Below, in pieces: positions 1-64,000 of a DNA stretch of 64,000 nucleotides. Numbering within the stretch: position 1 is the first letter of the stretch; each line of letters opens with the position of its first letter. The DNA is taken from assembly GCF_016924645.1 (NCBI RefSeq), contig NZ_JAFFJV010000003.1, forward strand, positions 310,001 to 374,000, written 5' to 3'. The notes below the pieces were generated by a model. The model was not told where the DNA came from and made no database searches. It worked only from the letters and a program-made list of their open reading frames with translations. The position numbers were made by a program, and so were the translations under genes. Origin of the DNA: Rufibacter psychrotolerans. Its GTDB lineage: Bacteria; Bacteroidota; Bacteroidia; Cytophagales; Hymenobacteraceae.

Positions 1-45
1 ACTACAGCATTAGCACATCAGCACATTAAAAAGTCAACCCATTGA

Positions 46-1296
46 TTACTCATCTTTGAGCGCCTCCACGGGGTTCACTCTTGCTGCTTTGGTAGCCGGA
101 ATAAGCCCCGCCAGGGCTCCCATGACCACCAGCAGCACTACCGCCATGAGCGCCACCCTGGGATCCACCTCCGGGCTTGCGAAGAAGCCGGCGTCCACTT
201 TGAACTTGTTCATCAGGTACTCAATCAGGGCCACCAGCCCGGTGCCAGCAATGAGCCCGGTTAAACCCGCAATGCTGGTAATCACCACCGATTCCTGTAA
301 AATCAAGCTGATCACCGACCACGGCGTAGCCCCTAGCGCCTTCCGGATGCCGATTTCCTTCGTGCGTTCCTTCACCACGATGAGCATAATGTTGCCCACC
401 CCAATGATGCCCGCAATGATGGTCCCGATGCTCACAATCCAGCTGAAGCCCGAGATTCCGGCAAACAGCCCCTGCACGTCTTTGAATTCTTTCTCCACGT
501 TGGCAGAGCCGAAGGCTTTCAGATCGGTAGGCGCTACCTGGTGGCGCTGGGCCAACAGCGTTTTCACTTTTTCCTCCACTACCTCAGCGGGTACGCCCGG
601 GGCCGGAATGATCTTGAAATGTCCGATGCGGTTAGGTTGGTTGAAGGTCTGCTGCAGCGTGGTATTGGGGATGTAAATGGTCTGGGAAGCGTACACAATG
701 TCCTCGCCTTTGCCCACCGGCGTGAACATTCCCACCACTTGGAAATGACTGCCCTTGATGTTGATGTATTTGCCGATGGGATCTTCGCCGGTTTTGAACA
801 GCACTTCCTGCACCCGTGGTCCGATCACCGCCACTTTGCGCTTCTCCTCAATGTCAATGCGGTTCACGAAGCGACCAGTGGAAATGGTGAGCGGGTCCAC
901 GTACAGCATCTCGGGGTAATCGCCGCTCACGTTGAAGGAGGAGTTCTTGTCGCCGTAGCTCACCGTAAAGGTTCCGTCCAGGCCGTTGCTGGGTGAGAGA
1001 ACGCCCACCTCCGGAACCTGCTCCTGAATGGCCTTGACATCGTCATTGGTGAGGTGCACAAACCGGCCTGCTTTCAGGCCCATGTAGGGCACGCTGGTGC
1101 GCTGGGTCCAGACAAACACTGCGTTCTTGGCAATGTTGAAGTCATTGGTAATGCCGTGCTCCAGGCCTTTGCCCGCGCCCAACAAGAGCACCAGCATGAA
1201 GATGCCCCAGAACACGCCAAACGCCGTGAGCCCCGTCCTGAGCTTGTGCTTCTTGACAGTGGCGTAAATCTCAGCCCATTTGTCTACATCAATCAT
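46..1296 (-). CDS. MacB/FtsX-type ABC transporter permease (copy 2)
   Basis: Inner-membrane permease of a MacB/LolCE-type ABC system, which typically moves lipoproteins, peptides or drugs outward. The 416 residues show an N-terminal membrane segment (about 20-42), a long periplasmic MacB-core region (about 43-280), then three C-terminal membrane segments with the FtsX-type stretch 'VKERTKEIGIRKALGATP' between the first two. That layout and length are normal for the family. It is a paralog of the next permease upstream (same start pattern MID.DKW, same C-terminal ALK.E). It is the last visible gene of a three-gene minus-strand unit after the ATPase and the first permease; further members could lie beyond the left window edge. 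The substrate cannot be read from the sequence. Confidence 0.9.
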   Translation of the reverse strand: MIDVDKWAEIYATVKKHKLRTGLTAFGVFWGIFMLVLLLGAGKGLEHGITNDFNIAKNAVFVWTQRTSVPYMGLKAGRFVHLTNDDVKAIQEQVPEVGVLSPSNGLDGTFTVSYGDKNSSFNVSGDYPEMLYVDPLTISTGRFVNRIDIEEKRKVAVIGPRVQEVLFKTGEDPIGKYINIKGSHFQVVGMFTPVGKGEDIVYASQTIYIPNTTLQQTFNQPNRIGHFKIIPAPGVPAEVVEEKVKTLLAQRHQVAPTDLKAFGSANVEKEFKDVQGLFAGISGFSWIVSIGTIIAGIIGVGNIMLIVVKERTKEIGIRKALGATPWSVISLILQESVVITSIAGLTGLIAGTGLVALIEYLMNKFKVDAGFFASPEVDPRVALMAVVLLVVMGALAGLIPATKAARVNPVEALKDE

Positions 1297-1301
1297 TTCT
1301 G

Positions 1302-1329
1302 GAGTTCTGAGTTATGAGTTCTGAGTCAA
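1302..1329. repeat. 7-nt phased degenerate repeat (GAGTTCT)x4
   Basis: Four consecutive heptamers GAGTTCT, GAGTTAT, GAGTTCT, GAGTCAA sit directly behind the start codon side of the second permease. Same type of phased short repeat occurs at four other gene edges in this window. Confidence 0.8.
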
Positions 1330-1421
1330 CAGTTATTTTGTGCCTGTTTTCCGAAAATCGGGTTGAAAACAGCTTATGGAGTTCATGGAGAAGAAGGTGT
1401 GGGGGCACCTGTCTGCAACAC

Positions 1422-1456
1422 TTCCTAATTCTTAATTCCTAATTCTCAATTCTGAA
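1422..1456. repeat. 7-nt phased degenerate repeat (TTCCTAA)x5
   Basis: Five heptamers TTCCTAA, TTCTTAA, TTCCTAA, TTCTCAA, TTCTGAA abut the stop codon of the first permease. The same heptamer family recurs in reverse orientation at 9038-9072. Confidence 0.85.
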
Positions 1457-2701
1457 TTACTCCGCCCTGAGGGCTTCAATGGGTTTAATGCTGGCGGCTT
1501 TGAGGGCGGGCATGAGTCCGGCCAGGGCTCCGGCCAGCACCAGCAGCACCGTGGCCGAGACGGCCACACCCAGGTTCACCCCCGGACTAGCGAAGAAAGG
1601 CAGCTCCGCACCGGATTTCTCCAGCGCATAGCGCATCAGATCCAGCAATCCCACGCCCGCCAGCAGCCCCAGATAGCCCGAGAAAGCCGTGATTACCACC
1701 GATTCCTGCAAAATCATGCTCACAATGGATACCGGAGTAGCGCCCAGCGCCTTCCGGACCCCGATCTCGCGGGTGCGTTCCTTCACAATGATGAGCATGA
1801 TGTTACTCACGCCCACAATCCCGGCGATGAGCGTGCCTACGCCCACCACCCACACAAACATATTGATGCCGTTGAACAGACCCATGATCTGCTCGTATTC
1901 CTTCTCGCCGTTGTTGATATCCAGCGCCTGGGCATCTTCGGGCGAGAATTTGTGCCGTTGGGCCAGCAGGCTTTTCACTTTGTCTTCAATCACCTGCGCT
2001 TTCACGCCGGGTTGCGCCACCATAGCCACCAGTTGCACCTGGTTAGGCTGGTTGTAAGTGGTCTGCAGCGTGGAGAAAGGGATATAGGCCCGTTCCTCCC
2101 TCCGGCCGCCGTTGTTGCCGCGTACGGTAAAAATGCCCACCACCTTGAAGTGGATGCCCTGGATGTTCACGTACTCTTCCAGACCAGTCTTGTCTTTGAA
2201 CAGTACTTCGCGCACCTTCTCGCCCAGCACAATCACCTTGCGTTTCTCTTTGATGTCGTTTTCGTTGAGGAGGCGGCCCACTTTCAGGCGTTCGCCGTTC
2301 ACCTCCAGGAACTCCGGCGTGGACCCGAAGACCTGGTAAGAGCCGTTCTCGGTCTTGTAGTTGATGGTGTACTCGCCCCAGAGGCGGTTACGTGGCGAGA
2401 TGATCTGTACCTGAGGTACTTCGCGGGAGATGGTGGCCAGATCCTCGTTGGTGAGTTTTATCTCGCGGCCCGGCCCCAGCCCTTTGTGGGGCATGGAAGA
2501 TTTTCCGCCGGAAAAGAAGATCCCGTTTTTGGCTCCGTCCCCAAATCGGTTGAACACCCCGTTCTGCAAGCCTTGCCCGAAACCCAGCAGCATGACCAGC
2601 ATGAAGATGCCCCAGAACACGCCAAAGGCCGTGAGGAAGGTGCGGAGTTTGTTCTTCCGGATGGTGCCCAGAATCTCCTGCCATTTGTCAATGTCAATCA
2701 T
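1457..2701 (-). CDS. MacB/FtsX-type ABC transporter permease (copy 1)
   Basis: A 414-residue inner-membrane permease with the same architecture as its downstream paralog: one N-terminal membrane helix, a periplasmic MacB-core domain, and three C-terminal helices with the motif 'VKERTREIGVRKALGATP'. It starts 12 bases after the ATPase stop codon, so the two are almost certainly co-transcribed and form one exporter. Two different permeases next to one ATPase suggest a heterodimeric complex of the LolCDE kind, or two alternative half-transporters; this is inference. The 155 bases between the two permeases carry two separate 7-nt phased repeats and a weak palindrome. Confidence 0.9.
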   Translation of the reverse strand: MIDIDKWQEILGTIRKNKLRTFLTAFGVFWGIFMLVMLLGFGQGLQNGVFNRFGDGAKNGIFFSGGKSSMPHKGLGPGREIKLTNEDLATISREVPQVQIISPRNRLWGEYTINYKTENGSYQVFGSTPEFLEVNGERLKVGRLLNENDIKEKRKVIVLGEKVREVLFKDKTGLEEYVNIQGIHFKVVGIFTVRGNNGGRREERAYIPFSTLQTTYNQPNQVQLVAMVAQPGVKAQVIEDKVKSLLAQRHKFSPEDAQALDINNGEKEYEQIMGLFNGINMFVWVVGVGTLIAGIVGVSNIMLIIVKERTREIGVRKALGATPVSIVSMILQESVVITAFSGYLGLLAGVGLLDLMRYALEKSGAELPFFASPGVNLGVAVSATVLLVLAGALAGLMPALKAASIKPIEALRAE

Positions 2702-2713
2702 GTTCTGCGGGTG

Positions 2714-3433
2714 TCAGGCTTGGGAATAAGCAACTGGCGTCAGAAATTCCTCGGTTTTGTTTCCCAGACCATCGTCCAGGATTAGACCGTCTTTGAGCCG
2801 GATCACGCGTTGGGTTTGGTCGGCAATGTCGTTTTCGTGGGTGACAATTACCACGGTCATGCCTTCGCGGTTTACTTCCTTGAAAATCTCCATCACCTCG
2901 TTGGTAGTGGCGGTGTCCAGGGCACCAGTGGGTTCATCGGCTAAGATCAGTTTGGGCTTGCTGATGAGGGCCCGCGCGATGGCCACCCGCTGCCGCTGCC
3001 CGCCAGACATCTCGTTGGGCGAGTGCTCAGCCCATTCCTTCAGGCCCACACGGTCAAGGTACTCCAGGGCCAGTTTGTTGCGCTCTTTTCGGCCTACTTT
3101 CTGGTAATAGAGCGGTAACGCCACGTTTTCCATGGCGTTTTTGAAGGTAAGCAGGTTAAAGCTCTGGAAAACGAAGCCCAGGAACTTGTTGCGGTAATAA
3201 GCAGCTTTGGCTTGGGAGAGATTCTTGATGGGGGTTCCGGCCAGCGTGTAGTCTCCGGAGTCAAAATCGTCCAGAATGCCCAGGATGTTGAGCAAGGTGG
3301 ATTTGCCGGAGCCGGAAGAACCCATGATAGACACCAGTTCTCCTTCGCGTATGTGCAGGTCAATGCCTTTCAGCACATGCAGTTTGTGCTGCGCCATGGC
3401 GTAATACTTATGGATGTTCTGGAGCTGTATCAT
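2714..3433 (-). CDS. MacB/LolD-type ABC transporter ATP-binding protein
   Basis: ATPase that powers the two adjacent permeases. The 239 residues contain Walker A GSSGSGKST (38-46), Q-loop Q90, ABC signature MSGGQRQR (142-149) and Walker B LILADEPTG (about 162-170), followed by an H-loop in VIVTHE. The short spacing and lack of other domains are typical of LolD/MacB-type ATPases. I chose the ATG at 3433 (protein begins MIQLQNIHKYY); the reading frame also allows a TTG two codons earlier. The gene leads a minus-strand unit with the permeases. The 370 bases upstream contain a palindrome and no gene. Confidence 0.92.
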   Translation of the reverse strand: MIQLQNIHKYYAMAQHKLHVLKGIDLHIREGELVSIMGSSGSGKSTLLNILGILDDFDSGDYTLAGTPIKNLSQAKAAYYRNKFLGFVFQSFNLLTFKNAMENVALPLYYQKVGRKERNKLALEYLDRVGLKEWAEHSPNEMSGGQRQRVAIARALISKPKLILADEPTGALDTATTNEVMEIFKEVNREGMTVVIVTHENDIADQTQRVIRLKDGLILDDGLGNKTEEFLTPVAYSQA

Positions 3434-3540
3434 GGTCAATCAGGGTTGAAATGCTCTTCTACAAACTCTTCGGCTAGAATGCTTTCCTTTACAGATGCTA
3501 TTCTATTGGCTTGGGTTGCTTCTCCCACAAAAAAAGATGT

Positions 3541-3582
3541 GCTGTTTTAAGCCAGCTTTTTCCAAAACCGGCCTAAAACAGC
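3541..3582. repeat. Intergenic palindrome, family member
   Basis: Arms GCTGTTTTA (3541-3549) and TAAAACAGC (3574-3582) around a GCC...GGC inner stem and an A/T-rich loop. Lies upstream of the ABC ATPase, so it is not obviously a terminator. Confidence 0.8.
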
Positions 3583-3753
3583 GGTGTGAAAGCAACTACC
3601 TTATTTGTAGCATTCACCCTTTACTTCTTACAACAATTTCAAGACAAATATTTGGCAGTTATCCCCTATGCCGTATCTGCGAATGCTTTCCTTACACAAG
3701 TTAATCAATTATGAATCAGACTACTACATTCTTAAATCATTTCCTGGGCGCAA

Positions 3754-3787
3754 TAAAAAAGCCGCTCCCGGTAAAGGAAGCGGCTTT
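3754..3787 (-). terminator. Rho-independent terminator of the His/Met-rich lipoprotein gene
   Basis: Hairpin AAGCCGCT ... AGCGGCTT, followed on the minus strand by a T run (plus-strand AAAAAA at 3755-3760). It lies about 20 bases after the stop codon of the lipoprotein gene. Confidence 0.8.
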
Positions 3788-3808
3788 CTGCTTTAAGAGA
3801 AGTTTATT

Positions 3809-4678
3809 TTATTGTTTCAGGGTTATTTTACGCTCAACAGTGTTAAACGGACCCGGAATCACTTTCCCTTGGTTGTCAATTAACTCCAGTTTAAAGGTGT
3901 TCTCGCCCATCGGCAGGCCTTCTACCAGGTACGGCAGCCACTGATCCAGAATAAACTCATTGCCGTTGATGGTGGCGCGCACCTTGTTTCCATCTTTGGC
4001 CAGTTCAGTATTCACCAGGTAGAAATCCAGCATGATTTTGCGGGTATCGGCACCGGTGTACTCGCCTTTAGGGCGGCTGTAGAACAGGTGCTGGCCGTTC
4101 TCGTCAAACTTGGCGGTGTTGCCGGTGGTATTGCCCACGTTGATCACGCGCAGGTCATACGCTTCTTTGTGCTTGATGCTCTCGTGGTAAGAACGAGACA
4201 GGAACGACAGTACCACGTGCTGGCCCGGCTTGATGGCTTTCTTGAACGTAGGCTTGTAATGGGCGGTATAAGGCTCATTGTCTACGATGTTGTGGATGTG
4301 CTGGCCTTCTTTGGAGTTGGCGTGCTCATGGGTGCCCGCGTCTGGCGTCTGCTGGCTCAGCTGGAAGTTGTTTACCGCATACTCAAACTGCACCGAGTCG
4401 CCGGTTACTTTCCCGTTTTTCTCGGGTCTGTTCAGTTCCAGATCGGCATCAGGGAAATCAACGGAGTTGCTGTAAGAGTAAACTTTCAGGCCGCCTTTCT
4501 CCATAGGCGTACCCATGGTGCCCTGGTGCTGCACACCGGCGGTATCATGGTCCATGCCCGCGTGATCCGCGGCAGCGGTGGTATCAGTATCAGTGGTAGA
4601 GGCAGCGCGCTTTCCGTCACAGGCAGAGGCAAGTAGCAGGGCGGCTACTGCCAAAAAAGACAAATGTTTCTTTTTCAT
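3809..4678 (-). CDS. His/Met-rich secreted lipoprotein of unknown function
   Basis: I do not recognise this family. The protein of 289 residues begins with a lipoprotein signal (MKKKHLSFLAVAALLLASAC, Cys at about 20) and should be membrane-anchored outside the cytoplasm. Residues about 25-55 are rich in Asp, His, Met and Thr (DHAGMDHD, QHQGTMGTPM), a composition seen in copper- or other metal-binding tails; a second His cluster HEHANSKEGQHIH follows. The rest looks like beta-strand-rich secretory sequence ending in a normal C-terminus. Start chosen at the ATG 4678 because it opens the signal peptide; an upstream in-frame ATG at 4717 would overlap the promoter. It is divergent from the oxygenase gene, and a TATCTTTG -7 box lies at 4715-4722. 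Metal binding is inference only. Confidence 0.75.
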   Translation of the reverse strand: MKKKHLSFLAVAALLLASACDGKRAASTTDTDTTAAADHAGMDHDTAGVQHQGTMGTPMEKGGLKVYSYSNSVDFPDADLELNRPEKNGKVTGDSVQFEYAVNNFQLSQQTPDAGTHEHANSKEGQHIHNIVDNEPYTAHYKPTFKKAIKPGQHVVLSFLSRSYHESIKHKEAYDLRVINVGNTTGNTAKFDENGQHLFYSRPKGEYTGADTRKIMLDFYLVNTELAKDGNKVRATINGNEFILDQWLPYLVEGLPMGENTFKLELIDNQGKVIPGPFNTVERKITLKQ

Positions 4679-4714
4679 AGTAGTTAGGTTTTCGTATAAA
4701 TACGCAGAATGTTT

Positions 4715-4722
4715 CAAAGATA
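4715..4722 (-). promoter_or_regulatory. Putative Bacteroidota -7 element (lipoprotein gene)
   Basis: Minus-strand TATCTTTG matches TAnnTTTG and lies 37 bases upstream of the chosen ATG. No clear TTG -33 box at the usual distance. Confidence 0.5.
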
Positions 4723-4783
4723 GAAATTTTGTAACTTGCAGCCCTTTTCAGCACCAATTAAGAAGACGTCAAAGGAAGACATC

Positions 4784-5755
4784 ATGAGCGATAAATTATT
4801 AGAGGAAATTCCATCGTTAGACTTAGCCGATTTCGTTTCCGGCGACCCGGCCCGCAAGGCGGCTTTCGTGCAGGCGTTGGGCGAGGCTTACCAGAACATC
4901 GGTTTTGTGGCGGTTAAAAACCACGGCTTAAGCGATGAATTGACCAAGCGTCTGTATACTGCTACGCAGTCGTTCTTTGCGTTACCGGATGACGTAAAAA
5001 GCAAATACGAGATTCCGGGGCTGGCTGGTCAGCGCGGCTACGTGGGCAAAGGAAAAGAACACGCCAAAGGCCGCAATACCGGTGACTTGAAAGAGTTTTA
5101 CCACGTAGGTCAGATCGTGACGGATAATGACCCGGTGAAGGAAGAGTACCCAGACAACGTGTGGCCCGCCGAGGTTCCTGATTTTGAATCAGCTACTTCT
5201 ACGGCTTACAAACTGCTGGAGAACGCCGGCAAGAACATGCTGCGTGCCATTGCCCTGTACCTGGAACTTCCGGAGGATTACTTCGATGCCAAAGTACACA
5301 ACGGGAACAGCATCCTGCGCGCTATCCACTACTTCCCCATCGAGGACCCAGACAGCGTACCCGCCGATGCCGTACGCGCCGCTGAGCACGGTGATATCAA
5401 CCTGATTACCTTGCTGATGGGTGCCTCTGCCGATGGTCTGCAAGTACTGCGCCGCGATGGCAAATGGATTCCGATCACGGCCTTGCCAGAGCAGATTGTG
5501 GTAAATGTAGGCGATATGCTGTCTCGCCACACCAACAACAGGCTGAAGTCTACCATTCACCGCGTAGTGAACCCGCCGCGCGAGCTGATGCACACTTCCC
5601 GCTACTCTATCCCGTTCTTCATGCACCCACGCTCTGAAATGGACCTGACCTGTTTGGAGAGCTGCATTGATGAGCAGAACCCAAAACAATTCCCAGACAT
5701 CACCGCCGGTGAGTTCCTGAACGAGCGTTTGATTGAGCTGGGACTTAAGAAATAA
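4784..5755 (+). CDS. Isopenicillin-N-synthase-like 2-oxoglutarate/Fe(II) oxygenase
   Basis: Non-haem iron oxygenase of the isopenicillin N synthase-like family, about 323 residues, cytoplasmic. The N-terminal DIOX_N region (IPSLDLADF ... GFVAVKNHGL) is followed by the double-stranded beta-helix core. Iron ligands fit H202-x-D204 (EHGDIN) and H259 (STIHRVVNP); R273-x-S275 (SRYSIPFF) fits the co-substrate carboxylate site. All expected residues are present, so it is probably active, but the substrate is unknown: the family includes plant-like hydroxylases and bacterial amino-acid or hormone-modifying enzymes. Start at 4784 is chosen because AAAGGAAG precedes it at a good distance. It is monocistronic, ending in its own terminator. 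Confidence 0.88.
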   Translation: MSDKLLEEIPSLDLADFVSGDPARKAAFVQALGEAYQNIGFVAVKNHGLSDELTKRLYTATQSFFALPDDVKSKYEIPGLAGQRGYVGKGKEHAKGRNTGDLKEFYHVGQIVTDNDPVKEEYPDNVWPAEVPDFESATSTAYKLLENAGKNMLRAIALYLELPEDYFDAKVHNGNSILRAIHYFPIEDPDSVPADAVRAAEHGDINLITLLMGASADGLQVLRRDGKWIPITALPEQIVVNVGDMLSRHTNNRLKSTIHRVVNPPRELMHTSRYSIPFFMHPRSEMDLTCLESCIDEQNPKQFPDITAGEFLNERLIELGLKK

Positions 5756-5771
5756 CCCATTGCAAAATTTA

Positions 5772-5802
5772 GAAAGGGGCCTTTAGGGCTCCTTTCGTTT
5801 TT
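5772..5802 (+). terminator. Rho-independent terminator of the oxygenase gene
   Basis: Ten-pair stem (GAAAGGGGCC with GGCTCCTTTC, one G-T pair), five-base loop, then GTTTTT; starts 16 bases after the stop codon. Confidence 0.85.
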
Positions 5803-5852
5803 ATGCCTATTTTTAAATAAAGGCTTAAAAACGCGTCACAAGCCCACACCAT

Positions 5853-7028
5853 TTGCGCCCTCGTAACTACATTTTCCTGAAAGATGTTGCGTATCTCTCG
5901 CTCACCGCGTTTGGTGGGCCGCAGGCGCATATTGCCATGATGCTGCGCCTGATGGTGGAAAAGAGACGGTACATCACAGAGAAGGAACTGCTGGAACTCA
6001 ACGCGCTCTGCCAGATCTTGCCCGGCCCTTCTTCCACCCAAACTATTACGGCCATCGGTTTCAAGGTTGGGGGCCCTAACCTAGCCTATCTTACCCTGTT
6101 GGTCTGGATTGCCCCCGCGGCCTTGATCATGATTGGCGCGGCTCTGCTCATCTCCTTTCTGCAAGGCAAAGGTGCTCCGCTGGGCTTTACCCGGTTTATT
6201 CAGCCCATGGCAGTAGGCTTTGTGGCCTTTGCAGCCTGGCGCATCAGTTCTAAGGTAGTGCATACCAAAGGTGGTATTATAATCATGGTAATCTCTGCCA
6301 TCCTCTCGTTCTTCTTCCGATCGCCTTGGGTGTTCCCGGCACTGCTGCTGGCCGGAGGAAGCCTGACGGCACTCCGGTTCCAGGACCAGCCGGTGCTGGA
6401 AAAGAAACCCATGCGGGTAGAATGGGCCAACTTCTTCCTGTTTCTGGGGGTTCTGATCGCCGCCGCCTTGCTTGGACGGTACACGCAACTGAGGGCGGTA
6501 CTGTTGTTTGAGAACTTCTACCGGAACGGCAGTCTCATCTTTGGGGGTGGCCAGGTCCTGATCCCGGTGATGTACACTGAGTTTGTGGAATTCAAAGGCT
6601 ATCTTAGTTCCAAGGAGTTTCTGTCTGGTTTTGCCATGGTGCAGGCGCTACCGGGCCCCGTTTTCTCTTTCTGCTCCTACATTGGTACCTTATCCATGCG
6701 ACCCTACGGCTGGGGAGGGCAGATTATTGGAGGCGTAGTTTCCACTATTGGCATCTTTCTGCCCGGCACGTTCCTGATTTTCTTTGTGATCCGCTTCTGG
6801 GAAGAACTCCGCAAGTACCGGGTCATCCAAGCCTCTATGGAAGGAATCAATGCCGTAGGTTGTGGAATGGTTTGCGCTGCGGCTATTATGCTCTACCACC
6901 CCATTGAGAACACCCCTTACAATTTTGGTCTGGTGGTAGCCACCTTCGTGTTGCTGCAATGGACCAGAATTCCGGCTCCGGTACTTATTTTGGCTGGTTT
7001 GGTGGTTGGGTTGCTCTTCCCTAATTGA
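5853..7028 (+). CDS. chrA: Chromate-transporter family protein (ChrA, two CHR domains)
   Basis: Integral membrane protein of the CHR superfamily, 391 residues, which in characterised members expels chromate by proton-coupled exchange. Two homologous CHR halves are visible: the first opens with FLKDVAYLSLTAFGGPQAHIAMM and has the LCQILPGPSSTQ loop; the second has GSLIFGGGQVLIPVMYTEFV and the matching ALPGPVFSFCSYIG loop. Both halves carry the family's GG.. and PGP signatures, so this is a full-length 'long-chain' ChrA. The only in-frame start that keeps the N-terminal motif is a TTG at 5853; an in-frame stop lies at 5826, and no ATG is available before residue 29. Whether the natural substrate is chromate is not shown by sequence. 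Confidence 0.88.
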   Translation: MRPRNYIFLKDVAYLSLTAFGGPQAHIAMMLRLMVEKRRYITEKELLELNALCQILPGPSSTQTITAIGFKVGGPNLAYLTLLVWIAPAALIMIGAALLISFLQGKGAPLGFTRFIQPMAVGFVAFAAWRISSKVVHTKGGIIIMVISAILSFFFRSPWVFPALLLAGGSLTALRFQDQPVLEKKPMRVEWANFFLFLGVLIAAALLGRYTQLRAVLLFENFYRNGSLIFGGGQVLIPVMYTEFVEFKGYLSSKEFLSGFAMVQALPGPVFSFCSYIGTLSMRPYGWGGQIIGGVVSTIGIFLPGTFLIFFVIRFWEELRKYRVIQASMEGINAVGCGMVCAAAIMLYHPIENTPYNFGLVVATFVLLQWTRIPAPVLILAGLVVGLLFPN

Positions 7029-7070
7029 AGGGGTTTTAGCCCTATTTACCAGAAAACAGCTTAAAAGCAG

Positions 7071-7105
7071 AAAGCCCCGTGAAGATGTACTCCTCACAGG
7101 GCTTT
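7071..7105. terminator. Bidirectional terminator between chrA and rfbA
   Basis: AAAGCCCCGTGA ... TCACAGGGCTTT hairpin with one bulge between two convergent genes; A run on one side and T run on the other would serve both directions. Confidence 0.75.
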
Positions 7106-7135
7106 ACTGATATGACTTGAAAGCCTTCTCCGTTT

Positions 7136-8020
7136 TTATAGATTGGCAGCTACTTTCTGTTCTCTCAGAACGCTCAGCAGGTAATCGCCGTAACCGCTCT
7201 TGCGTAACGGTTCAGCAATCCGTTGTAATTGCTCGGCATCAATAAAGCCCATCCGGTAGGCAACTTCCTCAATGGCTCCAATTTTCAGGCCTTGGCGCTC
7301 TTCAATGACCTGCACAAAGGTGGCAGCCTGCATCAGTGACTGGATGGTACCGGTATCCAACCAAGCGGTACCGCGGTCTAAAATCCCGACCTTCAGTTTG
7401 CCCTGGCGCAGATACTCTTTGTTCACATCGGTGATTTCGTACTCGCCTCTGGGGCTGGGCTCCAGATTTTTGGCAATTTCCACTACTTGGTTGTCATAGA
7501 AGTAAAGACCAGGTACCGCGTAGCTAGATTTTGGCTGCTGGGGCTTTTCTTCGATAGAAATGGCCTTCATGTTATCGTCAAACTCCACCACACCGTAACG
7601 CTCTGGGTCATGCACATGGTAGGCGTATACCACTCCTCCGTCTGGATCATTGTTCGCCTGCAACAATTTGCTCATGCCCGATCCGTAGAAGATATTGTCT
7701 CCCAGAATAAGTGCGGCCTTGTCATTACCTATAAAGTCTGCCCCTAACACAAAGGCTTGGGCCAGTCCGTTAGGCACTTCCTGCACCTGATAGCTGAAAT
7801 TACACCCAATCTGGCTACCATCTCCCAACAGACGCTCAAACATAGGCAGGTCATGCGGGGTAGAAATAATCAGGATATCCTTGATCCCCGCTAACATCAA
7901 CGTTGACAACGGGTAGTAGATCATGGGCTTATCGTACACAGGCATCAGCTGTTTACTTACCGCTAAGGTGAGCGGGTGCAGTCTTGTTCCTGAGCCTCCG
8001 GCTAAAACAATTCCTTTCAT
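7136..8020 (-). CDS. rfbA: Glucose-1-phosphate thymidylyltransferase
   Basis: Makes dTDP-glucose from glucose-1-phosphate and dTTP, the first step toward dTDP-6-deoxysugars. The 294-residue protein shows the nucleotidyltransferase loop [11 protein letters not shown] (about 8-18), [11 protein letters not shown], and EEKPQQPKS, all standard for RfbA/RmlA, and ends at the usual length. Start taken at ATG 8020 (MKGIVLAGG); longer frames overlap the preceding gene. It is the last gene of the minus-strand sugar operon, four bases after the epimerase stop codon. rmlC and rmlD, which would complete dTDP-rhamnose, are absent from the window. Confidence 0.95.
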
Positions 8021-8024
8021 GTTC

Positions 8025-9032
8025 TTATTTCTGGTTGTAAATAAAGTCTTGATTCTCCCGGAACCAGGCCAGCGTTCTTTGCAGACCTTCTCTGATTTTG
8101 ATTTGCGGATCATACCCCAGCAGGTTTCTTGCTTTGGAGATGTCGGCTAAGCTATCTCTGATGTCACCGGCACGTTCTGGGCCATATTCTGCCTCTACGT
8201 CTACCCCGGCCTCTTCTTTCAGGATGTTGAACAAGTCGTTCAAAGAAGTTCTGTCACCCACCGCAATGTTGTACACTTGGTTGATGGCTTCGGGGTTGGT
8301 AACTAGGGCGGCTTTAATGTTGGCCTGTACGCAGTTCTCCACGAAAGTGAAGTCACGGGTGTGCTCGCCGTCACCGTTCATTCTAGGGCCACGGTTATTG
8401 AGCACCGCATCAATGAACAAGGGAATTACGGCCGCATACGCCCCGTTTGGATCCTGGCGCGGTCCGAAAATATTGAAGTAACGCAGCCCGATGATCTCCA
8501 TGCCATAAGTTTTGCCAAAGACATCGGCATACAGCTCATTCGCGTATTTGGTAACGGCATACGGTGAGAGTGGCTTGCCTATCTTATCCTCCACTTTAGG
8601 CAGGGATTTGCTGTCGCCGTAGGTAGAAGAAGAGGCCGCATACACGAACCGCTTCACCTTTTGCTCTTTGGTAGCGACCAGCATGTTCACAAAGCCGCCC
8701 ACATTTACATCATTGGAAGTGATGGGGTCTTTCACGCTTCTGGGCACTGACCCTAGAGCAGCCTGATGGAGCACTACATCCATGCCTTCGCAGGCTTTCA
8801 TGCAGTCTTCCAGATTACGGATATCACCTTCCTGCACTTCTAACCGTTCATTTCCTTGGAAGGCTTTGAGGTTCTTGTGGAATCCGTTGGAGTAGTTATC
8901 TAAGACCCGTACTTTCTTGGCATTGTACTTTAAAAGGTATTCTACCAGGTTTGAACCAATAAATCCGGCACCACCGGTTATCAAGAATGACGTCTGCTCC
9001 AGAGAGCCGTCATGAAAAGGATGCTCGTACAC
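8025..9032 (-). CDS. UDP-N-acetylhexosamine 4-epimerase, TviC/WbpP-like
   Basis: Extended short-chain dehydrogenase/reductase of 335 residues. NAD-binding GGAGFIG is at 20-26, Ser/Tyr/Lys catalytic residues in SSSTYGD and Y158-AVTK162. The stretch [20 protein letters not shown] and the motif [20 protein letters not shown] are those of WbpP and TviC, which epimerise UDP-GlcNAc/UDP-GlcNAcA to the galacto forms. Together with the TviB-like dehydrogenase in the same operon it could deliver UDP-GalNAcA. The gene is separated from rfbB upstream by 190 bases that hold a perfect palindrome and a 7-nt phased repeat, so partial termination before it is possible. Confidence 0.88.
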
Positions 9033-9037
9033 TTTAC

Positions 9038-9072
9038 TTAATTAGGAATTAAGAATTAGGAATTAAGAATCT
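9038..9072. repeat. 7-nt phased degenerate repeat (GGAATTA/AGAATTA)x5
   Basis: Heptamers TTAATTA, GGAATTA, AGAATTA, GGAATTA, AGAATCT lie 5 bases upstream of the epimerase start. This is the reverse complement of the repeat at 1422-1456. Confidence 0.85.
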
Positions 9073-9166
9073 TTGCTTGTTTGACAAAAGGGCAGAGATC
9101 TTTTTTATTTGAGAGGAAAATACTGGTAAATGACTGCTGTCAAACCATGGAATTGCCTCTAACAAG

Positions 9167-9214
9167 AAGTGCGTTTTAGGTTTCTTTCTGTTGAAACAGA
9201 CCTAAAACGCACTC
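9167..9214. repeat. Intergenic palindrome, family member
   Basis: Fourteen-base perfect arms AGTGCGTTTTAGGT (9168-9181) and ACCTAAAACGCACT (9200-9213), core TTTCTGTTGAAA. Sits just after the rfbB stop codon inside the sugar operon. Confidence 0.9.
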
Positions 9215-9221
9215 TTGATTA

Positions 9222-10268
9222 TTAGCGGGCGTATTGCTCGTTGTAGTACTCCTGGTAGCTGCCCGAAGTCACGTTCGCCAGCCACTCCTCATTTTGCAGG
9301 TACCAGTCTACCGTTTTCTCTAAGCCTTCTTCAAACGTTACAGAAGGCTTCCAGCCTAACTCCCGCATGATTTTGGAGGAATCAATGGCGTAGCGCAGAT
9401 CGTGTCCGGCTCTATCGGTTACAAACGTGATCAGCTTCTGGGAAGTACCTTCTTCGCGGCCCAACTTGCGGTCCATGATATCACATAATAAGTGAATCAG
9501 GTCAATGTTGCGCCACTCGTTCACCCCACCTATGTTGTAGGTTTCGCCCACCACACCTTTGTGGAACACATCATCAATAGCCCGGGCGTGGTCAATGACA
9601 TATAACCAGTCTCTGATGTTTTCGCCTTTCCCGTATACCGGCACCGGTTTCATGTTCTTGATATTGTTCAGCGCCAACGGAATAAGCTTCTCCGGAAAGT
9701 GGTTAGGGCCGTAGTTATTGGAGCAGTTAGACACTTTTACCGGCATGCCATACGTATGGTAGTAGGCCCGCACGAAGTGGTCTGAACTGGCTTTAGAGGC
9801 TGAATAAGGTGAACGAGGATCATACTTGGTTTCCTCGGTGAATAAACCTTCCTCACCTAATGAACCATACACTTCATCAGTGGAGATATGGTAGAACAGT
9901 TTTCCTGAGAAGTCTGATTTCCACAGTTCTTTGGCAGCGTGCAACAGGTTGCAAGTTCCGTTCACATTAGTGCGTACGAACGCCATAGGATCTGTGATGG
10001 AACGGTCTACGTGCGACTCAGCTGCCAGGTGCACCACAGCATCAAACTGCAACTCCTGGAACAAGCCGTTGATATACTCCTGATCTGTGATATCACCTTT
10101 AATGAAGGTGTAGTTTGGAGCATTCTCAATGTCGGTCAGGTTCTGCAGGTTGCCCGCATACGTTAATTTATCTAGATTGAATATCTGATAATTTGGATAT
10201 TTGGTAACGAATAACCTTACCACATGGGAGCCAATGAACCCGGCTCCGCCCGTAATTAATATTTTCAT
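9222..10268 (-). CDS. rfbB: dTDP-glucose 4,6-dehydratase
   Basis: Converts dTDP-glucose to dTDP-4-keto-6-deoxyglucose, the branch point for many deoxysugars. The 348-residue SDR protein has GGAGFIG at 7-13, the diagnostic STDEVYGSLG catalytic loop (Asp-Glu acid/base pair) and YSASKASSDH with the catalytic Tyr/Lys. Length and motifs are those of RfbB/RmlB. It follows galE with a single intervening base and thus belongs to the same transcript. The downstream 3-keto/epimerase step enzyme is not encoded nearby, so the final sugar is unknown. Confidence 0.95.
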   Translation of the reverse strand: MKILITGGAGFIGSHVVRLFVTKYPNYQIFNLDKLTYAGNLQNLTDIENAPNYTFIKGDITDQEYINGLFQELQFDAVVHLAAESHVDRSITDPMAFVRTNVNGTCNLLHAAKELWKSDFSGKLFYHISTDEVYGSLGEEGLFTEETKYDPRSPYSASKASSDHFVRAYYHTYGMPVKVSNCSNNYGPNHFPEKLIPLALNNIKNMKPVPVYGKGENIRDWLYVIDHARAIDDVFHKGVVGETYNIGGVNEWRNIDLIHLLCDIMDRKLGREEGTSQKLITFVTDRAGHDLRYAIDSSKIMRELGWKPSVTFEEGLEKTVDWYLQNEEWLANVTSGSYQEYYNEQYAR

Positions 10269-10269
10269 C

Positions 10270-11301
10270 TTACTTTGAAGTATTCGTCATCATTTGCTGT
10301 TGCCAGGCCCAAGAACTTCCCAGACTATCTTCCAGCGACAAAGACGTTTTAAATCCTAATTCCTCCGTGGCCTTGGTCACATCGGCGTAGATGGCAGGTA
10401 CATCTCCCACGCGACGCGGCCCTATTTTGTAGTTAAATTTCTGACCAGTTGCGTTTTCAAAAGCTTTGATTACCTCCAGTACGCTGCTGCCTTTGCCCGT
10501 TCCAATGTTGAACACCTCATAAGGAAGAGCATCTGGTTTCTCCAGACGTTTGATAGCTGCCACGTGGGCTTTGGCCAGATCCACTACGTGCACATAATCA
10601 CGGATATTGCTCCCGTCAGGCGTATCGTAGTCGGTACCGAACACGGTTAAACTCTCCCGGATACCAGCGGCAGTCTGGGTGATAAAGGGCACCAGATTGC
10701 TTGGAATACCAAGTGGCAACTCTCCAATCAGCGCTGACTCATGGGCACCCACGGGATTGAAGTAGCGCAGAGCAATTGACTTAACAGCATAACTGCCACT
10801 ATTGGCTACATCCTGTAGAATCTCCTCGTCAATCTTCTTGGTATTACCGTAAGGCGAGTTGGCTTTCTGGGTTGGGGTTTGCTCCGTTACTGGAAGCTTC
10901 TCTGGAATACCATACACCGTACAGGAAGATGAGAATACCAGTTGCGTTACCTTGTTCGCCTCCATTACCTGCAGCAACGTGATCAATCCGGTCACGTTGT
11001 TGTGGTAATACTTCAGAGGCTCTTTCACAGATTCACCTACTGCCTTGTAGGCAGCAAAGTGAATCACTCCCGCGATATCTCCTTCTTTTGAGAAGACTTC
11101 CTGCAACGCTACGGCATCAGTACAATCTACTCGGTAGCAGGGCACTTCTTTGCCTAGTATCTGCGCCAACCCTTCCAACACCCGCTCTTCAGAGTTGCTG
11201 AAATTATCAACAATGATGGGTGTATAGCCGGCCTGGGCCAGTTCTACAACGGTGTGGGAGCCGATATAGCCCGCTCCACCGGTTACAAGAATCTTACTCA
11301 T
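10270..11301 (-). CDS. galE: UDP-glucose 4-epimerase
   Basis: Interconverts UDP-glucose and UDP-galactose (and in many bacteria the N-acetyl forms). The 343-residue SDR protein has NAD loop GGAGYIGSHT, VIHFAAYKAVGESV, the catalytic Ser in FSSSCTVYG and YGNTKK, plus IRDYVHVVDLAKAH, all typical of GalE. It lies between the TviB-like dehydrogenase (9-base gap) and rfbB (1-base gap), so it is co-transcribed with both. Confidence 0.94.
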   Translation of the reverse strand: MSKILVTGGAGYIGSHTVVELAQAGYTPIIVDNFSNSEERVLEGLAQILGKEVPCYRVDCTDAVALQEVFSKEGDIAGVIHFAAYKAVGESVKEPLKYYHNNVTGLITLLQVMEANKVTQLVFSSSCTVYGIPEKLPVTEQTPTQKANSPYGNTKKIDEEILQDVANSGSYAVKSIALRYFNPVGAHESALIGELPLGIPSNLVPFITQTAAGIRESLTVFGTDYDTPDGSNIRDYVHVVDLAKAHVAAIKRLEKPDALPYEVFNIGTGKGSSVLEVIKAFENATGQKFNYKIGPRRVGDVPAIYADVTKATEELGFKTSLSLEDSLGSSWAWQQQMMTNTSK

Positions 11302-11310
11302 AATGATAGG

Positions 11311-12600
11311 TTATAAGCTCCAGTAAGGTAATGTATTCACTTTACCCCGATAAATCCCTTTTAAATCTATGACAATCGGGTTATCGGTGGAAATACTTTT
11401 GAAATAATTTTCGTCAAAGCCCAGGTAATCCTTGTGGTTGACGGCCACCACTACGGCGTCATAGTCGTTGCTGGGGGTTTCAGTGAGGGCAAATCCGTAC
11501 TCATGCTCCAGTTCCTCGGAAGAGGCGTAGGGGTCCACCACGTCTACCTGCACCCCAAAGCTTTTCAGCTCGTTGATCACATCGGCCACCTTTGAGTTAC
11601 GGATATCTTCCACGTTTTCCTTGAAGGTAGCGCCCATCACCAACACCTTGGCTTTGGAAATGGCCTTGCCTTCTTTGATCATCATCTTGATGGCTTTGCT
11701 GGCTACGTAAGCGCCCATGCCGTCGTTGATGGTCCGGCCGCTTAAAATAACTTTGGAATCGTAGCCCAGAGACTTGGCTTTGTAGGTCAGGTAATAAGGA
11801 TCTACGCCAATGCAGTGACCACCCACTAGACCAGGGAAGAATTTCAGGAAGTTCCACTTGGTACCGGCAGCCTCCAACACCTCGTACGTGTTGATGTTCA
11901 TGCGATCAAAGATGATGGACAACTCGTTCATCAAGGCGATGTTCACATCACGCTGGGTGTTCTCAATGATTTTAGCGGCCTCGGCCACTTTGATGGAAGA
12001 AGCCCGGTGCACACCGGCCTCTACTACCAGCTCGTACACCTTGGCAATGATGTCCAGAGACTCCTCGTCACAGCCAGACACCACTTTCACAATCTTAGTA
12101 AGGGTATGCTCTTTGTCGCCTGGGTTGATGCGCTCCGGAGAGTAACCCACTTTGAAATCCGTTGGGAACTTAAGGCCTGACTCGCGCTCCAAAATTGGAA
12201 TGCAATCTTCCTCGGTACAGCCTGGGTAAACCGTAGATTCAAATACCACATAATCCCCTTCTTTCAACACTTTCCCTACCGTGGTGGAAGCTCCGATCAA
12301 AGGTTTCAAATCTGGCAAGGCATGGTTATCAATAGGAGTAGGTACGGCTACAATGAAAAAGCGCGCCTCTCTGAGCTCATCCAGCTCATGGGTAAATGTG
12401 ATATCACAACCTTCAAAAGCCGATGACTCCAATTCACCACTTGGGTCAATATTGTTTTTCATCAACTCCACGCGCTTGGCGTTGATGTCAAATCCTATTA
12501 CGCTTATTTTCTTGGCGAACTCCAGGGCGATGGGAAGTCCTACATATCCTAATCCGATGACCGCCAGTTTGGCTTCTTTGTTGAGGAGTTGCTGGTACAC
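11311..12600 (-). CDS. UDP-N-acetylhexosamine 6-dehydrogenase, TviB/WbpO-like
   Basis: Four-electron NAD-dependent nucleotide-sugar dehydrogenase that oxidises C6 of UDP-GlcNAc or UDP-GalNAc to the uronic acid. The 429 residues show an N-terminal Rossmann domain (AVIGLGYVGLP), the motif ESTVYPGCTEEDCIPIL, and catalytic Cys263 in GGHCIGVDPYY. The run VYPGCTEE...VGYSPERINPGD matches the TviB/WbpO branch better than UDP-glucose dehydrogenase. It begins two bases before the stop of the acetyltransferase gene region (gap of 2 bases), i.e. tightly coupled. With the TviC-like epimerase it forms a plausible UDP-GalNAcA route. Confidence 0.9.
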   Translation of the reverse strand: MYQQLLNKEAKLAVIGLGYVGLPIALEFAKKISVIGFDINAKRVELMKNNIDPSGELESSAFEGCDITFTHELDELREARFFIVAVPTPIDNHALPDLKPLIGASTTVGKVLKEGDYVVFESTVYPGCTEEDCIPILERESGLKFPTDFKVGYSPERINPGDKEHTLTKIVKVVSGCDEESLDIIAKVYELVVEAGVHRASSIKVAEAAKIIENTQRDVNIALMNELSIIFDRMNINTYEVLEAAGTKWNFLKFFPGLVGGHCIGVDPYYLTYKAKSLGYDSKVILSGRTINDGMGAYVASKAIKMMIKEGKAISKAKVLVMGATFKENVEDIRNSKVADVINELKSFGVQVDVVDPYASSEELEHEYGFALTETPSNDYDAVVVAVNHKDYLGFDENYFKSISTDNPIVIDLKGIYRGKVNTLPYWSL

Positions 12601-12602
12601 AG

Positions 12603-13202
12603 TTAATCTATTTGAATGGATAATTTGGTTACTTGATTATTAGCTAAAATATATTTCTCGCCCGTTTCGGGGCAGACAGCCTCATTCTGCTCATTGAAAT
12701 CCAGTTTATAGCCTGCTTCGCTTACCCAGCCGTGCTGCCTGGAAGGATTGCCGTAGACCAGCGCGTAGGGAGGCACATCTTTGGTCACTACTGCTCCCGC
12801 TCCAATTAAGGCATAGGCCCCTATGGTATGACCGCACACGATGGTGGCGTTGGCCCCAATGCTGGCTCCTTTTTGCACTAAGGTCTTCAGGTATTGGTCG
12901 CGCCGGTTGATGGCGCTTCTGGGGTTGAGCACGTTGGTGAACACCATGGAGGGACCGAGGAAAACATCATCCTCGCACACCACACCACTGTACACCGACA
13001 CGTTGTTCTGGATTTTGACATTCTCCCCTAAGATCACACCGGGAGAAATAACCACGTTCTGGCCGATGTTGCATCGTTTGCCGATCACGCACCCGGGCAT
13101 GATGTGCGAAAAGTGCCATATTTTGGTTCCCTCTCCAATCTGACAGCCTTCATCTATAACGGCGGTCTCATGGGCAGTGTAAGGGGGAGCAGAATGCGTC
13201 AT
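12603..13202 (-). CDS. Left-handed beta-helix acetyltransferase, WbpD-like
   Basis: Trimeric hexapeptide-repeat acyltransferase of 199 residues. Repeats run from about residue 15 to 150 ([75 protein letters not shown]). The sequence [20 protein letters not shown] and the FTNVLNPRS stretch resemble WbpD, which N-acetylates the 3-amino group of a UDP-diamino-uronic acid. The matching aminotransferase and 3-dehydrogenase (WbpE, WbpB) are not in this window, so the real acceptor is open. ATG at 13202 is preferred over a TTG two codons upstream. First gene of the sugar operon. Confidence 0.85.
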
Positions 13203-13276
13203 GAACAAATTCCTTTCAAAAGAGTCGGGCTCTTTACGGATGAGCGCGCCCTTTGGATATCATTTTTTTGCAAGCG

Positions 13277-13284
13277 CAAAGGTA
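13277..13284 (-). promoter_or_regulatory. Putative -7 element of the nucleotide-sugar operon
   Basis: Minus-strand TACCTTTG is an exact TAnnTTTG match, 74 bases upstream of the first operon gene. A -33 TTG is not visible at the best distance. Confidence 0.6.
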
Positions 13285-13341
13285 AGCGTTTTTATAATAT
13301 TTATTAGATCAGGCGTTTAAATCCCCCGCCTCAATTTGCAT

Positions 13342-14199
13342 TTAGCCCCAGGCGGCCTCCAGCATGCGGTCTTTGCCGCGCAGGTCCTGGAATACCCGCA
13401 CGTTCTGGTAGCCCATCTGCTGCAGCATGTCTTTCGTTTCCTGCGCGAATTTCTCATTTATCTCAAAAAACAGCTTTCCGCCTTTCTTCAATAATTGCTG
13501 CGCGACCACCGCAATACGCCGATAGAATAGCAGCGGGTCTTCGTTGGGCACAAATAGCGCCAGTGAAGGTTCAAAGTTCAGCACGTTTTGCCGCATCAGG
13601 GCTTTTTCTTCTTCCAATACATAAGGCGGATTGCTGATCACGGCGTCCAGGCTTCGAGGCTCGATGGATGGAATCTCCTGAAGAATGTCTTGCAGTAGCC
13701 ACTCTACCTTCTGACCCAGCTTTTCGGCGTTTGATTTTGCCACTGCTAACGCTTCGGGCGAAACATCCAGCCCCCAGACCTGCGCCTGAGGCAGTTCTGC
13801 CGCCAAAGTGATGGGAATGCAGCCGCTGCCGGTTCCAATGTCCAGGAGTCGTACCTGGGATTGGCGCTGATAAGTTTTGATGACTTTTTGCACTAACTCC
13901 TCCGTCTCGGGACGAGGAATCAGTACGGCGGGCGTTACGTTGAAATCTCGGCCGTAGAAGGAAGCCTCGCCCAGCACGTACTGCAGGGGCTCGTGCTGCA
14001 ACAGACGTTCCTGGTACTGCTGCACCTGGGCTTGCAATCCATCCGGGGCAGGGTCTTTCCGGCGTTGCAGGAGTTCGAACCGACCTGCTTTCAACGCGTG
14101 CTGTAACACCCACTCGGCCATGGTGCGGGCCTCAGGCTCTTCGTAAAGCGTTTGCAATTGGCGGGTCAGGTTCTCTAAAATCTCTCCAATGGTGAGCAT
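13342..14199 (-). CDS. prmC: Release-factor glutamine methyltransferase
   Basis: Methylates the GGQ glutamine of peptide-release factors with S-adenosylmethionine. The 285-residue protein has an N-terminal helical domain, SAM motif DIGTGSG (120-126) and catalytic NPPY (190-193), all intact. ATG 14199 is chosen because the longer frame runs across the start of the divergent ribD. The 77-base divergent region has a half copy of the intergenic palindrome and a small CCCGA/TCGGG dyad. Confidence 0.93.
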   Translation of the reverse strand: MLTIGEILENLTRQLQTLYEEPEARTMAEWVLQHALKAGRFELLQRRKDPAPDGLQAQVQQYQERLLQHEPLQYVLGEASFYGRDFNVTPAVLIPRPETEELVQKVIKTYQRQSQVRLLDIGTGSGCIPITLAAELPQAQVWGLDVSPEALAVAKSNAEKLGQKVEWLLQDILQEIPSIEPRSLDAVISNPPYVLEEEKALMRQNVLNFEPSLALFVPNEDPLLFYRRIAVVAQQLLKKGGKLFFEINEKFAQETKDMLQQMGYQNVRVFQDLRGKDRMLEAAWG

Positions 14200-14205
14200 A
14201 CTGTC

Positions 14206-14230
14206 AGTTTTAGGCAATTTCTGAAAAAAC
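14206..14230. repeat. Half copy of the intergenic palindrome
   Basis: GTTTTAGGC followed by ATTTCTGAAAAAA, i.e. the left arm and centre of the family, but the right arm is missing and replaced by CCCGATATTCGGG (14232-14244). Lies in the prmC/ribD divergent promoter region. Confidence 0.6.
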
Positions 14231-14276
14231 ACCCGATATTCGGGCAAAGAAACCACCGGAACGCGTAAATACATAC

Positions 14277-15314
14277 ATGAGCAGCGACGAGAAATACATG
14301 CAACGGGCTTTGGATCTGGCAGCATTGGGCACCGGACAAGCCAGACCTAACCCCATTGTAGGTTGTGTGGTGGTACACAATGACCAGATCATAGGCGAAG
14401 GCTGGCACCAGAAATACGGTGGTCCGCACGCCGAGGTCAATGCCATCAACAACGTTGAGAACAAAAGCCTGCTGCCCAAAAGCCGTGTGTACGTGACGCT
14501 GGAACCCTGCTCACATTATGGGAAAACCCCGCCGTGTGCTGATTTCCTGATCCAACACGGCGTAAAAGACGTGGTCATCTGTAATACTGATCCTAACCCG
14601 CTGGTAGCCGGACGTGGAATCCAGAAACTCGTGAATGCCGGTTGCAAGGTTCATATTGGGGTGTTGGAGCAGGAAGGCCTGGAGCTCAACCGGCGCTTTT
14701 TCACGTTCCAGACACAGAAACGCCCGTACCTGGTGCTGAAATGGGCGCAATCCGCCGATGGTTTCATTGCCCTGCCCAACTATCAACCTTGCCAGATCTC
14801 GGGGCTTCTAGCGAAACAGTTGGTGCACAAATGGCGCACCGAGGAGCAGGCCATTCTGGTAGGCACCCGAACCGCGCTCCATGACAATCCGCAGTTGAAC
14901 ACCAGGCACTACCCGGGGCCATCACCGCTCAGGATAGCCATTGACAAACAACTGCAGATTCCGGCCACTCACCACCTGTTGGATGACAGCCAGCCCACGC
15001 TCATCTATACCTTGCAGCAGAAGGAACCCACCAACCAAACCGAGTTTATCTCCTTGTCTCCCGAGGGCAACTTTCTGGAGCAACTGCTCGCAGATCTCTA
15101 CCAGCGCAACGTGCAGTCTGTACTGGTGGAAGGCGGCACTGTGCTGCTGGAAGCCTTGCTGCAGCACAACCTCTGGGACGAGGTTCGGGTTTTCAAGAGT
15201 CCGGTTAAGTTAGGAGATGGCATCAAAGCACCTCATTTTCCTCCTCTTCCGTTTTCTTCCCGCAACCTGGTGGGCGATGATGAGCTAACCATTTACCGGA
15301 ACATCAACTCGTAA
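14277..15314 (+). CDS. ribD: Bifunctional riboflavin biosynthesis deaminase/reductase
   Basis: Carries out the deamination and side-chain reduction of the pyrimidine intermediate in riboflavin synthesis. Residues 1-145 form the cytidine-deaminase-like domain with zinc ligands H51-A-E53 and C78...C87 (PCSHYGKTPPC); residues about 150-345 form the reductase domain (KWAQSADGFI, VEGGTVLLEALL). Length of 345 is normal. ATG 14277 gives the usual N-terminus just before the conserved YMQRALDLAALG. Monocistronic; the downstream 185 bases contain a weak palindrome and the promoter of the next gene. Confidence 0.95.
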   Translation: MSSDEKYMQRALDLAALGTGQARPNPIVGCVVVHNDQIIGEGWHQKYGGPHAEVNAINNVENKSLLPKSRVYVTLEPCSHYGKTPPCADFLIQHGVKDVVICNTDPNPLVAGRGIQKLVNAGCKVHIGVLEQEGLELNRRFFTFQTQKRPYLVLKWAQSADGFIALPNYQPCQISGLLAKQLVHKWRTEEQAILVGTRTALHDNPQLNTRHYPGPSPLRIAIDKQLQIPATHHLLDDSQPTLIYTLQQKEPTNQTEFISLSPEGNFLEQLLADLYQRNVQSVLVEGGTVLLEALLQHNLWDEVRVFKSPVKLGDGIKAPHFPPLPFSSRNLVGDDELTIYRNINS

Positions 15315-15401
15315 ACACCTGTTTTGAGGCTCTTTCAAGCAAAACAGCACCAAAACAAACAAACCAAAGCTTTACCAATTTGCTGGTTTCCTCCAGGACA
15401 G

Positions 15402-15432
15402 TTGCTCCAGGAAACTAGCAGGGCTACCTTTG
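15402..15432 (+). promoter_or_regulatory. Bacteroidota-type promoter of the fRMsr gene
   Basis: TTG at 15402-15404, 20-base spacer, then TACCTTTG at 15425-15432: matches the TTG / TAnnTTTG consensus and spacing. Predicted start about 15439 leaves a 60-base leader that includes the 8-nt phased repeat. Confidence 0.7.
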
Positions 15433-15465
15433 CCGTTGAAGAAAATATTGTGCTTCATAGTGCAT

Positions 15466-15505
15466 TGGCACATCGGCACATAAACAAATTAGCACATTAC
15501 CCATG
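15466..15505. repeat. 8-nt phased degenerate repeat ending in the start codon
   Basis: Octamers TGGCACAT, CGGCACAT, AAACAAAT, TAGCACAT, TACCCATG run in register into the ATG of the fRMsr gene. The same octamer family (TAGCACAT, CAGCACAT) is at 3-26. Confidence 0.8.
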
Positions 15506-15985
15506 GCCGAAGATTTATTTATTGACACCACGCTCTCCAAAGAAGAGAAATACAAAGCCCTGCTTCCGCAGATTGAAGCACTGGTTGCCCCCGAGACTGA
15601 CCTGATCGCCAACCTTTCCAACGTAATGGCGGCCCTGAAACAAGGATTTGACTTTTTCTGGGTGGGCGCTTACCTGGTAAAAGAAAACCAATTGGTGCTG
15701 GGGCCTTTCCAAGGACCGGTGGCTTGCACCCGCATCCCATTCCATAAAGGCGTGTGCGGCGCCTGCTACACCCGCCGCGAGACCATTGTGGTACCAGACG
15801 TAGAGGCTTTCCCGGGCCACATCGCTTGCAGCAGCGCCTCCAAATCTGAGATTGTGGTACCCGTGATCAAAGACGGTGAAGTGAAAATGGTGCTGGACGT
15901 GGACAGCGACCGCCTGGATGATTTTGACGAAGTAGACCAGAAATACCTGGAGCAACTGATGAAACTGGCCGAGAACTGGTTCTAA
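15503..15985 (+). CDS. GAF-domain free methionine-(R)-sulfoxide reductase
   Basis: Cytosolic enzyme of the fRMsr (MsrC) type, reducing free methionine-R-sulfoxide with thioredoxin. The 160 residues are a single GAF domain. Three cysteines C75, C85 and C109 (GPVACTRIPF, HKGVCGACY, GHIACSS) have the 10- and 24-residue spacing of the catalytic and resolving cysteines in Escherichia coli fRMsr, so the gene looks active. ATG 15503 follows a phased repeat and a good promoter. Convergent with psd; both share a terminator region at 16063-16107. Confidence 0.9.
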   Translation: MAEDLFIDTTLSKEEKYKALLPQIEALVAPETDLIANLSNVMAALKQGFDFFWVGAYLVKENQLVLGPFQGPVACTRIPFHKGVCGACYTRRETIVVPDVEAFPGHIACSSASKSEIVVPVIKDGEVKMVLDVDSDRLDDFDEVDQKYLEQLMKLAENWF

Positions 15986-15990
15986 GTTTA

Positions 15991-16154
15991 GTATCACGAG
16001 CACGTATCAAGTAGCACGACTTTAGACTTGCCGTTTCAGGCCCGATTCTGAAAAACACTCTTAAAACGAAGAAGCCTCATCTGGATTAGATGAGGCTTCT
16101 TCGTTTTATAATAAATCAGAAAAAGTCTAGCTACTTGATACGTGCTGCGTGATA
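15991..16154. repeat. Inverted-repeat cassette between fRMsr and psd
   Basis: About 33-base arms at 15991-16023 and 16121-16154 (GTATCACG.AGCACGTATC type) are inverted copies, each built of 7-nt phases (GTATCAC, GTATCAA, GTAGCAC). They enclose a weak palindrome (16032-16068) and a perfect hairpin (16063-16107). Confidence 0.75.
16063..16107. terminator. Bidirectional terminator between fRMsr and psd
   Basis: Perfect 20-base arms starting AAAACGAAGAAGCCTCATCT, loop GGATT, between convergent genes. The A and T ends fit both directions. Confidence 0.85.
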
Positions 16155-16161
16155 CCAACTA

Positions 16162-16848
16162 CTAGCTAAAGAAAGAACCGGAGTTGCTGGTCTTCAGCTG
16201 AGCGATTACCGTTTGGCCGCCTTTGGTTTTTTGACCCAATTCCACTTTAACCTCCGTGTCTACGGGCACGAAGATATCTACGCGGGACCCGAACTTGATG
16301 AACCCGAACTCCTCGCCCTGGTTTACTTCATCACCTTCGGTCACATACCACACAATGCGGCGGGCCATGGCGCCGGCTATCTGCCGAAACAACACCTGCG
16401 GACCAGCCAGAGACTCCACTACCACCGTAGTGCGCTCGTTCTTGGTGCTGGACTTTGGGTGCCACGCTACCAAGTAATGCCCTGGATGGTACTTGAAGTA
16501 TTTCACAATGCCAGACACCGGGTTACGCGTGATGTGCACGTTAATGGGCGACATGAAAATGGAGATCTGCTTGCGCACATCCTTGAAATATTCGGGTTCT
16601 TCCACGTTCTCAATCACCACCACTTTGCCGTCGGCGGGAGCCACTACCAGGTCTTCGTGCAGGAGCAGGTTACGGTAGGGGCTGCGGAAAAACTGCAGGA
16701 TCAGCAGGAAGACAATGAGGGAAATACCAGAAAAGATACGGTTGAAGGTGAGGTGTTCACTGTTGAAGTAATACAGGACCAGGTTCACGACCAACAGGCC
16801 TAACAAGGTAAAAAACAGAATCTTTCGTCCTTCCTTATGAATTTTCAT
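16162..16848 (-). CDS. psd: Phosphatidylserine decarboxylase family protein
   Basis: Makes phosphatidylethanolamine in the inner membrane. The 228-residue proenzyme has one or two N-terminal membrane segments (about 10-50), the core motif APADGKVVVIE, the FMSPINVHITRNPVSG stretch with the conserved His, and the self-cleavage Gly-Ser in IKFGSRVDIFVP near the C-terminus, which would yield the pyruvoyl cofactor. The short form without the Escherichia coli-type N-terminal extension is common in Bacteroidota. ATG 16848 is used; TAATTTTG lies 25-32 bases upstream. cdsA, the other phospholipid gene, is 1.5 kb upstream. Confidence 0.93.
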   Translation of the reverse strand: MKIHKEGRKILFFTLLGLLVVNLVLYYFNSEHLTFNRIFSGISLIVFLLILQFFRSPYRNLLLHEDLVVAPADGKVVVIENVEEPEYFKDVRKQISIFMSPINVHITRNPVSGIVKYFKYHPGHYLVAWHPKSSTKNERTTVVVESLAGPQVLFRQIAGAMARRIVWYVTEGDEVNQGEEFGFIKFGSRVDIFVPVDTEVKVELGQKTKGGQTVIAQLKTSNSGSFFS

Positions 16849-16872
16849 TAGATGCTTCCTTGGCTGAATAAG

Positions 16873-16880
16873 CAAAATTA
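16873..16880 (-). promoter_or_regulatory. Putative -7 element of psd
   Basis: Minus-strand TAATTTTG matches TAnnTTTG, 25 bases upstream of the psd ATG and immediately after the gdhA terminator, so psd is transcribed on its own. Confidence 0.6.
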
Positions 16881-16881
16881 T

Positions 16882-16922
16882 AAAAAAAACCGCCGCCAGT
16901 CTAAAAAAAAGACTGGCGGCGG
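16882..16922 (-). terminator. Rho-independent terminator of gdhA
   Basis: Perfect 12-base arms (CCGCCGCCAGTC at 16890-16901 and GACTGGCGGCGG at 16911-16922), A-rich loop, and an eight-T run on the minus strand. Confidence 0.9.
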
Positions 16923-16961
16923 CAAGTTTATGCGTTTCTTAACGTTACCGAAATCTCTGCG

Positions 16962-18269
16962 TTAGAACCCTCCGCGGAACTTATACGTCTGCGCCACCTT
17001 GTCAATGGCCACAATGTAGGCGGCAATACGCATGGGCACGTTGTATTTCTGAGAGGTAGCGTACACCTTTTTAAAGGCTTCGGTCATGATCCGGTCAGAG
17101 CGCTCGGTGACCATGTCCAGGCTCCATTTGTAGCCCAGGCGGTTCTGCACCCACTCAAAGTAAGACACCGTTACCCCGCCCGAGTTGGCCAGGATGTCTG
17201 GCACCACCATAATGCCTTTCTCATTGATGATCTTGTCGGCGTTGGCCGAGGTAGGGCCGTTGGCACCCTCCACAATCAACCTGGCCTGGATCTGATCTGC
17301 GTTGCGGGCGGTGATCACGTCTTCCACGGCGGCCGGTACCAGCACGTCTATCTTAGAAGTGAGCAACTCCTCATTGCTGATGGGCTCAGCGCCCAAGAAA
17401 CCTTCCAGACGGCCGTTGTGGGCGTTTTTGTAGGCAATGGCTTCCTCTATGTTAATGCCGTTGTCGTTCCAGTAGGCGCCGCTCACGTCGCTCACGCCCA
17501 GGATCTTCACACCCCGCTCCGCCAGCAGTTTGGCGGCCCAGGAACCTACGTTCCCGAAGCCCTGCACCGCCGCCGTAGATTGGGTGGGGTCCATGCCCAG
17601 CACCTCCATGGCGGCCATGGCCGAAACCATCACCCCGCGGCCGGTAGCCTCCACGCGGCCCAGAGAACCGCCCAGCACCAGCGGCTTGCCGGTTACCACC
17701 GAGTTCACGGTCATGCCCTTGGTTTTGGAGTATTCGTCCATGAGCCAGGCCATCTCGCGTGGGCCGGTACCCATGTCGGGGGCCGGAATGTCCTGGTCTG
17801 GCCCGAAGGTATCAATCAAGGCCACGGTATAGGCGCGGGTGAGGCGCTCAATCTCGCCGGCAGACATGGTAGAAGGGTCGCAGACAATACCGCCTTTGGC
17901 TCCACCGTACGGAATGTCCACCACGGCGCATTTCCAGGTCATCCAGGCGGCCAGGGCTTTCACCTCGTCCAGGAACACGCCTTTGTCATAGCGAATACCG
18001 CCCTTGGAAGGGCCTAATATATTGGAGTGCACTACCCTGAAGCCTTCAAACACCTTCACGCTGCCATCGTCCATGGTGACGGGCAAGTTCACAATTACCT
18101 GCCGGGCCGGCGATTTCAGAACCTCATATGTTTCGTCATCCAGACCCAGCACTTCCGCCGCAATGTTGAAACGGGACATCATAGACTCAAAAGGGTTCTC
18201 TTTGTCTTTGATGGGGGCGGGCTCCTTGTAGGCCATTTTACTTTGTATCACTGCCTTATACGCTGCCAT
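16962..18269 (-). CDS. gdhA: Glutamate dehydrogenase (Glu/Leu/Phe/Val dehydrogenase family)
   Basis: NAD(P)-dependent oxidative deamination of glutamate or the reverse amination. The 435 residues have the dimerisation domain with KGGIRYDKGV, catalytic Lys in KCAVVDIPYGGAKGGI, the Asp of PDMGTGPREMAW, and a Rossmann domain with VQGFGNVGSWAA. The length and sequence are those of the hexameric GDH of Bacteroidota rather than leucine dehydrogenase. It is monocistronic, with a -7 box at 18308-18315 and its own terminator. Two further family members lie at 32376-33602 and 51927-53027. Confidence 0.93.
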   Translation of the reverse strand: MAAYKAVIQSKMAYKEPAPIKDKENPFESMMSRFNIAAEVLGLDDETYEVLKSPARQVIVNLPVTMDDGSVKVFEGFRVVHSNILGPSKGGIRYDKGVFLDEVKALAAWMTWKCAVVDIPYGGAKGGIVCDPSTMSAGEIERLTRAYTVALIDTFGPDQDIPAPDMGTGPREMAWLMDEYSKTKGMTVNSVVTGKPLVLGGSLGRVEATGRGVMVSAMAAMEVLGMDPTQSTAAVQGFGNVGSWAAKLLAERGVKILGVSDVSGAYWNDNGINIEEAIAYKNAHNGRLEGFLGAEPISNEELLTSKIDVLVPAAVEDVITARNADQIQARLIVEGANGPTSANADKIINEKGIMVVPDILANSGGVTVSYFEWVQNRLGYKWSLDMVTERSDRIMTEAFKKVYATSQKYNVPMRIAAYIVAIDKVAQTYKFRGGF

Positions 18270-18307
18270 AATTTAAAATTTGGAAATATTTGCTTCATAA
18301 GCGGGAG

Positions 18308-18315
18308 CAAAATTA
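18308..18315 (-). promoter_or_regulatory. Putative -7 element of gdhA
   Basis: Minus-strand TAATTTTG, 39 bases upstream of the gdhA ATG; a TTTG at 18330-18333 is nearer than the usual -33 spacing. Confidence 0.5.
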
Positions 18316-18364
18316 CCAAATTCTTAAAACAAAGCTAACTTTTGCGTGCTTCTGTGCGGGAAAT

Positions 18365-19195
18365 TTATCGCACCAATTCCAGAAAGGCTACCAGAAACGG
18401 GATTACCAGGATAAGGCTGTCAAAGCGGTCCAGGATGCCGCCGTGCCCTGGAATCAGCGTGCCGGAGTCTTTTACCTGCAGGCTCCGCTTGAGCATAGAT
18501 TCTACCAGATCGCCCCACACCCCGAAGATGGACACCAACACAGCCACGCCCAGCCAGTGCTCCAGCGACAGATCCTCAAACGAACGGGAAAGCAACCAGG
18601 CCACGCCCAAGGACAGCAGCACGCCGCCTACCAGGCCCTCCCAGGTTTTGCCGGGCGAAATTCGGGGAAATAATTTATTTTTCCCAAGGGTTCGGCCGGC
18701 TGCGTAGGCCCCGGTATCTGAGGACCAGATCAGGAACATCACCCCTAGTATAATTTGCCAGCTGTATCTGTCGGGCAAAAACGCCAGTACGTGCAGCAGG
18801 GAAAAGGGCAAGGCAATGTACAGCACGCCCAGCAAGGTGAGGGCAATGTTCACAAAGGGGTGTTCGGTCTTGCGGTAAAGCTCTGCCACCAGGGTAATGA
18901 ACAGGAGCGGCAGGAGCAGAAAGAGCCATTCGGGGCTTAGGTCGTTCGCCTTTACCCAGAACCCCAGGCCAAACATGGCCCCGCCCAGCAGCACCCCCAG
19001 CACCTTGTTGGGCCGGTAGCCTTTTTCAGCCAGTAAACGGTAAAACTCCAGTAGCCCCAGCACCGTGAGCAGCAGGAACAGCAGAAAAAACGTCCACTGG
19101 TTCCAGTAGATGGCCCCAATGAAAACGGCGCCTCCAATTACTCCGGCCAAGACCCGCTGCTGCAGGTTGCTTAATTCTTTCTTTTGATTCTCCAT
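18365..19195 (-). CDS. cdsA: Phosphatidate cytidylyltransferase
   Basis: Makes CDP-diacylglycerol from phosphatidate and CTP. The 276-residue membrane protein has about seven hydrophobic segments and the CdsA signature SDTGAYAAGRTLGKNKLFPRI ... SPGKTWEG, then GDLVESMLKRSLQVKDSG with the essential Asp pair, ending in FLELVR. ATG 19195 (MENQKKELSN) is chosen because the longer frame is low-quality and runs over the neighbouring CPBP gene. It follows the CPBP gene with a 74-base gap that contains a weak palindrome. Confidence 0.94.
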   Translation of the reverse strand: MENQKKELSNLQQRVLAGVIGGAVFIGAIYWNQWTFFLLFLLLTVLGLLEFYRLLAEKGYRPNKVLGVLLGGAMFGLGFWVKANDLSPEWLFLLLPLLFITLVAELYRKTEHPFVNIALTLLGVLYIALPFSLLHVLAFLPDRYSWQIILGVMFLIWSSDTGAYAAGRTLGKNKLFPRISPGKTWEGLVGGVLLSLGVAWLLSRSFEDLSLEHWLGVAVLVSIFGVWGDLVESMLKRSLQVKDSGTLIPGHGGILDRFDSLILVIPFLVAFLELVR

Positions 19196-19269
19196 GAATA
19201 AGGAACATATACGGGCCCAGGCCGAAGAAGTAACCCGCCTGTTTTGGAGCCGATTTTTAAGATTTGAGG

Positions 19270-20211
19270 TTAAAACCGGTGCGGCTGCGCCGGCGCGGGT
19301 GCGCAACGGAAGCCTTTGTACAAGCTGTACAGCAGCACCACCGTCAGCCCCAGAGACACCAAGGACAAGGGCAGGCTGGCGGCCTCGGTAGACTCCACGT
19401 TCATGGTAATGGACTGCCGCTGGGCCAGGTACATCATCAGCACCATGAACCCGTTGTTGATAAAGTGCCCTATGATGGGCACCCAGATATTGCCCGACCA
19501 CCAGTACAGGTAGCCAAACAGTACTCCCAGCATGATACGGGGCACCACGCCATAGAACTGCATATGAATCAACCCGAAGATGATCGCCGACACCCAGATA
19601 GCCAGGTGCGGATTACGCCACCAGCGCTGCAACTCCTGCTGAATCACGCCCCTGAAGACCAATTCCTCGCCCACGGCGGGCAATATGGCAAACACCAGCA
19701 AACCTAAGACCAGCTGCGGAATGGTGGTGATTTTGGTCAGTTCCAGGGTCAGTTCGCGCAGGGTGTCTTCTTTTTCGCGGGCCCAGCGTTCAAACCCCTC
19801 CATAAACGCCGGGAAATCCACGTTGGCGTTCCAATGCACCAGCCAGGAGGCCGCGGGCATAATCACCAACAAGAGCACGGCACTGCCCAAAAGCAAATGG
19901 AACGGCACGCTGCTGCGCGGCGAAAGGTAATCGGCCGGCCGGTGGGCATACACCCGCAGAAACATCAAAGACGAAATGGTAAACCCCGCCAGGTGCACCA
20001 CGCCCTGGAACAGCACCAGAGCACTGCGGCTCTCGGGGTAATCTTTGGGCCGGGCCAGCATGTTGGCCGTCTCGGTTATGCCATAGCCCCAAATGGCCTT
20101 TACCAGCAGCATCGCCAGGAAATTCCCAATGAACATACCCGCCATCACAAACAAAGTAAACAGTAAAAGTGACTTAAAAGGGTGCAGCGAAGGCGAGATG
20201 AAACCTTTCAT
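19270..20211 (-). CDS. CPBP family intramembrane protease (CAAX-type)
   Basis: Membrane protein of 313 residues with about seven to eight helices and the glutamate protease signature GEELVFRGVIQQEL (about 198-211) followed by FGLIHMQF with the metal-binding His. These are motifs 1 and 2 of the Abi/CPBP (CAAX protease) family, so all catalytic residues appear present. Substrate unknown; family members range from prenyl-protein processing in eukaryotes to bacteriocin self-immunity in bacteria. It is probably co-transcribed with cdsA downstream and is divergent from dusB with only 56 bases between the starts. Confidence 0.88.
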   Translation of the reverse strand: MKGFISPSLHPFKSLLLFTLFVMAGMFIGNFLAMLLVKAIWGYGITETANMLARPKDYPESRSALVLFQGVVHLAGFTISSLMFLRVYAHRPADYLSPRSSVPFHLLLGSAVLLLVIMPAASWLVHWNANVDFPAFMEGFERWAREKEDTLRELTLELTKITTIPQLVLGLLVFAILPAVGEELVFRGVIQQELQRWWRNPHLAIWVSAIIFGLIHMQFYGVVPRIMLGVLFGYLYWWSGNIWVPIIGHFINNGFMVLMMYLAQRQSITMNVESTEAASLPLSLVSLGLTVVLLYSLYKGFRCAPAPAQPHRF

Positions 20212-20267
20212 ATAGGCGGTGTGGTTTTAATGAGGTAAATTTACGCGAAATATTTAAACTCAATCAC

Positions 20268-21269
20268 GTGGTAAAAATCGGCAAGATAGAGCTTCCGGAG
20301 TTCCCGCTGCTGCTGGCCCCCATGGAAGACGTCAGCGATCCGCCTTTCCGGGCGGTCTGCAAGGCCAACGGCGCCGACTTAATGTATACGGAGTTCATCT
20401 CCTCTGAGGGGCTTATCCGCGATGCGGCCAAGAGCCGCCAGAAACTGGACATCTTTGATTACGAGCAACCCATCGGGATCCAGATTTTCGGGTCCGATAT
20501 TGATTCCATGCGCGAATCGGCGGTGATCTCGGCGCAGGTAGGTCCAGATCTCATTGACATCAACTACGGCTGTCCGGTGAAGAACGTGGCCTGTAAAGGT
20601 GCCGGGGCGGCCCTGCTGCGCGATGTGCCCAAAATGGTGGCCATGACTTCGGCTATTGTGAAAGCGGTAGAGCCTTTTGGCTTGCCAGTGACGGTGAAAA
20701 CCCGCCTGGGCTGGGACGATGCTACTAAAAACGTGGAGGAAGTAGCCGAGCGTTTGCAGGACATCGGGATTCAGGCTTTGACCATCCACGGCCGCACCCG
20801 CGTGCAGATGTACAAAGGCGAGGCAGATTGGACCCTGATCCAGAAAGTGAAAGAAAATCCGCGCATCCAGATCCCTGTCTTCGGGAACGGCGACATTGAC
20901 ACGCCCCAGAAAGCCGTGGAGTACAAAAACAAATATGGCGTTGACGGGGTCATGATTGGCCGCGCTTCCATTGGCTATCCGTGGATTTTCCGGGAGGTGA
21001 AGCACTACATGCAAACCGGCGAGTTGCTGGCGCCGCCTACCATCCAGGAGCGTATTGACATGTGCAAGATGCACTTTGACAAGAGCCTGGAGTGGAAAGG
21101 CCCGCGCCTGGGCATTTTTGAGATGCGCCGCCATTATGCCAATTACTTTAGGGGTTTGCCTAACGTAAAAACTTACCGCACGCGCCTGGTACAGACCGAG
21201 GACCCGGCCGAGATCTACTCCATTCTGGACGAGATCGCTAATACCATGGAGTACGCCGAGGTAGAATAG
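20268..21269 (+). CDS. dusB: tRNA-dihydrouridine synthase
   Basis: Flavoenzyme that reduces specific uridines in tRNA D-loops. The 333-residue protein has the TIM-barrel FMN motif LAPMEDVSDPPFR, catalytic Cys in NYGCPVKNVACKGAGAALL, and VKTRLGWD, HGRTRVQMYKG, GNGDIDTP, MIGRASIGYPWIF of the Dus family. Start is a GTG at 20268, giving the conserved MVKIG N-terminus. It ends 18 bases before the longest palindrome in the window. Confidence 0.93.
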   Translation: MVKIGKIELPEFPLLLAPMEDVSDPPFRAVCKANGADLMYTEFISSEGLIRDAAKSRQKLDIFDYEQPIGIQIFGSDIDSMRESAVISAQVGPDLIDINYGCPVKNVACKGAGAALLRDVPKMVAMTSAIVKAVEPFGLPVTVKTRLGWDDATKNVEEVAERLQDIGIQALTIHGRTRVQMYKGEADWTLIQKVKENPRIQIPVFGNGDIDTPQKAVEYKNKYGVDGVMIGRASIGYPWIFREVKHYMQTGELLAPPTIQERIDMCKMHFDKSLEWKGPRLGIFEMRRHYANYFRGLPNVKTYRTRLVQTEDPAEIYSILDEIANTMEYAEVE

Positions 21270-21287
21270 CACGTACCTTTGGTAGAC

Positions 21288-21336
21288 AAAAGCGTTTCGG
21301 GGCTGTTTTCTGGAAAAACAGCCCCGAAACGCTTTT
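21288..21336. repeat. Intergenic palindrome, perfect 22-bp arms
   Basis: Arms AAAAGCGTTTCGGGGCTGTT.. (21288-21309) and its exact complement (21315-21336) around CTGGA; ends in TTTT, so it could also terminate dusB transcription. Confidence 0.95.
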
Positions 21337-21436
21337 GTATTTGTATAACCTGCTTTTATGGTGGTGAGTGCAGTTGCCGCTTGCCTAAATTCTGCTGCGT
21401 ATGGGCTCTATTTGTAGTTGATGCTTTGGCTTTTTG

Positions 21437-21622
21437 CTGGCGTAGCGGCGGTTTGTCTATGAACTTATGGGCTTAGTTGTTTTATCTTTTCTGATAAGCG
21501 CTCACGGCCGCGGGGCCCCGTCTTTTCCCCTCGCACTGCCCTTGCGGCCCACGCTTGCAGTCTGCTCTTAGCTTCTGTTCTTCAGGGGCCACAAGCGAGG
21601 CGCTCGAGCCAAAGACTGGAAT
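21437..21622 (+). repeat. Dispersed repeat R1, copy A
   Basis: The 125-base core (21498-21622) matches the reverse complement of 32051-32175 with three mismatches by eye. A weaker match extends left to about 21437 (GCTGGCG ... GTTTGTCTATG). Confidence 0.9.
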
Positions 21623-21766
21623 CGGGATCTTCCAACTGTGGACTTGCATAGCAGCTATCTCGCATAGAAGCAATGCTGCTTCTATCGCAAGACCTCACAA
21701 AATTTCAAAACCGGTGAGGTTTCTCCGCTTTTCCACGCTGGCTTGACCTTAGACCTTGTCTCTCTA

Positions 21767-21837
21767 TGGCGCGGATTTACTTCCGTGCCTAACCTGCTCC
21801 TATAGAAAGTAGAGGGCAAGGAAGTAAATCTGCGCCA
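21767..21837. repeat. 18-base inverted repeat with 35-base centre
   Basis: TGGCGCGGATTTACTTCC (21767-21784) and GGAAGTAAATCTGCGCCA (21820-21837) are complementary with one mismatch. Confidence 0.85.
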
Positions 21838-22226
21838 GTTGGCATCTGATTTTCAATCAAATCTTTATCCTAATTCAGGCACCATTCTCATGGTTCAAGT
21901 CTGTGACTTGGACCTACCATGCCGGCAGTTTGCAACTCCCGTGTGGCGAAAACTTGAACAGAAACACCACCATTACTCCAGAACCGCTGGCGCGAGCCTC
22001 CGGCTCGTGTCCGCACGCATGCCCGGGGCGCTGCCGGCAAACAGGCTGCTGTCTCAAGAAAGCATTACTTCGTTTAGGGGTCTTACTAAGAAAACAGCTC
22101 CGAAACGCTAGTTCCAGTTGAGGCCTCTGCAGCAACCAAAAAAAGCGAAAAGGTGGGCTCCCTTGATGTGGGCTTGCGTTTTTAACCTGTTTCCTGAAAA
22201 ACTCCTCTTAAACGCTGAGCAAATGT

Positions 22227-22234
22227 TATCTTTG
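22227..22234 (+). promoter_or_regulatory. Putative -7 element of the EamA gene
   Basis: TATCTTTG, exact TAnnTTTG match, 35 bases upstream of the GTG start. Confidence 0.55.
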
Positions 22235-22268
22235 TGCCTCATTTTAAAGCAGCTTACGCGCACGCTCC

Positions 22269-23180
22269 GTGTCTACTCAAACTACCACTCCGGCTTCTGC
22301 AACTACTTCTTCCACCCCTGCCCTGGCCTGGGCAATTCTGGCGGGCCTGTCCCTGATCTGGGGCACCTCGTTTATTCTGATCAAAAAAGGGCTGGAGGTC
22401 TTCTCGTCCGATGAGTTAGGGGCTATCAGGATCACCATTGCGGCGCTTTCGCTGCTGCCGTTTGCCTTGCGCGGCCTAAAGGTCCCTACACCGGGGCAGT
22501 GGAAATTCCTGCTGATCAGCGGTTTGATCGGCAACCTGATTCCGGCGTTTCTGTTTGCCTATGCTGAGACCAGACTGGCGAGTGGATTGGCCGGAGTATT
22601 AAACTCACTCACCGCCTTGTTCACGCTCATCATAGGGGCGCTTTTCTTTCAGCAGAAGATCACGGTGCTGCGGGTGCTGGGCATTTTGATTGGGATTGGC
22701 GGCACGGCCGTGTTGATTTTCTCGGGCAGCGCCCAGGAAACTTCCTCCAATTCCTTCTACGGCTTGTATGTGGTGCTGGCCACCCTGTTGTACGGCGGCA
22801 GCCTGAACATCATCAAACACTGCCTGGCGGGCATCAAACCCTTAACCATGGCCAGCCTGGCCCTGTTAACCGTGGGCCCTGTTGCGTTTGTGTACCTGTG
22901 CACCACGCCGGCATTTGAGAAACTGGCCACCCAGCCCCAGGCCTGGGAAGCCTTGGGGTACATTGCCCTGCTGGCGGTTTTCAGCACAGCCATTGGGTTG
23001 GTGTTCTACAACAAGCTTATTCACATGACCAACACGCTGTTCGCCAGCACGTCTACGTACCTCATGCCCATTGTGGCCTTGGTCTGGGGCGTGGCCGACG
23101 GGGAAACCATCCACCTGGCGCACTACGTGGGCATGGCCATCATCCTGGCAGGCGTACTGCTGGTGAACCGGGCGAAATAA
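22269..23180 (+). CDS. EamA/DMT-superfamily transporter
   Basis: Inner-membrane permease of 303 residues with ten predicted helices in two EamA repeats (about 15-145 and 160-300). Family signatures are visible: LIWGTSFILIKKGL in helix 1, LASGLAGVLNSLTALFT near helix 4, and TSTYLMPIVALVWG near the end. Such proteins export amino acids, metabolites or nucleotide sugars, but the substrate cannot be predicted. GTG 22269 is the start that keeps the short Thr-rich N-terminus before helix 1. Convergent with the next gene; the 9-base gap leaves no room for a separate terminator. Confidence 0.9.
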   Translation: MSTQTTTPASATTSSTPALAWAILAGLSLIWGTSFILIKKGLEVFSSDELGAIRITIAALSLLPFALRGLKVPTPGQWKFLLISGLIGNLIPAFLFAYAETRLASGLAGVLNSLTALFTLIIGALFFQQKITVLRVLGILIGIGGTAVLIFSGSAQETSSNSFYGLYVVLATLLYGGSLNIIKHCLAGIKPLTMASLALLTVGPVAFVYLCTTPAFEKLATQPQAWEALGYIALLAVFSTAIGLVFYNKLIHMTNTLFASTSTYLMPIVALVWGVADGETIHLAHYVGMAIILAGVLLVNRAK

Positions 23181-23189
23181 AAAAGGGAA

Positions 23190-23675
23190 TTAGCGGTCGG
23201 CGCGGCTCTTCAGGAGCCAGGCCACGGCTTCCTGCTCAGAGATGAAAACCCCCAACTTCACCAGTTTGCCGTAGGCACCTATAGCATCTAACTTATAATG
23301 GGCGTTGAGGTGGGCATAATGGGTGGGGGTCATGAGGTTGGCCAGGTAACTGGGGTAGCCCAGTTCATCTTCCAGGGCCGGGAAGAACGTCTCCTGCATC
23401 CAGGCCTCGTCTTCTGGGGAGAGCTTGCCCCGGCTCCGGAGGTCAAACATCCAGTAGGCGGCCTTTACCTCCTTGGCCATTTCCAGGGCCTGCATGTACG
23501 CTTCCCTTAACTGCTCAGAATCCGGGCTACGAAACCACCGCAGGAACAAGATGTCCAGGTCCCGGCGGTAGGTTAGGTGCAAAGCGCTTTCTTGTATCTC
23601 TCTCTCAATCACGGCCTCTAGCTTTTTGGTTTCTGTAAAAGCAGATATGCCCTTGCCTGCCTGCTCTAAACCCAA
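23190..23675 (-). CDS. Hypothetical protein, STAS-like size, unknown function
   Basis: I do not recognise this family. The acidic, soluble 161-residue protein has no signal peptide or membrane segment. It alternates strands and helices (ILFLRWFRSPDSEQLREAYMQALEMAKEVKAA then YWMFDLRSRGKLSPED), a pattern like small SpoIIAA/STAS-fold proteins, but that is only a suggestion. Start is uncertain: TTG at 23675 as given, or GTG at 23612, which would give 140 residues. It is convergent with the EamA transporter and lies upstream of the amino-acid permease, on the same strand as it. Confidence 0.65.
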   Translation of the reverse strand: MGLEQAGKGISAFTETKKLEAVIEREIQESALHLTYRRDLDILFLRWFRSPDSEQLREAYMQALEMAKEVKAAYWMFDLRSRGKLSPEDEAWMQETFFPALEDELGYPSYLANLMTPTHYAHLNAHYKLDAIGAYGKLVKLGVFISEQEAVAWLLKSRADR

Positions 23676-23768
23676 GCAAGATAGAAAAATTTGAGAAAAA
23701 AGACGCTTTTCTGCAACCTTATTGATTACATCACGTAGTTGCCCAGCAAAAACAGTAGTAATACGGAC

Positions 23769-25514
23769 CTACAACCTTGCTTGTTTTGGGGCTAACTTGC
23801 TGTGCTTAAAGCTATAACCAAAGTAAATTGCCAACCCAATCAGCAGCCAGACGGTAAAGAGCAGCCAGTTGTTCACGCCCAACTGTGTCATGAGATATAG
23901 GTTGGTCAGGAGCCCCAGGACCGGTAGCAACGACAGGCTTTTCCTGAAGGAAACATACGCCAGCAGCACGCAGGAAATCAGGAACACCAACATGGGAATC
24001 TGGTGGCGGAACTCCTCGTACCCGCCCCTGCCGGCCACCGCAGACCAAAATTCATTCACGGCTTCGCGGTTATAGAGGAGCACCAACCCGCCGCCCAGGA
24101 CCAGCAAAAGCGGCACCCACAATTTTCCGTTCAGGTAAGGCACCTTGAAGCGGGCATCAGAAGTACCCAGGGGGTCGATGATGAGAATACCGCCGCACAC
24201 CAGGGCAAACGCGAACAGGGTGCCAATGCTGGTAAGGTCAATCACCAGGTCCATGTTGAGCAGGAGCGCGGGCACGCCCACGAAGAAACCTGTGACCAGG
24301 GTGGAGAAGGAAGGCGTTCTGAAGCGCGGGTGCACCTTGGAGAACACCGGGGGCAACAAGCCGTCGCGCGACATGGTCATCCAGATGCGGGGCTGCCCGA
24401 TCTGAAACACCAGCAGCACCGAGGCCATGGCGAAGATGGCGCTCACCGCCACCACACCGGCCAGCCAGTCCACGCCCACTTTGGTGAACACGTACGCCAG
24501 CGGGTCGCCCACGGCCAGCTCTGTGTACGGCACCATGCCGGTGAGCACCAGCGTAATGATCACGTACAGGACGGTACAGATAATGAGCGCGTAGATCATG
24601 GCGCGGGGCAAATCGCGCTGCGGGTTCTTGCACTCCTCGGCCGTAGTACTAATGGCATCAAACCCAATGTAGGCGAAGAATACCGCACTCACGCCTTTCA
24701 GCACGCCGCCTATGCCGTTAGGGGCAAACGGGCTCCAGTTGGCAGGCTGCACATAAAAAATTCCTACGGCTATCACCACCAACACCACCGCCATTTTCAG
24801 GATCACCAGCAGGTTAGAGGCGTTTTTAGACTCTTTTATCCCGATGTACACCAGCGTGGTGATCACCAGGTTGATCATGAACGCGGGCAGGTCTACCACC
24901 AGCTTGCCGCCCAGGAAATCTGGGGCCGCCAGCCAGGCATTGTATGCTTCCCGCTGCACCGGATCGGCGGCCGAAAGCGGCTGCCCGGCCTGCAACAGCG
25001 CCAGCACCTCATGGTACCCCCGGTAGGCGCTCTGCGTGCCCATGGTGAGCCACACCGGTATATCCAGCCCTACCCCGCTCATGAGCCCCGTGAAATAGTC
25101 GCTCCAGGAGATGGCCACCACTATGTTGCCCACCGTGTACTCCATGATGAGCGCCCAGCCGATGATCCAGGCGGCCAGCTCCCCGAAAGAAGTGTAGGCG
25201 TACGTGTAGGCCGAGCCGCTCACCGGAATGGTGGCCGCAAACTGGGCATAGCACAGCGCCGAGAACGCACACGCAATGGCCGTGAACACGAACAGCAAGG
25301 AAACCGCCGGGCCACCGTCATAACTCGCGTTGCCGATGGTACTGAAAATACCGGCTCCAATGATGGCGGCAATGCCCAAAGAAGTTAAATCTCTGACGGT
25401 TAGGTTACGCTCCAGCCCCTCGTGCACCGTGCCCACGTGGGACTCTACATCGGCGGGCGGGGTATGTAAAACAGTACTTAGGCTCTTGCGGCGGAAAAGA
25501 CTTTTTAGGCTCAC
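23769..25514 (-). CDS. APC-superfamily amino acid permease (CAT-like)
   Basis: Inner-membrane amino-acid transporter of 581 residues with about 14 helices. The N-terminal [29 protein letters not shown] is the APC helix-1 signature; [29 protein letters not shown] is the helix-6/7 consensus of the CAT (cationic amino acid) subfamily, as is the long C-terminal helix pair. A GTG at 25514 is chosen since the frame upstream lacks hydrophobic or conserved sequence. An odd feature is an insertion between helices 3 and 4 (about residues 130-190, [18 protein letters not shown]), longer than in Escherichia coli homologs. Divergent from the four-Cys protein. Confidence 0.9.
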
Positions 25515-25607
25515 TGGTTCTGATGGGTGTAAAAATTCAGGGTAAAAGTTAAGGAAAATATTCTGAACGCAGTGGTCTATACGTATATTTAGGGAAACCG
25601 CTCCCCT

Positions 25608-26363
25608 ATGCCTGCCCGTCGTCTCACCGTTTCCGTGCCCCAACCCTGCCAGGAAGACTGGCACTCCATGGTGCCTCAGTTTCAGGGCCGTTTCTGCCAA
25701 AACTGCCAGAAAACGGTGGTGGATTTCACCAGCATGACCGATGCGGAGGTGGTGCGTTGGCTATCAGAACAAACCGGGCAAGCTTGTGGCAGGTTTAGGC
25801 CTGATCAACTGGGGAAAGAATTGGCTACTGCTTCCGGCCGCAGGAAACGTTGGAGGTGGAGGGCTGCTCTGCTTGGCCTCACGGCCTGGCTGGGCACCAA
25901 AACAGGGGAAGCGCAGCAGCTTAATCCCAAGTACATCCATGAACTTCCCGCTCAGGGTGCAACCTCCCAACCGCAAGAAGAAAAGTCTTTAGACGCAGCG
26001 CCATCCCTGCCTGACCCTGCCAGATTGGTGAAAGGAGTAGTGATGGAGGCAGGCAGCAAGCAAAACATACCCGGCGTTACCATTTTCATTAAAGGAACCA
26101 CCATTGGTACCGCCACAGACAAAGACGGCAAATTTGAGATCACCATTCCAGAGCATTTGCCGCTTCAGGAGCAGACACTCGTCTTCTCGTTCATAGGAAT
26201 GGAGTACCAGGAGAAGAAACTCCCTGACCTATTAAAAATGGAACATGCAATTATCTCGCTTACTCCTGACAAAAACGCCTTGATGGGGGAAGTAGTGGTT
26301 GTTGACAGCAGGCGCCACTCGCCCAGAAATTTCCTCTATAAGTTGCGCACGCTCTTCCGCTAA
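25608..26363 (+). CDS. Four-Cys N-domain / single-helix / CarboxypepD_reg-like membrane protein
   Basis: The 251-residue protein has three parts. Residues 1-70 carry C14, C30-x-x-C33 and C60 in the frame CQEDWHSM ... [17 protein letters not shown] ... CGRFRPDQL, resembling a small zinc-binding or redox module. Residues about 84-98 ([14 protein letters not shown]) form one membrane segment after a basic stretch, so the Cys domain should be cytoplasmic. Residues about 138-215 ([28 protein letters not shown]...) are a carboxypeptidase-regulatory beta-sandwich, presumably outside. I recall the same Cys pattern at the start of other Bacteroidota proteins, but do not know a named function. A near-match -7 box TATATTTA lies at 25584-25591. 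Zinc binding is inference. Confidence 0.75.
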
Positions 26364-26405
26364 TTTGTTTAGCGCCTTCTTTCCAGAAAACAGCCTCAAA
26401 ACACC

Positions 26406-27593
26406 TTACCGGTTCAGCACCACCCTAAACGTGGTGCCTTTCCCCACCTCAGAAGACTTCACGTACAGGCGACCTTGGTGGTAATTTTCAATAATGCGGC
26501 GGGCAAGCGCCAGGCCAAGACCCCAACCGCGCTTCTTGGTGGTGTAGCCGGGCAAGAAAACTTCCTCCTGCTTGGTTTTGGGGATGCCCTTACCAGTGTC
26601 CTGGATATCCAGGGCAATGGCGCCCTTGGTGTTGGACTTGACCAGGCGCAGCGTGATACTACCCTTGCCCTCCATGGCATCTACGGCGTTCTTGCAGATG
26701 TTCTCAATCACCCACTCAAACAAGGGCACGTTTACTTTGGCCGTGGTCTCGGGCGGGAAGTCAGACTCTACGTAGATGGAAACCTTGTTGGAAACCCGGT
26801 TGCGCAGGTAGGCAATGGCATTCTCCACCACTTTCAACAAAGGCTCGTCTTTGAGCACCGGCACTGAGCCTATGTTAGAGAACCGCTCGGTGATAATCTC
26901 CAGGCGTCGCACGTCTTTACCCAACTCTTCTACAATGGGTTCGTTCTCAAATTTGGGGCTGCTTTTGAGGTACTCAAACCAGGCCATGAGCGAAGACAAC
27001 GGCGTGCCCAGTTGGTGCGCGGTTTCCTTGGCCAGACCTACCCACACGCGGTTCTGCTCGGCTTTGCGCGAGTAACTGAAGGCGTAATAAGCGATCACCG
27101 AGAGGCAGGCAATGACCGTGAGCTGCACGTACGGGTAGTAGCGCAACTGGGTGAGTAACTCAGAATCTTTATAAAAGATGTAGTTCTTGAACTCCTGCTG
27201 GTAAGACACCACAATGGGTTTGTGCTGCGCCTTCATCTTGGCTATTTCGCGCTGCAGAAGCCTTTTTTTGCGGTTTTCGGAAATCTTTTCGGGAATATCA
27301 AGGTTCTTATAGGCGATGACATTCTCTTTTTCATCGGTCTGAATGACCGGCACGGTGCGGTTGGCGTCAATGATCTCCTCCTGGATAAATACCAGGTTGT
27401 CTGAGTCAATCTCGGCGTTGATCATGTAGCGCAGGCCCTTGGCGTAGAGATCAATCAGCTGTTGCTCGCGCTCAGAGAGCTTGGCCACCAGCAAGTTAGA
27501 GTAGATCACAGTGGCGGCGCCTATAGCCAGGGCAAACCCAATGATCAGGAGCTTGAGCCGCGATCTTTTAGAATAGATGGAGGTTGGAATCAT
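26406..27593 (-). CDS. Membrane sensor histidine kinase
   Basis: Two-component sensor of 395 residues. Helix 1 (about 13-33) and helix 2 (about 155-173) flank a periplasmic region of about 120 residues. The H-box is KETAHQLGTPLSSL with H193; the ATP-binding domain has N-box ENICKNAVDAM, G1 DIQDTGKGI and G2 RGWGLGLALARRI. No HAMP domain is evident between helix 2 and the H-box. ATG 27593 is chosen over a TTG two codons upstream. No response regulator is in the window, so it is an orphan here. Divergent from hemA; the palindrome after its stop is decayed. Confidence 0.92.
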   Translation of the reverse strand: MIPTSIYSKRSRLKLLIIGFALAIGAATVIYSNLLVAKLSEREQQLIDLYAKGLRYMINAEIDSDNLVFIQEEIIDANRTVPVIQTDEKENVIAYKNLDIPEKISENRKKRLLQREIAKMKAQHKPIVVSYQQEFKNYIFYKDSELLTQLRYYPYVQLTVIACLSVIAYYAFSYSRKAEQNRVWVGLAKETAHQLGTPLSSLMAWFEYLKSSPKFENEPIVEELGKDVRRLEIITERFSNIGSVPVLKDEPLLKVVENAIAYLRNRVSNKVSIYVESDFPPETTAKVNVPLFEWVIENICKNAVDAMEGKGSITLRLVKSNTKGAIALDIQDTGKGIPKTKQEEVFLPGYTTKKRGWGLGLALARRIIENYHQGRLYVKSSEVGKGTTFRVVLNR

Positions 27594-27744
27594 GTACAAG
27601 GCAACGCTAGAGAGAGTACGTCCGTCTTGGGGTTGGGTTCTTTGTTAACGAAGATAGCACATGAAGCGTCTGTCTACCGTAATTTGGAATGAGTACAAAT
27701 AACAGAAAGATAAAAAAGTAATTCATTTTTAATAGTAAGCGCAG

Positions 27745-27752
27745 TAATTTTG
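27745..27752 (+). promoter_or_regulatory. Putative -7 element of hemA
   Basis: TAATTTTG, exact TAnnTTTG. Its predicted transcription start (about 27759) lies after the earliest in-frame ATG (27754), which supports ATG 27775 as the real start. Confidence 0.6.
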
Positions 27753-27774
27753 CATGCTATTTCAAAACTGCCGT

Positions 27775-29049
27775 ATGCTTCACAATTTTAGAGCCGTCAG
27801 TCTTTCACATAAAAAAGCTCCCTTAGACATAAGAGAGCTTATCGCCTTGGATGAGGGGTCGTGCCGACAGTTCCTGCAAACGCTCAAAAATTTCATTCAG
27901 GCAACTGACATATTAGTTCTTTCCACGTGCAATCGCACTGAAGTTTATTACACTTCTGACGCTGACTACAGCCACGAGATCGTGAAGCTGTTGGGCATCA
28001 GCAAGGGTATTCAGAATATTTCCCAGTACCTGGACTACTTCACCATTGTCAACGAGCACAAAGATGCCGTGCAGCACCTGTTCAACGTGGCCATGGGCCT
28101 TGACGCGCAGGTGGTAGGTGACATGCAGATCTCTAACCAGGTAAAACAAGCTTACCAGTGGAGCGTGGACAGCGAGGCCGCCGGACCGTTCCTGCACCGC
28201 CTGCTGCACACCATTTTCTTCACCAACAAGCGCGTAGTACAGGAGACCTCGTTCCGTGACGGAGCCGCTTCTACTTCCTACGCCGCCCTGGAACTGGTGG
28301 AGAGTTTGACCGCCGACATCGCCAACCCTAAGATCTTGGTAGTTGGTTTAGGTGAGATTGGCGCCGATGTGTGCCGCCACCTGCAAGACTCAGACTTCAC
28401 CAACGTAAAAATCTCTAACCGCACCAAAGCCAAGGCCCAGCTCCTGGCCGATGAATGCGGTCTGCAGGTATTGCCGTTTGAGGACCTGGTAGAGGGCATG
28501 AAAGAGGCCGATGTGATTATCTCCTCCATTGCCCGCGATGAGCCGTTCTTCACCAAAGAAATGGTAAGCCGCCTGAACGTTCTTTCTTACAAGTTCTTCA
28601 TTGACCTGAGCGTACCGCGCAGCGTGGAGCCTGAGGTTGAGCAGATTCCGGGCGTATTGGTGTACAACATTGACACCATCCAGAGCAAAGCTTCTGAGGC
28701 CCTGCAACGCCGCCTGGATGCTGTGCCGCACGTAAAGCAGATCATCAGCGAGTCTATTGCCGGGTTTGAAGACTGGAGCAAGGAGATGAACGTGTCTCCT
28801 ACCATCCAGAAACTGAAGAACGCGCTGGAGTCAATCCGTCAGGAGGAGATGGCCCGTTACATGAAGAAGCTTTCCGCTGAGGAAGCCAAGCACATGGACG
28901 AGATCACCAAATCCATGATGCAGAAGATCATCAAATTGCCGGTACTGCAACTCAAAGCCGCCTGCAAACGCGGCGAGGCCGAAACCCTCATTGACGTGCT
29001 TACCGACCTGTTTGACCTGGAGAAACAACCAGCAGAGAACCACGGCTAA
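27775..29049 (+). CDS. hemA: Glutamyl-tRNA reductase
   Basis: First committed enzyme of tetrapyrrole (haem) synthesis through the C5 pathway; reduces glutamyl-tRNA to glutamate-1-semialdehyde with NADPH. The 424 residues begin MLHNFRAVSLSHKKAPLDIRE, have catalytic Cys52 in LSTCNRTEVYYT, the QVVGDMQISNQVKQAY motif, the NADPH loop VVGLGEIGADVC, and a C-terminal dimerisation helix. ATG 27775 is preferred over 27754 on conservation and promoter position. Terminator follows at 29078. Confidence 0.95.
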   Translation: MLHNFRAVSLSHKKAPLDIRELIALDEGSCRQFLQTLKNFIQATDILVLSTCNRTEVYYTSDADYSHEIVKLLGISKGIQNISQYLDYFTIVNEHKDAVQHLFNVAMGLDAQVVGDMQISNQVKQAYQWSVDSEAAGPFLHRLLHTIFFTNKRVVQETSFRDGAASTSYAALELVESLTADIANPKILVVGLGEIGADVCRHLQDSDFTNVKISNRTKAKAQLLADECGLQVLPFEDLVEGMKEADVIISSIARDEPFFTKEMVSRLNVLSYKFFIDLSVPRSVEPEVEQIPGVLVYNIDTIQSKASEALQRRLDAVPHVKQIISESIAGFEDWSKEMNVSPTIQKLKNALESIRQEEMARYMKKLSAEEAKHMDEITKSMMQKIIKLPVLQLKAACKRGEAETLIDVLTDLFDLEKQPAENHG

Positions 29050-29077
29050 TTAAGCCATTGCTATTCCTAACCTTTTG

Positions 29078-29112
29078 AGCGGGACATTCCTTCCAGAGTG
29101 TCCCGCTTTCGT
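29078..29112 (+). terminator. Rho-independent terminator of hemA
   Basis: AGCGGGACA (29078-29086) pairs with TGTCCCGCT (29099-29107), followed by TTCGTTT; 29 bases after the hemA stop. Confidence 0.8.
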
Positions 29113-29125
29113 TTATATTGGCGGC

Positions 29126-30079
29126 ATGAAAAAGCTGCTCCTCTCCCTCACGGCCGCGCTGGTTAGCGTCTCCGGTTTCGCCCAGGTGAAATGGTCTCCC
29201 TCGCCCCAGCACCAGCAAGGCCTGCCCGCCTCCGTGAAAGTGTTTACCACTTCAGACTCGCTGGACGGGAAACCCTTCAAAGCCTATTACCTGGAAGCCG
29301 ATCTGAAAGACCCCAAACTGGAGGTCCTCACCCGCGTAGGCAACGGCAAGCGCTACACGCCGCAACAGTATTACACGCAGGAGCCCGGCAACGTGCTGGC
29401 CGTAGTGAACACCACCTTCTTCTCCTTCGCCGATAACCGCAACCTGAACCTGGTCATCAACAACGGAAAAGTGCTGGCACCGCAAGCCTCAGTTAGGCGC
29501 AAGAACCCCAAAGGCACCGATACCCTCACCTATTATCCCACTACCGGCGCCATCGGGTTCTTCCGCAACCGCACCGCCGATGTGGCCTGGGCCTATAACG
29601 TGGGCAAAAAGAAAAAGACCGTGGAACTGGCCGCCCCCTATGACACTGATGTGAACGGGCAACCAGCCCCGGAACCCTCTAAGCGTACTGTGAAAGAGAT
29701 CAAGCGCTGGAAACCGCAGACAGCCGTGGGCGGCGGCCCGGTATTGGTGCAGAACGGCAAAGTCCGCATCACCGCTGAGGAAGAGATGCGCGGCGGCGCT
29801 GGTTTCAGAGGGCCGCACCCGCGCACGGTCATGGGCTACACGCCAGACCAGAAGCTCATTATTTTAATGGTGGAAGGCCGCAACAAAGGCGTGGCCGAAG
29901 GCGCCAGTTTAGATCAATTGGCCAAACTGATGGTAGACCTGGGTTGCCAAGAAGCTTTGAACTTAGATGGCGGCGGCTCCAGCGCCCTGTACGTGAAAGG
30001 CAAAGACACCATTAAACCCTCAGACAAGGAAGGCCAGCGCCCTGTGCCCGCCGTGCTGGTGTTGAAGTATAAAGAATAG
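29126..30079 (+). CDS. Secreted phosphodiester glycosidase family protein (NAGPA domain)
   Basis: The 317-residue protein has a signal peptide (MKKLLLSLTAALVSVSGFAQ, cut about residue 20) and a NAGPA/phosphodiester glycosidase domain over most of the rest. Typical family stretches are GGGPVLVQNGKVRITAEEEM, HPRTVMGYTPDQKLIILMVEGR, ASLDQLAKLMVDLGCQEALNLDGGGSSALYV. The GGGSS motif and the upstream Asp are the conserved active-site region in the human uncovering-enzyme relatives. Substrate in bacteria is unknown, probably a periplasmic sugar phosphodiester. ATG 29126 opens the signal peptide; longer frames start inside the hemA terminator. Confidence 0.88.
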   Translation: MKKLLLSLTAALVSVSGFAQVKWSPSPQHQQGLPASVKVFTTSDSLDGKPFKAYYLEADLKDPKLEVLTRVGNGKRYTPQQYYTQEPGNVLAVVNTTFFSFADNRNLNLVINNGKVLAPQASVRRKNPKGTDTLTYYPTTGAIGFFRNRTADVAWAYNVGKKKKTVELAAPYDTDVNGQPAPEPSKRTVKEIKRWKPQTAVGGGPVLVQNGKVRITAEEEMRGGAGFRGPHPRTVMGYTPDQKLIILMVEGRNKGVAEGASLDQLAKLMVDLGCQEALNLDGGGSSALYVKGKDTIKPSDKEGQRPVPAVLVLKYKE

Positions 30080-30115
30080 CCCCGTTAGGGGCAGGGGTCC
30101 TTCAGGAAAAAATAA

Positions 30116-30159
30116 AACCGTTTCTGGCCTACTTTCTGAAAAACAGGCTGGAAACGGTT
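30116..30159. repeat. Intergenic palindrome, family member with wobble pairs
   Basis: Arms AACCGTTTC and GAAACGGTT, inner GCCT/AGGC joined by two T-G/G-T pairs that hold only in plus-strand RNA; core TTTCTGAAAA. Follows the glycosidase gene. Confidence 0.85.
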
Positions 30160-30203
30160 CCGGGGGCTACTTACTTGACGGGGGAAACTAAGCTGGCAGG
30201 TGG

Positions 30204-30512
30204 TTACAGGTCGCCGCAACACTCCTCCAGGCAGTCAATCACATCAATCAGCTTGGGGATAGAAAGAGAATAATAGATCTTGGTGCCTACTTTGAAAGAC
30301 GAGAGCACGCCCTTGTCTTTCAACGTGATCAGATGCTGTGAGGCAATCGCCTGCGGCAGATCCAGGTACTGGTAAATCTCCGTCACAGTCATCTTGTCTT
30401 CCTTACCCAGGAGATCCACGATGGCCAGCCGTTTTGGGTGCGCCAATACCTTCAGCATAGACGCCGCCTTATCTATCTTCTTTGATTCCACTCTGGATAA
30501 TAAACTTTTCAT
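30204..30512 (-). CDS. ArsR-family transcriptional regulator
   Basis: Small DNA-binding repressor of 102 residues with the winged-helix pattern of ArsR/SmtB: LKVLAHPKRLAIVDLLG, then VTEIYQYLDLPQAIASQHLITLKDKGVL as the recognition helix, and the wing FKVGTKIYYSLS. There is no N-terminal CxC motif; the only cysteines form a C-terminal cluster CLEECCGDL that could bind a metal or arsenite, though this is unproven. ATG 30512 (MKSLLSRVESKK) is used rather than an upstream GTG. Divergent from anmK with 107 bases between starts, but a link to that gene is not shown. Confidence 0.9.
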   Translation of the reverse strand: MKSLLSRVESKKIDKAASMLKVLAHPKRLAIVDLLGKEDKMTVTEIYQYLDLPQAIASQHLITLKDKGVLSSFKVGTKIYYSLSIPKLIDVIDCLEECCGDL

Positions 30513-30619
30513 AAGGAACACTAAAACCTGTACTACATTTGACGCTCCGACCGCGCCGTATTTAAACCCGCCCGGCAGTCCGTTTTGCTTGCTACCTGAA
30601 CATTCCGTTACTTTAACGC

Positions 30620-31693
30620 ATGGCGACTTACCATGTTATAGGTATTATGTCCGGCACTTCGTTAGACGGAGTTGACTTGGCTTATTGCAGATTTACGTAT
30701 AATGATCACAATTGGATATATAAAATACTTAATACTGAAACAGTTCCATATTCAAATATTTGGGAGCAGCGTTTAGCCGGTCTCACTGAGGTAAGCGCCG
30801 CCGAACTCATTGCTACTGATAGAGCTTACGGACACTATCTGGGCGAGTTGGTAAAAGCTTTTGTAGAACGTCACCAGCTGGTCGTAGATTTTGTGGCGTC
30901 GCACGGCCACACGGTTTTTCACCAGCCCCAATTGCACATCACGTTCCAGGTGGGCAGCGGTGCGTACCTGGCCGCCGCCGCCGGGCTGCCCGTGGTCTGC
31001 GACTTCCGCACGCTTGACATTGCCCTGGGCGGGCAGGGCGCTCCCCTGGTGCCCATCGGGGATCGGTTGTTGTTTTCTGTGTATGATTTCTGCCTGAATC
31101 TGGGCGGTATCTCCAACATCTCGCAGGAAGGCCAAGCCCAGCGCGTGGCGTTTGATATTTCCTGCTGCAACATGCTCCTGAACCCCTTGGCCGAGCAGTT
31201 GGGCCAGCCCTACGACAAAGACGGGGCCATTGCCCGCACCGGCCAGTTCAACCAAGCCCTGTTTGACCAACTCAACGAGCCCAGCTATTTTTTAGCTCCT
31301 TTTCCCAAATCCATCGGCAAAGAGTGGGCCGACACCCACAGCCTCAAGACCATCCAGGAGTCTACTATCCCGGTGCAGGACAAGCTGCACACCGCCTGCC
31401 ACCACATTGCCTGGCAAATTGCCCAGTCTATCCGGCAGCAAACCAGTATTACCCAAGGCAAACTGCTGCTTACCGGCGGCGGCGCCTTCAACTCGTTTCT
31501 GGTAGAACAGATCAGATACTACCTGGGTCCTCCGTTTGACGTAGTGGTGCCCGAGCCCGAGCTGGTCAACTTCAAGGAAGCCCTCATCTTCGCGTTCCTG
31601 GGCGTGCTGCGCTGGCGCCAGGAGCCCAACTGCCTCCGCAGCGTCACCGGCGCCCGCCACGACAACTGCGGCGGCGCCATCTACTGGAACTAG
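30620..31693 (+). CDS. anmK: Anhydro-N-acetylmuramic acid kinase
   Basis: Cell-wall recycling enzyme: opens and phosphorylates 1,6-anhydro-MurNAc to MurNAc-6-phosphate. The 357 residues start with MSGTSLDGVDLAYC, the ATP/Asp loop, followed by DFVASHGHTVFHQP, CDFRTLDIALGGQGAPLVP and FNLGGISNIS-type motifs (here CLNLGGISNIS), and LLTGGGAFNSFLVE near the C-terminus. Full length and active residues present. No murQ or other recycling genes are nearby. Confidence 0.94.
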   Translation: MATYHVIGIMSGTSLDGVDLAYCRFTYNDHNWIYKILNTETVPYSNIWEQRLAGLTEVSAAELIATDRAYGHYLGELVKAFVERHQLVVDFVASHGHTVFHQPQLHITFQVGSGAYLAAAAGLPVVCDFRTLDIALGGQGAPLVPIGDRLLFSVYDFCLNLGGISNISQEGQAQRVAFDISCCNMLLNPLAEQLGQPYDKDGAIARTGQFNQALFDQLNEPSYFLAPFPKSIGKEWADTHSLKTIQESTIPVQDKLHTACHHIAWQIAQSIRQQTSITQGKLLLTGGGAFNSFLVEQIRYYLGPPFDVVVPEPELVNFKEALIFAFLGVLRWRQEPNCLRSVTGARHDNCGGAIYWN

Positions 31694-31809
31694 CGTTTGG
31701 GGGCTGTTTTAGGGAAAGTGGCCCCTAAATAGGAATTGGCGAAGAGACGCCCGCAGGTCCTTCGGACACTAAGAGGTCTTTGGAGCAGGCGGTATTGTGA
31801 TGGCAGGCG

Positions 31810-31981
31810 GAGTAGACCCACCCCCTGCCCCTTCCGGGAGGAGTCACTGCACGAGTAAAGGAATTGCTTTATCAGCCCATAGCCCACTACTTATGCACCT
31901 CATCGGCCAAACCCACCCTAAAGGTAAATGGTTGGCTATGCAACAGAACTCCCCTCCAGGGAGGGGTAGGGGTGGGTCTAC
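31810..31981. repeat. Inverted-repeat cassette with GTAGACCCACCCC arms
   Basis: Left arm 31811-31844 and right arm 31947-31980 are imperfect inverted copies (about 27 of 33 positions by eye) built from GTAGACCCACCCC...CCTCC..GGAGG. They enclose about 100 bases. Confidence 0.7.
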
Positions 31982-32050
31982 GTTTGCAGAACTTCCGTTA
32001 TTACCAACAAAGCTTCCGCCACCCAGCAGCAGCCTCCACTAAACGCACCT

Positions 32051-32240
32051 ATTCCAGTCTTTGGCTCGAGCGCCTCGCTTGTGGCCCTTGAAGAACGGAA
32101 GCTAAGAGCAGACTGCAAGCGTGGGCCGCAAGGGCAGTGCGAGGGGCAAAGACGGGGCCCCGCGGCCGTGAGCGCACCAAGAAGCGACCTATGCAACAAC
32201 ACAGCCCAAAAGTCCATAGACAAACGGCACCGCGCCAGCA
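32051..32240 (-). repeat. Dispersed repeat R1, copy B (inverted)
   Basis: Core 32051-32175 is the reverse complement of 21498-21622 with three mismatches. Beyond the core, the GCTGGCG...GTTTGTCTATGG motif occurs twice here (about 32212-32240 and 32262-32290), once in copy A. Confidence 0.9.
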
Positions 32241-32375
32241 AAAACCAAAAAAACACAGCTTTCAAAGCCATAGACAAGCCGCTACGCCAGCAACAAAAGC
32301 TCCTTCCCAAAACCCCTTTAACAAACAACCGTTATCCTGTACCTTTACGGCACAACAAGCAAAACACGTCCCGCT

Positions 32376-33602
32376 ATGAAAGACCTATTGGCCAAATTTG
32401 AGAACAAACGCCCTGAGATTGTTTTTGAGTGGAAAGATTCTGAAACCGAGGCCGAAGGCTGGGTAGTCATCAATTCCCTGCGCGGCGGGGCGGCTGGCGG
32501 TGGAACCCGCATGCGCAAGGGCCTGGACAAGCGCGAGGTAGAATCGCTGGCCAAGACCATGGAGGTAAAGTTCACCGTGTCAGGTCCGGCCATTGGCGGG
32601 GCCAAGTCTGGCATCAACTTTGACCCGGCAGACCCGCGCAAGCAGGGCGTGCTGGAACGTTGGTATCGCGTGGTGTACCCTTTGCTCAAGAACTACTACG
32701 GCACGGGCGGCGACCTCAACGTAGACGAAATCCATGAAGTGATCCCCATCACCGAGGAGTACGGCCTCTGGCACCCGCAGGAAGGCATTGTGAACGGGCA
32801 CTACAAAGCCACTGAACCCCAGAAAATAAACAAACTGGGCCAATTGCGCCAGGGCGTGAGCAAGGTGCTGGAAGACGCGCACTACTCCCCCTCGTTAGCC
32901 CGCAAATACACCGTGGCCGACATGATCACGGGCTACGGGGTGGCCAAAGCGGTAAGCCACTACTATGAACTGTGGGGCGGAGAACTCACCGGCAAGCGGG
33001 CCATCATCCAGGGTTGGGGCAACGTGGGGGCGGCGGCGGCCTTTTACCTGGCCGCCGAGGGCGTGAAAGTGGTGGGCATCATTGACCGAGCGGGTGGCCT
33101 GATCAAGGAAGAAGGCTTCTCCTTTGACGAGATCTCTGCCCTGTTCCTCAACCGCCACGGCAATACGTTGATGGCCGATGACCTGCTCTCCTTTGAGGAA
33201 GTGAACCACCATATCTGGGATGTGGGCGCGGAGATCTTCATCCCGGCGGCGGCTTCCCGCCTGGTTTCCCGTGACCAGGTGGAGCGCATGTGCCGGAAAG
33301 GCCTGGAAGTGATTTCCTGCGGGGCCAACGTGCCGTTCCAGGACCCCGAGATCTTCTTCGGCTCTACCGGCGAGTTCGCCGACCAGCAGGTGTCGGTGAT
33401 TCCGGATTTTGTGGCCAACTGCGGCATGGCCCGCGTGTTTGCCTACCTCATGGAGCAGGACGTGGAAATCACCGATGAGGCGATCTTCTCTGATATTTCC
33501 CGCACCATCAGGCTGGCGCTGGAGAAATCACATGAGCGGCATCCGCAGAAAACAGAGATCGCCAAGACTTGCTTTGAGATTGCCCTCAGCCAGCTTTTGT
33601 AG
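32376..33602 (+). CDS. Second Glu/Leu/Phe/Val dehydrogenase
   Basis: NAD(P)-dependent amino-acid dehydrogenase of 408 residues. It has the dimerisation domain with GGTRMRKGLD, a Lys in SLAKTMEVKFTVSG and GGAKSGINFDPADP, and a Rossmann domain with IQGWGNVGAAAAFYL. The GGAKSGI (not GGAKGGI) loop and the insert PVLERWYRVVYPLLKNYYG-like region (GVLERWYRVVYPLLKN) set it apart from gdhA in this window. Substrate specificity is uncertain. It carries the full catalytic set and is monocistronic, with its own strong hairpin terminator. Confidence 0.88.
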   Translation: MKDLLAKFENKRPEIVFEWKDSETEAEGWVVINSLRGGAAGGGTRMRKGLDKREVESLAKTMEVKFTVSGPAIGGAKSGINFDPADPRKQGVLERWYRVVYPLLKNYYGTGGDLNVDEIHEVIPITEEYGLWHPQEGIVNGHYKATEPQKINKLGQLRQGVSKVLEDAHYSPSLARKYTVADMITGYGVAKAVSHYYELWGGELTGKRAIIQGWGNVGAAAAFYLAAEGVKVVGIIDRAGGLIKEEGFSFDEISALFLNRHGNTLMADDLLSFEEVNHHIWDVGAEIFIPAAASRLVSRDQVERMCRKGLEVISCGANVPFQDPEIFFGSTGEFADQQVSVIPDFVANCGMARVFAYLMEQDVEITDEAIFSDISRTIRLALEKSHERHPQKTEIAKTCFEIALSQLL

Positions 33603-33629
33603 TTTCGGCAGTTACTAATATCCAACAAA

Positions 33630-33692
33630 GAAGCCTCCTTGTTTTGGCCCTGTTTCTGAAAAAACGGGGCTAAAACAAGGAGGCTTCGCTTT
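33630..33692 (+). terminator. Palindrome family member fused to a long terminator stem
   Basis: Sixteen-base perfect outer arms GAAGCCTCCTTGTTTT (33630-33645) and complement (33672-33687), continued inward by two G-T wobbles to about 26 pairs, centre TTCTGAAAA, then GCTTTT. The core is the palindrome family; the outer part is a terminator of the dehydrogenase gene. Confidence 0.9.
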
Positions 33693-33717
33693 TCTTCTGG
33701 CAGCCCCAGGCCAGCCG

Positions 33718-34086
33718 CTAGAGTTTCTTGAACCCCACTGCCAGCAGCTTGGCTACGTCTGGCTCGGTTACCCTCACCTTGAACACCCGCCCACTGGGGC
33801 ACTGGCAGGCCTCACAGGCGGCAAAATCAGGGGGCGCGGGGGTAACGCTGATGTCTGCCACGGTGTAGCCCTGGTTTTCTACGTACTCCCGCACGCACAC
33901 CCGCGTGTCTGGGTTCTTGTTGCAGTAGCCCCAGGGATCGGCGCACTGGGTCTCATGGTACACGAGCCACTGACTGGTGGCAGGCGGCCCATCGCCCTCC
34001 CCTAACTGGTTTTCGGTAACCTGGCAGGCCGTCACTTGCCACAGTAGCCCCAGGGCAAAAAGCTGGAATAAGACCTTTCGTTTCAT
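33718..34086 (-). CDS. Small Cys-rich lipoprotein of unknown function
   Basis: Unrecognised protein of 122 residues. It starts with a lipoprotein signal (MKRKVLFQLFALGLLWQVTAC, Cys21) and then has seven more cysteines, mostly paired (TQCADPWGYCNKN, RVCVREY, FAACEACQCPSG), which suggest disulfides outside the cytoplasm. No catalytic motif seen. The gene is on its own, convergent with the dehydrogenase and divergent from the MscS channel. Confidence 0.7.
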   Translation of the reverse strand: MKRKVLFQLFALGLLWQVTACQVTENQLGEGDGPPATSQWLVYHETQCADPWGYCNKNPDTRVCVREYVENQGYTVADISVTPAPPDFAACEACQCPSGRVFKVRVTEPDVAKLLAVGFKKL

Positions 34087-34158
34087 AGATTTGCCTTTTC
34101 ATTTACTTAGAGACCCGGGCAATCTGGCATTGGTTGCAGCGGGTCATCCGTTTTCCAG

Positions 34159-35298
34159 ATGCAAGACCAAGTTTCAGATATCCTCAGGATTGTTTTCCTG
34201 GGCAATACCGTGCAGCAGTACCTTATTTTTGCGGGCATTATGCTGGGCGGCTTTCTTTTCAAGACCGTCGCCTCCAAGCTGTTCTCAGACATTTTCTTTG
34301 GCGTGGTGATCAAGCGCTTCAACCAGGAGGTCACCAAGCAGGAGTTCAAGCGCCTGCTGGTCACGCCACTGGAGTTTCTCACATTTCTAGTGTTTCTCTA
34401 CGTGGCGTTTGACAGCCTTACGTACCCGCCGGAGCTGGGCCTGCCCGCCAAGAACGAACTAGGCCTGAAACGCATCCTGCAGCGCATTTACAGCATCTTC
34501 CTGATTGTGTCCCTCACCTGGGTCATCATGCGCCTGGTAGACTTCTTCGGGCTGATCTTCTCCAAGCGGGCCGCCAAGACCCTCTCTAAACTAGACGACC
34601 AACTGGTGCCGTTCTTCGTGGACTTCTCCAAGGTGATCATCGTGATCATTGGGTTCTTTGTCATCTTGGGCACGGTGTTCAAGGTGAACGTGGCGGGCCT
34701 GGTAGCTGGTCTGGGGGTGGGCGGTCTGGCCATTGCGTTTGCGGCCAAGGAAAGCCTGGAAAACCTGCTGGCCTCGTTCACCATCTTCCTGGACCATCCG
34801 TTTGTGGTGGGCGACCTGGTGCAGGTAGGCGAGATCACGGGTACCATTGAGAAGATTGGCTTCCGGAGCACGCGCATCAGAACGCTGGAGAAAAGCTACG
34901 TGACGCTGCCCAACAAAAGCATGATTGACAAACCCCTGGACAACCTCACGCTGCGCACCTTCCGGCGGGTGAAGTTTGATGTTATGCTTACCTACGGCAC
35001 CACCTCAGAGCAGCTGAAAGCCATTGTGACCGACATTCAGCAGTTTATTGACAATTACCCGCGCACCAACCAAGATGGCCGTGTACGGTTCATGAACTTA
35101 AGTCCGCACGCCAAAGAAATCATGGTGCTGTACTTCATAGACACCGTTGACTGGGACGAGTACATTAACATCAAAGAGGAAATCAATTACCAGATTGTAA
35201 AGGTTGTAGAGAAGCACGGCGCTGCGTTTGCGTTTCCTACCCAGACCGTTTACGTGAAGCGGGAGGAGATAGAACTCTCCCGCCCCGCCTCTCATTAA
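34159..35298 (+). CDS. Small-conductance mechanosensitive channel family protein
   Basis: MscS-family channel of 379 residues with four predicted N-terminal helices. The pore helix is VAGLVAGLGVGGLAIAFAAKESLENLLASF with the Gly/Ala packing and conserved F; then comes the beta-domain (DHPFVVGDLVQVGEITGTIEKIGFRSTRIRTLEKSYVTLPNKSM) and the mixed C-terminal domain. Expected role: releases solutes on hypo-osmotic shock. It ends 26 bases before a perfect palindrome. Confidence 0.92.
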   Translation: MQDQVSDILRIVFLGNTVQQYLIFAGIMLGGFLFKTVASKLFSDIFFGVVIKRFNQEVTKQEFKRLLVTPLEFLTFLVFLYVAFDSLTYPPELGLPAKNELGLKRILQRIYSIFLIVSLTWVIMRLVDFFGLIFSKRAAKTLSKLDDQLVPFFVDFSKVIIVIIGFFVILGTVFKVNVAGLVAGLGVGGLAIAFAAKESLENLLASFTIFLDHPFVVGDLVQVGEITGTIEKIGFRSTRIRTLEKSYVTLPNKSMIDKPLDNLTLRTFRRVKFDVMLTYGTTSEQLKAIVTDIQQFIDNYPRTNQDGRVRFMNLSPHAKEIMVLYFIDTVDWDEYINIKEEINYQIVKVVEKHGAAFAFPTQTVYVKREEIELSRPASH

Positions 35299-35324
35299 GG
35301 AACACACTTCCTGAGAAGTACCTT

Positions 35325-35364
35325 CTGTTTCTGGGCTATTTCTGCAAAAGAAGCCCAGAAACAG
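35325..35364. repeat. Intergenic palindrome, family member
   Basis: Thirteen-base perfect arms CTGTTTCTGGGCT (35325-35337) and AGCCCAGAAACAG (35352-35364), core ATTTCTGCAAAAGA. Between convergent MscS and TerB-like genes. Confidence 0.9.
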
Positions 35365-35374
35365 GAATTTTCTT

Positions 35375-36199
35375 TTACCAGCCGGAGCCTCCCCTACGGC
35401 CACCGCCCAAAATACCCCCCAATAGCCCACCCAGACCGGCAGACCCGAAGCCGCCGCCGTATCTCCTGCGGCCTCCCAGGCTGCCCAGAATAGAGGCCAT
35501 GGAGCCCAGGCCGCCCATGCGGCCCCCGCCGTACATGCCCCGGCCCATCATGGCCCCGCCCAGCACGCCGCCTAACAGACTGCCCAGTCCACCGCCCATC
35601 ATACCGCCACCCATCATACCACCACCATAGCTGTGGCGCCGGCGGTTCATCATGCCACTGATCACAATGGGGGCCAGAATGCCCAACATGCCCGTTACCA
35701 TGGCCGGCGAGATACCGGCGTTCTTGAACATATCTCCAAAGCCGCTCTTGTTAAGGAAGGAGTTGGAGGTAGGGTCCTCGCCCTGCTGCTGGGCCTGGTT
35801 GGCCTTGTCCACGAACTGGTCCAGGATGCTGAACTGCTTCTGGTCAATGCCCAGGTACTGGCTTACTTCGGCAATGCGCTGCTGCTCCTCTCTGGAGTAG
35901 TCGCCGTCTGCCTTGGCGAAGCTGATGATGTCGGTCACGAACGAGAACCTGAGCGGGCTGCCCTTCAGCACGTCCAGGCACCGTTGCAGGCTTATCTGCG
36001 AGGGGTTCTTGGCAATGGACTCCACTTCCTCCTGCAGGTTAGGGGGCAGCTCGGCGGCCTCGCCGATGAGTCTTAGAAAAGCCAGCTCCTCCTCAGACAC
36101 ATGGCCGTCTGCCGAGGCAATGGTGGCCAGCGCGCCCAGGTAAGCGCCTTTCTCCTGATCAGAGTAGTCTTTTAAAAGGGTGGTGGTTTCTTCAGCCAT
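35375..36199 (-). CDS. TerB-like protein with Gly/Met-rich tail
   Basis: A 274-residue protein. The first ~150 residues resemble TerB-family helical domains (GALATIASADGHVSEEELAFLRLIGE, FVTDIISFAKADGDYSREEQQRIAEVSQYLG), each with an acidic D-x-D/E-x-S-x-E-E motif that in TerB binds divalent metal. Residues about 160-185 are hydrophobic (MVTGMLGILAPIVISGMM). The last ~90 residues are low-complexity Gly/Met/Arg repeats (GGGMMGGG, GGRRRYGGG). Function unknown; tellurite resistance in TerB relatives is not evidence for that role here. Two TerB-like repeats are visible. Confidence 0.75.
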   Translation of the reverse strand: MAEETTTLLKDYSDQEKGAYLGALATIASADGHVSEEELAFLRLIGEAAELPPNLQEEVESIAKNPSQISLQRCLDVLKGSPLRFSFVTDIISFAKADGDYSREEQQRIAEVSQYLGIDQKQFSILDQFVDKANQAQQQGEDPTSNSFLNKSGFGDMFKNAGISPAMVTGMLGILAPIVISGMMNRRRHSYGGGMMGGGMMGGGLGSLLGGVLGGAMMGRGMYGGGRMGGLGSMASILGSLGGRRRYGGGFGSAGLGGLLGGILGGGRRGGSGW

Positions 36200-36251
36200 A
36201 GTTTAGAGTGGTTGGTGTAGAATTACACAAACGACACGGCAGTAAACGAGT

Positions 36252-36295
36252 TGGCGTTTAGGGCCAGTTTTTCCAATTCCCGCCCAGAAACGCCA
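36252..36295. repeat. Intergenic palindrome, family member
   Basis: Arms TGGCGTTT (36252-36259) and AAACGCCA (36288-36295), inner GGGC/GCCC. Lies between the serine hydrolase stop and the TerB-like start codon, both minus. Confidence 0.85.
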
Positions 36296-36320
36296 GTCTT
36301 CAGCCAACTGCTCCAAAGGC

Positions 36321-37493
36321 TTACTGCTTCACCGCCGCCAGGATGCGCCGGAAGAACTCATCTCCGTTGGTTTGGTGCCACCGCCACACCACCACCAGGT
36401 CGTGCTCCGGGTCCACCCAGATGGTGTTGGAACCGGCCCCCAGGGCGGCAAAGCTGGTGGCCGGGGCATGGGGCCACTGTTTCTTCTGGGTGTTAAGCCA
36501 CCACAGATAGCCATAATCCGGCCCAACGGTTCCGGGAGTGGTAGCCTGCTCCACCCATTTCTCTGAGATGAGCTGCCGGTTCTTCCAACGCCCTTTCCGT
36601 AGGAACAGGTACCCGAAGCGTGCCTCGTCGCGGGTGTTGATCCAGAGGCCGCCGCCCCAGCGGGTGCCGCCGCTCACACTGGGTAGCCGCTTGCCATCTA
36701 CGTCTACATAGGAATTCTTGTACGGCAGGTACTGCCAGGTATTGGAAGCGCCAATGGGCTCCATGATGTGCTCCCGCAGGACCTCGGGCAGGGGCTTCTT
36801 CCACACCCGCAGCAAGGAAAGCGAGAAGCGGTTGATGCGCACATCGTTGTACTCATAGTACGTGCCGGGCTCTTTCAACTCACGTGGTTTGCGCTCGCCA
36901 CTGCCAAATTCCTCTTTTCCTACAAAGGTGTGGGTCTTCCCGAAGAGCTCGCCTTCCCACTCGCTGGTTTGCTGGGCGTGGTGGTGCCAAGTCACTTTGC
37001 GGTTATGCTCAGAGTCATAGCCGCCGTCTTTGACGTAGTTAGCAACGGGATCATGGATGTCTTTGATCATGCCTTTGTCCAGGGTGAGGCCCAGAATAGT
37101 GGACAAAAAGCTTTTGGCGATGCTGTACGTAGGGTCGGCGCGTTTGGTGTCGCCCCACTCGGCCACAATGTAGCCGTTCTTGATGATGATGCCGTTGGTG
37201 CCCGCGCGGTCCTTGGGAATGGGCCCCAGCAACTTTCCAAACACTTCTTCCTGGTTTGAAAAATCTCTGGGCCACTTGGTTTCCTGCGTCTGGGCGTAAG
37301 CCACCGCCTGCGCCAGCAGCTCTGCGTCCAGGCCTAGTTCTTCGGGTTTCCTGCGCTCCCAATCATCACCCGCCCCGGGGTAGTACACCTTTTCCCGAGA
37401 GACAGCGCCAGAAGACGGCGCCGAAGGAGTGGATTGGCAGGCTACCAGGGCCAGGAACAGAAACGGAAGCCACTGCCGGAAGTGCTTTTTCAT
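36321..37493 (-). CDS. Serine hydrolase, beta-lactamase/PBP-like lipoprotein
   Basis: Class C beta-lactamase-fold hydrolase of 390 residues, exported as a lipoprotein (lipobox LVAC, Cys19). The nucleophile motif is S124-I-A-K127 (PTYSIAKSFL), the Tyr motif YEYNDVRIN fits YxN, and a third motif is less clear (SFAALGAGSNTIWVDPEHDLV). The architecture matches esterase/DD-peptidase-like members rather than a resistance beta-lactamase, and the product may act on cell-wall peptides or small esters. Substrate unknown. Confidence 0.85.
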   Translation of the reverse strand: MKKHFRQWLPFLFLALVACQSTPSAPSSGAVSREKVYYPGAGDDWERRKPEELGLDAELLAQAVAYAQTQETKWPRDFSNQEEVFGKLLGPIPKDRAGTNGIIIKNGYIVAEWGDTKRADPTYSIAKSFLSTILGLTLDKGMIKDIHDPVANYVKDGGYDSEHNRKVTWHHHAQQTSEWEGELFGKTHTFVGKEEFGSGERKPRELKEPGTYYEYNDVRINRFSLSLLRVWKKPLPEVLREHIMEPIGASNTWQYLPYKNSYVDVDGKRLPSVSGGTRWGGGLWINTRDEARFGYLFLRKGRWKNRQLISEKWVEQATTPGTVGPDYGYLWWLNTQKKQWPHAPATSFAALGAGSNTIWVDPEHDLVVVWRWHQTNGDEFFRRILAAVKQ

Positions 37494-37805
37494 GGAATAG
37501 GATTAAAAGTCTGTTTTTGCTTGTTTTGGGGAAAATACACTAAAAACGGCTGATTTTCTCCTGCGCCTTAAATTTCTGGTGGACTGCCAAGAGCGGACTG
37601 GCTTCATCCCCGCCTGGCCTGCTTGTTTGCCCTTCAGTACTTTGCCTTTTCTTCCCTCCCCTGTTTATTACCGGCTGAGATGGCCCTGACACGCTCCCTT
37701 TTTCCAGCTAGTTCAATATACCACAGCAAGTCAGGGGATTACTGCTTATGCATGGTGCTACATAAGCGCTCACGATAAAATTTATCTACTTTTTTTGGGC
37801 CAGCA

Positions 37806-37837
37806 TTTGGTGATTAAAATTCTACCCACCATATTTG
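37806..37837 (+). promoter_or_regulatory. Putative tRNA-Val promoter
   Basis: TTTG at 37806-37809, 20-base spacer, CATATTTG (one mismatch to TAnnTTTG) at 37830-37837; predicted start about 37844, 32 bases before the first tRNA. Confidence 0.55.
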
Positions 37838-37848
37838 CATCATCAAAC

Positions 37849-37865
37849 GAAGACAGCAGGTCTTC
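37849..37865 (+). other. tRNA leader hairpin GAAGAC/GTCTTC (first copy)
   Basis: Six-base arms around AGCAG, ten bases before the tRNA 5' end. The second copy (38004-38020) has the same spacing, so the leader was duplicated with the tRNA. Confidence 0.7.
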
Positions 37866-37875
37866 AGACAAGCAA

Positions 37876-37950
37876 GGGATGTTAGCTCAGCTGGTTCAGA
37901 GCATCTGCCTTACAAGCAGAGGGTCGCTGGTTCGAATCCAGCACGTCCCA
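37876..37950 (+). tRNA. tRNA-Val (TAC), first copy
   Basis: 75-base cloverleaf: acceptor GGGATGT/ACGTCCC with one G-T pair, anticodon stem TCTGC/GCAGA, loop CTTACAA with anticodon TAC, T-loop GGTTCGAATCC. CCA is not encoded (next bases are CTC). Confidence 0.95.
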
Positions 37951-37957
37951 CTCAAGA

Positions 37958-37987
37958 AAAGCCTCTCCTTCTAGAGAGGTTTTTTTA
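37958..37987 (+). terminator. Terminator after the first tRNA-Val
   Basis: CCTCTC (37962-37967) and GAGAGG (37974-37979), then seven T. Confidence 0.85.
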
Positions 37988-38003
37988 TGAAAAGTTTCAC
38001 CTT

Positions 38004-38020
38004 GAAGACAACAGGTCTTC
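38004..38020 (+). other. tRNA leader hairpin GAAGAC/GTCTTC (second copy)
   Basis: Six-base arms around AACAG, ten bases before the second tRNA; differs by one base from the first leader. Confidence 0.7.
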
Positions 38021-38030
38021 ACCCATGTAG

Positions 38031-38105
38031 GGGATGTTAGCTCAGCTGGTTCAGAGCATCTGCCTTACAAGCAGAGGGTCGCTGGTTCGAATCCAGCACG
38101 TCCCA
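38031..38105 (+). tRNA. tRNA-Val (TAC), second copy
   Basis: Identical in all 75 bases to the first copy, exactly 155 bases downstream of it. Probably arises from tandem duplication of leader plus tRNA. Confidence 0.95.
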
Positions 38106-38113
38106 CTCCTTCA

Positions 38114-38153
38114 AAAGCACTTATTAGGTCTTCTCCTTGTAAGTGCTTTTTTT
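38114..38153 (+). terminator. Terminator after the second tRNA-Val
   Basis: AAAGCACTTA (38114-38123) and TAAGTGCTTT (38140-38149) then a T run. Its sequence differs from the first terminator. Confidence 0.85.
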
Positions 38154-38385
38154 ATTGCCGTTCCCTGGCCTCTTCCCTCCTCCACTAGCACGTACCCGCG
38201 CAACTTCGGCATTGGGTCACTTCATGCAAGAAACTTCCTGCCAACACAAGAGCCGCAAGCTTCATTCTGCCCAGTATACCGCTGGACAATGCGCCCCCTG
38301 ATCTGAAACGAAGGCAGCCCTGGCTACGTGCCGCTCCAATCTGTCCGTTGGGGAAGAGGCAAGTACACAGGGCTGCAGACAGCTT

Positions 38386-39609
38386 TTAGGCCGTTGCTAC
38401 TCCGGCAGGCTTTGATCTGATTTTTGCTGAGCTTTTGGGGCGCTTTGCCTTTTTCTTTTTGTTCCACCACACCAGGAACCCGGTAATGGGCAAGCTGGCG
38501 CAGATCAAACTGATGCAGAACGCCAACACCTTGCCCGGCAGGCCCCAAACGGCCCCCACGTGGATGTCGTAGTTGAGCAGGGACAATTTATCGGCGAAGC
38601 CTGCTTCCTCGTAGCGGTCGCCCTGTACCCGGAAGAGCTCCAGGGTGTACTGGTCATAGTAATACTCGTTGCGGTTGTACCAGGAGCCGTGGTCCTGGTA
38701 GGCGATCACCTCCAGGGCATCTTCCTTGTCTTCCAGGATGGGGGTCATGTAGAAGCCCTGCGCGTTTGGTTCCACGGCCCGGGTTTTGTACCAGGCCTGG
38801 TCCAGCGGCGACACGGTGTTGTTGGCCAGCAGGGCCGCCTGGGTGGTGTCTGAGTGCGGATGGTGGTGCCCCGGCTTCTCCTGCCCGCCGGAGGTGACGT
38901 AGTACAGGCCATCCTCAAACCATTTGAAACTCCAAACCAGGCCGGTAACCCCCAGCGCTAAGGCCAGCAGTAGGCTGTAAAAGCCCAGCACATTGTGCAG
39001 GTCATAGTTGACCCGTTTAAAGCTGCCGCTCCATTTAATCTTAAAGCTTTTGTCGCGGTTAGATTTGTTCCATCTCTTCGGCCACCACATCACCAGGCCG
39101 GTCACCAGCAGCACCAGGAAGATAAGCGTGCAGACCCCTACAATGGGCCGGCCAATGTTGTACGGCAGCCAAAGGGCCCGGTGGCCATCAATGATGAACC
39201 TAAAGAAATCAAACTCGCCCTGGCCAATGGATTGTTGCTTCTGCAGGAATTTGCCGGTGTAAGGATCCATGAAAACGGCCGTGAAACTGCGTTCCCCGTT
39301 TGCAAAGCTGCTGAAGCCCACGGCGGCCGCGCCTTCCCGGTTGCTGTAGGTGAGGCCGGTGGGCTTTACCCCAGGCATGTACGCCATGGCGGTGTCCAGC
39401 AGCCGGCTGGGCGGCACAAAGGCTTTGTCCTGGGCCTCCACAAACCGCCAAGGCTCCAAGGCATCTTTGATTTCCTGCTGAAAAGCGTAAAAAGAGCCCG
39501 TAATGCTCACAATAAATACCACAATGCCAGACACCAGGCCCAGCCAGAGGTGGAGCCAGTCGTTCACGCGCCTTAGTACGCTTGGGTTGCTTACTTTCTT
39601 GCTTTTCAT
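38386..39609 (-). CDS. PepSY-associated membrane protein, XusC-like
   Basis: Inner-membrane PepSY_TM protein of 407 residues with about four helices (first WLHLWLGLVSGIVVFIVSITGSFYAF, last near LPGKVLAFCISLICASLPITGFLVWWNKK) and periplasmic PepSY-type segments between. In Bacteroides thetaiotaomicron the gene following XusA and XusB, XusC, is such a PepSY protein, thought to act in iron release or transport across the inner membrane. Position and order here (TonB receptor - DUF4374 - PepSY) match. Some members reduce ferric siderophores; here no redox motif is evident. C-terminus basic (KKKKAKRPKS). Last gene of the operon. Confidence 0.85.
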   Translation of the reverse strand: MKSKKVSNPSVLRRVNDWLHLWLGLVSGIVVFIVSITGSFYAFQQEIKDALEPWRFVEAQDKAFVPPSRLLDTAMAYMPGVKPTGLTYSNREGAAAVGFSSFANGERSFTAVFMDPYTGKFLQKQQSIGQGEFDFFRFIIDGHRALWLPYNIGRPIVGVCTLIFLVLLVTGLVMWWPKRWNKSNRDKSFKIKWSGSFKRVNYDLHNVLGFYSLLLALALGVTGLVWSFKWFEDGLYYVTSGGQEKPGHHHPHSDTTQAALLANNTVSPLDQAWYKTRAVEPNAQGFYMTPILEDKEDALEVIAYQDHGSWYNRNEYYYDQYTLELFRVQGDRYEEAGFADKLSLLNYDIHVGAVWGLPGKVLAFCISLICASLPITGFLVWWNKKKKAKRPKSSAKIRSKPAGVATA

Positions 39610-39682
39610 GTTGTACTGGAGTTTGGGGAAATTATGGAAGTACCAATCGCAGCCATATGGCTGAAGCTGGTACCATCTATTG

Positions 39683-40924
39683 TTATTTTAGTCTGGCAAT
39701 ACCGCCCAGGAAGGAGCCTTCAATCACGGCGCCTTTGGTGGCAGTGGCGGTGGCCACATCGGTCTGGTAGATGCTCACTACCCCATCGGTAGAAATGGCG
39801 GTGTATACTTTTCCTTCGTCCAGCAACGCGGCGAAGCTCCTTCCCCCGTTGCCCGTGAACTGCGGCGCATTGGCTACCCGGGTGATGGTTTTAGCCGAAA
39901 GGTCCACAATGGCCAACCGAAGGTTTTTGTCAGACCATCTGTCTGCCAGGGTTGGGGGCACCACGGTGATGGCCGCGAACAGCTTGTTGTTGCCTATGTA
40001 GATGGCGTGCGCAATCTTGCCGCCGTTAGGCGCCGTGTCAGTATTAAAGAAGTAGTTTTGGTCAAATTCAGTAGAACCAGCCGCGACTCTGAGGATACCG
40101 GCGGGCTTGGTAGACTGGCTGTAGCCGTTGGAGTAGCTGCTGTTGGAAACGGTGTAGAGGTCGCCGTTCTCGGTCTTGAAGATGCCTGACCGGGTGTTGA
40201 ACGCCCCGGCCGGACCGGTACGCGGGTCTTTAATCACCTTCTGCAGCGCAAAACCCGGGTAGCTGTAAAGGGCCACGTAACAGGTGTCGGTGTTGGTGGT
40301 GGCGTAGGTGGTGTAGTTTACCGGATAGAATGTTTGGAACAGTTGATTGCCTCTCACCTGCATGCCGGTGTGGAATAACCAGTCTCGGCTGCTGGGGTGA
40401 ATGCTGTTCATGGGAACATCGGCTCTGTTGGTAATGGTGTTGGAGGCGATGTCTACCGTATAGAAGTTGGCGTTGAGGCCGGCCGTAGGGCTGGCGGGCA
40501 TGGAAACCCCCACCATGGTGGTGCCGGCACCGGTAGGGTCTATGAAGTCATTGTTGGCCTGTTCAAACGTAAGCCCCGTTTTGGTCGCCAACTGGTTGGA
40601 GGAGTTCAGGGTGATGGCGTTTACGTCGGTGATGCCCAGCCCGCCGATGCTGTAGAACGTGCCCCCGCCAAACGCATAGTCCCGGTACCCCGACTGCAGC
40701 AGGCCGTTGCCGGTGAGGGAGATGGTGCCGCTCATGAGGTTGCTGGTCTGTACCACGTAGTTGGTGGTGGCCGTGGAAGTGGTCACCCCCACGCCTAGGG
40801 CAAACACCTTGTCGCCTTCGGCTACCGGCGTAGGTTCGTTTTCGCTGTCGTTACAGGAAAAGGCAGTAAAAACAGCTCCCGCAAAAAGGCTTATTCTGGC
40901 TAGTTGTTTAATGGTAGACTTCAT
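39683..40924 (-). CDS. DUF4374 lipoprotein, XusB-like
   Basis: A 413-residue DUF4374 protein, with lipoprotein signal (MKSTIKQLARISLFAGAVFTAFSC) and a beta-propeller-like body. XusB of Bacteroides thetaiotaomicron, a DUF4374 surface lipoprotein, captures ferric enterobactin for the TonB receptor XusA; this protein is in the same gene order. Repeated strands such as GKIAHAIYIGNNKLFAAI and GRSFAALLDEGKVYTAIS fit the family. The N-terminus after Cys is acidic (NDSENEPTPVAEGDK), unlike the common SLE surface-export signal. Starts 24 bases after the receptor stop codon. Confidence 0.88.
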   Translation of the reverse strand: MKSTIKQLARISLFAGAVFTAFSCNDSENEPTPVAEGDKVFALGVGVTTSTATTNYVVQTSNLMSGTISLTGNGLLQSGYRDYAFGGGTFYSIGGLGITDVNAITLNSSNQLATKTGLTFEQANNDFIDPTGAGTTMVGVSMPASPTAGLNANFYTVDIASNTITNRADVPMNSIHPSSRDWLFHTGMQVRGNQLFQTFYPVNYTTYATTNTDTCYVALYSYPGFALQKVIKDPRTGPAGAFNTRSGIFKTENGDLYTVSNSSYSNGYSQSTKPAGILRVAAGSTEFDQNYFFNTDTAPNGGKIAHAIYIGNNKLFAAITVVPPTLADRWSDKNLRLAIVDLSAKTITRVANAPQFTGNGGRSFAALLDEGKVYTAISTDGVVSIYQTDVATATATKGAVIEGSFLGGIARLK

Positions 40925-40948
40925 GGAGGTTATGGTTGGTTGGTGGGT

Positions 40949-43381
40949 TTATTTGCCTATAAAGTACCGGGCCCTCAGAAAGAAGGAGCGGCCTGGCTTC
41001 TGGAGCAGGTAATTGTCAAAGAGATTGCTGTCGGTGAGGTTCCGGCACTCCAAAGACAGGCCGTACTTGCCGTTCTGCAGCGTGTAGTTCACCATGGCGT
41101 TGTGGGCTATCTGGCGCGGAATCACATCGTCATTATTCGCGCCCAGGTGCTGCGGGGTGAAATAGTATTCCTCCACGTAGTTGAGGCTGTAATGGAGGGT
41201 GAGCACGTTGTCTTCGGCACCCAGGTTGGTGAAGGAATAGCCCACCTCCGCATTCCCGAACAGGTACGGCATGTTAGGGATGCGGTGCCCGTAGCCCAGG
41301 TTTTTGTAGACCGTGGTACCGGTGAGGTTGGTGCTGGAGAGAAATTCCTCCCGGTCCACAATGCTCTGGTAGGTAAGGTTCACCCCCACCTGAAACTTGT
41401 TTCTCCAGGAGTACCGCAAGTCGGCTTCCACCCCGTTGGTTACCACGTCTCCCATGTTGATGTACTGCCGGTCAATGGGCTGCGTCTGCTGCTGATCCAA
41501 ACGGATGTAATCACCTGAATTGCGGAAGATATAATTGGCCTCCAGGGCGAACTGGTGGCCTTGCCGCAGGTTGAGGGCATAGCTGGCCCCCACGTTCACG
41601 TTGTTGCTGGTCTCAGGCTTCAGGGCAGAGTTCCTCCTGACGTACAATCCATCGCCCAGCAGCTCAATGGCCTCCGGCAGGCGGTAGGTATGCTCGTAAG
41701 AGGCCTTTACCTGTAGCCGGGGCAGAACGAAGCCAGCCACGGCGGCTCCGTACCCCAGATGATTGGTTTTGGTCTGTATGGCCTGATAACCGGGGGTGCC
41801 CGTACCGTCTGGCACTTGTTGGAATGAGCTGGCGTCCAGAACGTAGAGCTTGGAGAAGGCCGTAGCGTTAAACCGCTTCCTGTTCACTTGCCAGGCCAGG
41901 CCCATCACCTGTTTGTTGAGGGCCTGCGGGTACCGGAACGTCACATTCTGCGGGTCTTCCACGTCACTGGACTTTCTCCCGAACCGGGCCAGGACATAGT
42001 TGAAGGACAGGGAGTGGGCCGGGGTAACCGCGTAGCTGAGGTTAGCCGTTACCAGGCCCTCGTTGTCGCGGTTCTTCAACTGGGTACGGGTCAGCTCGGC
42101 CGCACTGGTGGCAATGGTCTCTTGGTTCCAGTTGTATCTAAGACGAGTAGTGTCCACAAACCGGTTCTGGGTAAGGTTGTAGGCGGTGTACAGGCTCAGG
42201 TCCAGGCCAGGCACCAACAGGTTCGTTTTGCGGTACTTCAGGGTAGGAATTACGGAGGCCGAGCGGGTGGTCCTGGCCCCAAAAACCTGGTCCATGGTTA
42301 CCCCCGTCTGAATGTCTTTGTCGTTCCCAGACACAATCACCCCAACCAGGAGGCGGTCGGCGTACTTTTTCCCGGTCACGCCCCCTTCCAACTGAAGCGT
42401 ACCCGATTGGTAGGCGTCATGGAAACGCTCCACTTCCCGGGCGGCCTCCCTTTGCCCCGTGCTTAGGTTAATGGGGCGCACCTCTACCTTGTAGTTATTG
42501 TCTGAGTAGTTGTAAAAGGCGTTGGCCCGAAGGGTAAGTCCGCTTTTGGGGTTGGTGAAGGCGCCGTTCACGGAGGCCTTGTGCGTATTGAAAGACCCGA
42601 ACCCGTAGGAAAGGTCCAGGAAGTTGGGGTTGTCCCGGGTCACAATGTTCACTGCGCCGCCCAGCGCGTCTGCCCCCAGGTGGTTGGGGAGCACGCCCTT
42701 GTAGACTTCCACCCGCTCGGCCATGGTCACGGGCAGGTTGTTGAGCGTCAGCGAAGAGCCGAAGTTATCCATGGGAATTCCGTCCAGGAAAAACTTGACC
42801 TGCCTCCCCGAGAAGCCGTTCAAAGAAAAGCTGAAGTTGGAGCCCAGTCCCCCTTCCTCCCGGATGCGGATGCCGGTGGTTCTGTTCAGGGCCTGGTTCA
42901 GGTCGGCGGAGGTGCTGTAGAGTTTCTTGGCGTCCAGCACCGTCACGTTAAAGCCTTCTTCCTTGATGGCCGTGTTCTGCGTTTTGCCGGTAACCAGCAC
43001 TTCATCCATGTTCAGGTTCCCTGAGAGAACAACCGCGCCCAGGTGGGTGGTGCGCCCTGCCACAATCTGAATCTGGGCCGTTTTGGTGGAATAGCCCACA
43101 AACGAGACAACCAGCTCATAATCGCCCGCGGGCGCCGAAAGAGTGAAGTCTCCGTCTGCATTGGTCTGCGCCGCAGCCTGGGTGCCCTTGAGGAGCACGT
43201 TGGCAAAGGCAATTGCCTTATTCCTCGCATCGGTCACTTTCCCTGCCACAGCCCCTGTATGTTGCGCGTTTCCCGCAAAAGGGCTCAAAAACAGCAGCAA
43301 ACAAAAGAGAGAAAAGGCAAAGCACCTTTGCGGTAGGGCAAGCGTAAGCTTTGTCAAGGGGCACGTACCTAGTAGTCTCAT
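40949..43381 (-). CDS. TonB-dependent siderophore-type receptor, XusA-like
   Basis: Outer-membrane receptor of 810 residues: signal peptide (about 1-35, ending in GNAQ), CarboxypepD_reg-like domain (about 40-120, GAVAGKVTDARNKAIAFANVLLKG), plug domain (about 130-240, DEVLVTGKTQNTAI, RVEVYKGVLPNHLGADALGGAVNIVT), then the 22-stranded barrel to the C-terminal aromatic LRARYFIGK. The barrel contains no obvious heme motif. Together with the DUF4374 and PepSY genes downstream this is a XusABC-like ferric-siderophore system, so iron(III)-siderophore is the likely substrate. ATG 43381 is preferred over a TTG four codons upstream. A TTAGA(5)TCTAA dyad lies 29 bases upstream. Confidence 0.9.
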   Translation of the reverse strand: MRLLGTCPLTKLTLALPQRCFAFSLFCLLLFLSPFAGNAQHTGAVAGKVTDARNKAIAFANVLLKGTQAAAQTNADGDFTLSAPAGDYELVVSFVGYSTKTAQIQIVAGRTTHLGAVVLSGNLNMDEVLVTGKTQNTAIKEEGFNVTVLDAKKLYSTSADLNQALNRTTGIRIREEGGLGSNFSFSLNGFSGRQVKFFLDGIPMDNFGSSLTLNNLPVTMAERVEVYKGVLPNHLGADALGGAVNIVTRDNPNFLDLSYGFGSFNTHKASVNGAFTNPKSGLTLRANAFYNYSDNNYKVEVRPINLSTGQREAAREVERFHDAYQSGTLQLEGGVTGKKYADRLLVGVIVSGNDKDIQTGVTMDQVFGARTTRSASVIPTLKYRKTNLLVPGLDLSLYTAYNLTQNRFVDTTRLRYNWNQETIATSAAELTRTQLKNRDNEGLVTANLSYAVTPAHSLSFNYVLARFGRKSSDVEDPQNVTFRYPQALNKQVMGLAWQVNRKRFNATAFSKLYVLDASSFQQVPDGTGTPGYQAIQTKTNHLGYGAAVAGFVLPRLQVKASYEHTYRLPEAIELLGDGLYVRRNSALKPETSNNVNVGASYALNLRQGHQFALEANYIFRNSGDYIRLDQQQTQPIDRQYINMGDVVTNGVEADLRYSWRNKFQVGVNLTYQSIVDREEFLSSTNLTGTTVYKNLGYGHRIPNMPYLFGNAEVGYSFTNLGAEDNVLTLHYSLNYVEEYYFTPQHLGANNDDVIPRQIAHNAMVNYTLQNGKYGLSLECRNLTDSNLFDNYLLQKPGRSFFLRARYFIGK

Positions 43382-43409
43382 GTTGAAGAGCAAATCATAG
43401 CTATATTAA

Positions 43410-43424
43410 TTAGACTAAATCTAA
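43410..43424. promoter_or_regulatory. Putative operator upstream of the XusABC-like operon
   Basis: TTAGA-CTAAA-TCTAA, a 5-5-5 inverted repeat in AT-rich DNA 29 bases upstream of the receptor start. A Fur-like site is a reasonable guess for an iron-uptake operon but the match to the enterobacterial Fur box is poor. Confidence 0.4.
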
Positions 43425-43657
43425 ATAATGGCCAATATTACGGCATGCTCTTCACATTACAAAGCTATTTAGAATGATTCTACTTAAATAAAACTCCGCC
43501 TACCCAGATCCTGCTCCCCAAGGATGCCGACAGCCGAAACCAGCGCCCGCCACACACCGCAAACCAGGAGAACCATCAGGTACTCAGTCCTTTCCCAATC
43601 GCCGTGAAGTGCAGAGAAGAAGGGGGGATGTCTCCAGAACAAGCCCTTCTCCTGCCT

Positions 43658-43699
43658 GCGTTTTGGGCATGTTTTGCTGAAATCAGACCCAAAACGCAC
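43658..43699. repeat. Intergenic palindrome, family member between divergent genes
   Basis: Eleven-base arms TGCGTTTTGGG and CCCAAAACGCA. Neither neighbouring gene ends here, so this copy is not a terminator. Confidence 0.9.
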
Positions 43700-43947
43700 T
43701 GCTTCCAGAAACGGCCAGGCTTATAGGAGCAGCCAGGCCACCCAAGTCCATCCTGACACCAACACCGGACCAGAGAGAGGCAGAGGCGGGCTTGGCAATC
43801 AATAGGAAACCGCTATATTGTCTGGTCCCTTGAAACGAGGGAAGAAGGCCTGGGCTTCAGGTCCATAGGCGGGAGCCTGCGGCCTTAAACCCCTGCCGTT
43901 TTCTGCCGGCGGAGCAGAGTAACCACCACCAACTAGAAAAAGACCAG

Positions 43948-44319
43948 ATGAAATTAGGCGCATTTTCGGTTAGCCTTAGTGTCAAGGACATCAGGGCATC
44001 AAAGGAGTTTTATGAGCAGCTTGGCTTCACGGCCTTCGCGGGCGACCTCCAGCAGAATTACCTCATCATGAAGAATGGCAATGCCCTCATTGGTTTGTTC
44101 CAGGGCATGTTCCAGGGAAACATCCTCACGTTTAATCCCGGCTGGGACGAGAACGCCCAGAACGTTGATCCGTTTGAGGATGTCAGGGAAATCCAGCGGC
44201 AGTTGAAGAGCAAAGGGGTTGCCCTCGCCACTGAGGCCGATGAAACTACCACTGGCCCGGCCAGCATCATGGTGCATGACCCGGACGGCAACGTGATCTA
44301 CATTGACCAGCACCGGTAA
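43948..44319 (+). CDS. VOC-family protein (glyoxalase/bleomycin-resistance-like)
   Basis: Small protein of 123 residues with the VOC beta-alpha-beta-beta-beta fold in two halves: GAFSVSLSVKDIRASKEFYEQLGF then TGPASIMVHDPDGNVIYIDQHR. It has the typical start motif (SLSVKDI) and end motif (DPDGN) of the family, but no full metal-ligand set is obvious. Enzyme activity and substrate are unknown. ATG 43948 follows the AGACCAG-type leader; the gene stands 89 bases from the DUF2200 gene and may be co-transcribed with it. Confidence 0.85.
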   Translation: MKLGAFSVSLSVKDIRASKEFYEQLGFTAFAGDLQQNYLIMKNGNALIGLFQGMFQGNILTFNPGWDENAQNVDPFEDVREIQRQLKSKGVALATEADETTTGPASIMVHDPDGNVIYIDQHR

Positions 44320-44407
44320 AGTGTTGGCCCCTGCGCGCCAGGGGCAATTTGCCTGTGATTTTCGTAAAACGGGTTAAAAACAGGACCCAATAGCGTTCCG
44401 CAAGAAA

Positions 44408-44758
44408 ATGGAGAAGCACCGCATCTTTAGCACCTCGTTTGCCAGTGTCTACCCGCACTATGTTCTGAAAGCCGAGAAAAAAGGCCGCACCAAGGCCGAG
44501 GTAGACACCCTCATCTGCTGGCTCACCGGGTATGACCAACCGGCCCTGCAGCAACAACTTGACCAGAAGGTTGATTTTGAGACCTTTTTCGCCCAGGCAC
44601 CCCATCTAAACCCCAAAGCCTCCAAGATCACGGGGAGCATCTGCGGGTACCGGGTAGAAGAGATTGAAGACAAGCTCATGCAGAAGATCCGCTACCTGGA
44701 CAAGCTGGTAGACGAACTGGCCAAAGGCAAGGCCATGGAGAAAATCCTGCGGAAGTAA
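44408..44758 (+). CDS. DUF2200 family protein
   Basis: Small 116-residue protein that matches DUF2200 by its start [30 protein letters not shown], the [10 protein letters not shown] loop and the C-terminal helix [30 protein letters not shown]. Function is not known for the family; charged and helical, no membrane segment. The family is widespread and usually a single short gene as here. Confidence 0.85.
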
Positions 44759-44903
44759 GGCGCCCGCTTGCGGTTTTCTTGCTTTTACCCTGGCAGCATA
44801 AGGGCGCGGGGCACCCAGATTTGCTTTCCCCTGTACGGGGCAGACGCCTTTCCCAAGCACTGCCTGCTTACCGCCCGGCCATGGCGCTTCTGCCGTAATT
44901 GCC

Positions 44904-44911
44904 TACTTTTG
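44904..44911 (+). promoter_or_regulatory. Putative -7 element of the acyltransferase-fold gene
   Basis: TACTTTTG, exact TAnnTTTG; predicted start about 44918 makes ATG 44932 the first start on the mRNA and excludes the longer frame. Confidence 0.6.
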
Positions 44912-44931
44912 CCTTTCTTAGTCCCCTGCCT

Positions 44932-46098
44932 ATGCAACTACTTGAAGTCAATAGTCCCGCTACAACCCGAGCCTTTCTGGACCTGCCCACAGCCCTTTAC
45001 CAGGAGCACCCCAACTGGATCAGGCCGCTGGACAAGGACATAGAAGCGGTGTTTGACCCCGCCCGCAACCCAAACTTCCGGAACGGTACCGCCACTAGGT
45101 GGGTGCTGCAAGACAGTAAAGGTGAGTACATTGGCCGCGTGGCCGCGTTTGTCAACCACAAAACCAAGAGCGCCTCTGAGTACGTGACCGGGGGCATGGG
45201 TTTCTTTGAGTGCGTGAACGACCAGGCCGCGGCCAACCTGCTGTTTGACGCCTGCAAAGACTGGCTGGCGGCGCAGGGCATGGAGGCCATGGACGGGCCT
45301 ATCAACTTCGGGGAACGGGACCGCTGGTGGGGCCTGCTGGTGCACGGCTTCACCGAGCCCAACTACGGCATGTTCTACCACCCGCCCTACTACCAGCAAC
45401 TGTTTGAGGGCTACGGGTTTCAGGTGTACTTCAAACAGTACACCTATCACATGCAAACCCGCGTGCAGCTCAGCGATAAGATTTGGCAGCGCTCCAAAGC
45501 ACTGGACGAGACTCCCGGCTTCAGCTTTGGGCACCCCTCCAGAAACAACCTAGAAAAACTGGCCCAGGACTTCCTGGACGTGTACAACCAAGCCTGGGCG
45601 GGCCACTCGGGCATCAATGAAATGACGTATGAGAAGGCCCTGAAGATGATGAAGTCCATGAAACCCGTGATGGTGGAGCAGCTGATCAACTTCGCGTACT
45701 TTGAGGGCAAGGCGGTGGGCTTCTTCATCATGCTGCCCGAACTGAACCAGATCTTCAAGCACCTGCACGGCAAGTTTGACCTGCTGGCCAAGCTAAAGTT
45801 CCTGTACCACAAGTGGCGCTACAGCAAACGCGACGACAAGAAAGTGTTTGGGGTGATTTTTGGCGTGGTGCCCGAGTTCCAGTCCCGGGGCGTGGATTCT
45901 TACCTGATTGCCCATGCCCAAGGGCCGGTAAACGCCTATGGCGCCCGCGAAATTGAGATGAACTGGGTGGGCGACTTCAACCCGAAGATGATGATGGTTA
46001 CCCGCGGGTTAGGGGCCACTATCTACAAAACCCACGTTACCTACCGTAAGATTTTTGACCCCACCAAACCGTTCACCCGTTACCCCATCATCAGGTAA
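44932..46098 (+). CDS. Acyl-CoA N-acyltransferase-fold protein of unknown specificity
   Basis: A 388-residue soluble protein seen repeatedly in Bacteroidota, usually annotated as GNAT-like or unknown. It opens MQLLEVNSPATTRAFLDLPTALYQEHPNWIRPL and has GRVAAFVNHKTK, GGMGFFECVNDQAAANLLFDACKDWL and GPINFGERDRWWGLLVHGFTEPNY, a pattern like the N-acyltransferase fold (beta-bulge with acetyl-CoA loop). A second domain has GVVPEFQSRGVDSYLIAHA, similar to the GNAT motif A (Q/RxxGxG/A-like). Substrate unknown. Promoter TACTTTTG lies just upstream. Confidence 0.75.
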   Translation: MQLLEVNSPATTRAFLDLPTALYQEHPNWIRPLDKDIEAVFDPARNPNFRNGTATRWVLQDSKGEYIGRVAAFVNHKTKSASEYVTGGMGFFECVNDQAAANLLFDACKDWLAAQGMEAMDGPINFGERDRWWGLLVHGFTEPNYGMFYHPPYYQQLFEGYGFQVYFKQYTYHMQTRVQLSDKIWQRSKALDETPGFSFGHPSRNNLEKLAQDFLDVYNQAWAGHSGINEMTYEKALKMMKSMKPVMVEQLINFAYFEGKAVGFFIMLPELNQIFKHLHGKFDLLAKLKFLYHKWRYSKRDDKKVFGVIFGVVPEFQSRGVDSYLIAHAQGPVNAYGAREIEMNWVGDFNPKMMMVTRGLGATIYKTHVTYRKIFDPTKPFTRYPIIR

Positions 46099-46105
46099 GC
46101 GCCTT

Positions 46106-46141
46106 GTTTCGGGGCTGCTTCTGTGAAAACGGCCCCGAAAC
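46106..46141. repeat. Intergenic palindrome, family member
   Basis: Ten-base arms GTTTCGGGGC and GCCCCGAAAC around TGCTTCTGTGAAAACG, between two convergent genes. Confidence 0.9.
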
Positions 46142-46173
46142 CAAAAAACGCAGCAGAACTGCAGGAAAGCAGC

Positions 46174-46791
46174 TTAGGGCGTTTCACGCCCCTTTTCCGC
46201 AGACAAGGCCAGAAACGTCTGGTGGAGCTGCACTACCTGCGGAAGCACCAGCTGCGCATCATCATTGTAGAGCACAAACTGCGCCCGCCGGATGCGCTCT
46301 TCCTCGGGGAGCTGCTTGTCTATGATGGCGTCTACCTGGGCCGCCGTGCGCTGCGGGTCACGCAGGAGCGTGCGGGCGCGGCGCAGCGCCGTAGGCGCTG
46401 AAACCGTGAGCACGTGGTCTACCTGCGTATAGGCGTTGGACTCAAACATGAGCGCCGCCTCTTTGAGAATGTAAGGCGCCTGCCCATTGGCCTCCAGCCA
46501 GCGGTAAAAATCTTTGCGTACCTGGGGGTGCACCAACCCGTTCAGTTTGGCCAGTTGCGCGGCATCATGGAACACCTTCTGGCTCAGGTAGGCCCGGTCC
46601 AGGTGCTGCCGCGCATCAAACGTCTCCGGCCCGAAAGCCGAAATCAACTGCTCCCGCAGTTCCGGATCATGGTGCATCACCCACTTGGCCCGGGTATCTG
46701 AGTCGTACACGGGCACACCCAGCAATTGAAAGCACCGGCACACAATGCTTTTGCCAGAACCAATGCCTCCGGTAATGCCAATCTTGAGCAT
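46174..46791 (-). CDS. coaE: Dephospho-CoA kinase
   Basis: Last step of coenzyme A synthesis. The 205-residue P-loop kinase begins MLKIGITGGIGSGKS (Walker A), with YDSDTRAKWVMHHD, HPQVRKDFYRWLE and VLTVSAPTALRRARTLLRD of the CoaE family. Conserved in this position after yajC/ybbR in many Bacteroidota. It starts 7 bases after the ybbR stop codon; the same transcript likely starts at nusB. Confidence 0.94.
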   Translation of the reverse strand: MLKIGITGGIGSGKSIVCRCFQLLGVPVYDSDTRAKWVMHHDPELREQLISAFGPETFDARQHLDRAYLSQKVFHDAAQLAKLNGLVHPQVRKDFYRWLEANGQAPYILKEAALMFESNAYTQVDHVLTVSAPTALRRARTLLRDPQRTAAQVDAIIDKQLPEEERIRRAQFVLYNDDAQLVLPQVVQLHQTFLALSAEKGRETP

Positions 46792-46798
46792 GCGTTTC

Positions 46799-47776
46799 TT
46801 AGGGAGTTAGGGAGATGTGCACTTTGCCCGGTAAAATAGAAACCTGGCGGGTATGAGGCGCTTTCTGCAGTACGATAGGCACAATGGAAGAGTCGGCGGG
46901 GTTGAACTTCTGGTAATCCAGGGCCACCTGGAACAGCTCTGGCTGCATCAAGTCCCGGTGGCGCGGCAGGTAGGAGTAATGCACCACCACCGGCCCATTC
47001 ACCAGCCGCAGTTGGTACCCCGGCGGGAAATTCTGCAAGACCGGCTGCACCGCCAGCTCCTTCCGCTCCAGGGCTACCACGCCAAACTGCACCTCGGCCT
47101 CGCTCACGTCGGCCTGCACCAAGGAGGTATAGTCGTGGGTGAGCGGCACATCGGCTTTGAACGGGCCTCTCAGGTTTCCGGCGGGGAGGCTCAATAAGAA
47201 TGGATGGGGGAACTGCTTGAGGATAAGCTCTGGTCCGGTGAAGGTCACCGAGTCTGGAAGTATTTTCACGGGCCCTACAAAGGCAAAGCCCGGCTCCACC
47301 TTTACCTTGGTGGTGTCAATGGCCAGCGGAAACTTGCGGGTCACCAGCCGGTCAAAGTCAAAGCTAATGGAGTCTGTGACCACAAAGTTCAGGCTGAGGC
47401 CATCCAGCACGTTGGAGATGGCGGGGCGTAAGGCCTGGCCAGGCAGTTGCTTCACCCTGGGAAGGCCCCTGATGGTAAGCTCAGCGGGCTTTACGTTCAC
47501 GTGCAGGTTCTTGCGCAGCAGTTTCCAGCCCTTGCCGGTCACGTTAATGACCACTTCCTCGGGCAGCGGCTTTACCGGCACCAGGTCACCGGGGTTGTAC
47601 TTGAAAACAATGGGGTAGGTAACCTGCGTGGTGTAGCTCTTGTTGAGGGCGTTCAGGAGCCAGAAGGTGCCCGCCGTTAAAAAACAAAGCAACACCACCC
47701 TCCAGTACTGTTTCTGCTTGGGCGAAAAAGGCCTCAGTAACCAGAGGAGGGCGTGCTTTGTTCTGTTAAACGGCAA
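46799..47776 (-). CDS. YbbR-domain protein (CdaR-like)
   Basis: Membrane-anchored protein of 325 residues: one N-terminal helix (about 30-48) followed by several YbbR repeats (about 60-320, e.g. YPIVFKYNPGDLVP, AVQPVLQNFPPGYQLRLVNGPV). YbbR proteins in Firmicutes regulate the diadenylate cyclase CdaA; here no cyclase gene is nearby, so the role is open. Start is a TTG at 47776, nine bases after the yajC stop; no ATG or GTG is available near the N-terminus. Usual place between yajC and coaE in this phylum. Confidence 0.85.
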   Translation of the reverse strand: MPFNRTKHALLWLLRPFSPKQKQYWRVVLLCFLTAGTFWLLNALNKSYTTQVTYPIVFKYNPGDLVPVKPLPEEVVINVTGKGWKLLRKNLHVNVKPAELTIRGLPRVKQLPGQALRPAISNVLDGLSLNFVVTDSISFDFDRLVTRKFPLAIDTTKVKVEPGFAFVGPVKILPDSVTFTGPELILKQFPHPFLLSLPAGNLRGPFKADVPLTHDYTSLVQADVSEAEVQFGVVALERKELAVQPVLQNFPPGYQLRLVNGPVVVHYSYLPRHRDLMQPELFQVALDYQKFNPADSSIVPIVLQKAPHTRQVSILPGKVHISLTP

Positions 47777-47784
47777 GGTACTTT

Positions 47785-48120
47785 TTAGGGGTTAGTGGTC
47801 TCCGTGGCCACGGACGCATTCACCCGGCTGGTGGCCTCCATGGCAATGGCAATCTTGTCAAACTTCAGCTTGATACCCTTGTCTACTTCAATCCAGACGG
47901 TATCATCATCTACGCTGAGCAGGCGCCCGTGCAGACCGCCAATGGTGACCACGTTCATGCCGCGCTTCAGTTCCTCCCTGAACTTCTTCTGGTCTTTGGC
48001 TTTCTTCTGCTGCGGCCGCACCATGAAGAAGTAGAACACCAGAATGATAAGCCCAATGAACAGGAAGTTGGCGTAAACGTTTGCCCCTTCAGCGGTGGCT
48101 TGCAATAAAATGGTTAGCAT
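47785..48120 (-). CDS. yajC: Preprotein translocase subunit YajC
   Basis: Small 111-residue inner-membrane protein associated with SecDF: single helix NFLFIGLIILVFYFFMVRP, then QQKKAKDQKKFREELKRGMNVVTIGGLHGRLLSVDD, the YajC signature. Cytoplasmic C-tail is Thr/Ser-rich. ATG 48120 follows the DUF1573 gene by 15 bases. Confidence 0.94.
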   Translation of the reverse strand: MLTILLQATAEGANVYANFLFIGLIILVFYFFMVRPQQKKAKDQKKFREELKRGMNVVTIGGLHGRLLSVDDDTVWIEVDKGIKLKFDKIAIAMEATSRVNASVATETTNP

Positions 48121-48135
48121 ATGGTTGTTCTTAGA

Positions 48136-48678
48136 TTATAAACGAACAGGTCCGTCTGCTCCTGCCTGAGGCACTGTGCCGGTGATGTTGGTTTTGATGG
48201 TGAGTTGGTTGATCTGCGGATCTGTGTTGGCCGTGATGGTGATCTGCTTAGACTGCTGCCCAGATTTGCCCACCGGATCAAACTCTACCTTAATGGTACC
48301 GCTCTCGCCCGGGGCGATGGGCTCCTTCGGCCACTCTGGTACGGTACAGCCGCACGTAGCGCTCGCGCTCTCAATCACCAACGGGGCTTTGCCGGTGTTG
48401 GTAAAGGAGAAGGTGTGCGATACTTTCTTGTCTGCCTTGATGTTGCCGAAGTCATGCTCGGTTTCCTTGAACGTCATGACCGGTTTAGGGGCGTTAGGGT
48501 TCACCTCTTCCTGGCCGGCTACGTTAGGATTGGTGGCGGGGTCATTGGTGGCCACGGCGCTTCCTTCAGAGGCGTTCTGCTCAGTGGCGGTTGCCTCTTC
48601 TGCGGTGGCTTTCTTCTCGCAGCTGGAGGTCCACAGACCACCGGCCACAAGCAACGCGATTATAAACTGCTTTTTCAT
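48136..48678 (-). CDS. DUF1573 lipoprotein
   Basis: Exported protein of 180 residues with lipoprotein signal (MKKQFIIALLVAGGLWTSSC) and a spacer rich in Glu, Ala and Asn, then the DUF1573 beta-sandwich (FKETEHDFGNIKADKKVSHTFSFTNTGKAPLVIESASATCGCTVPEWPKEPIAPGESG). The ATCGCT motif is the family hallmark. Function unknown. Sits in the conserved nusB - DUF1573 - yajC arrangement, here interrupted upstream by two genes. Confidence 0.92.
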   Translation of the reverse strand: MKKQFIIALLVAGGLWTSSCEKKATAEEATATEQNASEGSAVATNDPATNPNVAGQEEVNPNAPKPVMTFKETEHDFGNIKADKKVSHTFSFTNTGKAPLVIESASATCGCTVPEWPKEPIAPGESGTIKVEFDPVGKSGQQSKQITITANTDPQINQLTIKTNITGTVPQAGADGPVRL

Positions 48679-48714
48679 AAAAGATTCTTTCCTGTTAAGG
48701 TACTACAGGACAAG

Positions 48715-49713
48715 TTACAAATTAGAAATTATATGCTGCGCAAATTCTGAGGTAGAAGCGGTGCCGCCTAAGTCACGCGTGCATTGCTCTTTGTTCAGCA
48801 GCGTTTTCTCCAGGGCCGCCTCAATCTTGTGGGCATGCTCGTGCAGCCCCATGTGCTCCAGCATCATGAGCGCTGAGCGCAGCAACGCCGTGGGGTTGGC
48901 CAGGCCTTGGCCGGCAATGTCTGGGGCAGAACCGTGCACGGCCTCAAAGATGGCCATGTCATCGCCAATGTTGGCCCCGGAAACCACACCTAAACCGCCC
49001 ACCAGACCGGCGCACAGGTCAGACAGGATGTCCCCGAACAGGTTGGTGGTCACCACTACGTCAAACTGCTCTGGTTTGCTTACCAGCTGCATGCACATGT
49101 TGTCAATGATCTTGTCTTCCCACACCACGCCCGGGAACTCTTTGGACACGTTGGCCGCGGCCTCCAGCATTAAACGGCCGGCATTCTTCAGGATGTTGGC
49201 TTTGTGGGCCACGGTAACCTTAGAACGGTTGTGCTTGGCCGCATATTGGAACGCCGCGCGCACAATCTTGTGGCAACCGTCTACCGTTACCCGCGAGATG
49301 GAGTCTGCAATGCCCAGGCGCTCGTCATAGATCTCCAGGCCGGCGTACAATCCTTCGGTGTTCTCGCGGAACAGCACCAGGTCTACCTTGTCAAAGCGGG
49401 TTTTTACGCCGGCGGTGGTTTTAGCAGGGCGCACGTTGGAGTACAGGTCGTACTTCTGGCGCAGTTGCACGTTAATGCTCTTAAAGCCTTTGCCCACGGG
49501 GGTGGTAATAGGCCCTTTGAGGGCGATTCTGTTGCGTTCCAGAGAGGCCAGCAGAGAGGCCGGGATCAGCTCCCCCATGCTCTCAAACGTGGTCTGTCCG
49601 GCGTTTTCTTCTTCCCAGGTGATGGGCACTTGTGCGGCTGCAAAGATCGCCTTTACGGCTTCCGTGATCTCAGGACCTATCCCGTCGCCGGGAATAAGGG
49701 TAACGGTTGTCAT
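48715..49713 (-). CDS. NAD-dependent isocitrate dehydrogenase-like protein
   Basis: Member of the isocitrate/isopropylmalate dehydrogenase family, 332 residues. The run TPVGKGFKSINVQLRQKYDLYSNVRP and the NTEGLYAGLE loop follow the NAD-IDH (IDH3-like) rather than isopropylmalate enzymes; VAHKANILKNAGRL and NLFGDILSDLCAGLVGGLG hold the metal/substrate residues, all present. It probably acts in the TCA cycle with NAD+. ATG 49713 is preferred to TTG 49719. It lies between YtxH and DUF1573 genes in what is otherwise the nusB block, and ends 37 bases before the DUF1573 start. Confidence 0.9.
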   Translation of the reverse strand: MTTVTLIPGDGIGPEITEAVKAIFAAAQVPITWEEENAGQTTFESMGELIPASLLASLERNRIALKGPITTPVGKGFKSINVQLRQKYDLYSNVRPAKTTAGVKTRFDKVDLVLFRENTEGLYAGLEIYDERLGIADSISRVTVDGCHKIVRAAFQYAAKHNRSKVTVAHKANILKNAGRLMLEAAANVSKEFPGVVWEDKIIDNMCMQLVSKPEQFDVVVTTNLFGDILSDLCAGLVGGLGVVSGANIGDDMAIFEAVHGSAPDIAGQGLANPTALLRSALMMLEHMGLHEHAHKIEAALEKTLLNKEQCTRDLGGTASTSEFAQHIISNL

Positions 49714-49723
49714 GGGCAAGGGG

Positions 49724-50029
49724 CTATATTTCTCTTCTACTGTTTATTTCATTGATGAGGGTGTCCACGTCTACCAACAGGCGCTCGGCTTTGTCGCGGG
49801 CGTCATTGATCACGCGCTGCCCTTCGGTTTTGGCGGCAGAACCTTGCTCTTCTTTTCCGGTAATCAGGTCGTTGGTCAGGTCCAGCAGCCTGGCGCGGTA
49901 TTTCTCTAACTGGAAGCTCAGTTTGTCACGTGTCTCGCGGCCTTTCTCCGGCGCGAACAGGATGCCCAGCACCGCCCCGGTGGCGATACCTGAGGAAAAG
50001 GCAAGGATAGCATTCGTTTTTTTGCCCAT
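49724..50029 (-). CDS. YtxH-domain protein
   Basis: Small 101-residue protein with one N-terminal hydrophobic segment (AILAFSSGIATGAVLGILFAP) and the YtxH signature PEKGRETRDKLSFQLEKYRARLLDL, then a charged amphipathic helix. Probably membrane-associated stress protein; function not established for the family. It starts 10 bases before the IDH region and is likely co-transcribed with IDH. Confidence 0.88.
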   Translation of the reverse strand: MGKKTNAILAFSSGIATGAVLGILFAPEKGRETRDKLSFQLEKYRARLLDLTNDLITGKEEQGSAAKTEGQRVINDARDKAERLLVDVDTLINEINSRREI

Positions 50030-50068
50030 AGTTTTTGGTAGTGTTATAGGTGGTTAAGCAAGAACTCT

Positions 50069-50116
50069 CGCTGCGTTTCAGGCCCAAATTTCTAAAATTA
50101 CGCCTAAAACGCAGCG
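50069..50116. repeat. Intergenic palindrome, family member
   Basis: Arms CGCTGCGTTT (50069-50078) and AAACGCAGCG (50107-50116), inner AGGC/GCCT, core AATTTCTAAAATT. Between nusB and the YtxH gene, both minus. Confidence 0.9.
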
Positions 50117-50158
50117 TTAAAAGCTTCTTTTATCCATACGAACGAAAACCGGCCGGGA

Positions 50159-51331
50159 TTATTTGTTGTCCAGCAAGCCTCTGCCCGACTTGCGGATGGC
50201 GCCGCTGGAGATCAAATCCTGCGACAGCTTGTCTAAGATCCCGTTAATGAACTGCTTACTCTTGGGCGTGCTGTACACCTTGGAGATGTCAATATACTCG
50301 TTGATAGTTACTTTCACGGGGATACTCCGGAAAATGTGCATCTCGCAGAGGGCCATCTTCAGGATGATCTTGTCCAGCTGGGCCACGCGCTCTACGTCCC
50401 AGTTCTTCACGCTCTCTGAGATCATGGCCTCGTACTTCTCGTCGTCCTTCAGGGTCTCGTAGTACAGCTCCTCAAAAAAGGCCTTGTCGTCGTCCCAGCT
50501 GGCCGACAGGTCTAACAGCGCCAGGTGCTCGTCGGTGTTTTCTTCCAGCATCTTGATGGATTTGTTCACCAGGTTCTTCACCACCGATTTGTTCTCTACC
50601 CAGTTCAGGTCCCGCTCTTCAAACAGGCCTTGCAGGTTCTCGTCCTTAAAGATAACATTTTTGAAGATATGTTTGAGCAGTTCGTGGTCTTGCTCATAGG
50701 TAGGGTCCTGCAGCTCCAGGTAGGCCAGCACCTGCTCATCTTGCTTGAGGCCGTTGCGGTAGATCTTCTGGATCACTTCCTGGTCGCCGGCCCAGGTGAG
50801 GTTGCGGCGGATGACGCGCTGCTCCAGGAACTTGTTGCCCAGCAGTTTCTGCAGGGCTTTGTTGCTGAGCAGCTTGCGCAGGTTTACGTCTTTGCGCTCT
50901 GTGAAGCGGGTGGCGGCTTTCTGCTCTTCGCCCTCAATCTGGTTCACCAGCTCCTGGGCTACCAACAGGGTCAACAGATACCGGTCATAGATTTCCTCAG
51001 CGGCGGTGAGCATCTGGTTCCCGAAGTATTTGAGGTCTTTGCGGAGCGAGTTCTGGTAGAAGTTCACGGCGGCCTGGGCGGCGTCTAAGATCTCACGGTC
51101 TTTTTCCTCGGTATCAAATTTTCTGGTCTCGTACCACTCTTTGAACAGCAGGCTGGCAATCTGCTTCTGGCCTTCCAGTTTGTTACGGTCCTGGGCCACA
51201 ATGGCCATCAGGTCTGGGGCAAATCTGTCCGCAATCAAATCCAGGGCCAACTGGTAGTTAGACCCTTCTGCCTGCACATAGGCATAGATGGCTTGCATCG
51301 CTTTGATTCGGAGTATTCTGCGGTTGAGCAT
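50159..51331 (-). CDS. nusB: Transcription antitermination factor NusB (extended form)
   Basis: RNA-binding factor of the rRNA antitermination complex. The protein is 390 residues, far longer than the 140-residue enterobacterial NusB, but the conserved NusB core is at the C-terminus (ESVKNWDVERVAQLDKIILKMALCEM...VTINEYIDISKVYSTPKSKQFINGILDKL). The first ~270 residues are helical, with RRILRIKAMQAIYAYVQAE at the start. This long form is usual in Bacteroidota. Gene is first of the block that continues to coaE; the palindrome 50069-50116 follows its stop. Confidence 0.92.
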   Translation of the reverse strand: MLNRRILRIKAMQAIYAYVQAEGSNYQLALDLIADRFAPDLMAIVAQDRNKLEGQKQIASLLFKEWYETRKFDTEEKDREILDAAQAAVNFYQNSLRKDLKYFGNQMLTAAEEIYDRYLLTLLVAQELVNQIEGEEQKAATRFTERKDVNLRKLLSNKALQKLLGNKFLEQRVIRRNLTWAGDQEVIQKIYRNGLKQDEQVLAYLELQDPTYEQDHELLKHIFKNVIFKDENLQGLFEERDLNWVENKSVVKNLVNKSIKMLEENTDEHLALLDLSASWDDDKAFFEELYYETLKDDEKYEAMISESVKNWDVERVAQLDKIILKMALCEMHIFRSIPVKVTINEYIDISKVYSTPKSKQFINGILDKLSQDLISSGAIRKSGRGLLDNK

Positions 51332-51688
51332 GATAATAAGGAAAGAACGTGGTGAACGTGAAAATTATGGCAAAAGTTGGCGGCGGAACGGTGTTTTTAC
51401 TGGGTTGTACGGTTCCCCCTCCAATTCAGCCGCAAAGGTCCGAACTTACGGGGCAAGAAGCAAACGGCAAGTAGCTTTTCTTCCTTTTTCTGCCCATCGG
51501 TAAATAGGAATTTTCCTGGGTAGGGTTTTAGGGGAGTTTTCTAGAAATCAGGCGTAAACCAGGATTCCAGCAGAGGCTTGCTTTGGGCTTGATGGCTGGG
51601 AAGTTGCACCCGCGCCCTTTGTTCTTTTAGCACAACCAATTTTAGGGTTAATGCACCGCAAAAGGGGTGGGTTCCACAACTACTTTTT

Positions 51689-51814
51689 CCTCGCTCGCCT
51701 CTGGCGAGTGTGAGAAATGGGGCGGCGTCTCGCCGCCGGGTGCACTGCAATTAAAATTCCCGCAACGCGGCCAGAGGCCGCTTAATTCCGCACACTCGCC
51801 GGAGGCGAGCGAGG
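51689..51814. repeat. Inverted-repeat cassette R2 with internal hairpins
   Basis: Arms CCTCGCTCGCCTCTGGCGAG.. (51689-51712) and its complement (51791-51814) differ at one position over 24 bases. Inside are GGCGGCG/CGCCGCC (51721-51738) and GCGGCC/GGCCGC (51768-51781). Confidence 0.85.
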
Positions 51815-51849
51815 GACAGGCTAAAAAACGAGGAAGTACCCACCAAAAA

Positions 51850-51895
51850 AATGCGTTTCCGGCCCGGTTTCTTAAAACCAGCCCGAAAACGCATT
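51850..51895. repeat. Intergenic palindrome, family member
   Basis: Arms AATGCGTTT (51850-51858) and AAACGCATT (51887-51895), inner CCGG-type pairs and GGTTT/AAACC around CTTA. Just after the leucine dehydrogenase-like stop codon. Confidence 0.9.
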
Positions 51896-51926
51896 CACTG
51901 CTTGTTTCCTCTTCTGAGAGGCGGGA

Positions 51927-53027
51927 TTAGTACGTTTGCTTGATCTTGGCCATGTCATCTATGCGCTTCTGGGCCAGTTGCGTGGCAGCCTTCTGCGTAT
52001 GGATGCCCGCGGCCTCGGCTTTGGCGAAGATGTTCAGCGTGGTTTGGTAGATCTGCTCGGTTTGTTGCATGGCCCACTCGCGGTTTAGCTTTTTCACCTC
52101 TGAGTACACGTTGATGATACCGCCGGCGTTGATCAAAAAGTCTGGGGCGTAGATGATGCCCAGTTCGTCCAGGGCGGGGCCGTGCACGTCTTCGTTCTTG
52201 AGCTGGTTGTTGGCGCAACCGGCAATTACCTGGCACTTGAGGCGGCGCAGGGTATCGTCGTTGAGGGTGGCACCCATGGCGCAGGGCGAGTAAATGTCCA
52301 CGTCTACGTCATAGATCTCGTCCAGGCCTACCACGGTGGCGCCGGTGTTGGCGGCAATGCGCTTCAGGCGCTCCTGGTCAATATCAGTGATGAACAGTTG
52401 GGCTCCTTCTTTGGCCAGGTAGTCAATGAGGTAACCGCCCACGTGGCCCGTGCCTTGTACCGAGATCTTCTTGCCGGACAGGCTGTCAGAGCCCCAGGCT
52501 TTTTTGGCGGCGGCTTTCATGCCCATGTAGGTGCCGTACGCCGTCACCGGCGAGGGATCGCCGCTGCCGCCCTGTGACTCGGGCAGGCCGGCCACGTACT
52601 TGGTCTCCATGCCAATGTAGGCCATGTCCTGGGTGGTCATGCCCATGTCCTCGGCGGTGATGTACTTGCCGTTGAGGTTGTTCACAAACCGCCCGAACTT
52701 GCGCATCATGGCCTCGGTCTTGTCTTTCTTGGAGTCCCCGATGATCACAGCCTTGCCGCCGCCCAGGTTCAGGCCCGAGATGGCCGATTTGTAGGTCATG
52801 CCGCGCGAAAGGCGCAGCACGTCGCGCAACGCTTCGGCCTCAGAGGCGTAGGTCCACATGCGGGTTCCGCCCAGGGCCGGCCCCAGCACGGTGTTGTGGA
52901 TCCCGATGATGGCTTTCAGGCCGGTGTCGTGGTCATGGCAGAAAACCACCTGCTCGTGCTGGTGCTCGCTGATCTGGCCAAAAACCGAAGTTTCTGGTGC
53001 CGTTTCTATTTCTTTAACTTCTATCAT
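51927..53027 (-). CDS. Leucine/branched-chain amino acid dehydrogenase-like protein
   Basis: Third member of the Glu/Leu/Phe/Val family, 366 residues. Dimerisation domain has GGTRMWTYASEAEALRDV and the catalytic Lys in MTYKSAISGLNLGGGKAVI, a leucine-dehydrogenase form (GGGKAVI). GSGDPSPVTAYGTYMGMKAA and VQGTGHVGGYLIDYLAKEG follow. It most likely deaminates branched-chain or phenyl amino acids. ATG 53027 is supported by the TTG/TAATTTTG promoter (53097-53127). Divergent from an ABC exporter across a palindromic operator. Confidence 0.9.
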   Translation of the reverse strand: MIEVKEIETAPETSVFGQISEHQHEQVVFCHDHDTGLKAIIGIHNTVLGPALGGTRMWTYASEAEALRDVLRLSRGMTYKSAISGLNLGGGKAVIIGDSKKDKTEAMMRKFGRFVNNLNGKYITAEDMGMTTQDMAYIGMETKYVAGLPESQGGSGDPSPVTAYGTYMGMKAAAKKAWGSDSLSGKKISVQGTGHVGGYLIDYLAKEGAQLFITDIDQERLKRIAANTGATVVGLDEIYDVDVDIYSPCAMGATLNDDTLRRLKCQVIAGCANNQLKNEDVHGPALDELGIIYAPDFLINAGGIINVYSEVKKLNREWAMQQTEQIYQTTLNIFAKAEAAGIHTQKAATQLAQKRIDDMAKIKQTY

Positions 53028-53096
53028 GTTGTATAGTGACTATAATACCACTTTGCTTTTGTTAGATAATGGGGAAGCGAATTGGTAATTTCGGGC

Positions 53097-53127
53097 CAAA
53101 ATTAAAGGTAATTTTTGTGGATGCCAA
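53097..53127 (-). promoter_or_regulatory. Promoter of the leucine-dehydrogenase-like gene
   Basis: Minus-strand TTG (53125-53127), 20-base spacer, TAATTTTG (53097-53104): exact match to the Bacteroidota promoter form. The operator at 53133-53152 sits just upstream of the -33 box. Confidence 0.7.
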
Positions 53128-53132
53128 GGAAT

Positions 53133-53152
53133 ATACTAACAAGTGTTAGTAT
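53133..53152. promoter_or_regulatory. Palindromic operator candidate ATACTAACA-AG-TGTTAGTAT
   Basis: Perfect nine-base arms with a two-base centre, 23 bases before the ABC exporter GTG and beside the promoter of the divergent gene. Length and symmetry fit a TetR-type dimer; the regulator is not in this window. Confidence 0.65.
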
Positions 53153-53175
53153 GGGTTTCCTCTAACTAACTGACC

Positions 53176-54963
53176 GTGAAATCACTTAAATACTTAAACA
53201 AATACCTGCTCAAATATAAATTCCGGTTTTTCTGGGGAATTGTGTTTGTGATTGTGTCCAACATCTTCGCCATTATTCCGGCGCAGGTGGTGCGGCACGC
53301 CTTTGACCTGGTGCGCGAAGGCATTACCATGTACCAGCTGCACGAGGGCTTTGCCCAGCAGGAAGAGGTCTATGACAGCTTTGCCCGCAGCACCCTGTTC
53401 TATGGCGCCGTGATTGTCTTAATGGCGCTCTTGCGCGGCATCTTCCTGTTCTTCATGCGCCAGACCATTATTGTCATGAGCCGCCTCATTGAGAACGACC
53501 TCAAGAACGAGATCTTCGCGCATTACCAGACCTTGCCCCTCTCCTTCTACCGCCGCAACAACACCGGTGACCTTATGGCGCGTATTTCTGAAGACGTGAG
53601 CCGCGTGCGCATGTACCTGGGGCCGGCCATTATGTACGGCGTCAACCTCATTGTCTTGTTCCTGATGGTGATTCCGTACATGCTCTCGGTGAACGTGAAG
53701 CTCACCATTTACACGCTGTTGCCGCTGCCCATCCTTTCGGTGAGCATTTATTACGTGAACAACATCATTGAGCGCAAGAGTGACGAGATCCAGAAAAGCC
53801 TCAGCGGCATCACCACGTTTGTGCAGGAGGCGTTCTCGGGCATCAGGGTGCTGAAATCGTTTGTGCGCGAGCAGGACTCGCACGCCAACTTCACCAAGGC
53901 CAGCGACACCTACAAAGACAAGTCCCTGGAGCTCAACTTTGTGAACTCGCTCTTTTTCCCGCTCATCCTGTTCCTCATTGGCCTGAGCACCATCATTACC
54001 GTGTGGCTGGGCGGCAAGGAAGTGATCAACGGCAGCATCACGCCGGGGGTCATTGCCGAGTTTTTGATCTACGTGAACATGCTCACCTGGCCGGTGACCG
54101 CGCTGGGCTGGACCACCTCATTGGTGCAGCGGGCCGCCGCCTCGCAGCAGCGCATCAACGAGTTCCTGAACACCAAGACCGATATTATTTCGCAGAAGAA
54201 CCTGGAGAAAGACATCAAGGGCGCCATTGTGTTTGACCAGGTAGACTTTGTGTACCCAGACACCGGCATTCATGCGCTCAAGAAACTCTCGTTCCAGATC
54301 AATCCCGGCGAGACGCTGGCCGTGATTGGCAACACGGGTTCGGGCAAGAGTACGGTGGCGGCCCTCATCTGCCGCCTCTATGACGCCACGGGCGGAAGAA
54401 TCCTGATTGACGGCGAAGACATCCGCGACTACAGCCTGTCTAACCTGCGCAGCCAAATTGGCTACGTGCCCCAGGATGTGTTCCTGTTCTCAGACTCTAT
54501 CAGGAACAACATCGGGTTTGGGGTAGACCACCTGCCCGAAGAGAAAATGCTGCAGGCCGCCAAAGACGCCGACGTGTATGAGAACATCATGCATTTCCCG
54601 GCCAAGTTTGACACCGTGCTGGGCGAGCGCGGCATCACGCTTTCGGGTGGGCAGAAGCAGCGCGTGTCCATTGCCCGCGCCCTGGCCCGCGAGCCCAAGA
54701 TCCTGATCCTGGACGACTCGCTCTCGGCGGTAGACACCAAAACCGAGAACGCCATCCTCAACAGCCTGCACCGCGTCATGGCCAACCGCACGTCTATCAT
54801 TATCTCGCACCGCGTAAGTTCCGTGAAACTGGCCGACAAGATTCTGGTGCTGGACGATGGCGTGGTGGTGCAGCACGGCTCGCACGAGGAACTCATGCAG
54901 GACCTGGCCGGCCTGTACCGCGCCCTCTACGAGCGCCAGCTGCAGGGCGAGGAGATGGAATAG
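53176..54963 (+). CDS. ABC exporter, fused permease-ATPase half-transporter
   Basis: Half-transporter of 595 residues: type-1 exporter membrane domain with six helices (about 20-320, HAFDLVREGI, QTLPLSFYRRNNTGDLMARISEDVSRVRMYLG), then the nucleotide-binding domain with Walker A GNTGSGKST (about 389-397), signature LSGGQKQR and Walker B LILDDSLSAVD. It works as a homodimer or with an unseen partner. Substrate unknown; close families export lipids, peptides or drugs. GTG 53176 is the start, 24 bases after the palindromic operator, suggesting ligand-induced control. Its stop is followed by a decayed palindrome and tRNA-Pro. Confidence 0.92.
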   Translation: MKSLKYLNKYLLKYKFRFFWGIVFVIVSNIFAIIPAQVVRHAFDLVREGITMYQLHEGFAQQEEVYDSFARSTLFYGAVIVLMALLRGIFLFFMRQTIIVMSRLIENDLKNEIFAHYQTLPLSFYRRNNTGDLMARISEDVSRVRMYLGPAIMYGVNLIVLFLMVIPYMLSVNVKLTIYTLLPLPILSVSIYYVNNIIERKSDEIQKSLSGITTFVQEAFSGIRVLKSFVREQDSHANFTKASDTYKDKSLELNFVNSLFFPLILFLIGLSTIITVWLGGKEVINGSITPGVIAEFLIYVNMLTWPVTALGWTTSLVQRAAASQQRINEFLNTKTDIISQKNLEKDIKGAIVFDQVDFVYPDTGIHALKKLSFQINPGETLAVIGNTGSGKSTVAALICRLYDATGGRILIDGEDIRDYSLSNLRSQIGYVPQDVFLFSDSIRNNIGFGVDHLPEEKMLQAAKDADVYENIMHFPAKFDTVLGERGITLSGGQKQRVSIARALAREPKILILDDSLSAVDTKTENAILNSLHRVMANRTSIIISHRVSSVKLADKILVLDDGVVVQHGSHEELMQDLAGLYRALYERQLQGEEME

Positions 54964-55074
54964 GCCCCCATTTTGGGCTTGTTTCTTGAAAAACTGGTTT
55001 AAAATGCAGACAAGTTTTATTTGGTCTTTCGCCAAAAGAGAATTTTTACTTTCTTTGCAGCAGATACCAATGAT

Positions 55075-55148
55075 CGGGGTGTAGCGTAGCCTGGTATCGC
55101 GCCAGCATGGGGTGCTGGAGGTCGTGGGTTCGAATCCCGCCACTCCGA
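55075..55148 (+). tRNA. tRNA-Pro (TGG)
   Basis: 74-base cloverleaf: acceptor CGGGGTG/CACTCCG with one G-T pair, anticodon stem CCAGC/GCTGG, loop ATGGGGT with anticodon TGG, T-loop GGTTCGAATCC. CCA not encoded. Confidence 0.95.
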
Positions 55149-55157
55149 CGAACAAAT

Positions 55158-55196
55158 AAACGCCCGTTGTTTCAGAACAACGGGCGTTTTGCTTTT
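55158..55196 (+). terminator. Terminator after tRNA-Pro
   Basis: Perfect 14-base arms AAACGCCCGTTGTT (55158-55171) and its complement (55176-55189), loop TCAG, then TTTGCTTTT. Confidence 0.9.
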
Positions 55197-55208
55197 AAGC
55201 CTTTTCCT

Positions 55209-55244
55209 GTTTTAGGCAGGTTTCCTGGAAATTATCCCTAAAAC
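55209..55244. repeat. Intergenic palindrome, family member
   Basis: Arms GTTTTAGG (55209-55216) and CCTAAAAC (55237-55244), core TTTCCTGGAAA. After tRNA-Pro, before the DUF2490 stop codon. Confidence 0.85.
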
Positions 55245-55257
55245 GGGGCTCCGCCTT

Positions 55258-55932
55258 CTACTCCATCCGCCCGAAATCATGTTTGAGGAGGAGCATGGTG
55301 AAATGCTGGTGCCGGCCGCCGCCGTGCAACTGAGACATCCACATGCCCTCCAGGCTCAGGTGCTTGCTGAACGTGTACCCAAGCCCGCTGAAGACGCGGT
55401 TAGAGTCAAACGGCTGGTCGCGCACAATCACGCGCACCTCGTTGCGCATAATGCCATACAATTGCTGTTCTTCTCGCTTGAGAATGGGCATTCTGAGAGC
55501 GAAAGAATACCTGAACCGGGTCTGGTACCCTTGGGTAAGCCAGCGTTGCTCTACCTGGTAGCGGTGCGTGAGGCCGGCTTTCCAGAGTTGCCCCCTAATG
55601 GCAATTTGCTGATACAGGCGGTGCTCATGGGTGTTGGAGGTCTCCTCGGCGGTGGTATAGGCACGGTTGAGCAAGTGCGTGTACCCCGCCAGCAAAGAAA
55701 CCGGCGCCTTCCTGAAGTTGTACTGCACCTCGGCCCCCGTGAAGAGCACCCGCAGGTCATGCAGCGGCTCATAGGTGCGGTATTGGATGTTGGCGGCCAC
55801 CACCCACTGCGGGTTTAGCCAATAGGAGCCGGTGTATTGCAGCCAGTGGTTCTTGTTGTCGGGTTGCCCGGCCGCCGCCGTTGATAGAAGTAACCCGCCG
55901 AGCGCATGCAGCAGGAAAAGCCGTCCTTTCAT
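55258..55932 (-). CDS. DUF2490 exported beta-barrel-like protein
   Basis: Protein of 224 residues with a signal peptide (MKGRLFLLHALGGLLLSTAAAG) and the DUF2490 domain: HWLQYTGSYWLNPQWVVAANIQYRTYE, LFTGAEVQYNFRKAPVSLLAGYTHLL, and alternating strands ending in FSKHLSLEGMWMSQLHGGGRHQHFTMLLLKHDFG, likely a small outer-membrane barrel. Function unknown. ATG 55932 opens the signal peptide; the longer frame has no signal. Lies downstream of a DUF3857 gene but separated by a terminator. Confidence 0.8.
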   Translation of the reverse strand: MKGRLFLLHALGGLLLSTAAAGQPDNKNHWLQYTGSYWLNPQWVVAANIQYRTYEPLHDLRVLFTGAEVQYNFRKAPVSLLAGYTHLLNRAYTTAEETSNTHEHRLYQQIAIRGQLWKAGLTHRYQVEQRWLTQGYQTRFRYSFALRMPILKREEQQLYGIMRNEVRVIVRDQPFDSNRVFSGLGYTFSKHLSLEGMWMSQLHGGGRHQHFTMLLLKHDFGRME

Positions 55933-55970
55933 TTGGTCTTTTTGGGAGAGAGTAACAGAGCCTCTTACGC

Positions 55971-56001
55971 TTTGGGCCAGATTTGGGTAATCTGGCCCAA
56001 A
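55971..56001. repeat. Short intergenic palindrome (variant)
   Basis: Thirteen-base arms TTTGGGCCAGATT (55971-55983) and AATCTGGCCCAAA (55989-56001), five-base centre. Lacks the TTTCTGAAAA centre, so it is a variant or relative. Confidence 0.8.
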
Positions 56002-56033
56002 AACAGAAGCCTTGCGTTGAGGCAAGGCTTCTG
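56000..56033 (-). terminator. Terminator of the first DUF3857 gene
   Basis: Minus-strand CAGAAGCCTTGC/GCAAGGCTTCTG (56004-56033) followed by TTTTT; 57 bases after the stop. Confidence 0.85.
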
Positions 56034-56089
56034 GGCAGCGGTGTCTTCGGGTAAAGTACTTGGGGGAGGCCCATGGGGCGATGGCCTAC

Positions 56090-58114
56090 CTAAAGTTTCT
56101 TCTTCAGCACAATCTTCTCAGCGTGCTTGGCCACTATGCGGCTGTAGAACTCGCGCAGGTTGCCGTACTCAGAGGGCTGAAACAAGGTTTTGTTGATGTT
56201 CAGCTTGCTGGCTACCTGCAGCTGCCCGTTGATGACCTGCGCCACGTAGGTGAACTTGGCGGCGTTTCCGGGCAGGGTGAGCAAGGCGGTAGCCGGCAGT
56301 TCCTCCACTACGTACCCGGCGGGCAGCTCATAGGTGAAGACGTACGACTCATTTACCGGCGAGGCGAAGTCTACGGGGTACTGCCTGGTGGCCAGCTTGA
56401 ACGGGTTCTGCTCCTGCCCGTGCGTGAGCAGCGGAGCAAGGTACAGCAGGTCTACGGCCTGGTCTTCGCCGGCCTTGTTGAGCTGGTACTCTGTTTTGAG
56501 CGGCTCCTGCAGGTTGTCAAGGTTCAGGATCTTCACCTGTTGCCTTACCCAGTCGTCGCTGGTGTTGGCCAGTTCCTTCAGGTAGGCTTCCTCGCCTTTT
56601 CCCCTGATGGACGACCGCACCTGCAGCGCCGGCACTCCCCGGTAATTCTCCATCAGCGCGCCGGTTACTTCGCCGGTGGGCTTTATCTTGAGCTGACCGG
56701 TAATCTGCTGCAGGTTTGTCTCCAAACCTGTTAAGGGCAGCCATTTTCCGGCCGGGGCCTGCACCACCCAGCCCTGCCCGTTGAGGCACCGGAACGGCAG
56801 CATCCCGAAGGGCAGGTCCTGCTCCGTGGCGTCCAGCAGGTAGTTGGTCTCTCCTATGAGCACGCGGGCAATGACGTAGTCAAACTTACTGATCATGGGC
56901 GAGTTGGTGACCGGCTGGCCGTGGCCGCGGGTGCTGAGCAGCATGGGCTCGGCGGAAATGCCGGCTTCCCGCAGCAGCGCCGTCAGGACCAGGTTCACCT
57001 CAGCGGCAGAACCGGTACGGCTCTCATAGGCCTTGCGCAGGTTCTGGGTGTAGATGAGGTGCTTGCCGTTCCAGCGCATGTGGCTTTTCACGTGGCCCAG
57101 CACGGCCTTCACTTTCTCCAGGTAGTCGGTTTTGCCGGCCACCAGCTCCTCTGCCGTTTTCTTGAGGTAAGCCGTGTTGGCAAGCTGCCCGCCAAAATCC
57201 TCGTCTTTGAGCAGCTCACTGGTGAAGCCCTGCCAGTCAACGGTGGTGTACCGCGGTTCCTGGTTGGGGTACTGGATCTTGGAGAGCTCAAACTCTACTT
57301 TAGAGATGTAGTCATTGGCGTTGGCCAGGTAGGGCTCCTCGGTGAAGGCCGGCACGTCTTTCATGGCCCACCGGTATTGTACCACCTGCATGGAGATGGT
57401 GCCCCGTTCTTCCATGTTCACGTAGCCCACTTTGCGGTCCACCACAATAGGCGCGGTCTTATGCTCTACTTTCACGTCTTTGACGTGGAAGGGCAGCAAG
57501 CCGTGCAGAATGTGCTTGTACTCAAAGAACGGCACCATGCCCACGCGGTACTCGCTCCATTTCACCGGGATGGAGCGCTGGAACTCCCAGTCGCGCAGGA
57601 ACTGGAAGAAATCTGACTTGATAGTGTACGTTAGTTCAATCACCGAGCCCACCTTCACGTTGGGCATGGTTAGTTTCTTCAGGTGCCAGTTGGCGTCGCG
57701 CTTCTCGTCAAAGACGGCTTTGTCTTCCAGTTGCTGTTTGGTTACCTGCCCGTTCTCCCAGTTGTAGGTAACGCCCTTTATGTTGAGGACCTCCTCCTTG
57801 GTGCCATCTTTCCGGACGTAGTACGGAATAACAAGGTCTGCCTCGCCCAGGCCGTTCTTCTTCAGGATCTTAATGCGCATGATGCGCTTGAACTGAAGCT
57901 GGGTGCCCTTGGTAAACAGAAAGGAAGACTCGCCCAGGTCATACAAGACCACTGCCGCCGCGCTGGTGTCTGGGGCGTAGGTGGTCATTTTCACGTCTTC
58001 GGGGGTTACCTGCCCCAGCTTAAAAGGGTCTGGCGCACAGTAGCCAGCAAAACAGACGCCCATCACCAGCAACAGCAGCAGGAGCCATTTGTTAGGCAAT
58101 ATGTTGATGCTCAT
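56090..58114 (-). CDS. DUF3857 protein with inactive transglutaminase-like domain (copy 1)
   Basis: Exported 674-residue protein: signal peptide (MSINILPNKWLLLLLLVMGVCFAGYC), DUF3857 (about 30-230, DTSAAAVVLYDLGESSFLF..KRIMRIKILKKNG), transglutaminase-like fold (about 290-420) and a C-terminal beta domain. In the transglutaminase region the catalytic Cys position reads A (SRTGSAAEVNLVL) and the His position reads Y (KFDYVIARV), while the Asp remains (LLDATEQD). So it is probably a non-catalytic, binding version. Close paralog of the 60176 gene (same C-terminus ..AKHAE.IVLKKK). Function unknown; often near surface glycan and regulatory genes in the phylum. Confidence 0.85.
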   Translation of the reverse strand: MSINILPNKWLLLLLLVMGVCFAGYCAPDPFKLGQVTPEDVKMTTYAPDTSAAAVVLYDLGESSFLFTKGTQLQFKRIMRIKILKKNGLGEADLVIPYYVRKDGTKEEVLNIKGVTYNWENGQVTKQQLEDKAVFDEKRDANWHLKKLTMPNVKVGSVIELTYTIKSDFFQFLRDWEFQRSIPVKWSEYRVGMVPFFEYKHILHGLLPFHVKDVKVEHKTAPIVVDRKVGYVNMEERGTISMQVVQYRWAMKDVPAFTEEPYLANANDYISKVEFELSKIQYPNQEPRYTTVDWQGFTSELLKDEDFGGQLANTAYLKKTAEELVAGKTDYLEKVKAVLGHVKSHMRWNGKHLIYTQNLRKAYESRTGSAAEVNLVLTALLREAGISAEPMLLSTRGHGQPVTNSPMISKFDYVIARVLIGETNYLLDATEQDLPFGMLPFRCLNGQGWVVQAPAGKWLPLTGLETNLQQITGQLKIKPTGEVTGALMENYRGVPALQVRSSIRGKGEEAYLKELANTSDDWVRQQVKILNLDNLQEPLKTEYQLNKAGEDQAVDLLYLAPLLTHGQEQNPFKLATRQYPVDFASPVNESYVFTYELPAGYVVEELPATALLTLPGNAAKFTYVAQVINGQLQVASKLNINKTLFQPSEYGNLREFYSRIVAKHAEKIVLKKKL

Positions 58115-58167
58115 AAAAAGAAAAAGGATTTAGATTTTCACCGACGGGCCCGGCCAGCTCAGGATAA

Positions 58168-58222
58168 AGAAAGAAAAGGCCATAGCGGGGCTGCCCCTGC
58201 AAAGAGCGCTCTGCTATGGCCT
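58168..58222 (-). terminator. Terminator of the second DUF3857 gene
   Basis: GGCCATAGC (58178-58186) pairs with GCTATGGCC (58213-58221), with an internal GGGGC/GCCCC hairpin; TTTT follows on the minus strand. Confidence 0.75.
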
Positions 58223-58232
58223 CTGTTAACCA

Positions 58233-60146
58233 TCAGGTGGTCTCCGCGGCCAGGACTACCTGCTGCTGATCTGCCTTGGAAACCTGCTTGAGGAAGTTCA
58301 CCAGCTCCATGTACTTGGCGGCTTGGTACCGGCCCCGGTGCATGGTCATCTGGCGCACGTACACCAGCTTGTTGCCCGTCATCTGCACCTTGGCCTGGTA
58401 CTCGCCGTACGCCGAGGCGATTTTCACCGGCTGCGGCATGCTCTCTGGCTTGTACCCCGCCGGAATCTCGTACTCCACTGTGTCAACGTCATGGTACGGG
58501 TAAGACAACACCACGTCATACTTGCGGTTCTCGGTGGCGGGTGGCACGGAAGTTTGCCGGTTCATGAGGTTGGGCGTGATGAAAAGCCGCCGCCCGCTCA
58601 CAGAGGCCAGCTTAGGCAGCTCCAGCTGCAGCTTCTCGTTCACCTGGGGCTGCCCTTTCACTTTCTCCAGGGCAAAGCTTTTGATCTCAAAGGCCGGAAT
58701 CTGGGTTTGCTTGTAAAGCCATTTGAGCTGCTTCTCGGCGTCCAGCTGATGGATGATGTCATTGCGGTCTTCGTGCTGCCGACCGGCGTAGTGCGTGAAC
58801 ACCTCGCCCACGGCTCCGCCCTGCGCGTTCAGCTTTACTTTCACGGTGCGCAGCTGCGTGTTGTCTGCCGCCTTGAACCTGGGGGTAGGCACCAGTTTGC
58901 CGCCTTCGGGGGTGACCAGCAGCGAATAGCGGTCGCCGGTGAAGGAGCCGGTGTAGCCGGCATCGGCCAGCTGGTTGGTGCACTCCAGCCAAACGGTGTC
59001 TTTGGCGGTAGGCACGCACAGCACCACGTGGTTGAACTGGTTGCTGGGGAAATCTTTCAGCACAGGGCGGTTGTCGTCGCCGCCGTAGATAATGGCGTAG
59101 TGGCTGGGAATGCCCGCCACTTCCAGCAAGGCCTTGGTGTAATTGCTGAGGGCTTTGCAGTCGCCGTAGCCTTTGCTGTCTACCATGGAGGCCTCAAAAG
59201 GCTGCCAGCCCCCAAGTCCCAGCTGGATGGAAACGTACCGCGTCTTGTTCTGCATGAACTGGTACACCGCCTTTATCTTCTCCTGGGGAGTAGCCAGGCC
59301 TTTGGTGAGGGCAAGGACCTGCTGCTTGGTGGCCTCGGGCAGTTGGTCTCTGCCAGCGTTCAGTTTGTTCTGCCACTCGCCCATGGCTTTCCAGGAGTCA
59401 AGGCTGCCGGCGTAGCCTTCCACCTCAAACGAAGTGGCGGCGGTACGCACCAGGGGCACTATCTCGAAGAACTTGGGCCCGTAGGGCTCTGTCTCCACGG
59501 GTGCCAGGTTTTTCACCTGCCAGCGGTACACCTGCTGGCCGCCTTCCTGGCTCAGCTTTCCTTTTTCGGGCAGCCGTTGCTCCAGGTAGCGCAGGGGCAT
59601 GCCAGTGGGCATGTTCACCTGAAAAGTAGCGTTTTCAATGGAGAGTTTCTCGGCGGAGAGGGGTTGCCAGACCGGGTAGAGCAGCATGTTGCTGGTGGTG
59701 GTCTGATACTCGTACTCCACGGTGTACGGATAGGTATGGTGGGCCATCTCGCTCACTTTGGCCCGGTCATCGCCGTACAGGGTGCCGTCTCCGTTGGCGC
59801 TGTAGTCTTTGATGTCAGACGACTTAAGGGCGCGCACCTTCTTCCCGAAGGCGTCATAGAGCGTACCTTTGAGGTAGTCTACTTTCTTTAGCTTGTCATA
59901 GTACACCACCAAGCTGCCGTGCCCCTTGCCGTCTTCATTGAGCACCGTCACTACCTGCCGCACTTTCTCGGTGGCCGATTTGGGCGAAACCACCGTGAAA
60001 ACGGTTTCCTCTGTGCGCACCACGGCGTTGGCTCCCTTAGACAAAGCGGGGCTGATGGTAAGCGCCGCGTACGTGGGCGAATCTCCGGCCCAGGCTACCC
60101 TGCTCACCAAGGCCGAAAGCAGAAATATGATTAGTTGTTTTTGCAT
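58233..60146 (-). CDS. DUF3857/transglutaminase-like protein, likely active (copy 2)
   Basis: Exported 637-residue protein: signal peptide (MQKQLIIFLLSALVSRVAWAG), DUF3857 domain (about 40-240), transglutaminase domain with Cys330 (GYGDCKALSNYT), His373 (FNHVVLCV) and an acidic third residue, Glu388 (WLECT) where Asp is usual, then a C-terminal beta domain. It keeps the Cys and His that the two neighbouring paralogs lack. Proteins of this kind are thought to be periplasmic peptidase/transglutaminase-like enzymes, but no substrate is known. Its start codon abuts a half copy of the intergenic palindrome. Middle of three consecutive DUF3857 genes. Confidence 0.85.
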   Translation of the reverse strand: MQKQLIIFLLSALVSRVAWAGDSPTYAALTISPALSKGANAVVRTEETVFTVVSPKSATEKVRQVVTVLNEDGKGHGSLVVYYDKLKKVDYLKGTLYDAFGKKVRALKSSDIKDYSANGDGTLYGDDRAKVSEMAHHTYPYTVEYEYQTTTSNMLLYPVWQPLSAEKLSIENATFQVNMPTGMPLRYLEQRLPEKGKLSQEGGQQVYRWQVKNLAPVETEPYGPKFFEIVPLVRTAATSFEVEGYAGSLDSWKAMGEWQNKLNAGRDQLPEATKQQVLALTKGLATPQEKIKAVYQFMQNKTRYVSIQLGLGGWQPFEASMVDSKGYGDCKALSNYTKALLEVAGIPSHYAIIYGGDDNRPVLKDFPSNQFNHVVLCVPTAKDTVWLECTNQLADAGYTGSFTGDRYSLLVTPEGGKLVPTPRFKAADNTQLRTVKVKLNAQGGAVGEVFTHYAGRQHEDRNDIIHQLDAEKQLKWLYKQTQIPAFEIKSFALEKVKGQPQVNEKLQLELPKLASVSGRRLFITPNLMNRQTSVPPATENRKYDVVLSYPYHDVDTVEYEIPAGYKPESMPQPVKIASAYGEYQAKVQMTGNKLVYVRQMTMHRGRYQAAKYMELVNFLKQVSKADQQQVVLAAETT

Positions 60147-60148
60147 GG

Positions 60149-60178
60149 TTTTCTGAAAAATAGCCCTAAAACGCCTTA
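60149..60178. repeat. Half copy of the intergenic palindrome at a start codon
   Basis: TTTTCTGAAAAATAGCCCTAAAACG is the centre plus right arm of the family; the left arm is replaced by the first codons of the DUF3857 gene (start codon at 60144-60146). Confidence 0.65.
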
Positions 60179-62209
60179 CCCTTTCTTCTTCAAGACAATC
60201 TGCTCAGCGTGCTTGGCCACCACCTGGGTGTAGAACTGCCGCAGGAACTCGTATTCCTCGGCGTAGAAAACCGCCTTGGTGAGGGACACCTTGCTCATCA
60301 CCTGAATCTTATTGCCTTGGGTCTGCACCATGTAGGTGAACCGGCCGCCGTTCTCGGGCAGGGCCAGCACCAGGCTCTTGGGCATTTCCTCTACGCCGTA
60401 GCCTTCTGGCAGCGTGAAGCTGCAGATGTACACTTCTTCCCGCGCGTGCGCGAAGTCAACGGGAAACTTGCGGTTAGCCAGCTTGAACGGGTTCTCCTCG
60501 GGGGTTTTCAGGAGCATGGGGTTGAGGTAGATCACGTCTTTGGCCTGGTCATCTCCGGCACTGGCCACGTCATACGTAAGGCCCAACGGCTGCTGTAGTT
60601 CTTTCAGGTTCTTGAGGACAGGCTTCTTCCGCTCCAGCTGGTCCTGACTGTTCACCAGTTTCTCCAGGTACTTCTCCTCGCCGGCGTCCAGGATGGCGTG
60701 CCGCTGGTTGAGGGCCCACAGGCCGCTGGTAGATTCGTTCACTTTGCCGGTGAGGGCGCCGGAAGCCAGCACCTGCAGGTCTGCGCTCACCAGCTCGGTT
60801 GTGCGGTCTGGGGACTGCAGCGGCACCCACTCGCCCCCGGTCTTGGTTACCAGCCAGCCGCTGCCGTTGAGGCAGTGTCTGGGAAGCAGGCCCAGCGGCT
60901 GCAGCGGGTCTGTGGCATCTAACAACAGGCCGCGGTTGCCGGCCTGCACATAGGCAATCACGTAGTTAAACCGGCTCACAATGGGGCTGAAAGGCGCCCG
61001 GCCGTTGTCACGGGTACTCAGGATTACGGGGTGAGCCTCAAAGCCGGCATCGCGCAGCATGGCTACCAGCATGAGGTTAATGTCTGCGGCGTTGCCGTTT
61101 CTGGCGTCAAATGCCTTGCGTAGGCTGGTGGTCACGTACTTGCCACCCTTGCCGTTCCACTTCACAGACTTCTTGACAAACTCATAAATAGCATTGAGGC
61201 GGTCCAGGGTGTCTTGCACTGACCGGAAAGCCGCTACCTCGTCTTTGAAGAATCCCGTGCGGTTCAGCTGCAGGCCAAACCGTTCGTCAGACATGAGTTC
61301 CTCTGAGAGGGCGGTCCAGTTGCCGGCGTGTCGTTTGGGCACGGCGTTGGGGTAGCGCTCCCACTCCAGCTCAAACTCAATCTTAGACACGTAGTCGTTG
61401 ATGGTGGTGATGAACGCCTCTGGGGCAATGGCCGGCACGTCTTTCATGACCCAGCGGTGGCTGGTGCTCTTTGCCGAAATTGTCTCAGAGCCTCCCGAGC
61501 TGCGCCCCCCCTTTAAGCCTGGTTCAATGGAACTGCTCCAGCGCACCGTAAAGCTCATGGTGCCCGGCAGGGCCTCGTTGACCGCATAAGGCTCATACCC
61601 TTGCGGCAACTGCTTGTACTCAAAGTATTCTGGGATGGTGGCCCGGTACTCACTGTGCACCACCGGCACCGAGTGCTGGAAGGTCCAGTCGCGCAGGAAA
61701 AAGACAAAGTCTGAGGTAACGGTGTAGGCGATCTCCAGCACTGATCCTTCTTTGACCGCCGGCAGCGTGAATTTCTTGTTGAACCAGTTCGCTGATTCCT
61801 TCTCGTCAAAGATGGCTTTGTCGTCCATCTTCACCTTCACCATTTTGCCGTTTTCCAGGTTATAGGTGAAGCCTTTGATGTTCATTACCTGCTCTTTGCT
61901 CCTGCTTTGCTGGTAGTAGGGCACTACCACGTTGGCCCAGTCATAGCCGGTTTTCTTCAGTATCTTGATGCGCATGATGCGCTCAAAGTTGACCTTGAAC
62001 CCCTCCTGGTAGGTGAAGTAAGAGCGTCCGTAATCGGCCAGGATCACGGCGGCGGCACTGGTGTCTTTGGCATAGACCTGCATCTTGAGTTCTTCTTCCG
62101 TGACCTTTCCTAGTTTCACCGGAGCTTCCTGACCCACCGCCAGAAATTGACACAAGAAGAACACCACAACCAGCAAAGGTCGTGTTTTTAAGAAAGTAAA
62201 ATGGGGCAT
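60176..62209 (-). CDS. DUF3857 protein with inactive transglutaminase-like domain (copy 3)
   Basis: Exported 677-residue paralog of copy 1: signal peptide (MPHFTFLKTRPLLVVVFFLCQFLAVGQ), DUF3857 (RSYFTYQEGFKVNFERIMRIKILKKTG), transglutaminase-like region where Cys is replaced by Ala (RNGNAADINLMLV) and His by Tyr (RFNYVIAYV) while Asp stays (LLDATDPLQ). The C-terminal domain ends in VVAKHAEQIVLKKKG, almost as in copy 1. Two dead paralogs flank one with intact Cys and His; perhaps a complex or regulatory partner set. First gene of the row; the AT-rich region upstream holds no clear -7 match. Confidence 0.85.
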   Translation of the reverse strand: MPHFTFLKTRPLLVVVFFLCQFLAVGQEAPVKLGKVTEEELKMQVYAKDTSAAAVILADYGRSYFTYQEGFKVNFERIMRIKILKKTGYDWANVVVPYYQQSRSKEQVMNIKGFTYNLENGKMVKVKMDDKAIFDEKESANWFNKKFTLPAVKEGSVLEIAYTVTSDFVFFLRDWTFQHSVPVVHSEYRATIPEYFEYKQLPQGYEPYAVNEALPGTMSFTVRWSSSIEPGLKGGRSSGGSETISAKSTSHRWVMKDVPAIAPEAFITTINDYVSKIEFELEWERYPNAVPKRHAGNWTALSEELMSDERFGLQLNRTGFFKDEVAAFRSVQDTLDRLNAIYEFVKKSVKWNGKGGKYVTTSLRKAFDARNGNAADINLMLVAMLRDAGFEAHPVILSTRDNGRAPFSPIVSRFNYVIAYVQAGNRGLLLDATDPLQPLGLLPRHCLNGSGWLVTKTGGEWVPLQSPDRTTELVSADLQVLASGALTGKVNESTSGLWALNQRHAILDAGEEKYLEKLVNSQDQLERKKPVLKNLKELQQPLGLTYDVASAGDDQAKDVIYLNPMLLKTPEENPFKLANRKFPVDFAHAREEVYICSFTLPEGYGVEEMPKSLVLALPENGGRFTYMVQTQGNKIQVMSKVSLTKAVFYAEEYEFLRQFYTQVVAKHAEQIVLKKKG

Positions 62210-62739
62210 AAAGGAGGGTTTAGTTTGGGGTTATGTAGGATTATATAGATTCTTATGCTTTATATCTTTTTTTAATATCTGGGCCCCATGGGGCCGTACT
62301 TACCTTTATTCTTACTAAAATTTACAAGTCTACTACTAGCACAAACCAAACCCGGTTCTGAGCAATTACAATGAAATACCCAATTGATTACTGTAATAGG
62401 ATTGTTTTCTCTTCCTCTCCCAACTATTTAGTTGGACGAATATAAGTAGTCTGTATAGATAATCCTAAAAAAAGTAATACTTGCTTCTTTTACTCCTTTA
62501 ACAATGTCAATAATTGAACAAGCAGAAGATACACCACTGGTTTTACCGGGCGCAGCGAACCAGTTGGGGTGTTGGCAGGAATTGCCTAGGCTGTGTCTGA
62601 AAAATGGCGGGGCAGTACCGTTTTGGGGCTGCTTTTGGGAAAGTAGCCCCAAAAAGCCGACCTACAATAGGCAATGGCGGCAGAGAGCAGCCGAGGGCAA
62701 TCGGATGAAAAAGCTCCGGGAGCATTTTTCAGACACAGC
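62210..62739. other. AT-rich intergenic region plus MITE-like element
   Basis: 62210-62580 is AT-richer than its surroundings, with a perfect palindrome GGCCCCATGGGGCC (62282-62295) and a CCAACT/AGTTGG hairpin (62420-62435). 62589-62740 is the MITE-like element. No gene seen. Confidence 0.7.
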
Positions 62740-62740
62740 C
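62589..62740. mobile_element. MITE-like element with 18-bp terminal inverted repeats
   Basis: Perfect 18-base ends GGCTGTGTCTGAAAAATG (62589-62606) and complement (62723-62740), flanked by TA on both sides (62587-62588, 62741-62742), a target duplication typical of IS5/IS630-type transposition. No transposase inside. It contains one copy of the palindrome family (62619-62656). Confidence 0.75.
62619..62656. repeat. Intergenic palindrome inside the MITE-like element
   Basis: Arms TTTTGGGGCT (62621-62630) and AGCCCCAAAA (62645-62654), centre GCTTTTGGGAAAGT. The only copy lying inside a mobile-looking element. Confidence 0.8.
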
Positions 62741-64000
62741 TAAGGAGTGTAGTCCAGGGGCAGCATCTCGGCGAGTTTCTCAAACCCCCAGTAGCCTTCC
62801 ACCAGGTGCGAGTACGGGTTAATGATCATGCCGTTGGGCTCAATGAACGTGTACGGCTCCAGCAGCGTGAGCAGGGAGGTCTGGAACGTGGGGGCCCGGC
62901 GCCGGTTAAACGCCTGCTGGTTCACAAAGCCCGGCTCTTCCTGCTCTTTGGTGTACACCACGTTGAGGTAGTCTGGAAACCGAAGCATGAGCCGGCCCTG
63001 GCCCACAGAATCTGGGGCGATAATCTGGTGATACGGAATCGGGTCTTTGTACAGGTACGCCACCACCTTGTCTAAGCGCGCCATGCGGGTCCAGTACTGC
63101 AGACTGTCTTCGGGCCCGGTAGGGAGGCTTTTGATGACCACGGGGCCGGTGCGCAGGCGACGGGCCCTCCGCAGCCCCGCCTGAATCTGCTCCTCGGGCG
63201 GACGGCTGGGATTGGGCAGCCGCTGCAGCCGCCTCACGTTAAACCCTTCGGCCTCTACCCTGTTCTGGTACAGGGCCCGCACAAAATGCATCAAAGAGCC
63301 ATGGTAGGCTTTCAGGCGGGCCTGGGCCCAGCGCTTCTGCTGCGCCTTGCCGCGTGGCTTTATTTCCTCAAACCGGGGGAACCCGGCATGGAAAATCTGC
63401 CCGCCCTTAAAATCGGCCCGAAACTCCTTCAGCACAAAATGGACCCGGTATCCCAGGGCCTTGTTCTCAATGATGAGCGGCTCACTGGCTTCGGCGGTCA
63501 GGACCCGCTCCCGGGGATCAAACTGGAAATGCAGCGCCTCAGCGTTGGCTATGCTGGTTTTGGCGGCGTTCGCCGTTTGCCCGATGAAGTGCTGCAGGAA
63601 CACGCCGTAGTTGTGCCGCCAGTTGGTGTCTGGCCTGATTACCACTTCCTGCAGCACGTTGGCCGCGGGGACCAGTTCAAACCGGAAGGAAAGCTGCTGC
63701 CCGGGCTGTAACGTGAACTGGTGTGACAAGGTGCTATATCCTAAAAAGGAAACCACCAACTCATGGCTGCCGGCGGGCAGGGCGTTCAGCCTGAAGGTGC
63801 CGTTTTCTGCGGTATTGGTGCCGTACGTGGTCTGGGCGATGAAGACGGTGGCAAACCCCAGCGGCTGCTTGGTCTGCGCGTCAATGACCGTGCCCGACAC
63901 GCTCCCCGCCTGCCCCCGGGCAGTGCCTCCCTGGCCCAGCAGCAAAACCAAGAGGGCCAGACACCAGAAAAAACCCGAACGCGTGGGGGAGAGAAACGGC
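62740..64000 (-). CDS. CarboxypepD_reg-like exported protein, 5' end beyond the window
   Basis: Partial gene. The frame stays open to the window end, and translated codons upstream of a possible TTG at 63951 give a signal-peptide-like core (SGFFWCLALLVLLLGQGG), so the true start lies outside. Next come a CarboxypepD_reg-like domain (about 15-95 of the visible part, VSGTVIDAQTKQPLGFATVF..GSHELVVSFLGYS) and a ~300-residue C-terminal region with no recognised family (WRHNYGVFLQHFIGQTANAAK). The stop codon TAG at 62740-62742 overlaps the edge of the MITE-like element. Function unknown, likely outer-membrane linked. Confidence 0.75.
   Translation of the reverse strand, partial: PFLSPTRSGFFWCLALLVLLLGQGGTARGQAGSVSGTVIDAQTKQPLGFATVFIAQTTYGTNTAENGTFRLNALPAGSHELVVSFLGYSTLSHQFTLQPGQQLSFRFELVPAANVLQEVVIRPDTNWRHNYGVFLQHFIGQTANAAKTSIANAEALHFQFDPRERVLTAEASEPLIIENKALGYRVHFVLKEFRADFKGGQIFHAGFPRFEEIKPRGKAQQKRWAQARLKAYHGSLMHFVRALYQNRVEAEGFNVRRLQRLPNPSRPPEEQIQAGLRRARRLRTGPVVIKSLPTGPEDSLQYWTRMARLDKVVAYLYKDPIPYHQIIAPDSVGQGRLMLRFPDYLNVVYTKEQEEPGFVNQQAFNRRRAPTFQTSLLTLLEPYTFIEPNGMIINPYSHLVEGYWGFEKLAEMLPLDYTP

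Follow-up and report, generated by a model that had tools for sequence, protein, structure and literature searches.

Live and catalytically dead DUF3857/transglutaminase-fold proteins encoded side by side: a candidate enzyme-pseudoenzyme module

What is the use of a transglutaminase-fold protein whose catalytic residues are gone, and why should two such proteins be encoded around a relative that has kept them? The window that raises these questions, a stretch of 64,000 nucleotides of the Rufibacter psychrotolerans genome, contains three minus-strand open reading frames for DUF3857/transglutaminase-fold proteins in the order A, B, C, and a search of the genome finds no other DUF3857 matches. 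Copy A (60176..62209, 677 aa), the first gene of the run and judged dead from its active-site residues, is followed after 29 nt by the live, transglutaminase-like copy B (58233..60146, 637 aa) and, 118 nt farther on, by the second dead protein, copy C (56090..58114, 674 aa). A terminator-like hairpin with a 12-pair stem and a T run (56004..56033, minus strand) lies between C and the DUF2490 gene; it is a consensus match only, from a scan that found 11 sites in the region against 9.1 expected. A promoter scan, which covers sigma-70-type sites only, found none.

Active-site residues of the three proteins

All three proteins exceed the curated Pfam cut-offs for DUF3857 (PF12969; 34.8, 103.4 and 30.3 bits for A, B and C, cut-off 24.6) and Transglut_core (PF01841; 30.9, 27.8 and 29.6 bits, cut-off 23). 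At the place expected for DUF3858 (PF12970) they score 18.6, 24.5 and 23.3 bits, below the cut-off of 27, and a search of NCBIfam with A, B and C gave no match. Identity is 45% between A and C (672 aligned columns) and 24% between A and B, there over 355 columns in the C-terminal half. Signal-peptide-like N-termini suggest export, and the predicted structure of A begins with a helix of this type at residues 10-23.

The preliminary description had A and C as proteins in which Cys is changed to Ala and His to Tyr with Asp retained, and B as keeping Cys330 and His373 with Glu in the third place; the alignment bears this out. In A, Ala374 (61088..61090, minus strand, as are all codons given here) occupies the catalytic Cys column, Tyr416 (60962..60964) the His column and Asp431 (60917..60919) the third position, and in C the same columns hold Ala370, Tyr413 and Asp428, so that the Cys-His-Asp triad is absent from both. 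Copy B, a putative enzyme on this evidence, has Cys330 (59157..59159), His373 (59028..59030) and Glu388 (58983..58985) at the Asp position. Glu here is the rule within the live clade: of 87 live copies in loci from across the phylum, 84 have it and the other three have Asp, and it is present in all 80 live copies of the named loci, for which the search pattern required Cys but not Glu. Tyr in the His column is not supported as a hallmark of dead copies: of the 153 that the phylum loci contain, 24 still have His. The C-terminal tail IVLKKK is indeed shared by A and C, but it is not special to them, because an IVLKK-like end is common among dead proteins generally (162 of 257, against 14 of 166 live proteins, with "live" defined by the triad).

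Origin and conservation of the dead class

By the trees, the dead proteins form one old clade of single origin. A single split with support 1.0 separates all 86 live rows from the remaining 154 of 240, and when the triad columns are removed the dead and live clades retain support of 100 and 92, respectively. Within the dead clade the genus's A group and C group stand together, and copy C is best read, from these sequence relationships, as a within-genus duplicate of the A type. A "parallel" loss of sites in A and C is therefore unsupported and is rejected. Dead relatives with Cys and His restored, which the preliminary description had named in advance as evidence against its own reading, are not found among 107 proteins classified as dead by profile: none has both residues, one (L142) has Cys alone, and all keep Asp.

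Absence of the trio from relatives had been named in the same way. Within the genus the trio is present: clusters of at least three PF12969 proteins occur in 15 of 15 genomes, and dead copies flank the live one on both sides in 11 of 12 fetched loci, copy C being frameshifted in the twelfth (a draft in 170 contigs, where an assembly error is possible). In none of the seven loci fetched from other genera of the family is the live copy followed by a dead one. The trio as a conserved unit is accordingly given up; the recurring unit is the pair of one dead and one live protein, and the number of dead copies varies, reaching four in one locus next to a single live copy.

Median dN/dS ratios of 0.128 for A, 0.131 for B and 0.148 for C place the dead copies under purifying selection like that on the live copy. 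What is conserved among near relatives, to judge from the alignments (A5 and A6, which contain 59 of the 81 live and 69 of the 105 dead rows that the named loci and the window provide), is the wall of the pocket, Ser398-Thr399-Arg400 of copy A (61010..61018), together with Asp431, while the nucleophile column drifts. Ser398, Thr399 and Asp431 are invariant in the 69 dead rows, Arg400 is present in 68 and Tyr416 in 67; the Cys column of the same rows reaches only the 57th conservation percentile. The wall is weaker in a more diverse set of 15 dead proteins (Ser in 12, Thr in 11, Arg in 13), in which the Tyr416 column holds Tyr in five, His in four, Thr in two and other residues in the rest; in a separate, more diverse dead set P182, W298, G403 and R580 alone are invariant. 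In the second pair type described below, 14 of 14 active enzymes have Thr and 10 of 14 have Arg at the same wall columns, so that the wall looks inherited from an active ancestor, and the idea that the dead clade invented Ser-Thr-Arg was dropped.

Linkage of dead and live genes across genomes

The pair was followed through 296 genomes, the window's own included, with a live cut-off of 500 bits (the next row scored 262) and a dead cut-off of about 297; a 227-bit contig-end fragment of G301 was added to the counted rows despite the cut-off, and weaker-scoring rows were left out of the pairing count as other subfamilies. All 75 live copies, spread over 72 genomes, lie within 600 nt of a dead copy on the same strand, a count made with the best four candidates per genome, so that extra copies can be missed, and with a live profile (A3) built from live copies beside dead ones, which may give a far-diverged live copy without a dead neighbour too low a score to be counted. 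The dead gene comes first at 46 of these places, the live gene at 26, and three have both arrangements. The relationship is asymmetric: no genome among the 72 showed a live copy without a dead one, and of the 88 genomes in which a dead copy was detected, 16 gave no live one. Eight of these 16 were re-searched with all candidates scored, and no live-type match was found.

In the fetched loci 163 of 167 live copies adjoin a dead copy, "live" again being defined by the triad (labels independent of the triad come from the tree and the profile); three reading frames with a gap at a triad column are excluded, and the count is not fully independent, some genomes being represented twice (e.g., Rufibacter immobilis, by both L036 and L133). 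At least 591 stretches matched the pattern used for the named loci, of which the best 80 were taken, and since the pattern required the live Cys, that residue is there by construction; His and Glu are not. Of the four exceptions, L137 has its dead copy 2.6 kb from the live one, and the genomes of L140, L148 and L193 have theirs elsewhere or across a contig end; in a further genome (G025) the dead and live genes lie about 90 kb apart. All candidates were scored for these last four genomes. The nearest dead gene is first in 139 of the 163 adjacent pairs. Reading frames overlap in 45 fetched pairs and overlap or lie no more than 10 nt apart in 101, which are upper estimates because the first possible start codon was used mechanically.

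The linkage extends across many families. The loci thus seen encode, beside a live relative, a paralogue of common descent that is catalytically dead as judged from its residues. No third conserved neighbour accompanies the pair over 171 loci, which were picked by the pair and contain it by construction: the most frequent other cluster occurs in 32 of the 171, on the same strand in five of the 32. Several neighbour clusters in this survey are local to one family.

A second pair type combines a Cys-His-Asp enzyme with a dead relative, live and dead clades both differing from those of the first. Of 20 score-selected loci (A3 scores of 174 to 262 bits and frames of about 630-740 aa, with proteins of about 1,250 aa and some further rows set aside), 11 are paired; for G236, one of these loci, a stretch of only 6 kb was covered. 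The count becomes 12 of 20 when G236 is exchanged for G164, which was score-picked after its dead neighbour had already been seen. L052 and L245, chosen for visible adjacency, enter neither count, and the Cys-His-Asp copy of L052, which falls on the non-live side of the tree split, is also excluded from the live counts of the first type. The second-type dead proteins L257, L260, L263 and L265 score only 81-88 bits against their own class profile. The two dead clades together make up one side of a branch with support of only 56, and a grouping of the first dead clade with the first live clade is not rejected (p-AU 0.42); in profile comparison the second dead clade scores 382 against the first dead clade and 287 against the live clade. 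The profile comparison leans to a shared dead ancestor and proves nothing.

The role of the dead partner and its known relatives

The recurrence of the live-plus-dead pair across the phylum suggests that the dead partner does a real job. The explanation that we favour, at a probability of about 0.5, is that the locus specifies an exported enzyme-pseudoenzyme module in which the dead member serves as a subunit for substrate binding or for assembly. Copy B would be an exported thiol enzyme of transglutaminase fold, made together with a dead paralogue that is present here in two versions, A and C; its chemistry might be that of a peptidase, an amidase or a cross-linking enzyme, with B as the catalytic partner. 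The dead protein would still bind the ancestral kind of substrate and, as a non-catalytic subunit, would present it to the live protein or assemble with that protein. Dead-only genomes show that the dead protein is able to function without a live one, and so weaken the case for a strict subunit, and the linkage may reflect shared regulation only. A more sweeping version, tentative and with the odds against it, has the phylum's DUF3857 transglutaminase-like proteins as obligate heteromeric modules with two origins, or with a single one that predates the split of the pair types; the dead subunit rather than the enzyme would be the more persistent component, holding substrate at the cell envelope.

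The preliminary description had proposed binding partners or inhibitors of the active copy. A functional partner fits, because purifying selection acts on the dead copies and a live copy almost always has one of them linked to it. A dedicated inhibitor or safety catch is improbable: were the uncontrolled enzyme harmful, live copies would be expected never to occur without a dead one, as is the case in the 72 genomes, and the dead gene usually comes first in the pair (139 of 163), but the 16 of 88 dead-copy genomes with no live copy, eight of them re-searched to the same end, disfavour this role, as do the 26 of 75 places at which the live gene is first and the conservation of the pocket itself in the dead class. 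That pocket, with Ser-Thr-Arg and Asp kept around a missing nucleophile, is also what one would expect of an independent protein that binds the same ligand as the enzyme, or one related to it, and is expressed along with the enzyme but does not touch it, and dead-only genomes and multiple dead copies beside one live copy point the same way. We nevertheless consider such a binder rather unlikely, since it leaves the live copy's apparent dependence unexplained, and since near-strict adjacency, with frames often overlapping or near-touching, favours stoichiometric production.

The kept Asp and the cluster of Ser, Thr, Arg and Tyr, nearly invariant in the 69 dead rows, might instead signify that the dead class has gained some other catalytic chemistry. 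This is very improbable: the four invariant residues of the diverse set and the mixed Tyr416 column indicate that no fixed new site spans the dead clade, and Thr-Arg is common to active relatives. That the dead genes are redundant tandem duplicates heading to decay is scarcely credible, given dN/dS ratios of 0.13-0.15, as in the live gene, and a single, old dead clade linked to live genes across many families; the variable copy number and the one frameshifted copy C, in a draft assembly that may be in error there, are what speaks for it. Dead-only genomes, together with the second pair type, allow experiments to tell the favoured subunit, the inhibitor and the independent binder apart.

The idea of a pseudoenzyme encoded beside its active paralogue is established, and transglutaminase folds without activity have been described; what a phylum-wide, nearly strict pair in a domain-of-unknown-function family offers is many natural replicates bearing on the role of a dead enzyme. 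Titles and abstract openings, with subscription papers outside the search, yielded no literature on such a dead-live pair. The predicted structures of B and A, both confident (mean pLDDT 93.6 and 90.8), have the same best match, 3kd4, which they cover over nearly all of its length (Z 26.2 and 19.4), the solved DUF3857/Transglut_core/DUF3858 relative BDI_1141 of Parabacteroides distasonis (PF12969, PF01841, PF12970). Its title is "putative protease", yet it lacks the Cys, with YGTP aligned to the YGDC of live copies; searches by structure and domain names found no literature on its role or pairing. "Transglutaminase-like" calls in this phylum must accordingly be taken with caution, for they include many nucleophile-less proteins, 3kd4 among them. 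The modelled N-terminal domain has structural matches to Ost1/ribophorin I, M1 aminopeptidases and the inter-alpha-inhibitor heavy chain.

In the core fold the model of B matches LapG and TglA (Z 11.2 each) and that of A yeast PNGase (Z 10.4). The flanking domains of these proteins and of mammalian transglutaminases differ from those of A and B, and we know of no pseudoenzyme partner in an operon with any of them. Rad4/XPC and EPB42 (protein 4.2) are eukaryotic, have another domain architecture and, to our knowledge, no adjacent active paralogue; the A model has Rad4 chains among its structural matches (Z about 9). Rad4/XPC and EPB42 are inactive proteins whose dead transglutaminase fold is retained for binding or scaffolding (PMC10318531). 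RloB of Pseudomonas aeruginosa is an inactive transglutaminase with seven transmembrane helices, encoded with a retropepsin-like peptidase and an ATP-grasp protein and not with an active paralogue of its own (PMC12239564). In the model of copy A there is no seven-helix membrane part, only the one signal-peptide-type N-terminal helix. The likeness lies in the arrangement: RloB too is a bacterial pseudo-transglutaminase, predicted to face the periplasm and encoded in an operon with a peptidase (PMC12239564).

Two classes of protein at the locus

The locus comprises three adjacent minus-strand genes: A (62209-60176), transcribed first, B (60146-58233), which follows 29 nt after A, and C (58114-56090), transcribed third after a further 118 nt. 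Each product matches DUF3857 and Transglut_core above the Pfam cut-offs, and no further DUF3857 match was found in the genome. Alignment bears out the preliminary description's reading of the active-site columns: A and C have Ala-Tyr-Asp, B has Cys-His-Glu. Copies that keep the catalytic Cys and His are called live here, and those that have lost the Cys (mostly also the His) dead, terms that refer to residues only.

Downstream of C there is a hairpin resembling a terminator, a kind of match no more frequent in this region than in shuffled sequence. The flanking genes on the same strand encode a DUF2490 protein after C (55258-56025, minus) and a CarbopepD_reg_2 domain protein upstream of A (62740-63951, minus); their neighbour clusters, of 12 and 13 loci respectively, window included, are confined to Rufibacter. 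An ORF at 54490-55155 (minus) overlaps the opposite-strand tRNA-Pro gene at 55075-55149 (plus), and its given start is therefore probably spurious.

The locus holds two classes rather than three odd copies. Among 245 family ORFs from 100 fetched regions and the window, a tree of 240 has one branch (support 1.0) that parts 86 Cys-His-Glu/Asp copies from the remaining 154; the Cys-His-Asp copy of locus L052, a member of another subfamily, groups with the 154. A slower tree of 75 rows, including canonical Cys-His-Asp relatives and with the three triad columns taken out, recovers the dead and live classes as a clade each (support 100 and 92). When the copies of 80 named loci were sorted by profile score, independently of the triad, all 80 live copies were Cys-His-Glu (the Cys being a requirement of the search pattern), and the search for dead copies with Cys and His restored, proposed earlier as a check, returned none of 107, with Cys alone in 1 and Asp in all 107. 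In the dead copies of the phylum (Bacteroidota) loci, Asp is kept in 151 of 153, His in 24 and Cys in none. The dead class thus parted with its Cys at its root or close to it; His later decayed along varied routes, and Asp was retained. One long-branched dead subgroup carries Gln at the Cys column (L121-L123, L125, L128-L132); no live partner was found in its region.

Linkage of dead and live genes

A search of 296 phylum genomes, the window's own included, with one broad profile per class and cut-offs of 500 bits (live) and about 297 bits (dead, plus a 227-bit contig-end fragment in G301) located 75 live places, spread over 72 genomes, and 131 dead ones, spread over 88; every live place (75/75) has a same-strand dead place within 600 nt. 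A dead neighbor lies within 600 nt of 163 of the 167 live copies from the fetched loci, with overlapping frames in 45 cases, and each of the remaining 4 has been traced. Both dead-live and live-dead orders occur; thus, the linkage has survived rearrangement. In G025, a genome of the same order, the two genes share a contig about 90 kb apart. When the neighbors at 171 loci were clustered, no third gene emerged as a companion of the pair. The conserved unit is the dead-live pair. One pair (L204) comes from a contig of 6.3 kb assigned to a Gemmatimonadota bin, which could be a binning error.

The trio of the preliminary description holds within Rufibacter, where 11 of the 12 fetched loci have a dead copy on either side of the live gene; in the twelfth, L033, from a draft assembly, copy C is broken by frameshifts (about 2400-5140). 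In the fetched loci from other genera of the family Hymenobacteraceae, the dead copy or copies are only upstream (7/7 loci). Since, in addition, the genus's A group and C group unite ahead of any other genus (fast tree; union support 0.87), C is best explained as a copy of A that arose by duplication in this lineage.

A second pair type involves another DUF3857 subfamily. A dead DUF3857-like protein lies immediately downstream in 11 of 20 canonical Cys-His-Asp loci chosen by score; adding the score-picked genome G164 gives 12 pairs with gaps of -20 to +81 nt (L257, L259, L260, L263, L265, L267-L270, L272, L275, L276); L052 and L245 are further instances outside this count. The enzymes of the 12 pairs form one live clade, whose other member in the set is from G034, with its dead relative on another contig; all other solitary Cys-His-Asp proteins fall outside. 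Among 15 second-type dead rows, Cys occurs in none (1 has a gap there) and Asp and His in 1 each; scanning 11 of the proteins gave 8 above the DUF3857 cut-off and 1 above that of Transglut_core.

Constraint, pocket and probable role

Across 69 rows of the first dead class, the Cys column is unremarkable (Val, Ser, Ala; 57th percentile of conservation), but Ser398, Thr399 and Asp431 never vary, and Asn378, Arg400, Gly403 and Tyr416 hardly do. At matching columns, second-type active enzymes have Thr in 14/14 and Arg in 10/14. This is the pattern expected if the dead class had lost the nucleophile of an active ancestor and kept that ancestor's substrate-binding parts. In more diverse dead sets conservation is weaker (in one of 15 rows, Ser 12/15, Thr 11/15, Arg 13/15, Asp 15/15), so that conservation of the putative pocket is best supported in nearer relatives.

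The most likely role, at a probability of about 0.5, is that the dead protein, itself without catalytic activity and probably able to bind substrate, would serve the live enzyme at the cell envelope as a subunit or escort. Descent, linkage, constraint and pocket conservation are the observed ground for this proposal. Export, binding, live-dead contact and the reaction would be its further, putative steps.

No live-bearing genome lacks a dead place (0/72), 16 of the 88 dead-bearing genomes lack a live one, and re-searching 8 of these 16 with all candidates scored yielded no live-type match; that the dead protein is an independent binder is a minority possibility, and its action as an inhibitor is somewhat more doubtful. 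New catalysis by the dead class is unlikely, standing well below either. Decay of the dead copies is the least probable of all; comparison of nine Rufibacter genomes (window's included; pairs with dS <1.5) gives them median pairwise dN/dS values of 0.128 (A, 24 pairs) and 0.148 (C, 22 pairs), alongside 0.131 for the live copy B (12 pairs).

Resemblance to known proteins

Judged by titles and abstract openings, the literature searched contained no publication on the live-dead pair; related works include one on RloB (PMC12239564) and a papain-like survey (PMC10318531), along with PMC6341742, PMC4866520 and PMC5114307. AlphaFold2 models of B and A are confident nearly end to end (pLDDT 93.6 and 90.8). 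Weaker core matches are to LapG, TglA and transglutaminases, and for A also to PNGase and Rad4; weaker matches in the N-terminal part are to Ost1/ribophorin I and M1 aminopeptidase N-terminal domains. The best structural match of both models is 3kd4 (Z 26.2 for B, 19.4 for A), which is titled 'putative protease' and aligns without a Cys at the catalytic column.
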